From contig CALDSU010000004.1 in the NCBI GenBank assembly GCA_937924525.1, forward strand, positions 310,001 to 374,000: a DNA stretch of 64,000 nucleotides, given 5' to 3'. The notes under the pieces are model-generated. The model was not told where the DNA came from. It saw only the letters and a list, made by a program, of their open reading frames with translations, and searched no databases. Origin of the DNA: an uncultured Bryobacteraceae bacterium. GTDB taxonomy: Bacteria > Acidobacteriota > Terriglobia > Bryobacterales > Bryobacteraceae. A program made the position numbers and the translations under genes. Below are positions 1 to 64,000 of this stretch, one piece after another (the stretch's first letter is position 1; every line of letters starts with the position of its first letter).

Positions 1-518
1 GGAGCGATCGCCTCGGCGCGCTGAGTCTGCGCCACGCTGAAATTCGACACGCCGATATAACGGACCTTGCCCTCCCGCTGCAATTGCGTCAGCGTGGCCC
101 AGCCTTCTTCAACGTCCTCATCGGGTTCCGGCCAATGGATCTGATAAAGGTCGATGACGTCCACCCGCAGACGGCGGAGGCTGTTCTCGCATTCCTGTCG
201 GATCGCATCCCGCTTCAGACATTTCACAATCTCGCGCTGCGGGTTCCAATTGCGGCCGCACTTGGTGAAGACGTACGGGCGGGGCGAAATCCCTTGGAGG
301 GCGCGGCCCACCACTTCCTCGGCATGACCCAAGCCGTAGACCGCCGCGGTGTCAATCCAGTTGACGCCGCGGTCGAGCATGGCGCGGATGGCGGCGATCG
401 AGTCGGCGTCATCCTGGGGTCCCCAGGAGAAAGCCCACCCGCTGCCGCCCATCGCCCACGCGCCGACACCGATGGGAGTGATCGCCAGATCGCTGTTTCC
501 TAAGTTCCTGGTTTGCAT
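1..518 (-). CDS. aldo/keto reductase (C-terminus truncated by window edge)
   Basis: Reverse-complement translation from ATG at 518: MQTRNLGNSDLAITPIGVGAWAMGGSGWAFSWGPQDDADSIAAI...WIDTAAVYGLGHAEEVVGRAL...LYQIHWPEPDED...GKVRYIGVSNFS, typical AKR motifs. Confidence 0.93.
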   Translation of the reverse strand, partial: MQTRNLGNSDLAITPIGVGAWAMGGSGWAFSWGPQDDADSIAAIRAMLDRGVNWIDTAAVYGLGHAEEVVGRALQGISPRPYVFTKCGRNWNPQREIVKCLKRDAIRQECENSLRRLRVDVIDLYQIHWPEPDEDVEEGWATLTQLQREGKVRYIGVSNFSVAQTQRAEAIA

Positions 519-577
519 AGGGACAGGTTCAGGACTTAGGATAGCGCGGGGAATCCGAGGAGCGCGCCGGCGGGCGG

Positions 578-1003
578 TCAACCGCGAGGAAGCGACGGGT
601 GGGGCTCGCCGGACGAGGTGGAGGGAGGGCGGGCGCCAGCCATGGTTTCCAACTGTTCCGCCAGCTGTCCCAAGGATTCCTGTTGCGCAGGAGTTTCCGT
701 CAGGCCGCTGGTAGCCGGCGTGGCGGGCAGCAAGCCGAGCCATTTTTTTGCCGTGCGCACCAGGCTACAGGTGACATCCCGCTGACTGGCGAGCGTCGTT
801 TGAGTGGCCAGCGCCAGTTCGTCGTTCAGCCACTGCACCCGGCGCACGTTGCCGGTCAGGCGGGCGTGTACGAAGAAGCGCTCGCGTTCCTGAAAAAGCT
901 GCTGGGAAACCCGTTGGCAAAACCGGCGCTCGAGCCAGGAGAGAAGCTTCTTTCGGACGCGGGCTGCCACCAGGGTGGCCCAGCAGCCACCGTTTTCCAT
1001 CAC
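578..1003 (-). CDS. hypothetical protein
   Basis: 141-aa ORF MMENGGCWATLVAARVRKKLLSWLERRF..., more protein-like than the overlapping + ORF; no family recognised. Confidence 0.45.
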   Translation of the reverse strand: MMENGGCWATLVAARVRKKLLSWLERRFCQRVSQQLFQERERFFVHARLTGNVRRVQWLNDELALATQTTLASQRDVTCSLVRTAKKWLGLLPATPATSGLTETPAQQESLGQLAEQLETMAGARPPSTSSGEPHPSLPRG

Positions 1004-1236
1004 GCCAATGACCTCCTTGTTCCGCCCTTCGGGCAGGCCGCTGCGGGCTCATCCCGAGAGCCAACCCTTGCTGTCTGTTATCGGCTCAAACCGCGGCGAT
1101 TTGAGCGTGGGATCCGAGTTGTTGGATGAACGCAGGTAAACTTTTCTGCGCCGCGCCACGTCCCAATCAAGTAGGTGGGCGAGGGCCGGGACCGAATCCA
1201 AAACCGCGCGGGAGGCTATCCTGGAAGCGTAACGCC

Positions 1237-3606
1237 ATGAAGATCCAGACCTTTTGCTGGCTGATCGGGCTGTGTCTGCCCGCCCTGCTGTCGGCCAACG
1301 GAAGCGGCTGTCCAGCGGGCCGCCCGATCGGTGAGTTTCGCCTCGCCGCGGTGCCGCCCGGCGGCGGGGTGGCCTTGCCCGTGCAAACGCTGCAAACCCT
1401 GCCGGGCGGCGCGAACCTCCTGTACTTCCCGGGCAGCACCCTGGCCCCGCAGGAGGGACAGGTCGCCGTGCTGGTCGCGCCGGAAGGCGATGCTCCTCTG
1501 CAACTGCTGGAACCCCGGCAGTTGAATCAACCCGCCTCCTGGACGACGCCCTACCCGGTCACCGCGCTGGCGCTGATCTGGGGTCCGGACGGCCTCGACC
1601 GCGAGAAGATTGTGGCGTGGGGCAAACGCGACCGCGAAGTTATCGACCACCTGGCGCGCTATGCCGAGCAGACCGCGCAGACCGAAGCGCTGATTCAGGC
1701 GCTGTCGGGTTCGCACCAGGATCTCGGGCGGGACCTGGACGTGGCCATCCGCAGTTTCGCCAACCAATACGGGGCGGGGGGACGGTTGAACCGGGACGCG
1801 CCGATCGACCAGCAGACCCTGACGATGCTGCGGGCGCTGAACCCTGCGCTGGCCACCTACGATCCGCTGCGCAAGGACAGCCGGGAGCGGATGCAGCAGT
1901 CGGCGACGCTGGCCGCGTCCGTCGCCGGGCTGTTTTTTGGCAGCACGGTGGGACTCGGGGCCGGCGGCGCGGCCCTGCTGATGAACCTGCGCACGCTGGC
2001 GTTTCCGCGGATGGAATTGCGTTCCACCTTCGCCCGGCTGGAAGCCGGCGACCGCGTCTCGCTCTGCGCCCGCCCCGAAGCGCGCGATCCACGGACCAAG
2101 CTGGCTTACGTCTGGGCGCGGAGTTTTTCCTCCGGACCGGCGCCCCGGATCGAAGCGGCGGCGCCGCGCACGGTCCCCTTGGACGTGCGGTCGGTGCTGG
2201 AAGTCGAGACCAGGCAGCCGGCGCAGCTGGCGCAAATTCGCCAATGGCGCTGGGTGGCGGAAGACGGGAGACGGATCGCCGCTCAAGTCCGTCCGGTGCC
2301 GGGACAGGCAAAGCTGGAGGTCTTGTTGCCTGCGCAGGACATCGCCCCGGGGAGATATCAATTGGAGGGCTTATGGGACTGGACGCCGGTATCCACTCCG
2401 GTGGAGGTGACCGCCCAGCCGCTGCCGGACCTGCGGTCGGCCCAGCTCTCGGCCGCTTCGCGGGATGCGCTGGTGGCGGGAGGGGGAAAAGTGACGGTGG
2501 AGCTGGAAGGGGCCGATTTCCAGTTTGTCGAAGGGATGGAACTGGCGGGGCAGAAACTGCCCGTCCGGCTGCCGCGCGGCTTGGGCCAGGGCCCGCAGGA
2601 GAAACTCGAAACGGAGGTGGATGTCTCGAACCTGACGCCAGGATCGCACCGCCTCGCGTTCCTCCAGAGCGGCGGCTCGCGGCAGGAGATTGACCTGCCC
2701 GTCCTGCCCCCGCCTCCGGTTCTGACCGGGCTTCCCGTCCGCCTGAATTCCGGCGAGCCCGAGCAAACGCTCACCTTGCGCGGCGAGCGGCTGGAGCTGG
2801 TGGAGGGCCTTGCCGGAGAAGGCTTCGCCTTCACCGTGGAGCGGCAGGAGGAGATGGCGCTGCGCGTGCGCGCGCGAGCGGACCACACACCCAAGCCCGG
2901 GGTGCGCCTGGCGCTGACGCTTCGCTTGCGGGACCGGGAAACTCCGGTCGAGGTTCCTGACGCTTTAGAGATGGTGGGACCGCGCCCGCGGATCCTCGCG
3001 GTTCGCCCGTCCCGCCCCGCCCGGACCGGCATCGAACTGGCGGAAGGCGAACTGGCTTCGCACGTGCCGTCCAGCTTCGCCGTGTCCGTGGCGCATGTGA
3101 ACCCGCGGTCGGAGATCCAAGTGGGGTGCGAGGAAACGGCGCTCGAGCTAGCCCCGGCGCGGGTCCGGATCGGCGGTCAGGCTCCGGGGTTGCGGGTGGA
3201 ACGGTCCCGTCCGGACAGTCTGTTCGTGGTTGTCGAGCCCGCGCGGCTGGCGCAGCCGGGATGCCAGATGACGCTGCGGGTCGCCAACGACGTGGAGGGC
3301 GCGTCTGCCCCGGTCGTTTTGGGCCGCGTGATCCGGGTGCCCTCGGTGACCCGCTTTGAGTTGACCGACGAACCCGCGGAGGAGGGATTCGCGGGCGTGC
3401 TGGAAGGGACGGGACTCGAGTGGATCGACCGTGTCGGCTGGGACCCCGAGCATGGGGTGCCGGTGCGCGACCTCCCCGTCCCTGCGCCGGATGGGCGGCA
3501 AACGCTCCGCGTCGTTGCCCCGTGGCCTGCTCCGGCGCCCCACGCGCCGCTCTTCCTCTGGCTGCGCGGGGAACCGCACGGGCGAAAAACCACCGTCCGC
3601 TGGTGA
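1237..3606 (+). CDS. secreted protein of unknown function, possibly with Ig/IPT-like repeats
   Basis: ORF 1126-3606; internal Met at 1237 starts a signal peptide ([22 protein letters not shown]). Confidence 0.75.
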
Positions 3607-3658
3607 GCGTCTTCCGATTTCGCCGTCCCGTCGGCGCGCGTTGTGGCATCCTTGCGAT

Positions 3659-3988
3659 ATGCGCATTCTCCTGACGATCGCGAGCGGGCTGCTCGCCGCG
3701 GGTCTCGTCGTGGCAACGGATCCGGCCGGGAGCAAACCAGGAAAAGTGCAAGAAAAGAAGCCCAGCGCGGCGGCGCAAGCGGCGAAGGACACGGTATCCG
3801 GCCAACTCGACCTGAACTCCGCCACGGCAGATCAACTGAAGGCCTTACCAGGAATTGGCGATGCCTATGCGGCCAAAATCATCCAGGGACGCCCGTACCG
3901 GGCCAAGAACGAATTGGTAAGCCGGAAGATCATCCCCGAAGCGACCTACGGGAAGATCAAAGACCGGGTGATTGCCCGGCAGAAATAG
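3659..3988 (+). CDS. ComEA-like helix-hairpin-helix protein, exported
   Basis: Signal peptide [19 protein letters not shown]; HhH motif [55 protein letters not shown]. Confidence 0.88.
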
Positions 3989-4223
3989 GGGTCGCGCGAA
4001 CGGCCAACCGCGGGGACCAGGCAGAAGCGCTGGCGTTGCGCGAGGCAAAACTCGACCAGTTCCGGCGGCGGTCCTATCCCGCCGCGGCGGCCGCAACCGG
4101 CAGCGAGCAGTTCCTCGAGGTCACCGGCCGATCGGCGATCGACGACGGGTCACTCCTGGGCGCCCTCCGGCCGGTGTGCCGCGATCTACTCTGCTCTCCG
4201 GACGAACGCCGAGGCTGATCTCA

Positions 4224-5789
4224 TCAGCCCGCGTCGTGGGAGCCGTCCCCGCCCGCCATCTGGGCCGGCGCCGGCCCCTTGGGCCGCGCCACAAAGAAGA
4301 ACTGGTAGCCCAGCAGCGTCGGCCAGAGCACGGTGCATGCGTGGAGGATTCCGGTCAGCAGCCGCATCAGCGGGTTCTCCGCCGGGATGCCAAGCACCAG
4401 TTCGAGCGGCATCACGGTGGTCTTTTCGGTCACCGCTTCGTAGTGCTGCCCCGCCAGCAAACGGCGCGCGGTGCGGCGGGTGTAGAAACGCAGGTGCGTC
4501 CGGTCGAGTATGCCGCGGTCGGCGTACTCGAAGCGCCCCATGAGCAGCCCCAGCCGCACGGTGATATTGGCGACGTTCGGCAGCGAGATCAGCACCCTTC
4601 CGGCGGGCGTCAGCAGCGCGGCGCACTCCCGCAGCAGCCGTTCCGGTCGCGGCAGATGCTCGAGCACGTCCATCAGCAGAATCAGGTCGAATTTGACGCC
4701 GGTCGCTTCCACGTACTGCCGGACTGCGGCCAGGCCTTGGTCGAGATCCCCGGCAAAGTAAGCCTCCATCGCGTCCTGGCGCCTCGGCTCGGCCAGGAGA
4801 TCGACGCCCACCACCCGGTGGCCCATCTCGCGAAGCCGCGCCGCCAGGAATCCTTCGCCGCAGCCCAATTCGAGGATGCGCTGCTCCCGGCCGCAGTACT
4901 TCCAGAGGTAATCATGGCTGGAATAGCGGCTGCTCTTGATCGGATAGTGGACCCAGTATTCGGCGAATTCCGGCGCCTTTTCGATGGAGTTGATGGTGCG
5001 CCGGTAGCGCAACACCGCGCGGGCCACGTCGCGGGCGTACTTCAGGCCATTCACGTAGCAGATCTCGCCGCCGTAATAGGTGGGGATCGCGACTTCCCGG
5101 ATGCGCATGCCCTGGTGGTGCAGCTTAATGATGATTTCCGTGTCGAAGTGGAAATCGTTGGTCATCCGCGACAGGTCGATCTGCCGCAGCGCCGCCAGGC
5201 TGTAGGCGCGATAGCCGGAGTGGAACTCGGTAAGCCGCATGCCCAGCAGCCGGTTTTCGAAGAAGGTGAGAATGCGGTTGCCGATGTATTTGTAAAGCGG
5301 CATCCCGCCCTTCAGCGGGCCCCCGTAATCGGGCATCATCCGCGAGCCAAAGACCGCGTCGGCCTCGCCGTCCACGATCGGCCGGTAGATCTGGGCCAGA
5401 ATTTCCGGAGCGTATTGCCCGTCTCCGTGCAGCAGAATCACCACATCGAAACCCTTGCCGATGAAGTACTCGTAGCCGCGCCGCTGGTTGCCGCCGTAGC
5501 CCTGGTTCCGCTCATTCCGCAGGACGGTGAGTTTCTCCGCGGCGCGCTCGTTGGCGGCTTTGAAACCCAGCGCCAGCTCGTAGGTATGGTCCTGGCTGGA
5601 ATCGTCAAAGATCGCGACTTCCGCGACGTTGTCCCAAACCTCGGGGGGGATTCGCCGGAGCACCTTGTTGACCAGCGTGGTGACGGCGTTGTAGGCCACG
5701 ATGAGAATGCCGATCTTCTTGCCTTTGGCGTCGGCTAAGGCAGCCGGGCTGGCCGCGGCGCGGGCGGCGTGGGCGACAGCGGCGTTCAT
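4224..5789 (-). CDS. GT2 glycosyltransferase fused to class I SAM methyltransferase
   Basis: N-terminal GT2 motifs (FDDSSQDHT, LLHGDGQYAPE, GYRAYS); C-terminal Rossmann motif ILELGCGEGFLAARL and LLMDVLEHL; start from Met at 5789. Confidence 0.88.
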   Translation of the reverse strand: MNAAVAHAARAAASPAALADAKGKKIGILIVAYNAVTTLVNKVLRRIPPEVWDNVAEVAIFDDSSQDHTYELALGFKAANERAAEKLTVLRNERNQGYGGNQRRGYEYFIGKGFDVVILLHGDGQYAPEILAQIYRPIVDGEADAVFGSRMMPDYGGPLKGGMPLYKYIGNRILTFFENRLLGMRLTEFHSGYRAYSLAALRQIDLSRMTNDFHFDTEIIIKLHHQGMRIREVAIPTYYGGEICYVNGLKYARDVARAVLRYRRTINSIEKAPEFAEYWVHYPIKSSRYSSHDYLWKYCGREQRILELGCGEGFLAARLREMGHRVVGVDLLAEPRRQDAMEAYFAGDLDQGLAAVRQYVEATGVKFDLILLMDVLEHLPRPERLLRECAALLTPAGRVLISLPNVANITVRLGLLMGRFEYADRGILDRTHLRFYTRRTARRLLAGQHYEAVTEKTTVMPLELVLGIPAENPLMRLLTGILHACTVLWPTLLGYQFFFVARPKGPAPAQMAGGDGSHDAG

Positions 5790-5895
5790 CGCGGGGAACT
5801 CCTTGAAACCTTTCCCGGTAGTGTAGCAACCACCCCGGGACGGCGGCGCTCGCCGGCCTGTAGGCCGACGTGCCTCGCGCAACCGCGCGCCGCCG

Positions 5896-7014
5896 TTAGA
5901 CGAGAACCGTGAACGTCGCCTCGCTGCGCTGGACGGGGCGGTACAACGTGTCGCGCTCCACAGGTTCGCGGCCGGCGCGCTGGATCAGGCGGAGCAGTTC
6001 CTGCCTCCGGAGACTCTGGCTGGTAGTGGCGCCAGCGTCGTGGTAGATCTTTTCTTCCACCACGGTGCCGTCGATATCGTCCGCGCCGAAGCGCTGTGCA
6101 ATCTGGGCGATCCGCGGCGTCATCATGATCCAGTAGGCCTTGATGTGCGGGATGTTGTCGAGCAGCAGGCGCGCCGCCGCGATGTTCTTGAGATCCGCGA
6201 ACCCGGTGGTGCGCGCGATGTGCTGCAACGGCGTGTTGTCCGGGTGGAACGCGAGCGGGATGAACGTGACGAACCCCCCGGTGTCGTCCTGCACCTGACG
6301 CAGGCGGAGGAGATGATCCACGCGGTCCTCGTCGTTCTCCAGGTGCCCGTAAAGCATGGTGCAGTTCGATTTGAGTCCCAGGCGGTGCGCGATGCGGGCC
6401 GTCTCCAGCCACTCGTCGCCGTCGATCTTGTGATCGCAGATGATGCGGCGGACCCGTTCGGAGAAGATCTCGGCGCCGCCGCCCGGCAACGAGTCCACGC
6501 CGGCGTCGCGCAGGCGCCACAGCACCTGTTCGGTGGACATCCTGGCGCGGCGAGCCAGGTAAGCCACCTCGACCATGGTGAACGCCTTCAGGTGAACCTG
6601 CGGAAAACGCTCCTTCAGGCCGCGGAGCATTTCGCAATACCAGTCCAGCGTCAGTTCGGGGTGCAACCCGCCGACGATGTGGAACTCGGTCACCGCTTCG
6701 CTCCAACCCTGGCCGGCGGTTTCCCAAACCTGCTCGAGCGACATGGTGTAGCCGCGCGGGTCCTTGGCCTTCTTGCCGAAGGCGCACAGGCGGCAGCTGG
6801 CCACGCAGACGTCGGTAGGGTTGATGTGCCGGTTGACGTTGAAGAAGGTCACGTTGCCGTGGAGGCGTTCCCGCACCAGGTTTGCCAGGTAGCCCACGGC
6901 CAGCAGGTCGCTGGTGCGGTAAAGGGCGAGCCCATCGTCGAACGTGAGGCGCTCTCCGGCGAACACCTTGTCGTAAATCGGCTTCAGGCGGCTGTCTTCA
7001 ATGACGACCGGCAT
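5896..7014 (-). CDS. mqnE: aminofutalosine synthase (radical SAM)
   Basis: CVASCRLCAF (CX3CX2C) radical-SAM motif, EFHIVGGLHPEL, SLPGGGAEIFSERVR; adjacent to UbiA-like prenyltransferase. Confidence 0.92.
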   Translation of the reverse strand: MPVVIEDSRLKPIYDKVFAGERLTFDDGLALYRTSDLLAVGYLANLVRERLHGNVTFFNVNRHINPTDVCVASCRLCAFGKKAKDPRGYTMSLEQVWETAGQGWSEAVTEFHIVGGLHPELTLDWYCEMLRGLKERFPQVHLKAFTMVEVAYLARRARMSTEQVLWRLRDAGVDSLPGGGAEIFSERVRRIICDHKIDGDEWLETARIAHRLGLKSNCTMLYGHLENDEDRVDHLLRLRQVQDDTGGFVTFIPLAFHPDNTPLQHIARTTGFADLKNIAAARLLLDNIPHIKAYWIMMTPRIAQIAQRFGADDIDGTVVEEKIYHDAGATTSQSLRRQELLRLIQRAGREPVERDTLYRPVQRSEATFTVLV

Positions 7015-7885
7015 AGAAAATGTCCGCTGCCCAAAAGAGGAAGAATAACACGCTGACATATCCATTGATGGTGAAGAAGGCCGCATCGACTCGGGATAAA
7101 TCGTCCGCTTTCACCAGGCGATGTTCGTAGGCCAGCAGCGCCGCCACCACCGCGACGCCCGCCACCGCCAGCGGCCCTAAAGCCAGCGCGTGGACCAGCG
7201 CCAGCAGGCAGCCCAGCATGGCCACGTGCAGCGCCCGCGAAACGCGAAGCGCCCCCGCGATCCCCAGCCGCCGCGGCAGGCTGAAGAGCCCCGCGTCCCG
7301 GTCGAACTCAAAATCCTGGCAGGAGTAAATGATGTCGAACCCCGCGGTCCAATAGGTGACCGCCGCGGTCAGCCACAGGATGCGCGGGTCCAGTTCGCCG
7401 CGCAGGGCGATCCAGGCCGCCGCCGGCGCGATGCCCAACGCAAAGCCCAGCACCACGTGGGAAAACGAGGTGAACCGCTTGGTGAACGAATAGAAGAAGA
7501 CGACGCCCAGCGCCACCGGCGCCAGCAGGAGGCAGAGCGGGTTCAGCGCCTTGGCCGCCAACACGAACACCGCCGAAGAGACGGCCACGAAACCCCAACC
7601 GAAGGCGCGCGACAGCACGCCGGCGGGAATGTGGCGGTTGCGGGTGCGGGGGTTGCGCGCGTCGATACCGGCGTCCACTACCCGGTTGAACGCCATGGCG
7701 GCGGAGCGCGCCGCCACCATGGCCACCACAATCCAGGCGAACTTGGGCCACGCCTCGGCCAGCGTGGCGCCTGCGTCCCGCATGGCCAGCAGCGCCCCGG
7801 TCAGAGCGAACGGCAAGGCAAACACGGAGTGCTCGAACTTGATCATTTCGAGCGTCAGACGCACGCGGGTGAGAAAACTCGCCAT
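6998..7885 (-). CDS. mqnP: UbiA-family prenyltransferase, menaquinone futalosine pathway type
   Basis: MIKFEHSVFALPFALTGALLA...AMAFNRVVDAGIDARNPRTRNRHIPAG...YSCQDFEFDRDAGLFSLPRRLG; overlaps mqnE by 17 bp. Confidence 0.88.
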   Translation of the reverse strand: MASFLTRVRLTLEMIKFEHSVFALPFALTGALLAMRDAGATLAEAWPKFAWIVVAMVAARSAAMAFNRVVDAGIDARNPRTRNRHIPAGVLSRAFGWGFVAVSSAVFVLAAKALNPLCLLLAPVALGVVFFYSFTKRFTSFSHVVLGFALGIAPAAAWIALRGELDPRILWLTAAVTYWTAGFDIIYSCQDFEFDRDAGLFSLPRRLGIAGALRVSRALHVAMLGCLLALVHALALGPLAVAGVAVVAALLAYEHRLVKADDLSRVDAAFFTINGYVSVLFFLFWAADIFYAGRH

Positions 7886-7997
7886 AAGTGGGGACTGCTT
7901 TCATTGTACCGGCGCGCCCAGGGTATGCCTGGTTGCACCCCGGCCGCAGGGCTACCTCCGCGCGCCCGCGCCGGTGGCTAACCACGCGGCGCGCCGT

Positions 7998-10193
7998 TCA
8001 AGGCGACTGCGCGTCAATATAACTGCGCTCGAAGTAGTAAAAGAATCCGTCCTCGGCGCCGACCAGCAGGTCGAGCCTGCCGTCGCCATTCCAATCGGCC
8101 GCGTTGGGCGTCGGATTGTGACCGGAAAGTTTGGCCTTCAGGATGGTCCCGCGATAGGTCATCACCGGCTTGGCTTGGGTGCCGGTGTTTTCGTACCAGA
8201 CGGGACCTTCGTCGGAATCAGAGATCAGGTCCAGGTCGCCGTCGCCGTCCCAATCCACGAGATCCACTTTGCGCCGCCCGCTACGTCCGGCGCGGCCGGC
8301 GGCCATGTTCAGGAAGCGGCCGTTCGGTTCCAGGAAGATGCGCTCGGGCGGCAGCAGGACCAGGTCGCCGCTCCGCCGGGCGCGCCGGAACAGGGTGAGG
8401 TAGCCGCGCCAGTCGAGCATGACCAGGTCGGGAAGCCCGTCGCTGTCCCAGTCGACGATGCGCGGCGTTGTCCGCCATTGGGTCACCAACTGCCTGCCCA
8501 CGGGCTCCCACCAGACCCACTCGGGCTTGGGCGCGCGCCCCTCCCATTCCACCTCGACCGGCCGCGCCGCTCCCAGCTGGGGCCGCTCGCGCGTGCCCAC
8601 GTTGGGATACCAGACGACCTCGCCGCGAATGTCGTTCACCATCAGGTCCAGGACGCCGTCCAGATTCCAGTCCGCCACCCACGGATTGGTGTAACCCCAC
8701 TTGGCTTCCGCGGGCCCTTGAATCGAGCCGTTTTCGCCGGCCAAGTGGCGGATCGCCCGGCCTGCCGCGGAAAGGTAGCCGCGATCCGCAAAGGCGGGGT
8801 CCTCGCGCGTGCCGACGTTCTCGAACCACTGGATGTAGCCCGCCGAGTTGCCGGACACCAGGTCCAGCTTGCCGTCCCCGTTCCAGTCGACGGCGACCGG
8901 GCGGGACAAGGCCCCGCTCTTCACGTACGGATCCACCTGAGGCAAAAAGCGGCCGGCGGCCAGCCGGGGCGATTGTCCGATGGGGGCCTGGTTTTCGAAC
9001 AGCGTGACGCGCCCGTCTTCCTCGGCCACCAGCAGCGAGGGCCGGCCGTCGGCGTGCCACCGCACGACGCGGGGCTGGATCATACAGAGGTCCATCTGGA
9101 TGGGCCGGCCGCCGGCCGCCAGCCGCACCGGGGCGTCCAGGCCGCGCCCGTTGTTTCGGAACAGGTAGATTTTGTCCAGAAACTCGCCTGCGATCAGGTC
9201 GAGCCGTCCCGCACCAAACCAATCGACCGGATTGGGCGCCGGGCTGCCGTACTGGTCAATCACGCGGCCGCCGGCCTCCAGCCTCACCGGCGGCGCGTAG
9301 CTCGGCGCTTGATTGGAGCCGATGTTGCGATGGAACCACACGTAGCCGTGGAGCGGGCCGCGGGTCCAGTTGCCGCGCGCGTCGAAGGCGTCATCCCATC
9401 CGTACTCCCGCCAGTCGCTGACGCCCGCCAGCACGTCGATGCGCCCATCGCCATCCCAGTCCGCCGGATACCAGAGGTCGTCGCGGCCCGCGTGGTAGTC
9501 GCGTGGCAGGTTCACCCTGACGAAGTCCGCCATCCGGTTGCGCCGCACGTCCCGGTAGTAGCCGCCGCTGGTGACCAGGTCGATGGCGCCGTCACCGTCA
9601 AAGTCAGCGGCCACCAGGTCGCGATGCCCGCGGCCCAGCCACGCGCCCCGGTCAAACAGAGGCTCGCCGGCCGAGCCGAGGTTGCGGAACAGGTAAGTGC
9701 CGTTGAACGGGCGATCCGGACAACTGACGATGACGTCCACTTGGCCGTCGCCATCGAAGTCAAACGCCGCCGGGTGCCCCCACAGTCCCACGGCCAGCGG
9801 CGCGCGCACGCCCGGCCGTCCGAACGTGACCCGGTCGCCGGCGCCGATCATGGCTGGCTCCACAAGCCGGGTCGTTTCACCCGCTGCGCCATGATCGAAG
9901 TAGACGTGATAGCGGCGCGCGCCGGTGGAGCGCCAGGCGATGCGGGCGCGGGGATTTCGCCACTCGGTTTTGGGGGACGCGGCCGTTCCATCTTCCGCGA
10001 AGACGCGCACCGAGTCCGGCTGAAACGCGGCGGGTAGTTCCAGGTCCACCCAAACCGGACGGCCGCGTTCGGCCGCCGCATCCCAGCGGAAGCGGTAGTG
10101 ATTGCGCGTGGGCCACGCCGCGTCCCCCCGCGCTTCGATGGTGACCGCGAGCAGCGGCCAACCGCACAGCAGCAACGCCAGAACCCGGGACAT
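7998..10193 (-). CDS. secreted FG-GAP/VCBS repeat protein
   Basis: Multiple DxDGDGxxDL repeats (DFDGDGQVDVIV, DWDGDGRIDVLAG, DWNGDGKLDLVSG, DWDGDGDLDLISD, DWNGDGRLDLLVG); signal peptide. Confidence 0.92.
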   Translation of the reverse strand: MSRVLALLLCGWPLLAVTIEARGDAAWPTRNHYRFRWDAAAERGRPVWVDLELPAAFQPDSVRVFAEDGTAASPKTEWRNPRARIAWRSTGARRYHVYFDHGAAGETTRLVEPAMIGAGDRVTFGRPGVRAPLAVGLWGHPAAFDFDGDGQVDVIVSCPDRPFNGTYLFRNLGSAGEPLFDRGAWLGRGHRDLVAADFDGDGAIDLVTSGGYYRDVRRNRMADFVRVNLPRDYHAGRDDLWYPADWDGDGRIDVLAGVSDWREYGWDDAFDARGNWTRGPLHGYVWFHRNIGSNQAPSYAPPVRLEAGGRVIDQYGSPAPNPVDWFGAGRLDLIAGEFLDKIYLFRNNGRGLDAPVRLAAGGRPIQMDLCMIQPRVVRWHADGRPSLLVAEEDGRVTLFENQAPIGQSPRLAAGRFLPQVDPYVKSGALSRPVAVDWNGDGKLDLVSGNSAGYIQWFENVGTREDPAFADRGYLSAAGRAIRHLAGENGSIQGPAEAKWGYTNPWVADWNLDGVLDLMVNDIRGEVVWYPNVGTRERPQLGAARPVEVEWEGRAPKPEWVWWEPVGRQLVTQWRTTPRIVDWDSDGLPDLVMLDWRGYLTLFRRARRSGDLVLLPPERIFLEPNGRFLNMAAGRAGRSGRRKVDLVDWDGDGDLDLISDSDEGPVWYENTGTQAKPVMTYRGTILKAKLSGHNPTPNAADWNGDGRLDLLVGAEDGFFYYFERSYIDAQSP

Positions 10194-10199
10194 CGCCCT

Positions 10200-11789
10200 C
10201 TATCGTATCCCGCGGCCGCGAGAGTTCGTGGACAATCCACGCGGCGCCAGGGTTTCGCTCGCGCGTTGGGGTGGCGGTCCAAGGAAGGCCGGCGCGCGGT
10301 CCCGGCGGTAGATCTCGAGGGCGGGCGCGTTGGGGATGGCGATCCGTTTCTGGAGCAGATAGCGAGGCCCGGCGGACCACGCCTTTCGCAGGCAGGCGTG
10401 CACGGGATCGCCGGCGAAGGCAACCGCCCACTCCTCGCGCAGAAACAGGTCGGGGCGGTGGATCGCGGCTTGCCAGTAGGGCTGGTGGTCCCAGGTCAGG
10501 GTTTCCCGCAGGGGGATGCCCGCCTCGCGAAAGACGCCGGTCACATCGCCGAAAGTGGTGAAAATACCCGTCCCGGGGCGATAACGCCCGCGCAGCCAGG
10601 CGGCGGCTTCGGCCGTCCACGCGCGGCGGGCTTCCGAGTTTACGCGCGACTCTTTCCATGTGATCCAGGCCTCCGGGGACGGGCGCAGCAGCCAGGGCGC
10701 GGCCGCGGCCAGCGCCAGGAAACCGCACAATCCCGCGCGCCAGCGGGCGGGCAGGCGAGCGACGCCCAGCGCCCCGGCGACCGCCAGCAGCGGCATCGCC
10801 GCCACGCCATAGCGCGTGTTGTAATAGCTGTGCGGCCAACGGTCCGGAACAAAGATCGGTGTCCCGCCGCTGTGCAGGCTCCAGAGGTAAAAGGCCGGGA
10901 CCAGGGCCAGCAAGACCAGAGCCCCGAAGCTGCGGGCCAGACGGCGGGGCGCGGTCAGGTGGAGGCCGAGGCCCGCGGCGGCCAAAGCCAGCAGCGGTTC
11001 CCCCGCGCACCCGCGCACGGCGGACGAGTATTGCAGCCAAGCTTGCCGCCAATTGTGATCGCCCGGATAGCTCGACCCGCCCTGAATGGCCTTGGCGGAG
11101 TAAGATCCACGGTAGAATTCGAGCCAGTCGCCGAAGTAGTACGCATTGTGCGCCAGCCAATACAGCGGCCCGAGACCGGCGATCCCGGCGAAGAGCAGAC
11201 CGGCCCTCCAGCGCCGGTCGCCGCCGGCCAGCAGGAAATACAGCGCGGCGAACGGCAGGACGAACCAGCCCTCGTAGCGGGTCAGCGTCCCCGCCAGCGC
11301 CCACAGACCCGCGCCGGCGACATACCAGAGAGACGGACGCCGCGCGAACAGGACGCAGCACCACCAGGTCCCGGTGAGGCACGCCGCGAACAGCATTTCC
11401 GTCATCGGGATGGATTGAAGATACAGCACGTTGGGATTCAGCGCGAACAGGGCCGCCGCCGTGAGCCCGGCCCAGCGGGTCTCCGTCAGCGCGGACGTCG
11501 CCAGATAGAGGAAAAGCACGGCCAGCACAAACGCGGCGGCGTTTGGCAGCGCGCCCGCGAGGCCGCTCCGCCACCAGGCGTCATGCGCCGCGGCGGGCGC
11601 CATCAACAAATGCGGCAACGGCAACCAGACCGTGCCGATCTGGTCGTAGCCCGGCGTGCGCGAATCGACCAGACGCCGGGCGATGCCCAGGTGCGCCTGC
11701 GCGTCCCCGTAATAGAGCGTGTAGCCGCGCGCGAGGCAGAACCAGGTAGCCGCAGCGCTCAGCGCAGCGGTGGCCAGCACCAGCGCCAT
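10200..11789 (-). CDS. polytopic membrane protein, GT39/ArnT-like glycosyltransferase
   Basis: Multiple hydrophobic helices; LARGYTLYYGDAQAHLGIARRLVDS early loop and DQIGTVWLPLPHLL; start chosen at 11789. Confidence 0.75.
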   Translation of the reverse strand: MALVLATAALSAAATWFCLARGYTLYYGDAQAHLGIARRLVDSRTPGYDQIGTVWLPLPHLLMAPAAAHDAWWRSGLAGALPNAAAFVLAVLFLYLATSALTETRWAGLTAAALFALNPNVLYLQSIPMTEMLFAACLTGTWWCCVLFARRPSLWYVAGAGLWALAGTLTRYEGWFVLPFAALYFLLAGGDRRWRAGLLFAGIAGLGPLYWLAHNAYYFGDWLEFYRGSYSAKAIQGGSSYPGDHNWRQAWLQYSSAVRGCAGEPLLALAAAGLGLHLTAPRRLARSFGALVLLALVPAFYLWSLHSGGTPIFVPDRWPHSYYNTRYGVAAMPLLAVAGALGVARLPARWRAGLCGFLALAAAAPWLLRPSPEAWITWKESRVNSEARRAWTAEAAAWLRGRYRPGTGIFTTFGDVTGVFREAGIPLRETLTWDHQPYWQAAIHRPDLFLREEWAVAFAGDPVHACLRKAWSAGPRYLLQKRIAIPNAPALEIYRRDRAPAFLGPPPQRASETLAPRGLSTNSRGRGIR

Positions 11790-11817
11790 CGCTGCCCGTG
11801 CGCCGCGCGGCGGCCGG

Positions 11818-12729
11818 TTAGAAGCGGGTGAAGCCCTGGAACTCGTTGAAGCGGGCATCGATCTCGGCGCGGGTCAAGGTGCGGAACCGGTCCACGCCGA
11901 AGTTCTCGCAGCAGAAGCTGCCCATCACCGAACCGTAGATTACCGCACGCCGCAGGTCCGCGCTGGTGACGCCGGCGCGGGGCTTGCCCAGACCCGCCAG
12001 CCAGCCGATGAACCCGCCCGCGAAGCAATCGCCCGCGCCCGTCGGGTCAAACACTTGATCGAGAAGATAAGCCGGCGCGACAAAGTGCTCTTCCGGCGTG
12101 AAGAGGAGGGCGCCGTACTCCCCCCGCTTGATGACGACGTAGCGCGGGCCCAGCGCCAGAATGGCGCGCGCGGCCTTCTTCAGGTTCGTTTCCCCCGACA
12201 GCATGCGCGCCTCGCCGTCGTTGATCAACAGGAAGTCCCACTCGCGGATCGCCGCCAGCAGTTGCGGGCGAAAATCCTGAATCCAGTAATTCATGGTGTC
12301 GCCGCCCACCAACTCCGGCGCGCGCATCTGGCGGCGGACGTCGCGCTGGAGGTCCGGCTGTATGTTGCCCAGCATCAGAAAGGGCTGTTCCTTGAACGCC
12401 TCCGGCAATTTTGGCTGGAAATCGGCAAACACGTTCAGGTCGGTGCGCAGCGTGGTGCGGTCGTTCATATCGGCGGAGTACACGCCCTGCCAGAAGAACG
12501 TCTTGCCCGGCGCCCGCTCCAGTCCGCTGACGTCGATGTTGCGGCTGGCAAGCAACCCGACATCCTCCTGGGCGAAATCCTCACCCACCACCCCAACGAT
12601 CTTGACGTGCGTGAAATAACTGGCGGCCAACGAGATATAGGTACAGGCTCCGCCCAAGATGCGCTCCGCTTTCCCATGAGGCGTTTCCACCCCATCATAG
12701 GCCACCGATCCGACGACGACGAGCGACAT
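11818..12729 (-). CDS. PfkB-family carbohydrate kinase
   Basis: VVGSVAYDGVETPHGKAERILGGACTYISLAAS; C-terminal DPTGAGDCFAGGFIGWLA signature. Confidence 0.93.
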   Translation of the reverse strand: MSLVVVGSVAYDGVETPHGKAERILGGACTYISLAASYFTHVKIVGVVGEDFAQEDVGLLASRNIDVSGLERAPGKTFFWQGVYSADMNDRTTLRTDLNVFADFQPKLPEAFKEQPFLMLGNIQPDLQRDVRRQMRAPELVGGDTMNYWIQDFRPQLLAAIREWDFLLINDGEARMLSGETNLKKAARAILALGPRYVVIKRGEYGALLFTPEEHFVAPAYLLDQVFDPTGAGDCFAGGFIGWLAGLGKPRAGVTSADLRRAVIYGSVMGSFCCENFGVDRFRTLTRAEIDARFNEFQGFTRF

Positions 12730-12883
12730 AAACTGGGCATTGTAGCAGCCTCCGCCCGGGAGCCCCGGCCCGTTCGATGATGCTGAAAGGCGCGGGCCAC
12801 AGCGGTGCGGCCAAGTGGTCAAAAGCGCGTCTTCAGGATACAATACAATCTTGATCGACATTCAAGAGAATCAAGCCCCATCC

Positions 12884-13795
12884 ATGAAACTCGACTCCCG
12901 GACGGTCAGCCACCTCCGCGCCCTGGAGGCGGAAAGCATCCACATCTTCCGTGAAGTGGCGGCGGAGTTCGCCAATCCGGTGTTGCTCTACTCGGTTGGC
13001 AAGGACTCGTCAACGCTGGTGCGCCTGGCGCAGAAGGCGTTTTATCCGGGGCCGATTCCGTTTCCGCTGCTGCACATCGATACCAGCTACAAGTTCAAGG
13101 AAATGATTGAGTTTCGGGACCGGTTCACGGCCCAGATCGGGGCCCGGCTGATTGTTTACAAGAACGAAAAAGCGCTCGCCGACGGCGCGAACCCCATCCG
13201 GCTGGGCACGCAGAAGTGCTGCGGGTTGCTGAAGACGCGGGGCTTGCTGGACGGTTTGGCCGCGGGCGGATACGATGCGGCGTTTGGAGGCGCCCGGCGC
13301 GAAGAAGAAAAATCGCGCGCCAAGGAGCGCGTGTATTCGTTCCGGGACAAGTTTGGCCAGTGGGATCCGAAGAACCAGCGCCCCGAGCTTTGGAATCTCT
13401 ATAACGGGCGAATTGACCGGGGCGAAACCATCCGGGTGTTTCCGCTCTCGAATTGGACCGAGATCGACATCTGGCACTACATTCACCTGGAACAGATCCC
13501 CGTCGTGCCGCTGTACTTCGCCAAAGAGCGCGAAATGATTGTCCGGGGGAATCTGCTGATTCCGGTGGAGCAGGATTTTGTCCGTCTTCCGGGCGAAAAG
13601 CCGCAGTGGGTGATGTGCCGGATGCGCTCCATCGGGTGCAGCCCCTGTTCGGGGGCGATCCGCTCGGAGGCGGACACCGTGCCGAAGATTATCGAAGAAA
13701 TGATTCACGCCCGGCGGTCGGAGCGGGAGAACCGCGTCATTGATTACGACGAAGAGGGGTCGATGGAGATCAAGAAGCGGGAAGGGTATTTCTGA
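12884..13795 (+). CDS. cysD: sulfate adenylyltransferase subunit 2
   Basis: [23 protein letters not shown] (PP-loop), [32 protein letters not shown]. Confidence 0.97.
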
Positions 13796-13805
13796 GAGGC
13801 CGGGG

Positions 13806-15539
13806 ATGAGCGCTGCTACGCCGATGACCATCGAGGAATTCCTGGCGCAGGACGAGCGGAAGGAACTGCTGCGTTTTTCGACCGCCGGCAGTGTGGACGA
13901 CGGCAAATCCACGCTGATCGGCCGCCTGCTTTACGACTCCAAGGGCGTTTACGAAGACCAGATCGCCAGCGTCGCGAAGGCGTCGGTAAACCAATCGGCG
14001 GGATCGTTCGATTTCGCCCTGCTGACGGACGGGCTGCGCGCGGAGCGCGAGCAGGGCATCACGATCGACGTGGCGTACCGGTATTTCGCGACCGCGCGGC
14101 GCAAGTTCATCATCGCGGATACGCCCGGGCATGAGCAGTACACGCGCAACATGGCGACGGGCGCCTCGACCGCGGATCTGGCGATTGTGCTGGTCGATGC
14201 CCGCAACGGGGTGCTGCCGCAGTCGCGGCGGCACGCCTACATCGCGGCGTTACTGGGCATTCCCCATCTGGTGGTCTGCGTGAACAAGATGGACCTGGTG
14301 GAGTTCCGGCAGGACGTGTTCGAACGGATCTGTGAGGACTTTGCGGCGTTCGCGGCGAAGCTGGACCTCAAGGACGTCCTGTACATCCCGATCAGCGCCC
14401 TGCTGGGCGACAATGTGGTGTCGCCGAGCGCCCGCACGCCGTACTATCGCGGACCGAGTCTGCTCGAACATCTGGAAACGGCGCCGGCGGGCCGGCGCTA
14501 CAACACCGCGGATTTCCGTTTCCCGGTGCAGTACGTGCTTCGTCCCAACCTGGATTTCCGCGGCTACGCGGGGCAGGTGGCCTCGGGAAGCGTGCAGGTG
14601 GGAGATCCGATCATGGTGCTGCCGTCCGGCCGGCTGAGCCGCGTCTCGTCGATCGTCACCTACGATGGCGGGCTGGCCGAGGCTTACCCGCCGTTGTCGG
14701 TTGCGCTTTGCCTCGAGCACGAACTGGATATCAGCCGCGGCGACATGCTGGTGCATCCGTCCAGCGTGCCCTACGTCTCGCGGCGCTTCGAGGCGATGAT
14801 GGTGTGGATGAACGCGACGCCGCTCGAGGTGGACAAGACCTACCTAGTCAAACACACCACGCATCAGGTGAAGGCCAACATCCGCGCGATCCGGCACCGG
14901 GTGGATGTGAACACGCTGGAGCACGTGCCGGCGGTGCGGCTGGAATTGAACGAGATCGGGGCGGTGCTGGTCGAGACCGTCAAGCCCTTGTACTTCGACG
15001 CCTACGAGCGCAACCGGGTGACTGGGGCGTTCATCCTGATCGACCCCATGACCAACGAGACGGTGGGCGCCGGGATGATTCGCGGGGCGCACGGCCATGA
15101 GCCGCCGCGCAAGCAGCGGGAAGCCATCGAGTTCGAGTTCACCCGCGTGACGCCGGTCGAGCGCTACGCGCGGGCGGGCCATCGTCCCGCGGTCGTTTGG
15201 ATGGCGGGGGACGCCGAGATCGCCTTTGTCGCCGAGCGGAAACTGTTCGATCGCGGCTGTCTGGTGCACGTGCTGGAGGAGGCGGCGCAGGGCGAAGGGA
15301 TTGCCCGCGTGGCCGCGGCGCTGGCCGAATCCGGTCTGCTCGTGCTCTGTGTGGCGCCGGAGACCGCCGGAGAGCAGGCCGCCGCAACCCGCCAAGCGGC
15401 GGGCGCGGAGCGGTTTCTGACCAAAGATTATCGGGAACACGCCGGGGAACCGGAGCAGGCCGCCGATGACCTGGTCCGGACGCTGGAAGAAGCCGGGTTC
15501 CTGCCGGTGACTTCGTTCGGCGCCGGTGAAGGGATTTAA
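13806..15539 (+). CDS. cysN: sulfate adenylyltransferase subunit 1 (GTPase) with degenerate APS-kinase-like C-terminus
   Basis: GTPase motifs (TAGSVDDGKSTLIGRLLYDS, DTPGHEQYTRNMATGAS, VNKMDL); C-terminal ~110 aa resemble CysC without Walker A. Confidence 0.95.
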   Translation: MSAATPMTIEEFLAQDERKELLRFSTAGSVDDGKSTLIGRLLYDSKGVYEDQIASVAKASVNQSAGSFDFALLTDGLRAEREQGITIDVAYRYFATARRKFIIADTPGHEQYTRNMATGASTADLAIVLVDARNGVLPQSRRHAYIAALLGIPHLVVCVNKMDLVEFRQDVFERICEDFAAFAAKLDLKDVLYIPISALLGDNVVSPSARTPYYRGPSLLEHLETAPAGRRYNTADFRFPVQYVLRPNLDFRGYAGQVASGSVQVGDPIMVLPSGRLSRVSSIVTYDGGLAEAYPPLSVALCLEHELDISRGDMLVHPSSVPYVSRRFEAMMVWMNATPLEVDKTYLVKHTTHQVKANIRAIRHRVDVNTLEHVPAVRLELNEIGAVLVETVKPLYFDAYERNRVTGAFILIDPMTNETVGAGMIRGAHGHEPPRKQREAIEFEFTRVTPVERYARAGHRPAVVWMAGDAEIAFVAERKLFDRGCLVHVLEEAAQGEGIARVAAALAESGLLVLCVAPETAGEQAAATRQAAGAERFLTKDYREHAGEPEQAADDLVRTLEEAGFLPVTSFGAGEGI

Positions 15540-15576
15540 TCCGCGGCGCGCCCGGCTATATACTTGCCGGTGAGCC

Positions 15577-17439
15577 ATGCTGAACCGGCGAACGTTTTCC
15601 GGCGCGCTGAGCGCCGGTCTGCTCCGCGGCGCATCCGCCCCCGCGCCGCCAAACATCCTCTGGATTACGGCGGAGGACATCGGGCCGCAGCTCGGCTGTT
15701 ACGGCGACCGCTACGCGGTGACGCCTCAGCTGGACCGCCTGGCGGCGCGCAGCCTGCGCTACCTGCATTGCTGGTCGAACGCCCCGGTGTGCGCGCCGGC
15801 GCGCACCGCCATCATCTCGGGAGTCTACCCGCCCAGCACCGGGAGCGAGCACATGCGCAGCCAGACGCGCATGCCGGCGTTCATGCGGATGTACCCCCAG
15901 TTGCTGCGCGAGGCGGGTTACTACGCCACCAACAACTCCAAGGAGGATTACAACCTGGACAAGCCGGAGGGCGTGTGGGACGATTCCAGTCCCCGGGCCC
16001 ACTGGCGGAACCGGCGGCCCGGGCAGCCCTTCTTCGCCATCTTCAATTTCACCAGCACCCACGAGAGCCAGATCCGGCGGCGTCCGCACACCCTCACCCA
16101 CGATCCGGCCGGGGTGCGCGTTCCGCCGTATCACCCTGACACGCCGGAGGTCCGTCACGACTGGGCGCAGTATTACGACAACCTGACCACGCTGGACGGA
16201 CAAGCCGCGCACGTGCTGGCGGAACTCGAAGCGGACGGCCTGGCGTCGGACACAATTGTCTTTTTCTACGGCGATCACGGTTCGGGCATGCCGCGCCACA
16301 AGCGCTGCCCCTACAACTCGGGGCTGCAGGTGCCGCTGCTGGTGCACATCCCGGACAAGTTTCGCCGCCTGGCGCCCAACGACTACCGCGCCGGGGGCCA
16401 GACCAAACGCCTGGTGAGTTTTGTCGACCTGGCGCCCTCCGTGCTGAGCCTGGCCGGGATCCGCCCGCCGGAGTGGATGCAGGGACATGCCTTCCTGGGC
16501 CGTTACGCCGCGCCGCCCCAACCGTACGTCTACGGTTTCCGCGGCCGCATGGACGAGCGGTACGACCTGGTGCGCAGCGTGCGGGATCAGCGGTACGTCT
16601 ACGTGCGCAACTACATGCCGCACCTGCCGTACGGCCAGCATTTGGCCTACATGTTCGAAACGCCGACCACGCAGGTCTGGAAGCGGCTCTATGACGAGGG
16701 GAAACTGACGCCGGTCCAGCGCCGTTTCTGGGAGCCCCGCCCGCCCGAGGAGTTATACGATCTCGAGCGCGACCCGGATGAGGTGGAGAACCTGGCGGAC
16801 TCGCCGGCGCACCGCGCCGTGCGGGATCGCCTCCGGGCCGCGCAGCAGGATCTGGCGCGGCGCATCCGCGATGTGGGGTTCCTGCCCGAGGACGAAATCC
16901 ATTCCCGGGCGGAAGGCTCGACGCCATACGAGATGGCGCGGGACGACCGCCGCTATCCGTTCGCACGGGTGTTCGCGGCGGCGGAACAGGCGGCCTCACG
17001 CGAGCCGGCCCCGGACTATGCCTCTCTGTTGCGTGATGCCGACAGCGCGGTCCGGTATTGGGGAGCGATGGCGCTGCTGATCCGGGGCGGCGAGGCGGTG
17101 CGGGCGGGCAGGGAACTGCTGCTCCGGGCGCTGGACGATCCGGCCCCGGCGGTGCAGATCGCCGCGGCGCGGGCGCTGGGCCAGTATGGCGGACAAGACG
17201 CGCTGCAACGGTCGCTGGCCGTGCTGGTCGAGCGGGCCGACGCCAGCCGCAATCCCTACTACGCGGCCGTGCAGGCGCTCAACGCGCTGGATGCGCTGGA
17301 CGAGCGGGCGCGGCCCGTTCTCGCGCGGATCCGGCAATTGCCCGACACCAGCCAGGACGCCTCGCGCAACCCGCGCACGCGGGATTACACCGGGCGATTG
17401 CTGCGTAAGACGCTGGCGGACCTCGGGGGAGACCGGTAG
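15577..17439 (+). CDS. sulfatase with C-terminal HEAT-like repeat region
   Basis: NILWITAEDIGPQLGCYGD, CAPARTAIISG (CXPXR formylglycine site), GDHGSGMPRHKR; alanine-rich helical C-terminus. Confidence 0.92.
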   Translation: MLNRRTFSGALSAGLLRGASAPAPPNILWITAEDIGPQLGCYGDRYAVTPQLDRLAARSLRYLHCWSNAPVCAPARTAIISGVYPPSTGSEHMRSQTRMPAFMRMYPQLLREAGYYATNNSKEDYNLDKPEGVWDDSSPRAHWRNRRPGQPFFAIFNFTSTHESQIRRRPHTLTHDPAGVRVPPYHPDTPEVRHDWAQYYDNLTTLDGQAAHVLAELEADGLASDTIVFFYGDHGSGMPRHKRCPYNSGLQVPLLVHIPDKFRRLAPNDYRAGGQTKRLVSFVDLAPSVLSLAGIRPPEWMQGHAFLGRYAAPPQPYVYGFRGRMDERYDLVRSVRDQRYVYVRNYMPHLPYGQHLAYMFETPTTQVWKRLYDEGKLTPVQRRFWEPRPPEELYDLERDPDEVENLADSPAHRAVRDRLRAAQQDLARRIRDVGFLPEDEIHSRAEGSTPYEMARDDRRYPFARVFAAAEQAASREPAPDYASLLRDADSAVRYWGAMALLIRGGEAVRAGRELLLRALDDPAPAVQIAAARALGQYGGQDALQRSLAVLVERADASRNPYYAAVQALNALDALDERARPVLARIRQLPDTSQDASRNPRTRDYTGRLLRKTLADLGGDR

Positions 17440-17448
17440 CGGAAGCGC

Positions 17449-18360
17449 TTACGTTTCTTCCGCGGCGATGGTAAAGCCCGCCGGGGCGATCTGCGCGTAC
17501 AGAACTTCGGATTGGTGCCCGTGCAGCCGGAACACCTGCCGGACCAGGTCGCAGACTTGGGCGTAGCCGCGCTCGTAGAACACCAGGATGGACGGTCCGG
17601 CGCCGCTGAGGGCGCAACCGAGCAGGCCGGGAGCGCGCAGTTTGAGAATGTCGGCAAGGCCGGGCACCAGCGGGGCGCGATACGGCTGGTGCAAGCGGTC
17701 TTCCAGGGCGGCGGGGAAGGCGTTGGTGGCGCCCGCCGCCAGCGCGGTGATCAACAGGGCCGCCCGTTGGATGTTGAAGATGGCGTCGGCGCGGCTGACC
17801 TGCTCGGGCAGCACGGCGCGCGCGGCAGAGGTGGGCAATTCAAAGTCCGGCACCACCAGCGCGACATCGAACCGCGGCGACAGTTCCAGCCGCACGGCCC
17901 GGGCGGTCCCCCCGGCGTCGATCGCGCTGGCGACAATCGAGCCAAGCACGCAGGCCGCGACGTTGTCGGGATGGCCTTCCAGGCGGGCCGCCGCGTCGAG
18001 GATGCGGAGCGGCTTCCAGTGCAGCCCCAGCAGGTGGTCGGCCAGGATCACGCCCGCCGTCAGCGCCGCGGCGCTCGAACCCAGCCCCTTGCCGAGGGGA
18101 ATGCCGTTGTGGACCTCCAGCTCGACCGGCGGCAGGTCCCGACCCACTTCAGCCGCGATGGCGAGCGCGGTCTGCCAGATCAGGTTCTCCTCCGTGGCGG
18201 GGATGCGGGCGGCGTCGCGCCCGGTCACCGCGATCCGCAGCGCCGCGCTCGGCCGGAAGCGGCACTCCAGGTAGATGCCGATCGCCAGACCCAGCGCGTC
18301 GAAGCCGGGTCCCAGGTTCGCGCTCGACGCCGGAACGCGGACCCGCATCCACTCCCCCAT
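17449..18360 (-). CDS. thrB: homoserine kinase (GHMP family)
   Basis: VRVPASSANLGPGFDALGLA, IPLGKGLGSSAAALTAG, LSGAGPSILVF. Confidence 0.93.
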   Translation of the reverse strand: MGEWMRVRVPASSANLGPGFDALGLAIGIYLECRFRPSAALRIAVTGRDAARIPATEENLIWQTALAIAAEVGRDLPPVELEVHNGIPLGKGLGSSAAALTAGVILADHLLGLHWKPLRILDAAARLEGHPDNVAACVLGSIVASAIDAGGTARAVRLELSPRFDVALVVPDFELPTSAARAVLPEQVSRADAIFNIQRAALLITALAAGATNAFPAALEDRLHQPYRAPLVPGLADILKLRAPGLLGCALSGAGPSILVFYERGYAQVCDLVRQVFRLHGHQSEVLYAQIAPAGFTIAAEET

Positions 18361-18364
18361 CGCG

Positions 18365-19378
<1,014 letters not shown>

Positions 19379-19464
19379 AAAAAGTTCCTCGCAGGGAGTG
19401 GCAATAAAGTATCAGCATACCAACCGGGTTCGCGCGGCGCGCCGGTGCCGTATGATATTGGGTT

Positions 19465-20502
19465 ATGAAATCATTGGCCGTGCCGGCCGCGGCGCTCTGC
19501 GCGATGGGCCTGCTGGGGGTGGGTTCCTGCAAAAAGACGATCCCGGTCAACGTAGCCGCGGAGGTGAACGGCCGCCCGATCACGTTCCAGGAACTCGACA
19601 AGCAGCACGAGTCCCGTTTCGAGCCCGAACAGGACAAGCCGAGCGAAGACCAGGTGTTGTTGCAGAAGCTCGAGATTCTCCGCGGGCTCATCGACGCGGA
19701 GATCATGTTCCAGAAAGCCGAGAAATTGGGCTTGCTGGCCGCCGACGCCGACATTGAAACCGAGCTCAACAAGCTCAAGGCGCCGTACACGCAAGAGGAA
19801 TTTCAGAAACGGCTTGCCGACCGCAAGCTGACCCTGGACGAACTGAAGACCCAACTGCGCAAGGACCTCAGCATCCAGAAACTGGTGAATAAGGAGATCA
19901 CTTCGCACATCGCCATCACGGACGCCGACGTCGCCAACTACTACAACGCGAACAAAGCCAGCTTCAACTTCGCCGAACCGCAGGTGCACCTGGCGCAAAT
20001 TCTGGTGTCGCCGGTTCCGGACCCCAATGTCCGCAATCTGAAGAACGACAAAGCGCAGAACGAGGACGAAGCCCGGCGGAAGATCCAGATGCTGGAACGG
20101 CGTCTGCAACAGAACGAGGACTTCGGCATGCTGGCGCAGAACTACTCGGAGGATCCCAACACGGCGCCCAACGGCGGCGATCTGGGGTTTGTGCCGCAAT
20201 CGGCGTTGGACAAGGCGCAGCCGGAACTGCGCAAAATGATCATGGCGCTGCAACCGGGGCAGATCTCCCCGATTATTCGCACGCCCGCCGGCTACAGCAT
20301 CCTGAAGGTATACTCGAAGGAACCCAGCGGACAGCGGGAACTCAACGACCCGCGGGTGCAGCAGACGATCCGGGAAACGCTGCTGAACCGAAAGGACAAC
20401 CTGCTGAAGGCTGCTTATTACGAGGCCGCGCGCAACGAGGCCAGAGTGGTGAACTACCTGGCCCGCTCGATCATCGAAGGGGCCAACAAAGGTGGCAAGT
20501 AG
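19465..20502 (+). CDS. SurA/PrsA-like peptidyl-prolyl isomerase lipoprotein
   Basis: Lipobox-like LLGVGSC; VNGRPITFQELDKQ; parvulin region HLAQILVSPVP...YSEDPNTAPNGGDLGFVPQSALDKAQPELRKMIMALQPGQISPIIRTPAGYSILKV. Confidence 0.9.
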   Translation: MKSLAVPAAALCAMGLLGVGSCKKTIPVNVAAEVNGRPITFQELDKQHESRFEPEQDKPSEDQVLLQKLEILRGLIDAEIMFQKAEKLGLLAADADIETELNKLKAPYTQEEFQKRLADRKLTLDELKTQLRKDLSIQKLVNKEITSHIAITDADVANYYNANKASFNFAEPQVHLAQILVSPVPDPNVRNLKNDKAQNEDEARRKIQMLERRLQQNEDFGMLAQNYSEDPNTAPNGGDLGFVPQSALDKAQPELRKMIMALQPGQISPIIRTPAGYSILKVYSKEPSGQRELNDPRVQQTIRETLLNRKDNLLKAAYYEAARNEARVVNYLARSIIEGANKGGK

Positions 20503-20511
20503 CCGGGAGGA

Positions 20512-20904
20512 TTACGGCTCGCGCTCTCCGTGCGGCCGGCTGGCCTCGTAAAACAGCAACCCCGCCACCAGCGCGGGCAGGGCCAGCAGCGCGCCCACCT
20601 GCAGGAAATGGCTGAGGCCGTGGTAGCCCCTCATGGACCAATAGGCGCCGTAGATAAAGAGGCCTGCGAAAAGGAACACATAGCTGCCGGCCCGCTCCTT
20701 CCACCAGGCGAATGCGGTAATCCCCAGGAAAAAGGCGCCGGGCAGCGCCGCGTGCAGCAGCACGCCCGGAAGAGCCAATCCCTCGCCGATTCCCGACGCG
20801 ATTCCGAACCACAACCAGAACAGCGCCCAGATCCCGGAAACCGCGCGGGCGAGGAAACGCTCCCAATCCATGATCTGCCCTAGCGAAGGCCGAACCAGTT
20901 GCAT
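20512..20904 (-). CDS. small integral membrane protein
   Basis: 130 aa (possible start 20871) with about four hydrophobic segments. Confidence 0.65.
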   Translation of the reverse strand: MQLVRPSLGQIMDWERFLARAVSGIWALFWLWFGIASGIGEGLALPGVLLHAALPGAFFLGITAFAWWKERAGSYVFLFAGLFIYGAYWSMRGYHGLSHFLQVGALLALPALVAGLLFYEASRPHGEREP

Positions 20905-21224
20905 CGGCGCACCTCCGTGGGGGAGATTGCTACGCCCTCAGTATAGTGCCAGAGAAGGCGGGAAACACGGGTCCGGTCGCTTCGCAGCGGATCGCCAGCT
21001 TCCCAGGGACTGCGGGAAGGGCGTCCAGCCGGGCGTCCGGGGACCGGCGACGCGGCCGCGCAACGGGGGCGCCCATTTCGGCGAGCGGCGCCGGGATGCC
21101 GCAAGAGACTGCGCCGCCGGACGGGGATCCCCGGCTGCGCGCTTTGTGCCGTGAGTGAGCGGCACTCTATGATTGAAGAGCCGCGCCCTGTTCCGGCGCG
21201 GCGAAAACGAGAAAGACGCTCTTT

Positions 21225-22037
21225 ATGAAATTCGCTCTGAAACAAAGACTGCGGCAAGGCGAAACCCTCTTCGGCTGTTTTCTCCATCTGGGCAACGCCG
21301 TGGCCGCCGAGATCATGGGCCGCGCGGGATATGACTGGGCGCTGGTCGATCTCGAACACGGCTCCGGCGGCGAGCAGGAGGCGCTGGACCAGATGATGGC
21401 GCTGGCCGGCACGGGCGCCGCGTCGCTGGTGCGCGTCGAATCCACGCACCGCCAGCGCGCCCATCGGGTCTTGGATTACGGCGCGGAAGGGATTGTGTTC
21501 CCGCATGTCGATACGGAGGAAGAGGCGCGCCAAGCCGTGGCGGCCATGCGCTACCCGCCCGAAGGCGTGCGCGGCGTGGCGTTCTCGAACCGGGCTTGCG
21601 GCTTCGGGTCGGACTTCAAAGAGTATCTGAGCCGCGCCCACCAGGACCTGCTGTGCGTGGTGCAGATCGAAAGTCCGCTCGCGGTGGAGAACGCCGCGCG
21701 CATGGCCGCGCTGGATGGAGTGGACGTCCTCTTCGTGGGACCGACCGATTTGAGCCAGAGCATGGGGATGCTGGGTGAGTTCGGCCGGCCCGAGTTCCAG
21801 CAGGCCGTGGCGCAGGTGGCCGGCGCCGCGCGGCGGGCAGGCAAGTACGCGGGGCTGCTGCTGCCGAAGAAAGAAGACGTGGCCCACTACTGGGAGTTGG
21901 GCTACCGGTTCATGATCAGCGGTTCCGACGGCGTGCTGCTGAACTTGGCCGCGCGCGCCAACGTCGCCGCGTTGCAGGCGGCCCGCGGGAAGCTGCCCGC
22001 GTCATCGGCGCCGGCGGACGATACAATACCCGCGTGA
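21225..22037 (+). CDS. HpcH/HpaI aldolase family protein
   Basis: GRAGYDWALVDLEHGSGG, FPHVDTEEEARQAVAAMRYPPEGVRG, QIESPLAVENAARMAALDGVDVLFVGPTDLSQSMG. Confidence 0.93.
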   Translation: MKFALKQRLRQGETLFGCFLHLGNAVAAEIMGRAGYDWALVDLEHGSGGEQEALDQMMALAGTGAASLVRVESTHRQRAHRVLDYGAEGIVFPHVDTEEEARQAVAAMRYPPEGVRGVAFSNRACGFGSDFKEYLSRAHQDLLCVVQIESPLAVENAARMAALDGVDVLFVGPTDLSQSMGMLGEFGRPEFQQAVAQVAGAARRAGKYAGLLLPKKEDVAHYWELGYRFMISGSDGVLLNLAARANVAALQAARGKLPASSAPADDTIPA

Positions 22038-22981
22038 ACCGGAGACGCTTTGTGCAACTCAGCGGGGCGGCCGCGGTCGCGGGCCTGGCTCAGCCCGCCG
22101 CGCCGCCGGTCCTGGACACGCACGTCCATCTGTTCGACCCCACCCGTCCGCAGGGCGTGCCGTGGCCGCCGGCCAGCAACCCGAAGTTGCACCAGCCGGC
22201 CTTGCCCGCGCGGCTGCGCCGCCTCGCCGCGCCGCTCGGCGTGGTGGGCGCCATTGAAGTCGAATGCAGTCCCTGGTTGGAGGATAACCAGTGGGTGCTC
22301 GACGTGGCGGCGGACGATCCGTATATCGTCGGCATGATCGGCAACCTCGAGCCCGCGGATCCCGGCTTTCCGAAACACCTCGAGCGCTTCCGGCGGAATC
22401 CGTTGTTCCTGGGAATCCGGTATGGCAATCTCTGGGGCCGGGACCTGGGGGCGCAACTGGCCAAGCCGGATTTCGTCGCCGGCATACGGCTGCTGGCGGA
22501 GGCGAACCTGACGCTGGATTCGGCCAATCCCAATCCGCCGCTGCTTGAATCGCTGCTGCGCCTGACGGATCGCGTGCCCGAGTTGCGGCTGGTGATCGAC
22601 CACCTGCCGCAAATGCCCATGCCGGCCGACCCCGCTCCCCGCCGCGCCGTGGAAGCCGCCATCCGGGAATTCGGCAAGCGCCCGTGCGTGTACCTGAAAA
22701 TCTCCGAGGTGCTGCGGCGCGTCGAGGACAGGATTCCGGAAGATGTCGAGTTCTATCGCGCCCGCCTGGACGAGTTCTGGGAGATCTTTGGCGAAGACCG
22801 CGTCGTCTACGGCAGCGACTGGCCCAATTCCGACCATTGGCTGCCCTACGCAGCCGGCCTGCGCCTGCTGCGCGCATACGTGGCGGATCAGCCGCCGGCC
22901 GTGGCCCAAAAACTGTTCTGGAAAAACTCCGTGGCGGCCTATCGCTGGAAGAAGCGCGACCCTGCCCAACCGGGCGGGTGA
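22034..22981 (+). CDS. amidohydrolase-2 family protein
   Basis: GTG start overlapping previous stop; VLDTHVHLFDPTRPQGVPWP, VYGSDWPNSDHWLPY. Confidence 0.9.
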   Translation: MNRRRFVQLSGAAAVAGLAQPAAPPVLDTHVHLFDPTRPQGVPWPPASNPKLHQPALPARLRRLAAPLGVVGAIEVECSPWLEDNQWVLDVAADDPYIVGMIGNLEPADPGFPKHLERFRRNPLFLGIRYGNLWGRDLGAQLAKPDFVAGIRLLAEANLTLDSANPNPPLLESLLRLTDRVPELRLVIDHLPQMPMPADPAPRRAVEAAIREFGKRPCVYLKISEVLRRVEDRIPEDVEFYRARLDEFWEIFGEDRVVYGSDWPNSDHWLPYAAGLRLLRAYVADQPPAVAQKLFWKNSVAAYRWKKRDPAQPGG

Positions 22982-22983
22982 GG

Positions 22984-23072
22984 TGGTGGCGGGAGCGGGG
23001 GTCGAACCCGCATGTACAGTGAAGTACGCCAGATTTTGAGTCTGGTGCGTCTGCCAGTTCCGCCATCCCGCC
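22984..23072 (-). tRNA. tRNA-Leu (anticodon CAA), CCA encoded
   Basis: RC: GGCGGGATGGCGGAACTGGCAGACGCACCAGACTCAAAATCTGGCG...GGGTTCGACCCCCGCTCCCGCCACCA; acceptor pairs, anticodon stem CCAGA/TCTGG, loop CTCAAAA, long variable arm. Confidence 0.95.
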
Positions 23073-23108
23073 GGAACCTTTCTGAGTCTAGCACGGCGAC
23101 GGTAGCGC

Positions 23109-25511
23109 CTACCGCAGGAACACGCTGCGGACGGGCGGGGGCGGGTCCTGGCCGCGCAGGGCGCGCCACAGGATCGCGTTGAGCACGGCGTCGTCCATCG
23201 CGTCCGGGCGCGAGAAATCGAGCCCCGCGGAGTCGCCTCGCGGGGGATTCAGGGTGGTGAGGGGAACCTGCGCCGGCCGCGCGGTGTAGGGGCGCGGGTC
23301 CGGGCGCGCGCCGAACACCTCTACCATCAGCGGCGCCTGCGCGTCGTAGTGCGTCAGCGGGGACAGGCCGAGGATCCACTCGATGGTGCGCAGCATGGAG
23401 GTGGTGTTGTAGAAAGTCGAGTCCACCCGCTGCCCGCGGGTGTATGGCGAAAGCACGTAGGCCGGCGCGCGGTGCGAATCCACGTGGTCCGGCCCGTTCT
23501 GCGCGTCGTCCTCGAGCACAAAGATGGCCGTGTTGGCCCAGAAGCGGGAGCGGGAAACGCCCTCGACAATCCGGCCGAGCGCGAGGTCGTTGTCCGCCAG
23601 GGAAGCATAGGGCGTGAGCTTGCCGGGCGCGGTGCCCCAGGTGTGGTCATTGGGCAGGACCATCACGACCAGGCGCGGCATGGCGCCGGCTTTCTCCCAT
23701 GCGGCCAACTCGTCGAGAAAGACCCGTGCGCGGTCGACGTCGGGGAAATCCGGGTCGTAACCCGCATAGCGCGGGCAGGTGTATGGCGACAGGGCCGGAT
23801 CCGCGACGCCGGCCACGACCTCGTCGCCGAAACGCGCGCCCGGTCGGTTGCGCACGAAGAAACCGAAATTCCGGAACGGGATGCCGCGCCGGATCGCCTC
23901 GGTCCACAGGTAACCGGCCGGGGGGCGCGTGAGCGGGTCTTCGCGGTCCATGGGTTGCGAGGGCGCGGAGGGCAGCGGACGGCGGCGGCCGGCGTAGGCC
24001 GCAGGCCACGAGCGCATGAGGTAGTACGGAACGATAGCCGCCGAACTCCAGTGCCATCCCTCCGCGCTGACGTCGGCATTGACGTAGAAATTGTCCAGCA
24101 GAGTGAACTCGCGCGCCAGCGCATGATGATTCGGGGTGATCTTCTCGGGGAACAGGCAGAGCGACGGATCGCCGTTGCCGATTGCCAGGTCGCCGAGCAC
24201 CTGGTCGTAGGTGCGGTTCTCCTTCATGATGTAGATCACGTGGCGGATGGGAGAGCGCCCGCCAGGCCGCGCGGGGAGCGGGTGACCCTTGGGGATCGCC
24301 GCGCGGCGGGTTTGCACAGGTGCGTTGGTTTCGCGCACCTCCCGCGTCGCCGCTTCGAGCGCGCGGGCGCCGAGTTTGGGCAACCACTGCGCGCCTCCCA
24401 ACTGGACCAGCGGGATATATTCGATGTCGCTCGGGGGTTGCGGCGTCATGGTGCGGTGGCGTGTCGGGTCCGGTCCGCGCGGGTTGGGCCGGGACCCGAA
24501 TCCCTTCGCGTTCAGGACCAGCAGCCGCCCGTCGGCGAACGGCGCGACGCCCGTCGGATACCACCCCGTGGGAATCAGCCCTTGGATGCCGCCGCCGCGC
24601 GGATCGAGCAGGGCGATGGCGTTCGCATCCGAGAGGGTCACATACAGCGTGCCGGCATCGGGAGACAGCGCCAGCCGCGACGGGCTGACGTTTTCCGGCT
24701 GGCCCGGCGTCAGGGCCAGGTTCCAGCGCTCCCCTGCGCGCCATGGCTGGCCGGGTTCGGCGGGGAGCACGTCCACGAAGTTCGAGTTGGCGCAGGCCAC
24801 GTACAGACGCCGCTCGTGAAGCAGCAGATCGCTGGGCCCGGCCGCGACCGGGGGGCCGGATTCGGCCACGCCGGTGTCCAGGTCGAGGCGCGAGACGCGG
24901 GGACCGCCCGCTTCCGCCACGTACAGGTGACGGGCATCGGGGGAAAACACCGCCGCGGTGGGGCGCGCGAGTCCCGCGATCCGCCGCAACAATCGCCGCT
25001 CCGCCACCGCGTAAACCGCAACCGCATCCTGGAGCGTTTCGATGACGGCCAGCCGGGCGCCATCGCCAGAGAGCGCGACACTGGCCACCATGCGCCGGGG
25101 GGCTGCCGGCTCGCCGGCGATTTCCCAGGGTGGCAGGGTGGTGAGGGTGTTCCCGCTCCACTCGAGCACCTGGACGCTCGATGCGTACCCGCCGGCGACG
25201 TAGATGCGCCGCCGGGCGGCATCCCAAGCCATGGCATACCCCGCGTCCGCCAGCGGCACGCGGGCCGTGATCTGGCGCGTCTTCAAGTCGAGCAAGTCGA
25301 GCGACGGAGGCCGATAGCCGCTGTGCAACACCAGCGCGGCGTGACGGCCAGGGAGCGCGATCGCCTGCCAGGGAAACGTGTCGAGGGAAATTCGTTCGCC
25401 CGCGGGCCGGATGCCGCGGCCCGTCGGCAGAGGCCCAGCCGCGGCGCCGGCGGCGCACAGCGCCAGCAGCAGGCTAAGCGGGAGCCGCCGTCTGCCAGCC
25501 ATAGGTTTCAT
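23109..25511 (-). CDS. YncE-like beta-propeller / AcpA-type phosphoesterase fusion
   Basis: Signal peptide MKPMAGRRRLPLSLLLALCAAGAAAG; propeller segments; RHVIYIMKENRTYDQVLGDLAIGNGDPSLCLF and VLEDDAQNGPDHVDSHRAPAYVLSPY. Confidence 0.88.
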   Translation of the reverse strand: MKPMAGRRRLPLSLLLALCAAGAAAGPLPTGRGIRPAGERISLDTFPWQAIALPGRHAALVLHSGYRPPSLDLLDLKTRQITARVPLADAGYAMAWDAARRRIYVAGGYASSVQVLEWSGNTLTTLPPWEIAGEPAAPRRMVASVALSGDGARLAVIETLQDAVAVYAVAERRLLRRIAGLARPTAAVFSPDARHLYVAEAGGPRVSRLDLDTGVAESGPPVAAGPSDLLLHERRLYVACANSNFVDVLPAEPGQPWRAGERWNLALTPGQPENVSPSRLALSPDAGTLYVTLSDANAIALLDPRGGGIQGLIPTGWYPTGVAPFADGRLLVLNAKGFGSRPNPRGPDPTRHRTMTPQPPSDIEYIPLVQLGGAQWLPKLGARALEAATREVRETNAPVQTRRAAIPKGHPLPARPGGRSPIRHVIYIMKENRTYDQVLGDLAIGNGDPSLCLFPEKITPNHHALAREFTLLDNFYVNADVSAEGWHWSSAAIVPYYLMRSWPAAYAGRRRPLPSAPSQPMDREDPLTRPPAGYLWTEAIRRGIPFRNFGFFVRNRPGARFGDEVVAGVADPALSPYTCPRYAGYDPDFPDVDRARVFLDELAAWEKAGAMPRLVVMVLPNDHTWGTAPGKLTPYASLADNDLALGRIVEGVSRSRFWANTAIFVLEDDAQNGPDHVDSHRAPAYVLSPYTRGQRVDSTFYNTTSMLRTIEWILGLSPLTHYDAQAPLMVEVFGARPDPRPYTARPAQVPLTTLNPPRGDSAGLDFSRPDAMDDAVLNAILWRALRGQDPPPPVRSVFLR

Positions 25512-26364
25512 AGCGCCAGGTGATCTCTTCGCCACGGACGGTAAGCACGCCGAAGCCTTCGTCGAAGCCCAGCCGCTTCCCCTTCCACCAGTTGCCGGAC
25601 AGCGCCCCCGACGTGATGAATTGTGTGCCGTGGTAGTGGATGGTCTCACAGATGTGGGTATGGCCCTGAAGCACCGCTTTTATCTTGTAAGGCGCCAGGA
25701 TTTTGAGCACGTCGCGGACGTTGGTGACCAGCATGCCGCGGGTCGACGCGCCCGGCGGCGCGACGATTTGCGGGAACGCCGACAGCAGCGGAATGTGCGT
25801 CGCCACCACGACCGGGACGCCGGTTCCCGCCGCCGCCAGGTCGTGGCGCAGCCACTCGAGCTGCTCGTCGTCGATCTCGCCGATGTACTGGCGGTCGGCC
25901 GTCATGCCGATGGAGTCCAGCACGACGAAACGCCAGCCTTTGTGCGGGAATGAGTAGTAGCGCTTGCCGATGGTGTCCTCGTACATCCGCTTGCCGTACT
26001 GTGCGTCGGCGGGCGCGACGCCGCTCCTGGTGTAGAGGCCGAACACATCGTGATTGCCGATGGTATTGTGGAGCGGCATCTCCAGGTGCTTGACGTTCTC
26101 GCGGTAGAGCTTGAACAGCGTGTCGGCGCGCGGGCGGTCCGCGGCCAGCACGTCAAAGACGAGGTCGCCGCCCGACAAGGCGAAATCCGCCTTCAGCCGG
26201 TTCATCTTGCGGAAAGCCTGGCGGCAGCCTTCCTCGGCCTTGAGTTCAGGCTGGATGTGCGGGTCGGTGAAATGGATGAAGCTCCACGCCGGCTCGCGGG
26301 CCTTTCCCGAGGCCGCGGCGGTGGCGCCGGCGGCTATGGTGCGGAGAAACTCTCTTCGGCGCAT
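25474..26364 (-). CDS. Tat-exported calcineurin-like metallophosphoesterase
   Basis: MRRREFLRTIAAGATAAASG twin-arginine; FIHFTDPHIQ, SGGDLVFD, NTIGNHDVFG, VVVATHIPLL, LQGHTH. Confidence 0.93.
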   Translation of the reverse strand: MRRREFLRTIAAGATAAASGKAREPAWSFIHFTDPHIQPELKAEEGCRQAFRKMNRLKADFALSGGDLVFDVLAADRPRADTLFKLYRENVKHLEMPLHNTIGNHDVFGLYTRSGVAPADAQYGKRMYEDTIGKRYYSFPHKGWRFVVLDSIGMTADRQYIGEIDDEQLEWLRHDLAAAGTGVPVVVATHIPLLSAFPQIVAPPGASTRGMLVTNVRDVLKILAPYKIKAVLQGHTHICETIHYHGTQFITSGALSGNWWKGKRLGFDEGFGVLTVRGEEITWRYETYGWQTAAPA

Positions 26365-26440
26365 GGTTCTCCTTCGGATCGGATCTTTACTTATGGTACG
26401 CGCCCGCTGAGGGTACGCGCCCGGGCGGGTAGGATCGGCG

Positions 26441-27793
26441 TCAGCCCTGTTTGGCGCGTTCCACGGCGGACTCCACCAACCGGCGGTATTCGTTCAGTTG
26501 CTCCGGCGTCGCGGCCTCAAAGCGGAGCACCAGCACCGGTTGCGTATTCGAGGCGCGCACCAGCCCCCACCCGCCCGGAAACAGAATCCGGGCGCCGTCC
26601 ACGTCCACGACGCGATGCGTTTGCTGGAACTCCCGTTTGACCCGCTCGACCACGCCGAACTTGGTCTCGTCCGGGCAGTCCACCCGGATCTCCGGAGTGG
26701 CGAACGTGCGGGGCAGGTCCGCAAGCTGGTGCGACAGCGGCCGGCCCGAGTTCGCGACGATCTCCATCAGCCGGCAGGCGGCGTACAGCGCGTCGTCGAA
26801 GCCGTAGTAGCGGTCGGCGAAGAACATATGGCCGCTCATCTCGCCCGCCAGTTCCGCCCGCTCTTGCTGCATCTTGGCCTTGATCAACGAGTGGCCGGTC
26901 TTCCACATGATGGCCCGCGCGCCCCGGCGCTCCAGGTCGTCGTACACAAACTGCGAACATTTCACCTCGCCGATGAACGTCGCCCCGGGTTTGCGCGCCA
27001 GGATTTCCCGGGCGTAGATCAGCAAAAGCTGATCGCCAAATACGATTCTGCCCTGCTCGTCCACCGCACCGATGCGGTCGCTGTCGCCATCGAAGGCGAT
27101 GCCCAGCTCCGCACCCGCGCGGCGCACGGCGTCGATGAGGGCCGCCAGGTTTTCGGGCAGCGTCGGGTCGGGATGATGGTGCGGAAAGCGGCCGTCCATC
27201 TCGAAGAACAGTTCGGTCGCCTCCACGTTCAGCTTCTCAAGCAAGCGGTGCATCACGGGACCCGCGGTGCCGTTGCCTGCGTCCAGCACGACCCTGAGGC
27301 GCCGTGGCCAGGAGAACTGCGCGGCGATTTCGTCGACATACGGCGTCACCGCGTCCACCTGCTCCTCAACGCCGTCTCCGGCGGTCAGGTCGCCTGTCTC
27401 GATCAGCGCGCGCAGGTGCTGGATTTCCTCGCCGTGGATCGTGGACGGTCCCATCATCATTTTGAATCCGTTGTACTCGGGAGGATTGTGGCTGCCGGTG
27501 ATCATCACCGCGCCGTCGGTCTGGAAACGGAAAACCGCATAGTACAGCACCGGCGTCGGAACGGCGCCCAAATCGAGGACCAGGCATCCGCTGCTCCGCA
27601 AACCCGCCACCAGCGCGTCACGCAGCCGCGAAGAACTGAGCCGGCAGTCGCGGCCTATCGCGATCCGGCGTCCGTGGCGGCGCTGGAGGAGCGTGCCGAT
27701 GGCTTGGCCAAGTTGCCGAATCCCCTCACTGGTGAGCTCGGTATCCGCGATTCCGCGGATGTCGTACTCGCGAAAAATGGTGGCCTTGAGCAT
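26441..27793 (-). CDS. phosphomannomutase/phosphoglucomutase
   Basis: IFREYDIRGIADTELT, MITGSHNPPEYNGFK (catalytic Ser), IAFDGDSDRIGAVDE metal loop, GEMSGHMFFADRYYGFDDAL. Confidence 0.95.
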   Translation of the reverse strand: MLKATIFREYDIRGIADTELTSEGIRQLGQAIGTLLQRRHGRRIAIGRDCRLSSSRLRDALVAGLRSSGCLVLDLGAVPTPVLYYAVFRFQTDGAVMITGSHNPPEYNGFKMMMGPSTIHGEEIQHLRALIETGDLTAGDGVEEQVDAVTPYVDEIAAQFSWPRRLRVVLDAGNGTAGPVMHRLLEKLNVEATELFFEMDGRFPHHHPDPTLPENLAALIDAVRRAGAELGIAFDGDSDRIGAVDEQGRIVFGDQLLLIYAREILARKPGATFIGEVKCSQFVYDDLERRGARAIMWKTGHSLIKAKMQQERAELAGEMSGHMFFADRYYGFDDALYAACRLMEIVANSGRPLSHQLADLPRTFATPEIRVDCPDETKFGVVERVKREFQQTHRVVDVDGARILFPGGWGLVRASNTQPVLVLRFEAATPEQLNEYRRLVESAVERAKQG

Positions 27794-28040
27794 CCAAGGG
27801 CCAGTATAGCCCGTGGTTTCCCGGACGTCGCCGGAGCCCGCGGCCCCGCTTCGCGCCTCCGGAATTTCCTTGATGACCTTGTGCATCCGGGCGGTTCGGT
27901 AGTATAACCGAAGGGTTTCGCCTCTTCGGAGGCTGCCGCCCGCGGAGGGAGGGGCAGGTCGGACCGGCTGGCGAAGGGCGCTGGCGCACCGCGGGATACT
28001 ACGCGGAAAACACGAGTTTCTGGAGAATAAAGGACCGCGC

Positions 28041-29495
28041 GTGAATCGACAACCCTGGATCAGACTGCTGCCGGTGATGGCCTTCATTGCGGTGACGCCC
28101 GCCTTGTGGGGTTCGGCTTTCGCCATCAATGAGCTGGGCACGCGCGCGCAGGGCATGGGCGGCGCATTCACGGCCATCGCCGACGATGGCTCGGCGCTGT
28201 TCTTCAACCCTGCCGGCATTGCCTTTCAGAAGGGCTGGCAGTTCCAGATGGACAACATGGCGGTCATCGGCCAGTTCCGGTTTTTTCCCTCCGACCCGCC
28301 TCCGGGTCAACAAATCCCGGAAAAAGGCTTCCACGGCTCCGTGAAGCCCAAGTTCATTCCGGTGGCCAGTATGTACATGACGAAAGACCTCACCAAGCGG
28401 TGGGCTTTTGGCTTCGCTGGCTACTCGCCTTTCGGGCTGGCTTCGAACTTCACAAATTTTAATGATGGTGATCCCGCAAACACCAAGTACCCCGGCCGCT
28501 TTGCCGGCTCGCGGGCCAAGCTGCTGTCGCTGTGGATGCAGCCGACCTTCGCGTTCAAACTCACCGAGAACTCGGCCATTGCGGGCGGCATCGCGTTCGT
28601 GCACACCTACATTTTTCTGGAACAGAGCATCCTGAACCCCTACGCCGTGGACGACCCGAACCAGCTTAGTCTGGACTTGGCGCGGGCCGTGTTTCCCGGC
28701 CAGGACCCGCGGCTGGCTTACCGCTCGTTCGCGCGTTTGCTGCCGGAGGGCCGGCTGCGGGCGGCCGCCACCGCCAACAGCCCGGGCTTTTCGCTCGGCT
28801 GGCTGCACAAGGTTCCGGACAAGAAGTTCCAGGTGGGCCTGATGTGGCGCAGCGCGGTGGTCAACCATCTCCGCGGCAAGGCTTCCTTCGCCTTCAACCG
28901 GGACGGAGCGTTGCTGCCCTTCCTGCCCAGCGACCGGGGCTTGGAGGTGCTGTTTCCCAACCAGGACATCGGCGGCAATTTCGTCACGCCCGGCACGTTT
29001 GTGGCCGGCGTCTCCACCACCGCGATTCCGAAGACCACGCTGGCTTTCGACGCCCGCTTACAGGATTTCCGGCGCTTCGTGGATTTCCCGATCAACTTCA
29101 CGAAGAACGTCGACGCGAAGGGACGCCCGACCGCCACCGAACCGGAGCAGCGCCTGAACTTCAACTTCCGGAACTCGATTCTGCTCCACGCCGGCATGGA
29201 GCGCCAACTCAACGAACGCACGTGGTTCCGCGCGGGTTACAGCTATGACCGGACGCCGGTGGTCGACGAGTCCGTCGGACCGCTCTTCCCGGACAACAAC
29301 CGGCACAATTTCACCGTGGGCGCCACCCGGCGCGTAGGCTCCGTCGAATTTTCGATGTTCTACCAGGCGATGCAGATGGTCAACCGCACGGTGAACGTGC
29401 CCGCCAACCGCAACGACTTCACCAACGGGAACTACAACACCTTTGTCCACCTGGCCGGCGCGGGCCTCCGCATCGTCACGGGCCAGCCGAAGTAG
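28041..29495 (+). CDS. OmpP1/FadL/TodX-type outer-membrane protein
   Basis: FAINELGTRAQGMGGAFTAIADDGSALFFNPAGIAFQKGWQ; beta-barrel alternation; RAGYSYDRTPV. Confidence 0.92.
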   Translation: MNRQPWIRLLPVMAFIAVTPALWGSAFAINELGTRAQGMGGAFTAIADDGSALFFNPAGIAFQKGWQFQMDNMAVIGQFRFFPSDPPPGQQIPEKGFHGSVKPKFIPVASMYMTKDLTKRWAFGFAGYSPFGLASNFTNFNDGDPANTKYPGRFAGSRAKLLSLWMQPTFAFKLTENSAIAGGIAFVHTYIFLEQSILNPYAVDDPNQLSLDLARAVFPGQDPRLAYRSFARLLPEGRLRAAATANSPGFSLGWLHKVPDKKFQVGLMWRSAVVNHLRGKASFAFNRDGALLPFLPSDRGLEVLFPNQDIGGNFVTPGTFVAGVSTTAIPKTTLAFDARLQDFRRFVDFPINFTKNVDAKGRPTATEPEQRLNFNFRNSILLHAGMERQLNERTWFRAGYSYDRTPVVDESVGPLFPDNNRHNFTVGATRRVGSVEFSMFYQAMQMVNRTVNVPANRNDFTNGNYNTFVHLAGAGLRIVTGQPK

Positions 29496-29525
29496 GGCGC
29501 TCCGGCTTTCGATACAATACCGGCT

Positions 29526-30776
29526 GTGATCCGCGGACTACTGATATGCTGCGCGGCCTCCCTGGCCTTTTCCCAACCGTATGACCTGCTGCTGAAAGGC
29601 GGGCGCGTCATCGACCCCAAGAACAACCTGAACGCGCGCCTGGACGTGGCGATCGCCGCCAAGAAGATCGCGCGCGTGGCGCCCGACATTCCGGCTTCCG
29701 AAGCCAAGCAGGTGGCCGACGTCACCGGCCTGTACGTGACGCCGGGCCTGATCGACATCCACGTGCACGTATACGCGGGCACCGGTTTACCCGGCGTGCT
29801 CACCGGCGACCACAGCGTCTACCCGGACGGCTTCAGCTTTCGCACTGGGGTCACCACCATGGTGGACGCCGGCACTGCCGGATGGAGGAACTTCCCGGAT
29901 TTCAAACAACGGGTCATCGACCGCGCGCAAACCCGGGTGCTGGCCCTGCTGAATATCGCGGCCGGCGGCATGGGCCCCTCCGACGAGAGCGACCCGAAGG
30001 AGATGGGCGTGGAACCCTGCGTCGAGATGACCCGGCGGTATCCCGACCTCATCGTCGGCGTCAAGACCGCCCACTACGCGCACCGGGACTGGACCGCTGT
30101 CGAAAACGGCCTCAAATGCGGCGAGGCCCGCCAGATTCCGCTGATGGTCGACTTCGGCGCGAACCATCCCGAACGGCCCCTCCGCGACCTGCTCCAGGAC
30201 AAGCTGCGGCCGGGCGATATCTACACGCATTGTTTCTCCGGTCTGCGCGACGAACTGCTGGGCGACGGGGGTCTGAACCCGGCGATGTCCTCCGGACGCC
30301 GGCGGGGCGTGCTCTTTGACGTTGGCCACGGCGGCGGCAGCTTTGTCTGGAAAGTCGCGCTGCAAGCGATGAAGGAGAACTTCGTCCCCGACACGATCTC
30401 GACCGACCTGCACACCGGCAGTATGAACGCCGGCATGAAGGACATGATCAATATCATGGCGAAGTTCCTGAACATGGGGGTCCCGCTCGAGCAGGTGATC
30501 CGCATGTCCACCTGGACGCCCGCGCAGTCGATCAAGCGGACCGAACTCGGCCACCTGACGCCCGGCGCGGGGGCGGACGTCACCGTGCTGCGCATGGACA
30601 GCGGCAAGTACGGCTTTGTGGATTCCCGCGGGGCGCGCTATGAGGGAAGCCGCAACCTGACCGCCGAGATGACGGTGCGCGACGGCCGAGTCGTGTGGGA
30701 CCTGAACGGTCGCGCGGCCCCGGATTGGCAGAAAGCCTACGCCGTGTGGCCTCCGCCTCGCCGACAGCGGCAGTGA
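29526..30776 (+). CDS. secreted amidohydrolase/deacetylase family metallohydrolase
   Basis: YDLLLKGGRVIDPKNNLNARLDVAIAAKKIARV; VTPGLIDIHVHVYAG; C-terminal LGHLTPGAGADVTVL. Confidence 0.9.
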   Translation: MIRGLLICCAASLAFSQPYDLLLKGGRVIDPKNNLNARLDVAIAAKKIARVAPDIPASEAKQVADVTGLYVTPGLIDIHVHVYAGTGLPGVLTGDHSVYPDGFSFRTGVTTMVDAGTAGWRNFPDFKQRVIDRAQTRVLALLNIAAGGMGPSDESDPKEMGVEPCVEMTRRYPDLIVGVKTAHYAHRDWTAVENGLKCGEARQIPLMVDFGANHPERPLRDLLQDKLRPGDIYTHCFSGLRDELLGDGGLNPAMSSGRRRGVLFDVGHGGGSFVWKVALQAMKENFVPDTISTDLHTGSMNAGMKDMINIMAKFLNMGVPLEQVIRMSTWTPAQSIKRTELGHLTPGAGADVTVLRMDSGKYGFVDSRGARYEGSRNLTAEMTVRDGRVVWDLNGRAAPDWQKAYAVWPPPRRQRQ

Positions 30777-30908
30777 AGCGGCCTGCGCCGCCGCATCACC
30801 TTCGGCGCTTCAGGGTCCGCGGTCCGGCGATCGGCGCCGCGCCCCCGCCGCGGCCGTGACTTTCCGCCACCCCCATTCCCTTTCCGTGGGAATTGTGTTG
30901 GGCTGGTC

Positions 30909-32462
30909 ATGAGTTCACCAGATGGAGAAGTTATGTGCTGCTCTCATGTCAATCGCCGCGACTTTCTGAGCGCCGCCACCGGGGCCCTGGCGGTAAATGC
31001 CTGGCTTCCGGCCTCCGCGCTGACGGCGGCCAAGGCTCCGGCCTGGGACCGGTCGCGGTGGGATCCCGACCAGCCTCTGCAACAACCCGGCCGGCCCTTG
31101 CGCGTGCAGCCGATGCTCATGTATCAGTTGCCTACCCGCAAACACGCGACCTCCTGGAAGTCCTGGGGCGGCGTGCAAACCGCGCAAGCCGCGGCCGAGG
31201 AAGCTGCCCGCATCCAGACGGAACTCGGCGCGCTGGCCAGCCGGGCCGAATTCCGCCTGGAAATCCTGCCCGTCGCGCACGTCACCTCGCCGGAGGAGGC
31301 GGCCCAGGCTCGCCGTTCGGCGGCGGACGTCACCGTACTCTACCCCGCCACCGGTTCCGGCACGCTGTTGCGAGCCTGCGTGGGCGAGCGCGGAGACGGG
31401 TTGATCTTCCTGCGGCATCGCTCCGGGCCCGTCTACTACTGGTACGAAGCGCTCAGCGGTCGTTACCTTCGCACGCATGGCGCGGCGGCCTCGGCCGGCG
31501 GCCCGCGACTGTCCATTGACGATGTCGTGGTGGATGACCCGGCCGAACTCCACTGGCGGCTGCGGGCGCTCTACGGCGTGAAGAATCTGCTGGGGACCAA
31601 GATCGTCGCCCTGGGCGGCGTGTGGGGGAAATACGCCGAGGAGGCGCCGCAAATCGCGCGCGACCGCTTCCGCCTGGAAATCGTCGAAACCAGCTACGAC
31701 GACCTCGACCAGCGGCTCCGCGCCGCCTTCGCCAGTCCCGCCGCCATGGCGCGCGCCGAGGAATGGACCCGGCGCTATCTCTCGCTGCCCGGCACCACGC
31801 TGGACACCGAGCGCCCGTTCGTGGTCAACTCCTTCCTTCTCTACGGCGTGTTGAAGGACCTGCTGGCCGAGCATCACGCCACCGCGTTCACCATCCGGCA
31901 GTGCATGGGAACCATCATGCCCATGGCGAAAACCACCGCCTGCCTGACCCTCGGCTTTCTGAACGACGAGGGGCTGCTCGCGTTCTGCGAGTCCGATTTC
32001 GTCATCATTCCGGCCGGCGTCCTGCTCCGCCACATCGCCGCCAAACCGGTCTTCCTGCATAACTCGACGTTCCCGCACAACGCCGTGGTGACGTGCGCCC
32101 ACTGTACCGGGCCGCGCCGCATGGACGGCGTGCGCTACGAGCCCACGCGGATCGTCACGCATTACGAATCCGAATACGGGGCCGCGCCCAAGGTTGAGAT
32201 CCCTATCGGGCAGGAAGTGACGTTCATCAACCCCGAATACGCCACGGGGCGCTGGGTCGGAATGAAAGGCATTGTGGAAGCCAATCCATTCTATGAGATC
32301 TGCCGCTCCCAGCAGGATGTCCGGATTCTGGGCAACTGGAAGAAGCTCCTCCACGAGGTCCGGGATTCGCACTGGGTCATGGTCTACGGCGATTACCTGC
32401 GGGACATCGGCTATGCCGCCGAACGGCTGGGTTTGCGCTGGGACCCGTTGGTTGAAAGCTGA
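30909..32462 (+). CDS. Tat-signal protein with fucose/arabinose isomerase-like C-terminal fold
   Basis: NRRDFLSAATGALAVNAW twin-arginine; AFCESDFVIIPAGVLLRHIAAKPVFLHNSTFPHNAVVTCAHCTGPRRM resembles the FucI-like C-terminal domain. Confidence 0.7.
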   Translation: MSSPDGEVMCCSHVNRRDFLSAATGALAVNAWLPASALTAAKAPAWDRSRWDPDQPLQQPGRPLRVQPMLMYQLPTRKHATSWKSWGGVQTAQAAAEEAARIQTELGALASRAEFRLEILPVAHVTSPEEAAQARRSAADVTVLYPATGSGTLLRACVGERGDGLIFLRHRSGPVYYWYEALSGRYLRTHGAAASAGGPRLSIDDVVVDDPAELHWRLRALYGVKNLLGTKIVALGGVWGKYAEEAPQIARDRFRLEIVETSYDDLDQRLRAAFASPAAMARAEEWTRRYLSLPGTTLDTERPFVVNSFLLYGVLKDLLAEHHATAFTIRQCMGTIMPMAKTTACLTLGFLNDEGLLAFCESDFVIIPAGVLLRHIAAKPVFLHNSTFPHNAVVTCAHCTGPRRMDGVRYEPTRIVTHYESEYGAAPKVEIPIGQEVTFINPEYATGRWVGMKGIVEANPFYEICRSQQDVRILGNWKKLLHEVRDSHWVMVYGDYLRDIGYAAERLGLRWDPLVES

Positions 32463-32638
32463 CCCATCGGTATATCAACGATATAGGCGGTACAGTCTGA
32501 ATAAGTAGTTGAGGTTGAGGCGGTCGGCCCGTTAAATCCCTCGAACGAAAAATCCTGTCTCGACAGTACGAAAGTACTGCTTGGCGGGAGGGTAAATCCC
32601 TTAGTATCCTGGGAACGTGGTACGGTACTGAGCCGGAC

Positions 32639-32932
32639 ATGACCCTCAACCTCCTCCACTACGTCTACCTCCAGGTCCTCGATCTGCTCACCACCGTGGC
32701 TTTCCTGATTCACGGCGTGCAGGAGGGGAATCCCGTCGTGCGCATGGCCATGGAACAGGCTCCCAATCCCTTGCTGGGATTGGTGGGAATGAAGTTGTTG
32801 GCCATCCTGCCAGGCATGGTCTGCTGGTGGACGGGCAGAGCGCGGCTGCTGAGCCGCGTCAATCTCTTCTTCGCCGTGGTGATCGCGTGGAACCTGTGCG
32901 CAATCATCGCCGCCGCAGTCGCCAAGGGTTAA
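32639..32932 (+). CDS. small membrane protein, DUF5658-like
   Basis: 97 aa MTLNLLHYVYLQVLDLLTTVAFLIHGVQEGNPVVRMAM..., NPLLGLVGMKLLAILPGM. Confidence 0.75.
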   Translation: MTLNLLHYVYLQVLDLLTTVAFLIHGVQEGNPVVRMAMEQAPNPLLGLVGMKLLAILPGMVCWWTGRARLLSRVNLFFAVVIAWNLCAIIAAAVAKG

Positions 32933-33065
32933 CCCTGACAAACTGACCTCTGAGCCGCGAGCGGCAGGGGCCGCTCTGCATTGGTCGTCGGGTTTTTGAT
33001 TGGTCATCCCGCAGAGGCCGGGCAACGGCGTGCTATGCTGCCTTCCAATCTGGAAGGAGATTCCG

Positions 33066-33370
33066 ATGACGTTGAAGACATTCACCCTGTTCGCGCTTTG
33101 CGCGGCGCCGGTGCTGGCGCAGAACCCGGTCAGCGCGGGACAGAAGTTTCTTTACGAGATGGTGAGAAACAACATTCTGCGGTCGGCGGAGAAGGTCCCC
33201 GGGGAATGACGGACGTCGAGGCGGTCAGGACGCTCAAGTTCTTCAACCGTGAGATGGCGAAGGCGACGGTGCTCGGTTTCAACGCCTTCCACACGATGGA
33301 GCACTACGGGAACCTGGTGACGTATCTGCGGCTGAAGGGCATCGTGCCACCGTCGAGCGAGCGGCGCTAG
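33066..33370 (+). pseudogene. DinB-family protein remnant with internal deletion and frame change
   Basis: N-terminal piece MTLKTFTLFALCAAPVLAQNPVSAGQKFLYEMVRNNILRSAEKVPGE* ends at 33209; a second frame carries the typical C-terminus MTDVEAVRTLKFFNREMAKATVLGFNAFHTMEHYGNLVTYLRLKGIVPPSSERR*. Confidence 0.78.
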
Positions 33371-33372
33371 AG

Positions 33373-34152
33373 ATGCTGTACGAGGAGTTCGACCCGCCCG
33401 CGCGTCAGCGGGAGCGGGTAGTTTCGTACTGGCATTTCGCGGAGCGGGAGGAGGATCCGCCGGCGTTTGAGCATGTGATTGTGCCGGACGGGACGGCGTC
33501 GCTGGCGTGTGCGTGGATCGCGCCCGCGGGGCGGGCAATGGCCTCGCATGTCGGACCTCGGCGGACGGCGCTGCGGCTGATGGTGTATCGGGACTCCCGG
33601 TATTGGGGGGTTCGATTCCAGCCGGGGGCGGCTCCGCTGCCGGGGGTGGAGCGCCTACTGGACAAGTCCGGAGAATTGTCCAAGATCTTCCCAGGGGCGG
33701 ACATGGGCTGGATTGAGAAGGTGAAAGCGACTTCGGCGGCGGAAGAGGTGCTCGGGTTGCTGGAGGTGCTGGTGGACGGATTGACTGCGGGTGCGGCAGA
33801 GGCGGATGAGGCGGTGGCGCGGGCGGTGGTGCGCTTGGAGGAGGCGCGCGGTCTGGTGAGCGTCGAGGATCTGGCGGCGGTGGCGGGGTTGAGTGCAAGG
33901 CAGTTCCTAAGGCGGTTCCGGGCGGCGGCGGGACTGACGCCAAAGGAATACGCCCGGATGCGAAGAGTCCGGTGGGCGTGCGTGCAGGCGGTGCTGGGGG
34001 AGGAATCGGCGGGATGGGCGGGAGTAGCGGGGCAGAGCGGTTTCGCGGATCAGGCGCACCTGAGCCGGGAATTCCGCCGGGTTTTCGGGTGGACGCCGCG
34101 GATGACCGAGGAGTACCTCAAGCGGATCGAGCACCGGCGAGTGCGAGGGTAG
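33373..34152 (+). CDS. AraC-family transcriptional regulator with DUF6597-like N-terminal domain
   Basis: MLYEEFDPPARQRERVVSYWHFAE; HTH: EEARGLVSVEDLAAVAGLSARQFLRRFRAAAGLTPKEYARMRR...GFADQAHLSREFRRVFGWTPRMTEEY. Confidence 0.9.
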   Translation: MLYEEFDPPARQRERVVSYWHFAEREEDPPAFEHVIVPDGTASLACAWIAPAGRAMASHVGPRRTALRLMVYRDSRYWGVRFQPGAAPLPGVERLLDKSGELSKIFPGADMGWIEKVKATSAAEEVLGLLEVLVDGLTAGAAEADEAVARAVVRLEEARGLVSVEDLAAVAGLSARQFLRRFRAAAGLTPKEYARMRRVRWACVQAVLGEESAGWAGVAGQSGFADQAHLSREFRRVFGWTPRMTEEYLKRIEHRRVRG

Positions 34153-34210
34153 GGCCGGTGTCCGAAAAGTACAAGACCGGAGGTCGGCAGGGCTTCTACG
34201 ATGAAAAAGC

Positions 34211-34729
34211 ATGAAGCGATTCATCTGGGCAATGACGCTGTTTTCCGCAATAGGCGCCGCGCAGATGCCGGGTCCGGAGGCGCACGTGGAGGCCATGAAG
34301 AAATTCGCCTTCCTGGCGGGCGAATGGAAGGGCGAGGGCTGGGTGGAAATGATACCGGGGCAGCGGCACGAGTACGAACAAACAGAGCGGGTGGAGTTCC
34401 GGCAGCGGGGGACCATTGTCTCGATCGTGGGGCAGGGCAAGGACAAGGCGACCGGGCAGTTGGAGCATGATGCCTTTGCGATGCTCTGGTTCGACCCGGC
34501 GAAGGGCCAATATGGGATGACGTCGTGGGTGTTTCCGGGGCGGCGGGGGTCGTTTGAAATCAGGCCGGAGGGCGATGGTTTCGAATGGGGGATGAAGAGC
34601 GGCCCGGCGACGATCCGCTACCGCATGAAGTTAACGGCGGAAGGAGTCTGGCATGAGACGGGAGAGATGATGGTGGAGGGGCAGAACTGGCGGCGGTTTC
34701 TGGAATTCAAGGTGAGGCGGGTGAAGTAG
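34211..34729 (+). CDS. exported DUF1579-like protein
   Basis: MKRFIWAMTLFSAIGAAQ signal; FLAGEWKGEGWVEMIPGQRHEYEQTERVEFRQRGTIVSI. Confidence 0.7.
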   Translation: MKRFIWAMTLFSAIGAAQMPGPEAHVEAMKKFAFLAGEWKGEGWVEMIPGQRHEYEQTERVEFRQRGTIVSIVGQGKDKATGQLEHDAFAMLWFDPAKGQYGMTSWVFPGRRGSFEIRPEGDGFEWGMKSGPATIRYRMKLTAEGVWHETGEMMVEGQNWRRFLEFKVRRVK

Positions 34730-34850
34730 ACAGGAGGGCGACGCTGGCGGCTCCGGCGACGCCAGCGGCAGGTCCCCGGGGACGCGCGGGGCAGAAGCTG
34801 TTTCAATGTGAAACAGCTCTTCCCAGCGCGGCGGTGTTAGCTTCGGGAGT

Positions 34851-35651
34851 ATGGGACGCGCGGTGCGCCGGCGGATGGTGCTGCTCGTGGCAGCCTGCCA
34901 CCTGGCCGCGGGCCAGCAGGTGATCCAGCGGCCGGAGTACAGCGCGGAGAGCATCGTCAACTCCGCGGATTTCCGCGCCGCTTACCTTGCCCCCAATACG
35001 ATCGCCACCCTCTATGGGAAGAACCTGTCGTGGGTGACCGCCGCGGTGAGCTTCGGCGACATTCGGGGAGGCTACCTGCCGGACAAGCTGGGCAGCGCGC
35101 GCGTCGCGGTGGGGAATCTGCGCGCTCCGCTGCTGTACGTTTCCCCCACGCAGATCAACTTCGTGATTCCGTACCCTCTGCTGCCAGGCATCGTCGAGGT
35201 GCGGGTGGACCGCGACGGAGTCGCGGGACCCAACGTCAAAGTGGAATTGGGCGCGTCCGCGCCGGCGGCTTACCAGCTTGACGAAACGACCGTGATCGCC
35301 ACGCACGCCGGCGGCGAACTGGTGGACCGCGCGCACCCGGCGACGGCGGGCGAGATCATCGTGCTGTATGTCACTGGTCTCGGATGGACCTCGCCGCCCG
35401 TGGACACCGGGCAACTGGCGCCGCGCGCCGCGCAGAGCCAGTTAGCGCCGAAGTTGCAAATCAGACTGGACGGCGCCGAGATTCCCCGGGAGGACATCTT
35501 CTACGCCGGCGTCACACCGGGCTTTTCCGGTCTGTATCAGATCAATTTCCGCCTGCCCGCGTCGTTGCCCGCAAACCCGGAAATCCGCCTCGCGATGGAA
35601 GGGCGGGAGAGCGCCCCCGGCCGCCGCCTGCTGACGCAGCCCGCGCCGTAA
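34851..35651 (+). CDS. stand-alone TIGR03437-like domain protein, exported
   Basis: IVNSADFRAAYLAPNTIATLYGKNLSW...APLLYVSPTQINFVIPYPLLPGIVEVRV...GEIIVLYVTGLG...YAGVTPGFSGLYQINFRLP. Confidence 0.8.
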   Translation: MGRAVRRRMVLLVAACHLAAGQQVIQRPEYSAESIVNSADFRAAYLAPNTIATLYGKNLSWVTAAVSFGDIRGGYLPDKLGSARVAVGNLRAPLLYVSPTQINFVIPYPLLPGIVEVRVDRDGVAGPNVKVELGASAPAAYQLDETTVIATHAGGELVDRAHPATAGEIIVLYVTGLGWTSPPVDTGQLAPRAAQSQLAPKLQIRLDGAEIPREDIFYAGVTPGFSGLYQINFRLPASLPANPEIRLAMEGRESAPGRRLLTQPAP

Positions 35652-36041
35652 GCGGCGAGTCGAGCGGCGGCATCATCAGCGCGCACTGCTCTCGACGCTC
35701 GCATGCAGGACTGAGGGGAGCGCTCTCTCACGCGACTCAGGCAGCCAGGCTGCAGCCGGGAACAAGTCTGGCGCCTGCAAACTGCCAAGGCTCCTGGACT
35801 TCAAAACCGCTGGCGACGCAGGAGCGTTCGTCGCTTGGAAACGCAGGATGAGGAATCGGTCGAATTCCGGCGCCGCAGCCGCCGTTGTGCCGCTGAGAGT
35901 CCGTCCTCGACTTCCAACTGCATCCGAAATGCCCTCCCCGAGTTGCGCGCTAGGACGGAGTCGTGCGGGCAGAAGACGCAGGAAATTTGCATTCCAATGG
36001 ACCCCGCCGGGGCGGCCGGACTGCGGCGAACGGGGTAGGAT

Positions 36042-38036
36042 ATGAAAACTGTGGGCGATTTCGGCCTTGACGAGTTGGACACCACGATCTCGAACCTCGA
36101 TGTCGCGCTCCGGCGGGAGTGGCTGGAAGCCAACGGGCTAGGCGGCTTTGCCTCCTCCACAATCACCGGACTGAACACGCGGCGTTACCACGGCCTGCTG
36201 GTGGCGGCCACGGTACCGCCGGTCGGCAGGGTGGTGCTGCTCTCGAAACTCGAAGAGACGCTGGTGGTGGGAGGCCAGAGATTCGAACTCTCGTCCAACC
36301 GTTATCCGGGCGTCATCCACCCTTCCGGCTACCGGTTCCAAAAGCGCTTCCGGCTGGCCCCATTCCCCGTTTTCACTTACGAGGTCGGGGAGGTCATGGT
36401 CGAAAAGTCTGTATTTCTGGTGTACGGGGAGAACACGACCGTGATCGAGTACCGGCGGGAGGGCCCGCCGGCGCATCTCGAAGTCCGCCCGCTGATTGCG
36501 TTCCGCGACTATCACAGCCTGACGCGTTGCAACGGCGCCTTGGATCCCGGCGTCGCCCTGGAGCCGGGGTTGGCGTCCGTCTGTCCCTACCAGGGCTTGC
36601 CCCCGCTCCACTTCGCCCACGACGCCTCGGAAATCCGCCTCACTGGCGACTGGTACTACAACCTCGAATACGACCGCGAGCGCGAGCGCGGCCTCGATGA
36701 TCAGGAGGATCTGTTCAATCCATTCGCGCTCACGTTTTCCGGCTCCGGACACCTCATCGCCTCCACCGTCCGGCGCGACGCACGGCAGGCGGACTCGCTC
36801 CGTCGGACGGAAATCGAACGCCGCCGGCAGGTAGAAGACGAAGTTCCGGTAAAGGATGAGTTCGTTCGCCTGCTGACCGGCGCCGCCGACAAGTTCCTGG
36901 TGGTCCGCGATGGCGGCAAGACGGTGATCGCGGGTTACCCTTGGTTTTCCGATTGGGGCCGCGACACCATGATCGCGCTGCCTGGACTCACGCTGGAAAC
37001 CGGCCGGACCGAGACCGCCAGGACCATTCTGACCGTGTTCGCCCGTCATGTGGATCGCGGCATGATCCCCAACCGATTTCCTGATGAAGGAGGAACCCCG
37101 GAGTACAACACCGTCGACGCGACACTGTGGTTTTTTGAGGCGGTCCGGGCCTTGCTCGAACGGACAGGCGATTTCGCCTTCGTCGCGGCAAACCTCTACG
37201 CGACGCTCGCCGACATCATCGCGTGGCACGAACGGGGGACGCGCTACGGGATTCGCCTGGACGCCGACGGACTGTTGCTGGCCGGAGAGCCGGGAGTGCA
37301 GTTGACGTGGATGGACGCCAAGATTGGAGATTGGGTGGTTACGCCGCGGCATGGCAAGGCGGTGGAGATTCAGGCTCTCTGGTACAACGCGTTGCGGATG
37401 ATGGAAGAGTTGGCTCTGGAATTCGGCGACGGCGACGGCCGCGCGCACTACCGGGCTTTGGCGGAAGCCGCTACGCGCAGCTTCGAGCCGCTGTTCTGGA
37501 ACGGCGAAGCGGATTGCCTGTTTGACGTGGTGGATGGCCTCAGGCGGGACGCCTCCATTCGCCCGAACCAGATCTTCGCGGTCAGTCTGCCGCATTCGAT
37601 GCTCTCTTCCGAACGGGCCGCGCGGGTCGTGGCGACGGTCGAGCGCGAACTTCTTACCCCCTACGGACTGCGGAGCCTCGCGCCGGGCGACCCGCAATAT
37701 CAGGCCCGGTACGAAGGCGATCCCGTGAGCCGGGACAGCGCCTACCATCAGGGGACGGTCTGGCCGTGGCTTCTGGGGCCTTTTCTCAGGGCCTATCTCA
37801 AAACCCACCACGGAACGCCCGCGGCGCATCGCCAGGCGGCGGAGTGGCTCAACGCGCTGCGGGACTATGCGCTTGGCGAGGGACTCGGGCAGATTCCGGA
37901 AGTCTTCGACGGCGATGCGCCGCACCGGCCCGGAGGCTGCATCGCCCAGGCGTGGAGCGTGGCGGAGTTGCTGCGCGCCGCGTTGCAGGCGGCCGGCGCC
38001 CCGAGCGCGCCCGCAGCGGAAGCGGCCAGGGCCTGA
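36042..38036 (+). CDS. glycogen debranching enzyme (amylo-alpha-1,6-glucosidase type)
   Basis: REWLEANGLGGFASSTITGLNTRRYHGLLVAA; VIAGYPWFSDWGRDTMIALPGLTLETGR; GVQLTWMDAKIGDWVVTPRHGKAVEIQALWYNAL; YHQGTVWPWLLGPF. Confidence 0.95.
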   Translation: MKTVGDFGLDELDTTISNLDVALRREWLEANGLGGFASSTITGLNTRRYHGLLVAATVPPVGRVVLLSKLEETLVVGGQRFELSSNRYPGVIHPSGYRFQKRFRLAPFPVFTYEVGEVMVEKSVFLVYGENTTVIEYRREGPPAHLEVRPLIAFRDYHSLTRCNGALDPGVALEPGLASVCPYQGLPPLHFAHDASEIRLTGDWYYNLEYDRERERGLDDQEDLFNPFALTFSGSGHLIASTVRRDARQADSLRRTEIERRRQVEDEVPVKDEFVRLLTGAADKFLVVRDGGKTVIAGYPWFSDWGRDTMIALPGLTLETGRTETARTILTVFARHVDRGMIPNRFPDEGGTPEYNTVDATLWFFEAVRALLERTGDFAFVAANLYATLADIIAWHERGTRYGIRLDADGLLLAGEPGVQLTWMDAKIGDWVVTPRHGKAVEIQALWYNALRMMEELALEFGDGDGRAHYRALAEAATRSFEPLFWNGEADCLFDVVDGLRRDASIRPNQIFAVSLPHSMLSSERAARVVATVERELLTPYGLRSLAPGDPQYQARYEGDPVSRDSAYHQGTVWPWLLGPFLRAYLKTHHGTPAAHRQAAEWLNALRDYALGEGLGQIPEVFDGDAPHRPGGCIAQAWSVAELLRAALQAAGAPSAPAAEAARA

Positions 38037-38259
38037 TTCTTCGCCGGGCGGAGTGGCGCTCCAAGGTCTCCGCCGCTTGGGTCCGGCCGCGCACGGCGAG
38101 AGTTTTCATGGGACTCAGCGCTACCGGTTCGGCCATCCGGGAGCTTCTGGACGCGGCGCTGTGGAGACCAACCTCGGCGGCGGAGACAAGAAGCAGAGTA
38201 AAATCGAGAGGGAACATTCGTGTCCGCGGTCGTCGCCGCGGCACGGATCAACCAGCCAC

Positions 38260-38581
38260 GCGGGCGTGGCGGAACCGGCAGACGCAACGGACTTGAAGGA
38301 AACTTGAGTGCCCGCCGGGAAACCGGCGGTGCAGAACTGCTCAAATTCGGGGAACCCTGTAACATGGCGATCCCGAGCCAAGCCTGGCCCCGGAAAACGG
38401 CCGGGAAGGTGTAGAGACTAGACGGGCAGCGCCTGACCCCGGACCCGGGTCCGGACACGGCGAAGGGATAGTCCAGACCCCAAACCCTGGCAGGACGGCA
38501 GGGGCGGCGAAAGCCGTAGCGGGTAAGAAAATCCGTTGGGCCGCAAGGCCCGTGAGGGTTCAAATCCCTCCGCCCGCACCA
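38260..38581 (+). tRNA. tRNA-Leu (anticodon UAA) interrupted by a group I intron; exons 38260-38294 and 38528-38581
   Basis: Joined exons: GCGGGCGTGGCGGAACCGGCAGACGCAACGGACTT|AAAATCCGTTGGGCCGCAAGGCCCGTGAGGGTTCAAATCCCTCCGCCCGCACCA (89 nt, CCA encoded); acceptor GCGGGCG/CGCCCGC, anticodon stem ACGGA/TCCGT, loop CTTAAAA. Confidence 0.96.
38295..38527 (+). ncRNA. group I self-splicing intron (likely subgroup IC3, trnL-type)
   Basis: Inserted after U34; P1 with U-G wobble (exon ACTT with intron GAGT); GAGCCAAGCC at 38375-38384; AAGGTGTAGAGACTAGACGGG at 38406-38426; AAGGGATAGTCCAGACCC at 38463-38480; P7 GACTA(38416-38420)/TAGTC(38469-38473); terminal G at 38527. Confidence 0.94.
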
Positions 38582-38724
38582 ATCACTCGAAGCAACTGGG
38601 CGCGCAGAAATCTCCCACCCGCATCAGCGCCAATAAAGATGGCGCGGAGCGCCGCGTCCGGCGCACTTCAGGCCGGGGCCGCGAGAGCGCACCTCGCGGT
38701 ACGAACCGGCTGTAGAATCTGAAA

Positions 38725-40071
38725 ATGACTATGCGTTGGCTACTGCCGCTGGGATTGGCGCTGGCCCCGCTGGCCGCGGGAGCATCCACGCCGGCGCCCA
38801 CGTTCAGCAAAGACGTGGCGCCCATTTTCTTCCGGCATTGCGCCGGATGTCATCGTCCGGGCGAAATCGCGCCGATGTCCCTGCTGGACTATCAGTCGGC
38901 GCGGCCCTGGGCAAAAGCGATCCGGGAGTCGGTGGCGGCGGGCCGCATGCCGCCCTGGTTTGCGGACCCGCGCTACGGACGATTCTCCAACGACGCGCGG
39001 CTGAGCCCGCAGGAAATCGCGACGATCAAAGCCTGGGTCGACGGGGGCGCGCCGGAAGGCGACCGCCGCCATCTGCCGCCCGCGCCGGAGTCTGGCGACG
39101 GCTGGAAGCTAGGCCCGCCAGACATCGTGATCGACATCGGGCGGGACTTTCGCGTGCAGCCCGGGCAGGACGCTTACGAGCATTTCGTGGCCCCCACAAA
39201 CTTCACGGAAGGTAAGTGGATTCGCGCGGCCGAGATCAAACCCGGCAACCGGCGCGTGGTCCATCATGTGCACGTCAGCATGGTGCGCGATGAGGGCGAG
39301 GCGGGATCCACCTCGATCGAAGCCATGACCGACCTGACGCGCTTCATGATTCGCGAGGGCACGCTGACCCGGGTGCGCGCGGACGCGCCCGTGGTCAATG
39401 ACGCGTGCGCTCCGGACACGCCTCCGCTGCCGTATCTGCGCGGTGCGCAGGAAGGCGCGCTGGCGTCGTTTCTGCCGGGGCGGCAACCGGACGTATTTCC
39501 TCCCGGTACGGCGAAATATATCCCTCCCGGAACCAAGTTCGAGTTTGTGGTCCATTACGCGCGCATCGAAGAAGAAGGCCAGACGGACCGGACGGCGGTG
39601 GGCCTGTACTTGGCGCCGGGTCCGCCCGCGCGGGTGCTGCGCCGCATGGACCTGCGCAACTTCTTCTTTCAGATTCCGCCCGGCGCGGAGCGTCACGCGG
39701 TGCGCCGCTGCTACGATTTCGAGCGCGACCAACTGCTGCTCTCCTTCACGCCGCACATGCACTTTCGCGGCAAGGACGTGACCTACGAACTGGTCCATCC
39801 CGACGGGCGGCGGGAGATCCTGCTGGCCGTGCCGGACTACCACTTCGACTGGCAGTTGGTGTATCGCCTGCGAGAGCCGGTGCTCGCCCGCAAAGGCAGC
39901 CGCCTGGAAGTCACCACGCACTACGACAACAGCGTGAACAACCGCGCCAACCCCGATCCGCGCGCGACGGTCCGCTGGGGCGACAAGAGCGAGGAGGAGA
40001 TGATGTCGAACTGGATCGAGTGGCTGGAACCGGAGCCGCAGCCTGCGCCGGGCAACGCCTCAGTGCGCTGA
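38725..40071 (+). CDS. c-type cytochrome fused to copper type II monooxygenase-like domain, exported
   Basis: CAGCH heme motif in FFRHCAGCHRPGEIAPMSL; RRVVHHVHVSMV, FEFVVHYARIEEEG, LSFTPHMHFRGKDVTYELV. Confidence 0.82.
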   Translation: MTMRWLLPLGLALAPLAAGASTPAPTFSKDVAPIFFRHCAGCHRPGEIAPMSLLDYQSARPWAKAIRESVAAGRMPPWFADPRYGRFSNDARLSPQEIATIKAWVDGGAPEGDRRHLPPAPESGDGWKLGPPDIVIDIGRDFRVQPGQDAYEHFVAPTNFTEGKWIRAAEIKPGNRRVVHHVHVSMVRDEGEAGSTSIEAMTDLTRFMIREGTLTRVRADAPVVNDACAPDTPPLPYLRGAQEGALASFLPGRQPDVFPPGTAKYIPPGTKFEFVVHYARIEEEGQTDRTAVGLYLAPGPPARVLRRMDLRNFFFQIPPGAERHAVRRCYDFERDQLLLSFTPHMHFRGKDVTYELVHPDGRREILLAVPDYHFDWQLVYRLREPVLARKGSRLEVTTHYDNSVNNRANPDPRATVRWGDKSEEEMMSNWIEWLEPEPQPAPGNASVR

Positions 40072-41349
40072 GGCTGCTGCCGGCTTCCACAGGAGCACGC
40101 GCAAGACCAGCCAGGCGATCAGGTGCATGCCGCCCATCAGCACGAACATCGGCGTATAACCGAAGTGGCTCACGACGAAGCCGGGCAGAATCGCGGAGAA
40201 GAGAAATCCGCCGACGCCCCCGGCGCAGCCGCCGATGCCGGTCACGGACGCGACGGCGCCCGAGGGGAAAGCATCGGAGGTCGTGGTAAACAGGTTGGCG
40301 GACCAGCCTTGGTGGGCGGCGGTCGCCAGGCTGACGAGCGCGATCGCCAGCCAGGGCAGCGCGGTGAACACCGATGTGGCGGCGATGGGCATCGCCAGGG
40401 CGCACACGAGCATGGCCCACTGCCGGGCGCGGGCGACCGGCCAGCCGCGGCGGATCAGGCGTCCCGGCAGCCACCCTCCTCCCACGCTGCCAAAATCGGC
40501 CATCAGGTACACCACGGGCAGCGCCCAGCCGATCTCGGTCATGTTGAACTGCCGTACTTCGTAGAGATACTTCGGCAACCAGAACAGATAGAACCACCAC
40601 ACCGGATCGCTCAGGAATTTGCCCAGGGCGAAGGCCCAGGTAGCGCGGTAGCGCAGAGCTTGAGTCCAGCCGATCTGCTCTTGGGGGTGCGATTCTTCCG
40701 GGTCCACGACCGCCGGCGGATGGCGGTACATCAGCAGCCACGCCACTACCCAAAGGAAACCGGTTGATGCGGTCCACAGGAAGCAATTCCGCCAGCCGTA
40801 ATGAGCGCTCAACCAGACAAACAACGGCGGACCAATCATCGAGGCGACGTTGGTGCCGGCGTTGAAGATCCCGGTAGCGAAGGCGCGGTCCTGACGCGGG
40901 AACCACTCGGCCACGGCTTTGATCGCCGCCGGGAAATTGCCGGATTCGCCGAAGCCCAGCAGCGCCCGCCACACTCCCAGCGCGAACGCGCTGCGCGCGG
41001 TCACGTGCAAGGCGGCGGCGATAGACCACCAGACGATGGCGGTGGCGTAGCCCGCTCGCGTGCCGAAGGCATCGATAAACTTGCCCGCCACCAGAAAGCC
41101 AACGGTGTAGGCTGCCTGGAATGCCCCGGTAAGGTAGCCGTAATCCTGGGTGGAAAGCCCCAGCTCTTTCTCAATCACCGGGATGAGCACGGAAAAGACG
41201 ATCCGGTCGAGGTAATTGATCGTAGTCGCAACAAACAAAAGGATGAGGATCCACCAGCGCCAGGGCACCCCCGGATTATATCCGCGGAGAGGCGGCGGCC
41301 GCACCCCCGCCCAGGAAGGAGGGCGGCACCCCCAGAAGAGTTCCCGCAT
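40060..41349 (-). CDS. MFS transporter, anion:cation symporter/hexuronate (ExuT)-like
   Basis: INYLDRIVFSVLIPVIEKELGLSTQDYGYLTGAFQAAYTVG; RALLGFGESGNFPAAIKAVAEWFPRQDRAFATGIFNAGTNV. Confidence 0.92.
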   Translation of the reverse strand: MRELFWGCRPPSWAGVRPPPLRGYNPGVPWRWWILILLFVATTINYLDRIVFSVLIPVIEKELGLSTQDYGYLTGAFQAAYTVGFLVAGKFIDAFGTRAGYATAIVWWSIAAALHVTARSAFALGVWRALLGFGESGNFPAAIKAVAEWFPRQDRAFATGIFNAGTNVASMIGPPLFVWLSAHYGWRNCFLWTASTGFLWVVAWLLMYRHPPAVVDPEESHPQEQIGWTQALRYRATWAFALGKFLSDPVWWFYLFWLPKYLYEVRQFNMTEIGWALPVVYLMADFGSVGGGWLPGRLIRRGWPVARARQWAMLVCALAMPIAATSVFTALPWLAIALVSLATAAHQGWSANLFTTTSDAFPSGAVASVTGIGGCAGGVGGFLFSAILPGFVVSHFGYTPMFVLMGGMHLIAWLVLRVLLWKPAAASAH

Positions 41350-41574
41350 ACCCCCGCTTCGGATGACCGAAATTGCATCTGAAGCGCCTTACAATGGGTG
41401 GGGGGAGCGGACCAACCATGCGCCAACAAGCGCCCTGAAGCTTTGAGGTCACGCTGGCTGCCAGCTCCCCCCGGAATTCTTCCGCTCCGGGCAGGCTTGG
41501 CCTCAGTCTCGCAGCAGCGGACCGCGCCCGGACGTCCGCTTCGCCGGGCCGGCAATGTGGTATCCTCCAGCGCA

Positions 41575-42030
41575 ATGAGTGTTGAGCAGCAACTCGCCCC
41601 GGCGGACCTCCGCGCCCTTGCGCTCCAGGTGATGCGGGACGATCCGTTTCCAATGCTGGCGAGCATCGACGGCGACCAGCCGTCGGTGCGGCCGGTGTCC
41701 CCTGTCCGCACCGAAGGATTCCTGGTCTATGTCGCTTCCATGCGCAGTTCCGGGAAGACCTTCGAGTTGCAGCGCAACCGCAAGGTGGAACTCTGTTACC
41801 TGACGCTGGCTCACGACCAGGTGCGCATCACGGGCGAGGCTCGGCTGATCACGGATCCGGCGATCCGGCAAGAGGTCTGGGACGCCAACCCGCTGCTTCG
41901 CGCGTATCTGCAATCGATCGACAACCCCGAGTTCATGCTCTACGCGATCGTGCCCAAGCGGGTGCGGTACATGAAGGAATGGGCGCTTGAGTATCAGGAA
42001 GTCCCGCTGGAAGCGGACGCGCCCCTATAG
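41575..42030 (+). CDS. pyridoxamine 5'-phosphate oxidase-family protein
   Basis: MRDDPFPMLASIDGDQPSVRPVSPVRTEGFLVYVASMRSSGKTFELQRNRKVELCYL. Confidence 0.88.
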   Translation: MSVEQQLAPADLRALALQVMRDDPFPMLASIDGDQPSVRPVSPVRTEGFLVYVASMRSSGKTFELQRNRKVELCYLTLAHDQVRITGEARLITDPAIRQEVWDANPLLRAYLQSIDNPEFMLYAIVPKRVRYMKEWALEYQEVPLEADAPL

Positions 42031-43029
42031 GCGCGCGATCACGGCGTCGGTGAACTGCGAGGTGGATACCGAGCCCCCCACGTCCGGCGTCAGACTCTTG
42101 CCCTCCGCATAAACCGCTTCGATTCCGGCCTGGAGCCGTTGCGAGGCCTCCCGTTCGCCGAGATGCGCGAGCATCAGCACCGCGGACTGCATCAACGCCG
42201 TGGGGTTGGCGATCCCCTTGCCGACGATATCCGGGGCGGTGCCGTGCACCGCTTCGAAAACCGCGTGCTCCGTACCCAGGTTGGCGCCCGGCACGATTCC
42301 CAGTCCGCCGACCAGCCCCGCCGCCAGATCGGAAATAATGTCGCCGTAAAGATTCGGCAGCACCAGCAAATCGAAAGACTCCGGCCGCATCACAATTTGC
42401 ATGCAGGCGTTGTCCACGATCAGCTCCCGATATTCGATATCGGGGAACTGCTCGGCCACCTCGCGGCAGCAGCGCAGAAACAAGCCGTCGCTCAGCTTCA
42501 TGATGTTGGCTTTGTGGACGGCGGAGACTTTCTTGCGGCCCTCGCGCCGGGCGTATTCGAAGGTCGCCTGCGCAATGCGCAGCGAGGCCGTCCGGGTGAT
42601 CACTTTCAGGCTTTCCACCACGCCGGGCACCACTTCGTGCTCGAGCCCGGAGTAGAGGTCCTCGGTGTTCTCGCGGAAGATGGCCAGGTTGATCGGCAGA
42701 TCGTGGAACCGGGTATAGAGTCCTGGCAGCATGCGGATGGGCCGGAAGTTCACGTAAAGATCGAGGCGCTTGCGGAGCGCCACGTTCACGCTGGCGTGGC
42801 CGGTGCCCACAGGCGTGGTGGTCGGACCCTTCAGACCCACCCTGGTGCGTTGGAGCGACTCGACCACCGCGTTGGGCAGCACCGTGCCGTACTCGGCCAG
42901 CGCGGCCGCCCCCGCCTCGGCAATCTCCCATTCGATGTTCACTCCCGTCGCCTCGACGGCCCGCACGGTGGCGGAAGCAACTTCCGGACCAATCCCGTCG
43001 CCGGGGATCAGCGTGACTGAATACGCCAT
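42025..43029 (-). CDS. isocitrate/isopropylmalate dehydrogenase family, NAD-isocitrate dehydrogenase-like
   Basis: VTLIPGDGIGPEV; NFRPIRMLPGLYTRFHDLPINLAIFRENTEDLYSGLEHE; NLYGDIISDLAAGLVGGLGIVPGAN; HGTAPDIVGKGIANPTALMQSAVLML. Confidence 0.93.
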   Translation of the reverse strand: MAYSVTLIPGDGIGPEVASATVRAVEATGVNIEWEIAEAGAAALAEYGTVLPNAVVESLQRTRVGLKGPTTTPVGTGHASVNVALRKRLDLYVNFRPIRMLPGLYTRFHDLPINLAIFRENTEDLYSGLEHEVVPGVVESLKVITRTASLRIAQATFEYARREGRKKVSAVHKANIMKLSDGLFLRCCREVAEQFPDIEYRELIVDNACMQIVMRPESFDLLVLPNLYGDIISDLAAGLVGGLGIVPGANLGTEHAVFEAVHGTAPDIVGKGIANPTALMQSAVLMLAHLGEREASQRLQAGIEAVYAEGKSLTPDVGGSVSTSQFTDAVIARL

Positions 43030-43055
43030 CAACGCTATTATACTGGCGGGCTGGC

Positions 43056-43703
43056 ATGATCCCCGATTGGACACACGAACGCCAACAGATGGTGGAAGAA
43101 CAACTCCGGCGGCGGGGAATTCGCGACCCGCGCGTGCTGGCCGCCATGGCGACCGTGCCCCGCGAAGCGTTTGTGCCGGACGAGCAGCGCATCGCCTCCT
43201 ACAGCGATCAGCCCTTGAGCATCGGTTACGGGCAGACCATTTCCCAGCCTTACATGGTGGCGCTGATGGCCGAGGTCTTGCAGCTTCAACCCTCCGACCG
43301 GGTGCTGGAGATCGGCGCCGGTTGCGGCTATCACGCGGCGGTCCTTGCCATGCTAGCGGGTCATGTGTACACCGTCGAGGTCGTGCCCGCTCTGGCGGTG
43401 CAAGCGCGCCAGAACCTGGAGCGCGCCGGTTTCGGCGGGCGGGTAACCGTCTTGATCGGGGACGGTTCGAACGGCTGGCCGGAGTTCGCCCCCTACGACG
43501 CCATCTCCGTGGCCGCTGGCGCACCGGAAGTTCCCGACGCGCTGGCCGCGCAGCTTGCCGACTGCGGCCGCATGGTGATTCCGGTGGGGGAAATGGACTA
43601 CCAGGAACTGCGCCTGATGACCAGGCGCGGAAGGGAATTGGACTCCCGGACGATCACCGCGTGCCGGTTCGTCTTGCTGCGCGGGCAGGCCGGTTGGCGT
43701 TAA
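43056..43703 (+). CDS. pcm: protein-L-isoaspartate O-methyltransferase
   Basis: VPREAFVPDEQRIASYSDQPLSIGYGQTISQPYMVALM; VLEIGAGCGYHAAVLA. Confidence 0.95.
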   Translation: MIPDWTHERQQMVEEQLRRRGIRDPRVLAAMATVPREAFVPDEQRIASYSDQPLSIGYGQTISQPYMVALMAEVLQLQPSDRVLEIGAGCGYHAAVLAMLAGHVYTVEVVPALAVQARQNLERAGFGGRVTVLIGDGSNGWPEFAPYDAISVAAGAPEVPDALAAQLADCGRMVIPVGEMDYQELRLMTRRGRELDSRTITACRFVLLRGQAGWR

Positions 43704-43728
43704 TCGACAATCGCGCCGGTGGCGCCTC

Positions 43729-44034
43729 TCACGGGTTCATCGCATCCGCGTAAAGCGCCATGGCCACTCGGTACGTCACCAGGCCCACCATCCACAGCAG
43801 CAGCCCGGCGGAAGCCGCCGCCAGCGCTTTCACGAAGGGGTTTAACCGGTTCAGCCGCGATTGGAGCAGTTGCTGTTCTTCCTCAAAACGTTTCTCGATA
43901 CTGTCGAGGAATAACTGGTCGTCCTCTTTCATGCCGATCACCGACCGGTAGATCAGCAGCAGAGCCAGGATTCCCGTCACCACTCCCCAAGCGAGGAACA
44001 ACCAGCCCAAGAAAGTCAGATTGGGCATGCGCAC
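43729..44034 (-). CDS. small membrane protein of unknown function
   Basis: 101 aa with two hydrophobic helices flanking a charged segment. Confidence 0.7.
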   Translation of the reverse strand: MRMPNLTFLGWLFLAWGVVTGILALLLIYRSVIGMKEDDQLFLDSIEKRFEEEQQLLQSRLNRLNPFVKALAAASAGLLLWMVGLVTYRVAMALYADAMNP

Positions 44035-44206
44035 CCCCTTTCCAACCGCTGTTGATTCTATACAACAGACCGAGCCCGAATTCCAGGGCGGCCCCTTTCT
44101 CGATCACCATGAAACGGAGCCGCACGCGGCAGCGAGCGAGCCGCTGCGGCCGTGGGCACGGGCTGCCAGGGCGGCGCGAAGCGTGTACCTTGGAAAAGAA
44201 CACCGC

Positions 44207-45286
44207 ATGGCCGATACCAAAACGTACAAGATCGCCGTGATTCCCGGCGACGGGGTTGGGCAGGAGGTCGTGCCCGAGGCGCGGCGAGTCCTGAGCCGCG
44301 CCGCCGAGCGGCACGGATTCCAACTGCAGTTCGATGAGTTCGACTGGGGCGCCGATTACTTCTTCCGGCACGGCACGATGATGCCGCCCGGGGCGTTGGA
44401 TCTGCTGACGCCCGCCGACGCGATTCTGCTGGGCGCGGTCGGTCATCCCGACATTCCCGACCACGTCACGCTGAACGGTTTGTTGTTGCCCATCCGGCGC
44501 GCCTTCGACCAGTACGCCAACATTCGTCCGGCCTGTCTGTACCCGGGCGTGGCTTGCCCGCTGGTTGGCCGGAAGGGCGGCGACATCGACCTGGTGGTGG
44601 TTCGGGAGAATACGGAAGGCGAATACGCGCAGGTGGGCGGGTTCCTCTACCACCACACGCCCGAGGAAGTGGCGATTCAGACGTCGGTCTTCACCCGGCG
44701 GGGTTGCGAGCGCGTGATCCGCGCTGCTTTCGAACTGGCCGTCCGCCGCAACAGGAAGAACAAGGTCACTTCCATAACCAAGTCCAACGCGCAGGGGTAT
44801 TCCATGGTGTTGTGGGATCGGGTCTTCCAGAGCGTGGCGGCGCAATTCCCCGGCATCCGCACCGAATCGCTCCTGGTGGACGCGGCCGCGATGAATTTCA
44901 TCCGGCGTCCGGAAAGCTTTGACGTGGTGGTGGCCTCGAACCTGTTTGGCGACATTCTGAGCGACATCTCCGCCATCCTGGTGGGCAGCATGGGGATGGC
45001 GGCCAGCGCCAACCTCGACCCCACGCGCCGTTACCCGTCGATGTTCGAGCCGGTGCACGGCTCGGCCCCGGATATCGCAGGCAAGGGAATCGTCAATCCC
45101 ATCGCTACGATCCTGAGCGCGGCCATGATGCTCGAGTTCCTGGGGGAAGAACCCGCGGCGCGGGAGATCGAGAAGGCCGTGGCGGCGACGCTGGCCGAAA
45201 CCAGTGTCCGCACCGCCGATCTGGGGGGCGCCCACTCGACCCGGGAGATGACCGACGCGATCCTGGCGCGGGTGGGGGCGGCTTAG
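44207..45286 (+). CDS. isopropylmalate dehydrogenase family, tartrate/D-malate dehydrogenase-like
   Basis: YKIAVIPGDGVGQEVVPEA; FDWGADYFFRHGTMMP; LPIRRAFDQYANIRPACLYPGV; RENTEGEYAQVGG; HGSAPDIAGKGIVNPIATILSAAMML. Confidence 0.93.
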   Translation: MADTKTYKIAVIPGDGVGQEVVPEARRVLSRAAERHGFQLQFDEFDWGADYFFRHGTMMPPGALDLLTPADAILLGAVGHPDIPDHVTLNGLLLPIRRAFDQYANIRPACLYPGVACPLVGRKGGDIDLVVVRENTEGEYAQVGGFLYHHTPEEVAIQTSVFTRRGCERVIRAAFELAVRRNRKNKVTSITKSNAQGYSMVLWDRVFQSVAAQFPGIRTESLLVDAAAMNFIRRPESFDVVVASNLFGDILSDISAILVGSMGMAASANLDPTRRYPSMFEPVHGSAPDIAGKGIVNPIATILSAAMMLEFLGEEPAAREIEKAVAATLAETSVRTADLGGAHSTREMTDAILARVGAA

Positions 45287-46608
45287 AAATTCACCAGGTA
45301 GTGGTCCAGCTCCCAGCGGCTGATCGTCTGGTGGTAGTTGCGCCACTCTTCCAACTTGACGCGGACGTAATAGTCGGCATAACCGTTGCCCAGGGCGCGG
45401 GTGAGCACCTCATCGTGTTGCAGGCAGTCGAGCGCCTCGCGGAGTGTGGTGGGCAGAAAGCCGATGTTTCGCCGGCGCAACTCCTCTTCGGGGAGCTCAT
45501 ACAGATTGTCGTGATTGGCCTCGCCGGGGTCGATGCGATGGTCGATGCCGTCCAGGCCGGCTGCCAGCAGCGCGGTGCAGGCAAGATACGGGTTCGCCGC
45601 GCCGTCGACCGCCCGCGCCTCGATCCGGCCGGGGCCGGGAATGCGGATCATTTGCGTGCGGTTGGACCGGCCGTAGGTGACGTACACCGGCGCCCAGGTA
45701 GCGCCCGAACGCGGGGCGCCGCGAATCAGTCGCTTGTAGCTGTTGACCAGCGGAGCCACGATCGCCGAGAGCGCCCGGGCGTGGTGGAGCAGTCCCCCCA
45801 TGAACCAGCGCGCGGTTTGGGAGAGGCCCAGGTCATCCTTCTCGTCGAGGAACAGATTGCCGCCGTCCTCCCCGGCCAAGCTCATGTGAAAGTGGGCGCC
45901 GTTGCCGGTCAGGTGCGCGAACGGTTTCGGCATGAACGTCGCGTAGAGCCCGTGCTGTTCGGCTACGGTCTTTACCATCCAGCGGAAGAACACGTGGCGG
46001 TCGGCGGTGGTGATGGCGTCGGCGTAGGTCCAGTTGATCTCGAACTGGCAGTTGGCGTCCTCGTGATCGTTGGCGTACGGTCCCCAGCCGAGCTCCTGCA
46101 TGTATTCGAGCAGGGTGGTCATCACGTCGAGGTTCCGGTAGAGCGCGCGGAGGTCGTAACAGGGCTTCGCCGCAGAGTCCAGCGGATCCCAGGGGCGGAA
46201 TTCCTCGCCGTCTTTCTTGAGGAGCATGAACTCGGGTTCGACGCCCACGTGGAACGTGTAACCGCGCTGCCCGGCGGCCTCCAGTTGGCGCGCGAGCACC
46301 GTGCGGGGGCAGTAAGGCCAGGGGGCGCCGTCGACGTGCAGGTTGCCCGGCACCCACGCCACGTCCTTGCGCCAGGGCAGCACCATCGCCCGCTGCATAT
46401 CGGGCATGGAAATGACGTCGGGGTCATGCGGACCTTGGTTCAGGTCGCCCGCGGCGAAGCCGGCAAAACCCGCGCCTTCGCGCACCAGATCCTCAAAGTG
46501 AGTCGCCGGCACCAGTTTGGCTTTGGGCGCGCCGGTCAGTTCGACAAACGAGCAGAGCAAATACCGGATCTTGCGGTCCTGAATCAGCGTGCGAATATCC
46601 GCCATCAT
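45283..46608 (-). CDS. gmaS: gamma-glutamylmethylamide synthetase (glutamine synthetase fold)
   Basis: GS fold (GVEPEFMLL, NDHEDANCQFEINWTYADA, FMPKPFAHLTGNGAHFHMSL, SNRTQMIRIPG.GRIEARAVDGAANPYLACTALLAAGLDGI); function assigned from mgs/mgd context. Confidence 0.88.
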   Translation of the reverse strand: MMADIRTLIQDRKIRYLLCSFVELTGAPKAKLVPATHFEDLVREGAGFAGFAAGDLNQGPHDPDVISMPDMQRAMVLPWRKDVAWVPGNLHVDGAPWPYCPRTVLARQLEAAGQRGYTFHVGVEPEFMLLKKDGEEFRPWDPLDSAAKPCYDLRALYRNLDVMTTLLEYMQELGWGPYANDHEDANCQFEINWTYADAITTADRHVFFRWMVKTVAEQHGLYATFMPKPFAHLTGNGAHFHMSLAGEDGGNLFLDEKDDLGLSQTARWFMGGLLHHARALSAIVAPLVNSYKRLIRGAPRSGATWAPVYVTYGRSNRTQMIRIPGPGRIEARAVDGAANPYLACTALLAAGLDGIDHRIDPGEANHDNLYELPEEELRRRNIGFLPTTLREALDCLQHDEVLTRALGNGYADYYVRVKLEEWRNYHQTISRWELDHYLVNF

Positions 46609-46621
46609 GTGCGCACTACCC

Positions 46622-47836
46622 CTAATGCGATACGGCCGCGGCCGCTTTCTCTCCCACCAGGCGCCCCTGCCGGAAGCGGCCGGGCGCGAACGGCTCCAGC
46701 AACTCGGGCGCGCGGCCGGTTGCGATCAGCGCAGCCAGCAATTTCCCCGAGCCAGGGGCCGCCTTGAAGCCGTAGGTGCCCCATCCCACGTCCATATAGA
46801 AGTTCACGACGTCTTCGGCCCGCCCGATGATGGGCGCGAAATCCGGCGTGATGTCGCACACGCCCGCCCATTGCCGCAGCACCCGCAGGCCATGCAACTG
46901 CGGAAACAGCTCCAAGGTATAGGTGGCCATTTGTTCGAGCGTGGGCAGCGTGCCGCGGAAGCTATAGGACTGGTAGGGGTCGATCTCCGCGCCGATGACC
47001 AGTTCCCCCTTGTCCGTCTGGTTGACGTAGACATGCAGCGTCGCCGAGACGATCACATGATGGAGAAAAGGCTTGAGCGGCTCGGTGACGCAGGCTTGCA
47101 ACGGGTGGGTGACGATGGGCAACGGCACGCCCGCCATCTGCGAGACGGTGCTGGCCCAGCCCGCGGTGCAGTTGACCACGGCGCCGGCCGCGAGGTCTCC
47201 GCGGGTGGTTCGTACGCGCTCGACGCGCCCGCGGGCGGTTTCCATCCCGGTGACCTCGGTGAAGGGGTGTATCTCCACGCCCAGCGCGTCGCAGGCGCGG
47301 GCGTAGCCCCAGACCACGGCGTCGTGCCGGATGATGCCGCCGGGCGGATGGTAGAGGGCGGCCAGGATTGGCCAGTGCGCGCCCGACGAGACATCCAGGG
47401 CCGGCACCAGCCGGCGGATCTCCGCGGGGTAGATGATCCGGCTGTCGACGCCCAGCAACTGGTTGTTTTCCGCGCGCACCCGCAGACCCGCCACTCCGGA
47501 ATCGTTATGCGCCAGAGTGAGGTGCCCGCACTGGCTGAAAAGCACGTTCCAGCCCAGCTCCGCCGACATCTGCTCATAGAGCTTGAGCGAAAGCTCGTAG
47601 AAGGGAATCCCTTCGACGGTGCGGTAGTTGGAGCGGAGGATGGCGGTGTTGCGGCCGCTGCTGCCGCACCCGAGATAGCCTTTTTCGAGCAGGGCCACCT
47701 TGCGAACGCCATGTTCCTTCGCCAGGTAATACGCCGTGGCCAGGCCGTGAACGCCCGCGCCCACGATCGCGACATCGTAATGCGGCTTCAACTCGTGCCG
47801 CCGCCACATCCGCCGGCTCTGAAACAGTTCGTCCAT
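46622..47836 (-). CDS. mgdA: N-methylglutamate dehydrogenase subunit A (SoxB-like FAD oxidoreductase)
   Basis: YDVAIVGAGVHGLATAYYLAKEHGVRKVALLEKGYLGCGSSGRNTAILRSNYRT; INDVGWGTYGFKAAPGSGKLLA-type SoxB end. Confidence 0.9.
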   Translation of the reverse strand: MDELFQSRRMWRRHELKPHYDVAIVGAGVHGLATAYYLAKEHGVRKVALLEKGYLGCGSSGRNTAILRSNYRTVEGIPFYELSLKLYEQMSAELGWNVLFSQCGHLTLAHNDSGVAGLRVRAENNQLLGVDSRIIYPAEIRRLVPALDVSSGAHWPILAALYHPPGGIIRHDAVVWGYARACDALGVEIHPFTEVTGMETARGRVERVRTTRGDLAAGAVVNCTAGWASTVSQMAGVPLPIVTHPLQACVTEPLKPFLHHVIVSATLHVYVNQTDKGELVIGAEIDPYQSYSFRGTLPTLEQMATYTLELFPQLHGLRVLRQWAGVCDITPDFAPIIGRAEDVVNFYMDVGWGTYGFKAAPGSGKLLAALIATGRAPELLEPFAPGRFRQGRLVGEKAAAAVSH

Positions 47837-48418
47837 TTACTCTTCCAGCCTTGCGGCGGCCTCCCCTCCGATGGGCGCGAGGCCGTACTCCTGGCCTGCG
47901 TGCAGGATGGCTTCCCACAGGTGCCCGGCGTAGTCGCGCGCGGCCAGCAGGAGAAACGCCGGGAGTGTGCGGCGGTCCTGCCGCAGGATCGTCGTGTGCA
48001 CGTGCGCGACGCTGGTTTGGGTGGCTGCGCCATTCGGGAAGCTGCGGTCCGCCAGAGGGACGGAACTCAGCTTGCCCAGCACGTCGCGGCTGCGCGGTCC
48101 GATCAGCAGGAAGGCGGCAAACACCGAGGTGACATCGATGCCATGCTCGGCGAGCGCGGCGCGCTCTTCCGGGGGGCCAGTCAAGAGGTAATGGCGATGC
48201 CCCAGGACCCAGCAGGTGGCGGAAGCCGCAGCGGGCGGCGCGGTCGCGCAGACATCCACCTTGGCGAGATTGCTGAGGTCGGCCAAACCGGCGCCCGCCC
48301 GCGCGGCGGCGGCTTCCGGTTCCGGGTCACCGTAGTGGGCGGGCACCTGCCAGCCGGCGGCTTCCAGGAACTGCGCCTGAGCCGCAACATGCCAACGATG
48401 CAACGCGGATTGCCGCAT
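47837..48418 (-). CDS. mgdD: N-methylglutamate dehydrogenase subunit D (SoxG-like)
   Basis: 193 aa between SoxA- and SoxB-like genes; LADLSNLAKVDVCA; LLIGPRSRDVLGKLSSVPLADRSFPNGAATQTSVAHVHTTILRQDR. Confidence 0.85.
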   Translation of the reverse strand: MRQSALHRWHVAAQAQFLEAAGWQVPAHYGDPEPEAAAARAGAGLADLSNLAKVDVCATAPPAAASATCWVLGHRHYLLTGPPEERAALAEHGIDVTSVFAAFLLIGPRSRDVLGKLSSVPLADRSFPNGAATQTSVAHVHTTILRQDRRTLPAFLLLAARDYAGHLWEAILHAGQEYGLAPIGGEAAARLEE

Positions 48419-48421
48419 GGT

Positions 48422-51049
48422 TCAAGCGCGCAGGCGCGCGCCCTCCGGGTCGTAGAATGCTTCCAGGGTCACGCGCGCCGTTACGGCGCGTCCGCGGATG
48501 CGCACCTCCACCCGCGCGCCCTCCACCGCTTTGGCTTCTGGCGCCCAGGCCAGCGCGATGGGCGCGCCCACGTGCGGCGAAAATCGCGCGCTGGTCACCC
48601 GGCCGGCCGGCCGGCCGTTGATCATCACGGCGGAGCCGTCCTCCGGCGTCTGCTCGCCTTCCACCACCAGGCCGACCAACGACTCCCGCCGCGGACTTCG
48701 CGGGCTGCCCGACAACGCGTGCCGGCCGATGAAGTCTTCCTTTTCCCGCCGCACCACCCAGTTCAGGCCGGCCTCGTAGGGCGTGGTCAGCGCGTCGGTG
48801 TCCACCCCGATGATCACGTGCTTCTTTTCCAGGCGGAGCAGACGTTGCGCTTCCACCCCAAACGGGCGGATGCCAAACTCCCGGCCGGCGTCCAGGAGCG
48901 CGTCCCAGAGATCCGGGCCGCACTCGGCGGGAACATGGATCTCCCAGCCGGTCTCTCCCACAAAACCGATGCGCAGCAGGATCGCCGGAATGCCGGCGAC
49001 CTCGGCTTGGCGGCAGGCCATGTAGGAAAAAGCTTGGGATCCCAGGTCGAGCGCCGTCAGTTTGCGTAACGTGTCGCGGGCGAGCGGACCCGCCAGATTC
49101 ACCGCCGCGAGTCCGCCCGTGACGTTGGCGATGTGCACGTGCTGACCGGTCCCCGCCAACCACCAGAGCAACCACTGCTCGACAAAGTCGAGGTTGCCGG
49201 TGGTGGTGGTCAGGAAGTAGCGGTCTTCCGCCAGGCGCGAGATGGTGCCGTCGTCGAGCAGGATCCCGTGGTCGTCGCAAAGCGTGGCGTAGCGGGCTCG
49301 GCCGACGGCCAGATCGGAAAACCGGTGCGTATAGACCTTGTCGAGCAACCGCCCGGCGTCGCGGCCGCGCACTTCGAGTTTGCCGAGCGTGCTCACATCG
49401 ATCAGGCCCACGCGCTGGCGGACGGCCGCATACTCGGCGCGCACGCAGGTGGTTTCGTCGCTTGATGCGGCGGTACGGTAGTAGCGCGGGCGCTTCCACT
49501 CGCCCATATCGAGCCACACCGCGCCGCGGTCGGCGTGCTGGTGGTGCAGGGGAGTCCGGCGGATGGGGTGATGCCGGGGGCCGGCGAGCGCGCCGAGCGT
49601 CACGCCGGGATTCGGCGGACGCGAGGTGGTGACGCCGGTCTCCTGCATGCCGCGCCCCGTCTGGCGCGCGCACACGGCGATGGCGTTGAGCTGGCACATG
49701 CGCCCCTGGCAAGGGCCCATGGTGGTGGTGGTATAGCGCTTCAACGTTTCCATGTGGTCGAAGCCTTCGCCGAGCGCGTCGCACAGGTCCTGCGTAGTGG
49801 CGTCGGTGCACACGCAGACGAACGCCCGCTTGTGCGGCGCCACCGGGGCGGGAAGCGGCGCGGCGGCGGAAAGTCCCGCGCCGGTGACTTCTCCGGCCGC
49901 GCTCATGGTGGGCGGCAAACCGGCGGGACAAAACGCGCCCACCTGGGCGTTCCAGTCCAGGCGGGCGCCGGCCTGGCTGAGCAGGCCCGCGTCGGGAACC
50001 AAGTGGCCGCAGACCACGACGACATCGCACGGGAACCTCTCGCCGCGGGCCCGGAGCGCGGAAACCGACGCCGCGCCCTCGGCGCGCTCCACCTCCTCGG
50101 GCGCGATCAACAGATGGGTCTCGACGCCCGCGCTGCGGAGGTCGGCCAGCACTTCTTCGGCGCGTACGCCGCGCCCGATCACGGCCGCGCGCTTTCCGGG
50201 AGGCAGGCCGTGGAGGTGGATCAGCCGCTGGGCCGCGGTGGACAGCATCACGCCCACCAGGTCGTTGTTCGGAAACAGCAGCGGCGCTTCATAAACGCCG
50301 GTGGCCACGACCACGTGCGCGGCGCGCAGGTGCAGCAGCCGCTCGCGGCAGCGCGCGTGCGGAGCGGGTTGCACGACACCCAGCAGGTTGCCTTCATACA
50401 GGCCAAAGCAATACGCGCCCGCGAGCACCGAGATCGCCGGGTGGCTCCGCACCCGCGCGATTAGGTCCGTCGGTTCCGGTCCGGCGCGCTTCCGATAACG
50501 GCGATGGCCGCCGAGTTCGGGCTGATCGTCCACCAGCACGACCTCGCTGCCCGCGCCGGCGTGGGCCAGGGCGGCTTCCAGACCGGAGGGCCCGCCGCCG
50601 ATCACCGCCACATCGGCCTGGCGGAACGCGTGCTCGTATTCGCCGGCGGGATCGGCGGGGACCACGCCCAGTCCGGCGGCGCGCCGGATGAAGGGCTCGG
50701 CGGCGCGCCATAGCGCGTGGCTGCGGAAGGTCTTGTAATACCATCCCACCGGCAGGAACGCGTCGAAACGTTGCGCCAGCGAGAGCCAGTCGAAATCCAG
50801 CGAGGGGTACGCGTGCTGGTGGCGCACCACCAGGCCGTCGCGCGCGGGCGTCACGCAGACGCGCACATTGGGAACGCCGTCCACCTGCATCAGGCAGTTG
50901 GGACATTTGCCCGCGCCGCACAGCAGGCCGCGCGGACGGTGATACTTGAAGCTGCGGCTGAAAACGCGCTGGCCGGCGCGATACAGGGCGGATGCCACGG
51001 TGTCTCCGGGGCGGGCTTCCACCGGCGTGCCGTTGAACTCAAAGCGCAT
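48422..51049 (-). CDS. mgdC: N-methylglutamate dehydrogenase subunit C (SoxA-like)
   Basis: RPRGLLCGAGKCPNCLMQVDGVPNVRVC; DVAVIGGGPSGLEAALAHAGAGSEVVLVDDQ; FVCVCTDATTQDL; C-terminal GCV_T-type aminomethyltransferase domain. Confidence 0.93.
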   Translation of the reverse strand: MRFEFNGTPVEARPGDTVASALYRAGQRVFSRSFKYHRPRGLLCGAGKCPNCLMQVDGVPNVRVCVTPARDGLVVRHQHAYPSLDFDWLSLAQRFDAFLPVGWYYKTFRSHALWRAAEPFIRRAAGLGVVPADPAGEYEHAFRQADVAVIGGGPSGLEAALAHAGAGSEVVLVDDQPELGGHRRYRKRAGPEPTDLIARVRSHPAISVLAGAYCFGLYEGNLLGVVQPAPHARCRERLLHLRAAHVVVATGVYEAPLLFPNNDLVGVMLSTAAQRLIHLHGLPPGKRAAVIGRGVRAEEVLADLRSAGVETHLLIAPEEVERAEGAASVSALRARGERFPCDVVVVCGHLVPDAGLLSQAGARLDWNAQVGAFCPAGLPPTMSAAGEVTGAGLSAAAPLPAPVAPHKRAFVCVCTDATTQDLCDALGEGFDHMETLKRYTTTTMGPCQGRMCQLNAIAVCARQTGRGMQETGVTTSRPPNPGVTLGALAGPRHHPIRRTPLHHQHADRGAVWLDMGEWKRPRYYRTAASSDETTCVRAEYAAVRQRVGLIDVSTLGKLEVRGRDAGRLLDKVYTHRFSDLAVGRARYATLCDDHGILLDDGTISRLAEDRYFLTTTTGNLDFVEQWLLWWLAGTGQHVHIANVTGGLAAVNLAGPLARDTLRKLTALDLGSQAFSYMACRQAEVAGIPAILLRIGFVGETGWEIHVPAECGPDLWDALLDAGREFGIRPFGVEAQRLLRLEKKHVIIGVDTDALTTPYEAGLNWVVRREKEDFIGRHALSGSPRSPRRESLVGLVVEGEQTPEDGSAVMINGRPAGRVTSARFSPHVGAPIALAWAPEAKAVEGARVEVRIRGRAVTARVTLEAFYDPEGARLRA

Positions 51050-51314
51050 CGCGGCCGGTTTCCTCCTCCACGCGAAACGCGCGCCGTACGTGGTTGGTCA
51101 CCGTGTGGCGTTCCGCCTGAAACCATTGCCGGCATCCGGCGCGGTGAAACCACCACTCCGTCTGCACGCCGGCCGCGTTGCGGCGGACGTGCAGATACTC
51201 AGCCCACGCGGCGGCGTCCGCTTCCGGGGCGGGACGCTTCCGCGCCTCACCGCCGAAGCGGAATTCGTACACGCTGCGCGGTCCGCAGTGCGGGCAGGGA
51301 ATCAGAAACGACAT
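51039..51314 (-). CDS. mgdB: N-methylglutamate dehydrogenase subunit B (SoxD-like)
   Basis: MSFLIPCPHCGPRSVYEFRFGGEA...WWFHRAGCRQWFQAERHTVTNHV; overlaps flanking genes. Confidence 0.92.
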   Translation of the reverse strand: MSFLIPCPHCGPRSVYEFRFGGEARKRPAPEADAAAWAEYLHVRRNAAGVQTEWWFHRAGCRQWFQAERHTVTNHVRRAFRVEEETGRDAL

Positions 51315-52621
51315 CAGCGGCCGAACACCTTTCGCGCGCCCACTAGCGGCAGATTGCAGATGGCCGAGGCTTCCAGCGTCAGGGCGGCCATGTCTTCCGG
51401 CTCGAGGTGGCGTACGTCGGACTTGCCGCAGGCGCGCGCGAGCATCTGGATTTCCAGCGTCATGGCGCGCAGCAGGTTGGCTACCCGCTCAGCGCCCTCG
51501 TCGATCTCCAGACGCCGCATTAAGTCTTCGTCCTGGGTGGTGATGCCCACGGGACAGCGTCCGGTGTGACAGTGGTGGCAGGCATGGGGGGCGGCGCCGA
51601 TCGCGGCGTAGTCTTCCTCGTAGATGGGCTTGTTGCAATTGAGTGCGATCAGCGCGGCGGTGCCGATATAGACGGCGTCGGCGCCCAGGGCGATCGCCTT
51701 GGCCGCGTCCACGCCGTCGCGGATGCCGCCCGCGATGATGAGCTGCACCTCGCCGTAAAGGCCGATGTCCTCGAGCGCCGCCCGCGCCTCGCACACCGCG
51801 GCCAGGGTGGGCACCCCGGTGTGCTCCTGCAAGATGGCCGGCGAAGCGCCGGTGCCGCCCTCCATGCCGTCCACCACCACCACGTCCGCGCCGGCTTTGG
51901 CCGCCAGTTTGACGTCGTCGAACACCCGGCTGGCGCCCACCTTGATGAAAATCGGCACTTCGCCGTCGGTGGCCTCGCGCAGTTCCTCCACCTTGATGAT
52001 CATGTCATCCGGACCCAGGAAGTCGGGGTGGCGCGCCGGGCTGCGCTGATCGACCCCGATGGGCAGGTCGCGCTGCTCGGCGATGCGGTCGGAAACCTTC
52101 GAGCCGAGCAGCAATCCCCCGGTGCCGAGCTTGGCGCCCTGGCCGATGGTCAGTTCGATCGCATCGGCCATGCGCATGTGATGCACGTTGATGCCGTAGC
52201 GCGAGGGCAACACCTCGTAGATCAGCGAGCGGCTGTGCTCACGCTCCGCCATCAGCATCCCGCCGTCGCCCGTCGTGTTCGACGAACCCACCGTGGCGGC
52301 GCCCTTGGCCAGCGCGACCTTGGCGTGGTACGACAGCGCGCCCCAACTCATGCCGGTGATCATGACCGGGATGTCGAGCGCCACCGGCTTGCGGGCGAAA
52401 CGCGTGCCCAGCCTCACCTTGGTGTTGCACTTTTCGCGGTAGCCTTCGAGGGGAATCCGCGTAAGCGTACAGGGCAGGAAGGTCAGATCGTCGAAGGTGG
52501 CCCACCGCCGCTCGCGCAGCGTGCCATAGCCGCGGATCTGGTAGAGGCCGGTGGCCGCCTTGCGCTGGATCTCCTCGATCACGCCCGGCGCGAAGATGCC
52601 GCTCGGTTGCCGCACGGACAT
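51314..52621 (-). CDS. mgsC: N-methylglutamate synthase subunit C (FMN glutamate-synthase-like)
   Basis: VMITGMSWGALSYHAKVALAKGAATVGSSNTTGDGGM; VVVDGMEGGTGASP; CHHCHTGRCPVGITTQD iron-sulfur motif. Confidence 0.93.
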   Translation of the reverse strand: MSVRQPSGIFAPGVIEEIQRKAATGLYQIRGYGTLRERRWATFDDLTFLPCTLTRIPLEGYREKCNTKVRLGTRFARKPVALDIPVMITGMSWGALSYHAKVALAKGAATVGSSNTTGDGGMLMAEREHSRSLIYEVLPSRYGINVHHMRMADAIELTIGQGAKLGTGGLLLGSKVSDRIAEQRDLPIGVDQRSPARHPDFLGPDDMIIKVEELREATDGEVPIFIKVGASRVFDDVKLAAKAGADVVVVDGMEGGTGASPAILQEHTGVPTLAAVCEARAALEDIGLYGEVQLIIAGGIRDGVDAAKAIALGADAVYIGTAALIALNCNKPIYEEDYAAIGAAPHACHHCHTGRCPVGITTQDEDLMRRLEIDEGAERVANLLRAMTLEIQMLARACGKSDVRHLEPEDMAALTLEASAICNLPLVGARKVFGR

Positions 52622-52623
52622 GG

Positions 52624-53328
52624 CTAAAGGGCCTCCTGCCAGGTCTTCCAGTCGCGGTGACTGAAGTTCCAGAGTTTCTTGCCCGCCACCACCTTGCGGA
52701 AGGCGTGCGCGGCGGGTTTGGTCGCGCGGACGGCCTCGCCGAGGTGCGTCCGCAGCGAAGACTCGACCAGCGCCACGTCGTCGTCGGACATCGGTTCAAT
52801 CACCGCGTCGTTGCCCAGATCGGCGATCCGCCCGCCGACGTAGCACACGGTGGAGTACATGGAATCGGCGAACGCCTCGCCGGCGTCGCCACAGATGATC
52901 ATCACGCCTTTCTGTCCCATGAAGCCGGCCATGTAATCGCAATTGCCGCCGACAACGATCAAGCCGCCCTTCATGGACACTCCCAGGCGGGAAGCGGCGT
53001 TGCCGTGAATCACCACGGTTCCGCCCCGGATCGCCGCCGCGGCGCCGTTGCCGGCGTTGCGCCGCACGGTGACCATGCCGCTGAGCATGGACTCCGCCAG
53101 ACCCCATCCCGCGCTGCCCTCGATGTGCACCGTAGCCCCGTCCATCAATCCGCCGCAGTAGTAGCCGACGCTGCCGCGGATCCGGACGGCGCCCGGTTGC
53201 AGCAGCGCCACGGCGAGATTATGCCGCGCGTCCGGGTTCAGCACTTCCACTTCTCCGGACGCCAGGCCAGCCCTGATCCCGCGGTTGATTTCGCGGATTT
53301 GTTTTCCCCGGCAATCAATCGTCATCAT
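52624..53328 (-). CDS. mgsB: N-methylglutamate synthase subunit B (GXGXG domain)
   Basis: GSVGYYCGGLMDGATVHIEGSAGWGLAESMLSGMVTVRRNAGNGAAAAIRGGTVVIHGNAASRLGVSMKGGLIVVGGNCDYMAGFMGQKGVMIICGDAGEAFADSMY. Confidence 0.93.
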   Translation of the reverse strand: MMTIDCRGKQIREINRGIRAGLASGEVEVLNPDARHNLAVALLQPGAVRIRGSVGYYCGGLMDGATVHIEGSAGWGLAESMLSGMVTVRRNAGNGAAAAIRGGTVVIHGNAASRLGVSMKGGLIVVGGNCDYMAGFMGQKGVMIICGDAGEAFADSMYSTVCYVGGRIADLGNDAVIEPMSDDDVALVESSLRTHLGEAVRATKPAAHAFRKVVAGKKLWNFSHRDWKTWQEAL

Positions 53329-53331
53329 TGC

Positions 53332-54234
53332 TCAGACCGTCCAGACCCTGACGTCGCGCACCGAAGCTTCCACCACTGCGTAGTCTCCGGGCAACGCGGA
53401 CCGGATGGCCACCTCTTCGGTCGCCACCGCCACAAACCGTTCCGTCTCGGCGTAGACGAGGGGTTTGAAGGCGTACGGATCTTTTACGAAGCCGAGCGCC
53501 CGCGAGGTCGTGGCAAGGCAACTGAAGCTCCCGTCGAGATCTTCCAACATGCCGTGCAGCGCGGCCGCGAGCGAGTCGCCGCGCCGAAGACGCTCGCCCA
53601 GGTACACGGCGATCACTTCCGAATCGTTTTCGGTATAGAAACGCACGCCGCGCTGTTGGTAGCGGCGGCGCAACTGGTGATAGTTGGTGATATGGCCGTT
53701 GTGCACAATCGCCAGGTCGGGGCAGCCGTGGGCCCAGAACGGCTGCGAGTGGCTGAGGTCGACGCGCGATTCGGTGGACAGACGGGTATGCCCGATGCCG
53801 TGCGACCCGCGGAAGGCGCGCACGCCGAACGCGGCGTCCAGGTTCGCGGGCGAACCCACCTGCTTAGCGATCTCCAAGGAGTGACCGGCGCTGAGCACCT
53901 CGATTTGCGGCGCGATCGCCTCCAGTTCCGCGGTCAGCGCGGCCAAATCCTCGCTGGACGGGACGGTAAAGCGGGCGTAGGCGCTTCTCGTCGAGTACTC
54001 CGCGCCCCGGTGACGCAGGGCCACGGCGCGCACCTGGTCTCCCCGGCCTTCGTCCGTGGTCTCGCCCAGTTTGACGCGCAACGTCCAGACGTCCGGGCGC
54101 GGCGCCGCTTGCAGCGCCACCCCCGCCGAGTCCGGCCCGCGGCAACCGAGCGCCTGCAACATGCTCAACACAACTTCGCCCAAGGGATACGGCGCTTCCC
54201 CGGTCCGGTCCAAATAGCCAGCGATTCCGCACAT
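53332..54234 (-). CDS. mgsA: N-methylglutamate synthase subunit A (class II glutamine amidotransferase)
   Basis: MCGIAGYLDRTGEAPYPLGEVVLSMLQALGCRGPDSAGVAL (N-terminal Cys), GHTRLSTESRVDLSHSQPF. Confidence 0.93.
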   Translation of the reverse strand: MCGIAGYLDRTGEAPYPLGEVVLSMLQALGCRGPDSAGVALQAAPRPDVWTLRVKLGETTDEGRGDQVRAVALRHRGAEYSTRSAYARFTVPSSEDLAALTAELEAIAPQIEVLSAGHSLEIAKQVGSPANLDAAFGVRAFRGSHGIGHTRLSTESRVDLSHSQPFWAHGCPDLAIVHNGHITNYHQLRRRYQQRGVRFYTENDSEVIAVYLGERLRRGDSLAAALHGMLEDLDGSFSCLATTSRALGFVKDPYAFKPLVYAETERFVAVATEEVAIRSALPGDYAVVEASVRDVRVWTV

Positions 54235-54378
54235 GCAAGGATTGTTGCAGTGTAGCCCAACGCGCCCGGCGTTTGCAGGGCGCGGCGCGCGTGCCCGCTC
54301 GCTCGTCGCTCTGGGCTACCCTGAAAGGAGACGCGCGGCGCAAAGCCGCCGCTTCCCCTAGGAGGAGAATACGCTGGC

Positions 54379-54591
54379 ATGGCTCGCTTGACCTGGGATC
54401 ACGCGGAAGACATCGGTTTGGCTCTCTACGATAAGTTCCCCGACACCGACCCGCTGACGGTGCGGTTCACGGACCTGCACAAATGGGTGGTCGAACTGGA
54501 GGAATTCGGCGACGACCCGGCCAAGTCCAACGAGGGCAAACTGGAAGCCATCCAAATGGCCTGGTACGAGGAGTGGAAAGACAACCAATAA
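54379..54591 (+). CDS. iscX: Fe-S cluster assembly protein IscX
   Basis: MARLTWDHAEDIGLALYDKFPDTDPLTVRFTDLHKWVVELEEFGDDPAKSNEGKLEAIQMAWYEEWKDN. Confidence 0.97.
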   Translation: MARLTWDHAEDIGLALYDKFPDTDPLTVRFTDLHKWVVELEEFGDDPAKSNEGKLEAIQMAWYEEWKDNQ

Positions 54592-54672
54592 TGGCCGGTT
54601 AGTCCGAACGCCGCCTCCGCGCGGGGCGCGCCCGCGGAAAACCCGATATGCTGAGGGTCAGAGGCGGTCCTG

Positions 54673-56424
54673 ATGACTAAGTTTCTGATCGGTCTTTTCA
54701 CGGGCGTTGCGCTGACGATCCTGACGGCCGTGATCGTGGTGTTCGCGCTGGCGCGGGCGGGGGGCGAGCGCCAACCCGCGGTCGAGCAGGGCTCCATTCT
54801 CGTCCTGCGCCTGGAAGGCGAGATCCCCGAGAAGGCGCCGCTCCAGGTTCCCCTGCCTTTCTTCGAGCGGCAAGCGCCGCCGACGGTAAAAGATGTGTGG
54901 GACGCCCTGCGCAAGGCGGCAGTGGACCCGCGCATTCGCGGTGTTTTGCTCGAGCCGCGGGGCGTGCAGGCGGGTTGGGCGAAGTTGCAGGAGATCCGCG
55001 CGGGAGTGGAAAATTTCCGGAAATCCGGCAAACCCGTGGTGGCTCATCTGGAAGCGCCGGGCACCCGCGAGTATTACCTGGCCTCCGCCGCCGATCAGGT
55101 GTTTATGCCGCCCGAGGAACTGCTGAATATGAAGGGACTGCGCGCCGAGATGACGTTTTTCCGGCGCACCTTCGACAAGCTGGGCGTGCAGGTGGAGATT
55201 CTCCACGCCGGCAAATACAAAGACTTCGGCGACATGTTCGTTCGCGACAAGATGAGCCCGGAAACGCGGGAAGTTCTGGATTCGCTGCTGGATGAGATTT
55301 ACGGACACCTCGTATCGACGGTGGCGGCGGCTCGCAAGAAGACGCCCGAGGAGGTCCGGGCCATGATCGACGAAGGGCCGTTTCTTGCCAAGCGCGCCAG
55401 GGAACTGGGCCTGGTGGACGACTTGATTTACGACGACCAGGTCGTGGAGTTGCTGAAAAAACGGACGAATTCTTCCGAAATCAAACAGGTGTCCCTGCGC
55501 GATTATGCCAAGATCCCGGCGGCTTCCCTGGGACTGGAAGGCGGGTCGAAGATCGCGCTGGTAGTGGGTCAGGGATCGATACTGCCCGGAGAAATTCGGG
55601 AGGATCCCTTCACGGGGGACAGCGGAGGCATCGGCTCCCTCACGTTTAACAAGCTGCTCAAGCGCGTAGCCGACGACGCTTCCATCCGCGGGGTGATCGT
55701 TCGCATCGATTCGCCAGGCGGCGACGCGATGGCCTCCGACGCCATCTGGCGCGAAATGAAACGGCTGAGCCGCAAGAAGCCGCTGGTGATTTCCATGTCC
55801 GATGTCGCCGCCTCCGGCGGATACTACATCGCGATGAGCGGCGACGAGATCCTGGCCTATCCCGGCACGTTTACCGGCTCGATCGGCGTGGTGTTCGGCA
55901 AAGCGAATCTGCGCGGGCTGTACGACAAGCTTGGCATTACCAAGGACTTTCTCACACGTGGCCGGAACGCCAACCTTGATTCGGAGTACTTGCCGCTCAG
56001 CGAAGAGGGACGCCGCAAATTGCGGGAAGGAATCGACCATACTTATCAGACCTTCGTGACCAAGGCGGCCGAGAGCCGGAAACGCAAGGTCGAGGAGCTG
56101 GAACCACTCGCGCAAGGCCGCGTGTGGCTGGGCGTACAGGCGAAGGGGAACGGTCTGGTGGACGAGCTGGGCGGGCTGGATCAGGCGCTGGAGCTGATTC
56201 GCAAGAAAGCGAAGCTCGCCGCCGACGACAAGCTGACGCTGGTGATGTATCCGCCGCGGCGGAATGTGTTCGACGTGCTGTTCCGGGAGAGCAACGAGAC
56301 GGTGCTGGAACTGGGAGTCGCCCGGCGCTGGGCCGAGCGGATCGGGATTTCCTGGGATCAACTCCAGCTTTGGTCGCAGGGCGGGATGCTGGCGGTGATG
56401 CCCTTCGACCTGGCGGTGCGGTAG
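54673..56424 (+). CDS. sppA: signal peptide peptidase SppA, 67K type
   Basis: GGERQPAVEQGSILVLRLEGEIPEK; AKIPAASLGLEGGSKIALVVGQGSI; RGVIVRIDSPGGDAMASDAIWREMKRLSRKKPLVISMSDVAASGGYYIAM. Confidence 0.96.
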   Translation: MTKFLIGLFTGVALTILTAVIVVFALARAGGERQPAVEQGSILVLRLEGEIPEKAPLQVPLPFFERQAPPTVKDVWDALRKAAVDPRIRGVLLEPRGVQAGWAKLQEIRAGVENFRKSGKPVVAHLEAPGTREYYLASAADQVFMPPEELLNMKGLRAEMTFFRRTFDKLGVQVEILHAGKYKDFGDMFVRDKMSPETREVLDSLLDEIYGHLVSTVAAARKKTPEEVRAMIDEGPFLAKRARELGLVDDLIYDDQVVELLKKRTNSSEIKQVSLRDYAKIPAASLGLEGGSKIALVVGQGSILPGEIREDPFTGDSGGIGSLTFNKLLKRVADDASIRGVIVRIDSPGGDAMASDAIWREMKRLSRKKPLVISMSDVAASGGYYIAMSGDEILAYPGTFTGSIGVVFGKANLRGLYDKLGITKDFLTRGRNANLDSEYLPLSEEGRRKLREGIDHTYQTFVTKAAESRKRKVEELEPLAQGRVWLGVQAKGNGLVDELGGLDQALELIRKKAKLAADDKLTLVMYPPRRNVFDVLFRESNETVLELGVARRWAERIGISWDQLQLWSQGGMLAVMPFDLAVR

Positions 56425-56440
56425 GAGCGAAGCCCGGCCG

Positions 56441-56656
56441 TTAGGAAGCCAGCGCTTCCTTCTGGCGGATCATGCGCAGCAGCAGGAGGTCCGTCGGGCG
56501 GTAGCAGGCGACCGCGCCGTCGCTGTCGGGGTCTCCCGACACGACATGTTCGCGCACGAGCGCGCGCAGTTCCTCGATCGTCACACCGAGCAAGGCGGCC
56601 GCTTCGTTTTCGGTGTACTCCGTCTTGCCTGCTTCCCAAGGGATCATATCGCCCAC
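56441..56656 (-). CDS. hypothetical protein, possible HTH-like
   Basis: 71 aa, TENEAAALLGVTIEELRALVREHVVS. Confidence 0.6.
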   Translation of the reverse strand: MGDMIPWEAGKTEYTENEAAALLGVTIEELRALVREHVVSGDPDSDGAVACYRPTDLLLLRMIRQKEALAS

Positions 56657-56849
56657 CTCGCTGGCGTTTGGCTTCCTTATAGATTGTATGAAACGGGCCA
56701 GTTTCGCCCAATCGGGCGGAGCACCTAAGCCTCTCCGTGCCTCACCTGAGGGAGCGGAAATAATCCTTTGACGAGATGGGACTTACGGGCAGCGCGTTGC
56801 AGTACCAGGCGGCTAGGAATGCGGGGGCCCGCTTACCCCTGTTTGGGGG

Positions 56850-58691
56850 CTAGCGCAACAAGTCCCGATAAGCCTCTTCCAAGCCCGCCCGCTCCGCTAC
56901 CTGGCGCGGGAAGTTCGCGTCGCCGGGCTCGACGCCAAACCAGTTGCCATGTTCCTTGCAGGTCGCGATGCGATTCTGAGCGCGGTTGTTGTAGTTCAGG
57001 GGACGCGCCGGATGGCGGTCGTCGAGTGCTTTGACGCCGTGCACCAGGTTGCCGGTAACTTCGATGTGGCCGCTGCCTTCGTCGAGATAAATGCCGCCCG
57101 GCCAGCCGGGGTTGTCGTGGACGTAGTTGCCGCGAATCACCGTGCCAGGCTGGTTGCCGAGGGTGTAAATGCCGCCCCCATCCCACAGGGTGCGGCAGAC
57201 GCGGTAAATGTGATTATATTCGATCACGTTGTCGCGCGCGGGCGTGGGAGTGGAATAGCGAAACGGGATCCAGTAGGCGCCTCCCCCCTCGTCGGTTTCG
57301 CCCCAGCCCCAGCCCACGGAGATCCCACTATAGGGCAGGTCGCGGATCTCGTTGTGCGCCAGCCGCGTGCCGGCGGTGTAGCCGGCGAAGATGCCCACGC
57401 CCGCCAGGTAGTAGTTGGCGGCGTCTTCGATCAAACAATTCACTACGGAATTGTTCCGGACCACGGCGCGGGGATCGGCCGGGTGGTGGTCCGTCACGTC
57501 GCCGATCTGAATCGCCGTGCCCGCGATGTCGCGAAACACCGAACCGGCAATGATATTGTGCGCGGACCCGAATTCCAGGTCGACGCCCGCGCCGCCCAGG
57601 TGGACGAAGCGGCAGCGTTCAAAGCGGATGTGCTCGGCGGCATGCAGCAAAACGTGCGCCGGGCTTTTGTGCGCCTCGCCGAACAGGGGACTGAACAGGG
57701 CTGGTTCGGCGCCGGTTTCCGCGCCGCCGTGACCGCTGCGGGCGATCAGGTTTTGCGGCATCACACGGAAGTTCGCTTGCAGATCGACGTGTCCAAGGCG
57801 GCTGGGCTCGGTCCACCCGGCGTGCGCGAACGTGATCCCCTCGAAACGGAGATGCCGCACGGGGGCGTCGAGCGAGCCGCGGACCTCCAGCAGGCGCTCG
57901 AGGCGCGGCGCGATCACCTCGGCCGACGCCATCGCCTCCCCATCGCGGGGCAGGTAATACAACGCGCGCGCGGCCGCGTCGTGATACCATTCGCCGGGTT
58001 CGTCGAGCAGTTCCAAAGCGTTTTCGAGGGCGGTGGGCAGGCCGATCTGTTTACCTTCTTTCAGGCGCGCCAGCGTAAACCAGGGCTCGGCCATACGGAG
58101 CAGCGTCGCCTCGCCCGAGCGTGCGGCGGCGTGGACCTTCAGGATATTCCGCTGCCACTGGAGGTCGTAGATCAGTTCCAGGGCGTCCACGTTCTTCCAT
58201 TGCGCCAGGGCTGCTCCTGGCACGCGGTAAGTATTGGGGGGCAGCAGTTCGATGCCCGGGGGCGCCGGTCCGCGGGCGCGCTGCGCCAGGCGGCCATTCA
58301 CCCAAAGCTGGCGGAAGGCGCGCAGCGGCGCGGGAGCGCGCCACCACCGGCCTTCCTGTCTCCATCCCGTGATGCGGATGCCGCCGCTCAGCACGGGTTG
58401 TTCTCCCGGGTAGGCGCGATAGACGATCTGGCGTTCCCGCACTCCCGAATCGGCGGCATCGAAGACGAGGGGACGTTCCAGCGGGTGGAGACCGCCGCGG
58501 AGGAATACGACGACGTCTCCTCGAGCCTGCGGCAAGGCGGCGCGCGCCGCCGCGCGCGCCCGATCGACGGTGCGGAACGGCTGCTCGAGGGAGCCCGGAG
58601 CCAAGTCATCGCCTTGGGGGGATACGTAGAAGGGCTGGGCGAGAACCCAGAGGGGAGTCAGCAGAGCAAAGCAAAAGCGGAGAACTCGCAT
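56850..58691 (-). CDS. secreted right-handed parallel beta-helix repeat protein
   Basis: Signal peptide MRVLRFCFALLTPLWVLAQ; FYVSPQGDDLAPGSLEQPFRTVDRARAAARAA; NLIEYNHIYRV/GNYVHD-type beta-helix repeats. Confidence 0.9.
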   Translation of the reverse strand: MRVLRFCFALLTPLWVLAQPFYVSPQGDDLAPGSLEQPFRTVDRARAAARAALPQARGDVVVFLRGGLHPLERPLVFDAADSGVRERQIVYRAYPGEQPVLSGGIRITGWRQEGRWWRAPAPLRAFRQLWVNGRLAQRARGPAPPGIELLPPNTYRVPGAALAQWKNVDALELIYDLQWQRNILKVHAAARSGEATLLRMAEPWFTLARLKEGKQIGLPTALENALELLDEPGEWYHDAAARALYYLPRDGEAMASAEVIAPRLERLLEVRGSLDAPVRHLRFEGITFAHAGWTEPSRLGHVDLQANFRVMPQNLIARSGHGGAETGAEPALFSPLFGEAHKSPAHVLLHAAEHIRFERCRFVHLGGAGVDLEFGSAHNIIAGSVFRDIAGTAIQIGDVTDHHPADPRAVVRNNSVVNCLIEDAANYYLAGVGIFAGYTAGTRLAHNEIRDLPYSGISVGWGWGETDEGGGAYWIPFRYSTPTPARDNVIEYNHIYRVCRTLWDGGGIYTLGNQPGTVIRGNYVHDNPGWPGGIYLDEGSGHIEVTGNLVHGVKALDDRHPARPLNYNNRAQNRIATCKEHGNWFGVEPGDANFPRQVAERAGLEEAYRDLLR

Positions 58692-58698
58692 CTTTGAT

Positions 58699-59304
58699 TT
58701 ATGTCCCATGCAAAAACCGGACCGACTGCGCGCCCGCATTGCGGAGCAGGCTTTGGATCCCGGCCTCGACGCTGCGCCGGGCATGATCGAGAATACCCAT
58801 CTCGAGCGCGGCTTTCTCAATGGCTTCACGCGCGGCCAGGCGCGCCTGACGCTCCAGGTCCGGATTATAGGGGACCCAGGGCGTCCACCAGGTGATCTTC
58901 CGGTCCCAGACCTGGGTGTGGCGGTCGTCGATGACGATATGAAGAATGCGCGGCGGCGGCAGGCGAATGGCCCAGGCGCCGGGGCCCTCGCGCCGCACGT
59001 CGACTTCCGACAGCGGAGTCAGGTCCACGCCGGCCAGGACTTCGGCCTGCACGATCAGGAGAATCTTCTCCGAACCGACCGGGATCTTCTTTTCCTCCAG
59101 GCCGATGACCTTCTGCACCACGTACTTGACGGAGACGATTTCCTGAAGTTGCTGAATCTGCCGGACCATGGCCGGCGGATCGGCCATGGGAGTGCGGGCG
59201 CTTCCCGCCGAGGAGCGCCGCAACCACACAAACACGCCCGCCGCCAGCAACATGCCGGCCAAGGCGCCCGCCAGCGCCCACCGCATTCGGGTGATCAGCA
59301 TCAT
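58699..59304 (-). CDS. DUF4230-like membrane-anchored protein
   Basis: N-terminal TM; IVSVKYVVQKVIGLEEKK...LLIVQAEVLAGVDLTPL; AREAIEKAALEMGILDHARRSVEAGIQSLL. Confidence 0.75.
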   Translation of the reverse strand: MMLITRMRWALAGALAGMLLAAGVFVWLRRSSAGSARTPMADPPAMVRQIQQLQEIVSVKYVVQKVIGLEEKKIPVGSEKILLIVQAEVLAGVDLTPLSEVDVRREGPGAWAIRLPPPRILHIVIDDRHTQVWDRKITWWTPWVPYNPDLERQARLAAREAIEKAALEMGILDHARRSVEAGIQSLLRNAGAQSVRFLHGT

Positions 59305-59407
59305 CTCCCATGCTAGCCCGCACCGGCCGCGAAGCGGGGCCCCAGGCGAAAACTGCGGCGCCGCGTCGAGCCGCGGTTTGGTACCCTAATCCAAGTCAGG
59401 TCCGGCC

Positions 59408-59539
59408 ATGAGGATGAGAAGAACCATTGCCGTCGCGTTTGTTTTGGTGGGCTTGTGGCTTTCCGCCTGCGCGGAAAGGCACGTGGTGCAGACTCCGGTG
59501 CCGCCCCCTCCCCCGAGGACGAACTGGAACGGCCGGTAG
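59408..59539 (+). CDS. small lipoprotein (43 aa), not in the ORF track
   Basis: MRMRRTIAVAFVLVGLWLSACAERHVVQTPVPPPPPRTNWNGR*; lipobox LSAC. Confidence 0.55.
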   Translation: MRMRRTIAVAFVLVGLWLSACAERHVVQTPVPPPPPRTNWNGR

Positions 59540-59546
59540 GAGCCGG

Positions 59547-59588
59547 TGAGACTTTGGCGCCTAAAATTGAGACTTTGGCGCCTAAAAT
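59547..59588 (+). repeat. perfect 21-bp tandem direct repeat, 2 copies
   Basis: TGAGACTTTGGCGCCTAAAAT at 59547-59567 and 59568-59588; contains palindrome TTTGGCGCC(T)AAA. Confidence 0.95.
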
Positions 59589-59600
59589 AAAGCGGTGGCC

Positions 59601-61499
59601 ATGAAACCAGGGCTTTCGCGGAAACGGAAACGCCTGGCGGCGTTGACCCTAATCGTGCTGCTCAGCGTGGCCGGGACGGTTTCCGCGGCGAATACTCGTC
59701 TGTTCCAGTTGGTGCAACTGAAGTTTCAGGATCTCCATTTCCTGGTCCGCGGCCGGTTGCCGGTGGAAGACATCGTGCTGGTCACCATCGACCCGAAGAC
59801 GCTGGGCAAGTACAAGGAATTGCTGGTTTTCTGGCACAAATACTACGCTCGCGCCATGGAGGCCGCGGCTCAAGGCGGAGCCAAGGTAATGGGCTTGGAC
59901 GTCGCCTTTGTCGTGCCGGTGGATGAGACGTACCACGTGGACCACGACAGCCGCCTGGCGGCGGCGCTGGTGGCCACCGCCCCAACGATGCCCGTCGTCG
60001 TCGGGTACGTGCCGGAAGCCATGCAGAAGCAGCAGGAATGGCCGGTGCCGGTCAATATGCTCGCCAACGCGCTGGGTCTGGCCGGATATGCCAATCTGAC
60101 GGTGGACGAGGATGACTTTGTCCGCACGCAGGAGTTGACCGAAGAACCAACGCCGGGCGCCGAGGAGTTGGGCGCGCGTTCGCTGGCGATGCGCGTCGCG
60201 GAAAAGTTCCGAGGCGAGGACGCCCGCTGGCAGGGGGAGGAGTTGGTCTGGCAGGGTCGGACGATCCCGGTGCTGCGTGGACAGAGGAAGATCTACATCA
60301 ACTATGCCGGACCGCCAGGAACCGTGCCCAGTGTCTCCCTGGCGGACCTGATCGAAGCCGCCGACCGGGGCGACTGGCCCCAGGTCGAACGCTGGGTGAA
60401 AGGCAAGGCGGTATTGCTGGGTCCCGATTACGAAGAGGACCGTCACGCCACGCCCTACTACACTCTCTTTGGCGGCTCCCAGCGGGACGAAACAGGCCGC
60501 CGGGTCTTCTGGAACACCGCCGGCGTGGAGATTCACGCCAATACGCTCCGCACGCTGCTCACCGGCGAATACCTGGTTCCCGTCAAGGGCTGGATTCACC
60601 TGCTGATGCTGTTCGCGGTGACCGTTTCGACCGTGACCATTGTGGCGCGCTACCAGGCGGTGCGGGGCGGCATTGCCTTGGCGCTGGCGATCCTGGTCAC
60701 CGGCGGGGTCACCCACCTGTTCTTCCGGCAGGGCGTGCTGATCTCCACATCGCAGTTGCTGCTGGCCTGTCTGCTGGCGCTGATCGGCACCTCCATCTAT
60801 CGCATGCTGACGGCGGAGAAACGTGGCGCGTTCTTCCAAAGCGCGATTCAGGTGTTCGTGGGCAAGCAACTGGCGCGCAGCCTCTCGGAAAGCGAAGCCA
60901 TCTCGCTGTCGGGCCGCCGTCAGAATGTGACCATCCTGTTCACCGACATCCGGGGCTTCACGGCGTTCTGCGAATCGAAAGATCCGGCGGCGGTGGTCGA
61001 TTTATTGAACGAATACCTGGGTGAGATGGTCTCGCGCATTGTCAAATATCGGGGGCATGTCAACAAGTTCATTGGGGATGGAATTCTGGCGATGTTCACC
61101 GATGAGGATGAAGGCGCCGAGCCGGGCGACCATCCGGTTCGCGCGGTCCGTTGCGCGACGGAGATGGTGCAGGTGCGGGTAGGCAGTTTCCGCACCGGCG
61201 CGGGTCTGCATACCGGGGACGCGGTTGTCGGCAACGTTGGCTCGCGGGACAAAATGGAGTACACCGTCCTGGGCGACACGGTGAATCTGGCGTCGCGCCT
61301 GGAGAGCATGAACAAGGAAATGAAGACCCGGTTGATCCTCAGCCAGGCTACGTACGAGGGGCTCAAGGGCCAGGTGGAAACCGTCCTCTTGGGGCAGGTG
61401 CCCGTGCGGGGCAAGACGCTGCCGCTCAACGTGTACACCGTAAAGGAGTTGGTTGCGTCCAACGTCCCGGAGGTGGGGGCGGCCGCCGCGAAGCACTGA
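59601..61499 (+). CDS. CHASE2-domain adenylate/guanylate cyclase
   Basis: N-terminal TM then CHASE2-like region (DIVLVTIDPKTLGKY...GAKVMGLDVAFVVP...TVPSVSLADLIEA..VKGKAVLLGPDYEEDRHATP), 2-3 TMs; class III cyclase ILFTDIRGFTAFCESKDPAAVVDLLNEYLGEMVSRIVKYRGHVNKFIGDGILAMF...YTVLGDTVNLASRLES. Confidence 0.95.
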   Translation: MKPGLSRKRKRLAALTLIVLLSVAGTVSAANTRLFQLVQLKFQDLHFLVRGRLPVEDIVLVTIDPKTLGKYKELLVFWHKYYARAMEAAAQGGAKVMGLDVAFVVPVDETYHVDHDSRLAAALVATAPTMPVVVGYVPEAMQKQQEWPVPVNMLANALGLAGYANLTVDEDDFVRTQELTEEPTPGAEELGARSLAMRVAEKFRGEDARWQGEELVWQGRTIPVLRGQRKIYINYAGPPGTVPSVSLADLIEAADRGDWPQVERWVKGKAVLLGPDYEEDRHATPYYTLFGGSQRDETGRRVFWNTAGVEIHANTLRTLLTGEYLVPVKGWIHLLMLFAVTVSTVTIVARYQAVRGGIALALAILVTGGVTHLFFRQGVLISTSQLLLACLLALIGTSIYRMLTAEKRGAFFQSAIQVFVGKQLARSLSESEAISLSGRRQNVTILFTDIRGFTAFCESKDPAAVVDLLNEYLGEMVSRIVKYRGHVNKFIGDGILAMFTDEDEGAEPGDHPVRAVRCATEMVQVRVGSFRTGAGLHTGDAVVGNVGSRDKMEYTVLGDTVNLASRLESMNKEMKTRLILSQATYEGLKGQVETVLLGQVPVRGKTLPLNVYTVKELVASNVPEVGAAAAKH

Positions 61500-61503
61500 G
61501 CGA

Positions 61504-64000
61504 ATGATGGGGAATCGGAAAAGACCAGTTGGTTGCGCTCTGCTGGCGGTCTGGATTGCCGCGGCGGCGCTGGCGGCGGTGCAGCGCGAAGAGCCGGTGG
61601 GCTTGGTGCTGCTGCCCGGCGGAGCAAAGCTGGTCCGGGCGGGAGTCGAGACGCCGCTGGCGGCCAAGGCCGGGGATGTGCTGTTTGCCGGGGACGCCTT
61701 AAGGACGGAGACCGGCCCAGCGTCCTTCCTGTTTTGCCCGCAGAAGTCCTCTCAGAGTCTGGCTGCCGGCGGCGAAGTCCTGCTGGAGTCCAAACAACTG
61801 AAAGTGAAAGCCGGCAAACTCACTGATCAGAAGTCCGTGAACGCCTGTTTTCTGCCGCCGGTGGTCCGGGTGGCGCTGGCGAGCCAGCAGCATTACGGGG
61901 TGAGCATGACGCGCGGCGGCGCCGAGGAGCCGCCGTTCGAAGCCACGCCGCCTGAGAAATGGCCGACCGGCCTGGCCGCCGAGATGAAGCCCATGGACGA
62001 CGCCCTGGCCGCCGACGCCAACGATACCGCCGCCCGCCTGGCGCGAGCGGCGCTGCTCGAGAAATACCAACTCTCCGCCGACGCGCTGGCCGAGTATCGC
62101 AAGGTGGCGCCTGCCTTGCCGGACGCGGTGTGGATCAAGGGCAAGATCTTTGAACTGGCCGAAGCGGTGACGAACGCGGCGGCGTTGGCCAAGGCGCGCG
62201 CGCCGACGGGCGGGCAGACGTACGCGTTGCTGGTAGGCGTTTCGAAATACCAGAAGCTGCCGCAGGACCAGTGGCTGCAATTCGCGCACGCCGACGCCAC
62301 CGTGTTCGAGCAATATCTGCGCAGCCCCCGCGGCGGGGGATTGCCCGCCGAGAATGTAGCCATTCTGACCGACGAGAAAGCCACCACCGCGGCCTTGCGA
62401 AACGCCTTCCAAACTTTTCTGAAAGGCCGGGCGGGGAAGAACGACACCGTGATCGTGATGCTGGCCGGGCACGGCACCGTGGAGGTGCCGGGCAGCAGGG
62501 GCGCGTTCATTCTGACGTACGACTCGGATCCGCAGGACCTGTCCGGCTCAGCCCTGCCGATGGAAGAAGTGCAGAAACTGGTTGAGGAAGAACTCACGCA
62601 AGTCGGACGCGTGGCGTTGTTTGTCGACGTGTGCCGCGCCGGCGTGATCGGCACCATCAGGAACACCAACGTCAACCGGATGGTGGAGCAACTCGGCGAT
62701 GCCGAGGGGCAGATGTTCGGCCTTATGGCGAGCCGTCCGCGCGAACTCTCAATCGAAGGCCCGCAATTCGGCGGCGGCCACGGCGCCTTCAGCTATTTTG
62801 TGCTGAAGGGGCTGAACGGCGAGGCGGACAAGAACAGCGACCAGATCGTGGACGTCAACGAGCTGATCTCCTACGTGCAGACCAAGGTGCCCGAGGCCAC
62901 GCAAGATAAGCAGCATCCGCGCGAGTTCGGCACCTTCGATAACGCGCTGCCGCTCGCGGACGTCAACAAACCGGGGATCAACCTGGCGCGGGCGCGCTTC
63001 CCGCTCGTTTACGATTCCGCGGGGGAGGCGCTCTATCTGGCGGCGGCGCAGGCCGCGCCGGGAGCGCTGAGTTCGGAAACGCAGCGTGCCGTCGCCCGCC
63101 TCGACGAGGCGATCGCCGCGGGCCGCTTCGAGCCGCGGCAGGCGGACAGTGCGTTCGCGGCGCTGCGCGAACTGGAGCGTCTGCTTCCGCCCGAGCGGCT
63201 GCTGCTCGCAAAGAACAAAGTCCGCGTGGCGCTCGAGGACCGCGGCCAGCAGGTGATCCTGCGCTATCTCACCGGCGACCAGGCGCCGCAGACCAGGGAC
63301 GACTTCGCGCGCGGGGCTACACTCTACAGCCATGCCCGCCTGCTGACCCCGGAGTCGCTGTTTCTGGACGCGCGCGAATCCTTCTGCCGGGGCCGCACGC
63401 TGCTGTTCGACAAGCAATTTTCCCAGTCGGTGGATCTGCTGGAGCGCGCGGTGCGGCTGGACCCGCAGGGAGCGCAGTCGTACAACGCGCTGGGCATCGC
63501 GTATCTGGAACAGGCGCGGTACCAGGAGGCGATCCCGGCGTTTCGCGACGCCATCCGCCTGGCGCCGCACTGGTCGTATCCCCTGCATAACCTGGCGCTG
63601 GCGTACACCGAAACCGGCGACTACCAGGCCGCGATTCGCTCCTACGAACAAGCCATGCGCCTGACGCCACAGTATGCATATCTGCCCTACAACCTGGGCC
63701 TGGTCTACCAGCGGCTCAACCGGCGCCGCGATGCCGAACGGTTCTACCGGAGGGCGATCGCGCTGGCGCCGGATTCCGGCGAGCCGTACAACGCGCTGGG
63801 TTCGCTGAAAGCGTTCAGTGGAAAGGCGCGCGAAGCCGAAGGGCTGTACCGGACAGCGCTCGAGAAGAACCCGAAGTTGCTGCCCGCGCGCCACAATCTG
63901 GCCCTGCTGCTGGCCGGGGAGCGGGACCGCCGCGGCGAGGCGATCGCGTTGTGGCGGGAAAACCTGCGTCTGGACCCGGCGTTTCTGCCCTCGCGGCTCA
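61504..64000 (+). CDS. FecR-like / caspase (peptidase C14) / TPR protein, 3' end beyond window
   Basis: Open frame to window edge: MMGNRKRPVGCALLAVWIAAAALAAVQREEPVGLVLLPGGAKLVRAGVETPLAAKAGDVLFAGDALRTETG...; caspase TYALLVGVSKYQKLP, MLAGHGT, FVDVCRAG; TPRs AQSYNALGIAYLEQARYQEAIPAFRDAIRLAP. Confidence 0.93.
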   Translation, partial: MMGNRKRPVGCALLAVWIAAAALAAVQREEPVGLVLLPGGAKLVRAGVETPLAAKAGDVLFAGDALRTETGPASFLFCPQKSSQSLAAGGEVLLESKQLKVKAGKLTDQKSVNACFLPPVVRVALASQQHYGVSMTRGGAEEPPFEATPPEKWPTGLAAEMKPMDDALAADANDTAARLARAALLEKYQLSADALAEYRKVAPALPDAVWIKGKIFELAEAVTNAAALAKARAPTGGQTYALLVGVSKYQKLPQDQWLQFAHADATVFEQYLRSPRGGGLPAENVAILTDEKATTAALRNAFQTFLKGRAGKNDTVIVMLAGHGTVEVPGSRGAFILTYDSDPQDLSGSALPMEEVQKLVEEELTQVGRVALFVDVCRAGVIGTIRNTNVNRMVEQLGDAEGQMFGLMASRPRELSIEGPQFGGGHGAFSYFVLKGLNGEADKNSDQIVDVNELISYVQTKVPEATQDKQHPREFGTFDNALPLADVNKPGINLARARFPLVYDSAGEALYLAAAQAAPGALSSETQRAVARLDEAIAAGRFEPRQADSAFAALRELERLLPPERLLLAKNKVRVALEDRGQQVILRYLTGDQAPQTRDDFARGATLYSHARLLTPESLFLDARESFCRGRTLLFDKQFSQSVDLLERAVRLDPQGAQSYNALGIAYLEQARYQEAIPAFRDAIRLAPHWSYPLHNLALAYTETGDYQAAIRSYEQAMRLTPQYAYLPYNLGLVYQRLNRRRDAERFYRRAIALAPDSGEPYNALGSLKAFSGKAREAEGLYRTALEKNPKLLPARHNLALLLAGERDRRGEAIALWRENLRLDPAFLPSRL

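Follow-up and report, generated by a model that had tools for sequence, protein, structure and literature searches.

The 64,000-nt stretch of DNA analyzed here (the window) carries on its forward strand a tRNA-Leu(UAA) gene that is interrupted by a group I intron. The 35-nt 5′ exon (38260–38294) extends through U34 and ends in ..ACGGACTT, and the 54-nt 3′ exon (38528–38581) starts with AAAATCCG and has CCA at its end. Between them lies an intron of 233 nt (38295–38527) without an open reading frame and with its omega-G at position 38527. ARAGORN accepted the tRNA only once the exons had been spliced, as an 89-nt molecule with encoded CCA, and missed the unspliced gene, as did Rfam at its gathering score. 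RF00028 at a relaxed threshold gave a match over the whole model with 30.2 bits (E 7.3e-6); the curated gathering score is 50 bits, and standard annotation hence overlooks this intron. The initial annotation had proposed that two halves join to an 89-nt tRNA-Leu(UAA) around a 233-nt insertion between U34 and A35, and that a trnL(UAA)-type group I intron, ending in G and devoid of a reading frame, is present in an Acidobacteriota genome. All this is borne out, and the host belongs to the Bryobacterales. An intact tRNA-Leu(CAA) gene on the reverse strand (22984–23072) is of interest here for context only, being in relatives the other target of the element family described below.

The internal guide GAGT (38306–38309) pairs with the exon sequence ACTT (38291–38294) to form P1, with a U·G pair at the splice site, and was found in each of the 24 tRNA-Leu(UAA) copies from Bryobacterales that we checked. 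All further helix strands are likewise on the forward strand. In P3, CTGCTC (38337–38342) faces GGGCAG (38424–38429), and four of the six pairs are changed on both sides; P4 is formed by TCGGGG (38347–38352) and TCCCGA (38371–38376). P7 pairs GACTA (38416–38420) with TAGTC (38469–38473) and shows an A-U/U-A compensatory change in a jumbo-phage relative. Both P1 and P7 had already been described in the initial annotation, and P7 now falls within a core with covariation support. For this P3–P7 core, we built a covariance model using seven relatives at the order level together with two phage introns. Over nine related introns, 97.8% of the pair cells are standard and 16 of 36 pairs are changed on both sides, and in a shuffle control 0 of 500 came near the observed value. 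Pairing in the P3-P4-P6-P7-P8 core is thus strongly supported by covariation, and it is beyond doubt that the split tRNA-Leu(UAA) with its group I intron at 38260–38581 is real and more than a chance arrangement. The tRNA arms and all tested intron helices of the window copy are intact. We infer that the gene yields a functional tRNA-Leu(UAA), with the intron splicing itself from the transcript, also in vivo.

The host is a soil bacterium with a 5.52-Mb genome in 21 contigs that is 99.3% complete. Its tRNA inventory was compiled by searches and from fetched sequence stretches of the draft assembly. Scanning with RF00005 and ARAGORN found tRNA-Leu genes with the anticodons CAA, CAG, GAG, and UAG and none for an intronless tRNA-Leu(UAA), and a DNA search of the host genome with the gene as query found no second copy. 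If the assembly is complete in this respect, decoding of UUA relies on splicing. In this near-complete assembly Asn(GUU), Ile(GAU), and Ala(UGC) were likewise not found, probably owing to gaps or rRNA operons; some tRNA genes may hence sit in gaps, perhaps including a second UAA gene.

Inserts that split the native tRNA gene in relatives

In related genomes, the intron-bearing tRNA-Leu(UAA) sits in inserts that cut the native intronless tRNA-Leu(UAA) of the host at the anticodon loop. Both native halves lie on one contig, 3.8–8.9 kb apart, in G006, G149, G069, and G165, being somewhat degenerate in the latter, and on two contigs in G067. We took the exon contexts from direct reading of the sequences and set automatic classifications aside. 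Each insert runs from the native 5′ half, which ends in ..GGACTTAAAA, through a left end, the intron-bearing gene, and a cargo of 3.8–8.9 kb to a right end and the native 3′ half. The right end comprises repeated TTACACAGTT and ACTTAAAA, upon which the native 3′ half follows. This conserved motif occurs at 17 sites in 14 of 257 genomes, versus none for a reversed control pattern, and adjoins 3′ halves of either tRNA-Leu(UAA) or tRNA-Leu(CAA). At the junctions in these relatives, the native tRNA is split and not rebuilt.

By eye, the cargo of the short inserts consists of metal-efflux-like and transporter-like genes; the short tRNA-Leu(UAA) inserts showed no relaxase, coupling protein, or partition genes. 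The larger elements that occupy tRNA-Leu(CAA) share the same right end and contain a relaxase (Relaxase, PF03432), a type IV coupling protein (T4SS-DNA_transf, PF02534), ArdC, and a ParA-type ATPase. One tRNA-Leu(CAA) element of about 61 kb (G189:C198:40260-101797; L492, L451) carries a recombinase, an intronless replacement tRNA, restriction-modification-like genes, a relaxase, a coupling protein, and ParA.

In G067, the native tRNA-Leu(UAA) 5′ half is followed by a tyrosine recombinase gene and then by the intron-bearing tRNA-Leu(UAA). A recombinase directly upstream of the intron-bearing gene is found in Acidobacteriota (Bryobacterales G067 and, in family f8, two named MAGs), and the same gene order recurs in Alphaproteobacteria, namely in Sphingobium cupriresistens, Phenylobacterium, Bradyrhizobium lablabi, Devosia, and several MAGs. 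All these enzymes belong to one tyrosine-recombinase family with 56–88% identity to its first member and weak Pfam integrase matches. Several Bryobacterales copies of the element are without the recombinase gene. No recombinase was found near tRNA-Leu at the 16 cyanobacterial loci checked, or close to tRNA-Leu(UAA) at the 37 viral loci checked. Two candidates were dismissed. The short inserts had been considered as self-contained elements with an unseen recombinase, but a motif search returned chance hits only and the recombinase lies upstream of the G067 intron gene; a 772-aa protein of G149, also considered as a recombinase, has no Pfam match.

No intron was seen in plasmid relatives of the recombinase, most of which restore tRNA-Lys or tRNA-Met in the usual manner. 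A related recombinase in G112 (L508), another genome of the family, lies beside a split tRNA-Ile(CAU) whose sequence is as in the intron-bearing tRNA-Ile(CAU) of Bryobacterales; introns in the latter gene occur in G134, G206, and G245 (L301–L303).

With the native gene split and the intron-bearing gene placed behind a recombinase, the intron-bearing gene is marked as a replacement tRNA brought by an element, in the manner of tRNA-dependent lysogeny (PMC10865867). That the intron-bearing gene replaces the split tRNA is well supported. It is this decisive part, that the gene is the replacement tRNA of an element, which lay beyond the view of the initial annotation, whose interpretation is supported in part.

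Origin of the window copy

Introns of this type are patchily distributed. The R1 model matches 29 of the 250 genomes from the order and 24 of the 396 from the phylum, and in most relatives the tRNA-Leu(UAA) gene is intact and intronless. When the intron-bearing gene is compared with the native gene, the exon acceptor strands differ (GCGGGCG versus CCCGGG). G007 has an intact native gene, and the 5′ acceptor strand of its intron copy has been lost, a decay that would make sense if the intron-bearing gene is required only in cells that have no native copy. In a quick tree of 120 intron cores, based on a short alignment and weak at its deep nodes, the window intron is nearest to the element-borne Bryobacterales copies of G149, G069, and G061 (group support 88), and most cyanobacterial trnL introns fall together in a supported clade of their own. 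One cyanobacterial trnL intron, from Myxacorys almedinensis (L149 / L374), is placed outside the main cyanobacterial clade and may be a later acquisition. The description of the window intron as cyanobacterial or plastid-like thus holds for its kind, i.e., site and architecture, but not for its placement: in this short and weakly resolved tree it groups with the Bryobacterales copies, outside most cyanobacterial trnL introns.

In the window itself we saw no element ends, no native tRNA-Leu(UAA) remnant accompanying the intron-bearing copy, and no synteny of the flanks with other loci, and the window genome contains no member of the recombinase family. Lacking recombinase and ends, the window copy is classed as element-derived and not as an element, and its origin from an element is argued from its kinship with the Bryobacterales copies (support 88, short alignment). 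It would then be a domesticated orphan of an element-borne gene whose element has been lost from this genome. The simplest history is that the whole gene was gained on an element, with the native gene presumably lost afterward and the element probably lost or separated later.

Other origins fit these data less well. The initial annotation had left horizontal transfer and ancient retention side by side; the patchy presence, together with native intronless genes that are split or coexist in relatives, indicates that the gene was acquired and not anciently retained. The broad spread over phyla would suit vertical retention of a trnL intron since the common bacterial ancestor, yet most relatives have intact intronless genes, intron-bearing genes are inserted beside split native ones, and congruence of intron and host trees with many losses was not seen; we find such retention scarcely credible. 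Acquisition might also have concerned the intron alone, moving from cyanobacteria or plastids into the resident tRNA-Leu(UAA) by homing or reverse splicing. Insertion site and general architecture are indeed shared with cyanobacterial trnL introns, and the R1 model also matches introns in 46 of 146 cyanobacterial genomes. However, the exons are unlike the adjoining split native gene in their acceptor strands, from which it follows that the whole gene came in, and most cyanobacterial trnL introns stand in their own clade. Movement of the intron alone is already contradicted wherever a Bryobacterales copy accompanies a split native gene, and overall we consider it very improbable. Finally, the window copy might be a dead relic, with an unassembled intronless gene serving the cell. 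The draft state of the assembly and the three further tRNA families not found speak for such a relic; its arms and tested intron helices are nevertheless intact, unlike those of the decayed G007 copy beside its native gene, which makes a relic very improbable.

The intron and the crossover site

Both halves of the host gene have the 7-nt loop sequence CTTAAAA in common, and the intron is located inside these same 7 nt. Seven nucleotides is the overlap size expected for a tyrosine recombinase. The tyrosine recombinase of the element would insert into the anticodon loop CTTAAAA of the intronless host tRNA-Leu(UAA) and thereby split the gene. This gene would not be rebuilt; instead, the element would bring a complete tRNA-Leu(UAA) just behind its recombinase gene. 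By interrupting the 7-nt crossover region, the intron in the replacement copy could prevent this spare copy from becoming a target for reintegration or wrong excision, while splicing at the RNA level would restore a normal tRNA from the interrupted gene. In the window genome, the element would be gone, leaving the intron-bearing gene as the only UAA-reading tRNA found.

The cores of the replacement genes bear on this proposal. At loci where both sequences are readable, 10 of 10 intron-bearing replacements keep the exact 10-bp core GGACTTAAAA of the host, whereas 4 of 4 intronless replacements differ from the core of their hosts. This comparison has a small effective sample and confounds isotype with intron presence, since the loci are related to one another and the four intronless genes are all tRNA-Leu(CAA) and comprise two independent sequences, one of them common to three genes. 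The tRNA-Leu(CAA) elements of G036, G189, and G149 carry an intronless replacement with a changed anticodon stem, CGGCTCAAAA versus AGACTCAAAA or GGACTCAAAA in the host, and one in Phenylobacterium has GGATTCAAAA versus GGACTCAAAA. A changed stem, GCACTTAAAATGC, is likewise seen in the sole intronless tRNA-Leu(UAA) replacement (G044, L511), which stands outside the 4 of 4 count with its host core unparsed.

Alternatively, the intron may be a neutral self-splicing parasite that is carried along on the replacement tRNAs of the elements. Its position at the crossover would then be a coincidence, explained by anticodon loops being suitable sites for introns and integrases alike. In agreement with this, trnL introns are widespread without any recombinase, an HNH nuclease reading frame in one phage copy (L033) shows that homing-type mobility exists, and group I introns also occur in the T-loop of tmRNA, another integrase target (PMC11915505). 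It is less easily reconciled with cores that are kept exactly in intron-bearing replacements and changed in intronless ones, or with the finding that almost every recombinase locus whose tRNA-Leu(UAA) 5′ half is readable has the intron. We regard a mere passenger as a possibility to be taken seriously, if not the one we favor. Masking, for its part, is unnecessary for intron persistence, as many trnL introns in cyanobacteria, on most viral contigs, and in many proteobacteria have no adjoining recombinase.

Taken as a whole, the explanation that the window gene encodes a functional spliced tRNA, descended from the replacement gene of an element, with an intron that masks the crossover site, appears rather probable to us. 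Its specific step, i.e., masking of the attachment site in the DNA by the intron, is suggested by sequence comparison, and we hold it about evenly poised. We would believe and doubt in equal measure that the intron serves as attachment-site camouflage against self-attack and that domesticated copies explain part of the trnL-intron spread outside cyanobacteria.

Implications and relation to known systems

Bacterial tRNA introns have so far mostly been regarded as tolerated relics or parasites. Our proposal would give such an intron a plausible job and a vehicle, namely integrating elements in two phyla whose replacement tRNA is cut at the very base pairs used by the element's recombinase. It would explain how whole intron-bearing genes come to replace native tRNA genes, what keeps the insertion site so constant, and why an essential tRNA can seem to be missing from the annotation of a genome. 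Ribozymes, the site specificity of integrases, and the dependence of genomes on splicing would thus be connected.

Our findings also invite a second look at Gordonia phage Daredevil, which was reported to integrate at tRNA-Lys(UUU), to encode no tRNA, although the phage needs one, and to form clear plaques (PMC10865867). In its genome (NC_048021.1) we found an unannotated tRNA-Lys(UUU) with exons at L032 positions 1485–1518 and 1757–1794, split by a 238-nt group I intron that is related to the trnL type and has the same loop position as in tRNA-Leu(UAA). This split gene lies near the integrase gene and about 170 nt from an attP-like core CGGACTTTTAATCCGC at L032 position 1316. The odd T-loop ATCGAAA of the Daredevil tRNA-Lys might account for the phenotype of the phage.

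Other phage and tRNA loci carry related features. On viral contig L166 (6104–7784), an intron in a tRNA-Lys-like gene lies 185 nt from an integrase gene, possibly a second interrupted replacement tRNA of a phage. A 735-kb jumbo phage (LR756501.1; L034, 995–1284) has a complete intron-bearing tRNA-Leu(UAA), and in a 595-kb phage (LR756511.1; L033, about 385–1110) the tRNA-Leu(UAA) intron contains an HNH-endonuclease frame (425–1009) and may be a homing form. At least 120 IMG/VR contigs (L157–L276) have introns of the trnL type, many of them in tRNA-Leu(UAA), with no recombinase nearby. In several Acidobacteriota (L363–L370), tRNA-Asn(GUU)-like genes have group I introns, here at a different position in the loop.

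Group I introns in proteobacterial tRNA-Arg(CCU), tRNA-Ile(CAU), and tRNA-Leu(UAA) are known from earlier reports, and a trnL(UAA) intron in a gamma-proteobacterium was reportedly described around 2002. Like the window intron, the proteobacterial tRNA introns are small, without reading frames, and located in anticodon loops outside cyanobacteria. To our knowledge, they have not been linked to integrative elements; at the loci checked, tRNA-Arg(CCU) intron copies, which occupy another loop position, had no directly adjoining recombinase. With the cyanobacterial and plastid trnL(UAA) intron of subgroup IC3, the window intron shares the tRNA, the U34/A35 site, the architecture from P1 to P9, the small size, and the lack of a reading frame. 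It differs by its host phylum and by relatives whose copies reside on integrative elements beside a recombinase, an arrangement seen at 0 of 16 cyanobacterial loci.

In the open-access literature searched, integrases, replacement tRNAs, and introns were not brought together in any paper. According to a 2014 review, all phage group I introns then known were in protein-coding genes (PMC3984707). IStrons (PMC4227781) likewise pair a group I intron with a DNA mobility enzyme; there, the intron carries the transposon and renders its insertion harmless, whereas here it interrupts the spare tRNA gene of the element and not the insertion. Closest in logic is tRNA-dependent lysogeny of actinobacteriophages (Guerrero-Bustamante and Hatfull 2024, PMC10865867), in which the split tRNA is replaced in the same way by uninterrupted tRNAs, and whose authors speculate that a plasmid-borne tRNA gene could act as a second attB. 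In contrast, the elements considered here are of conjugative or mobilizable type, occur in Acidobacteriota and Alphaproteobacteria, and bring a replacement tRNA-Leu(UAA) with an intron inside the crossover site.
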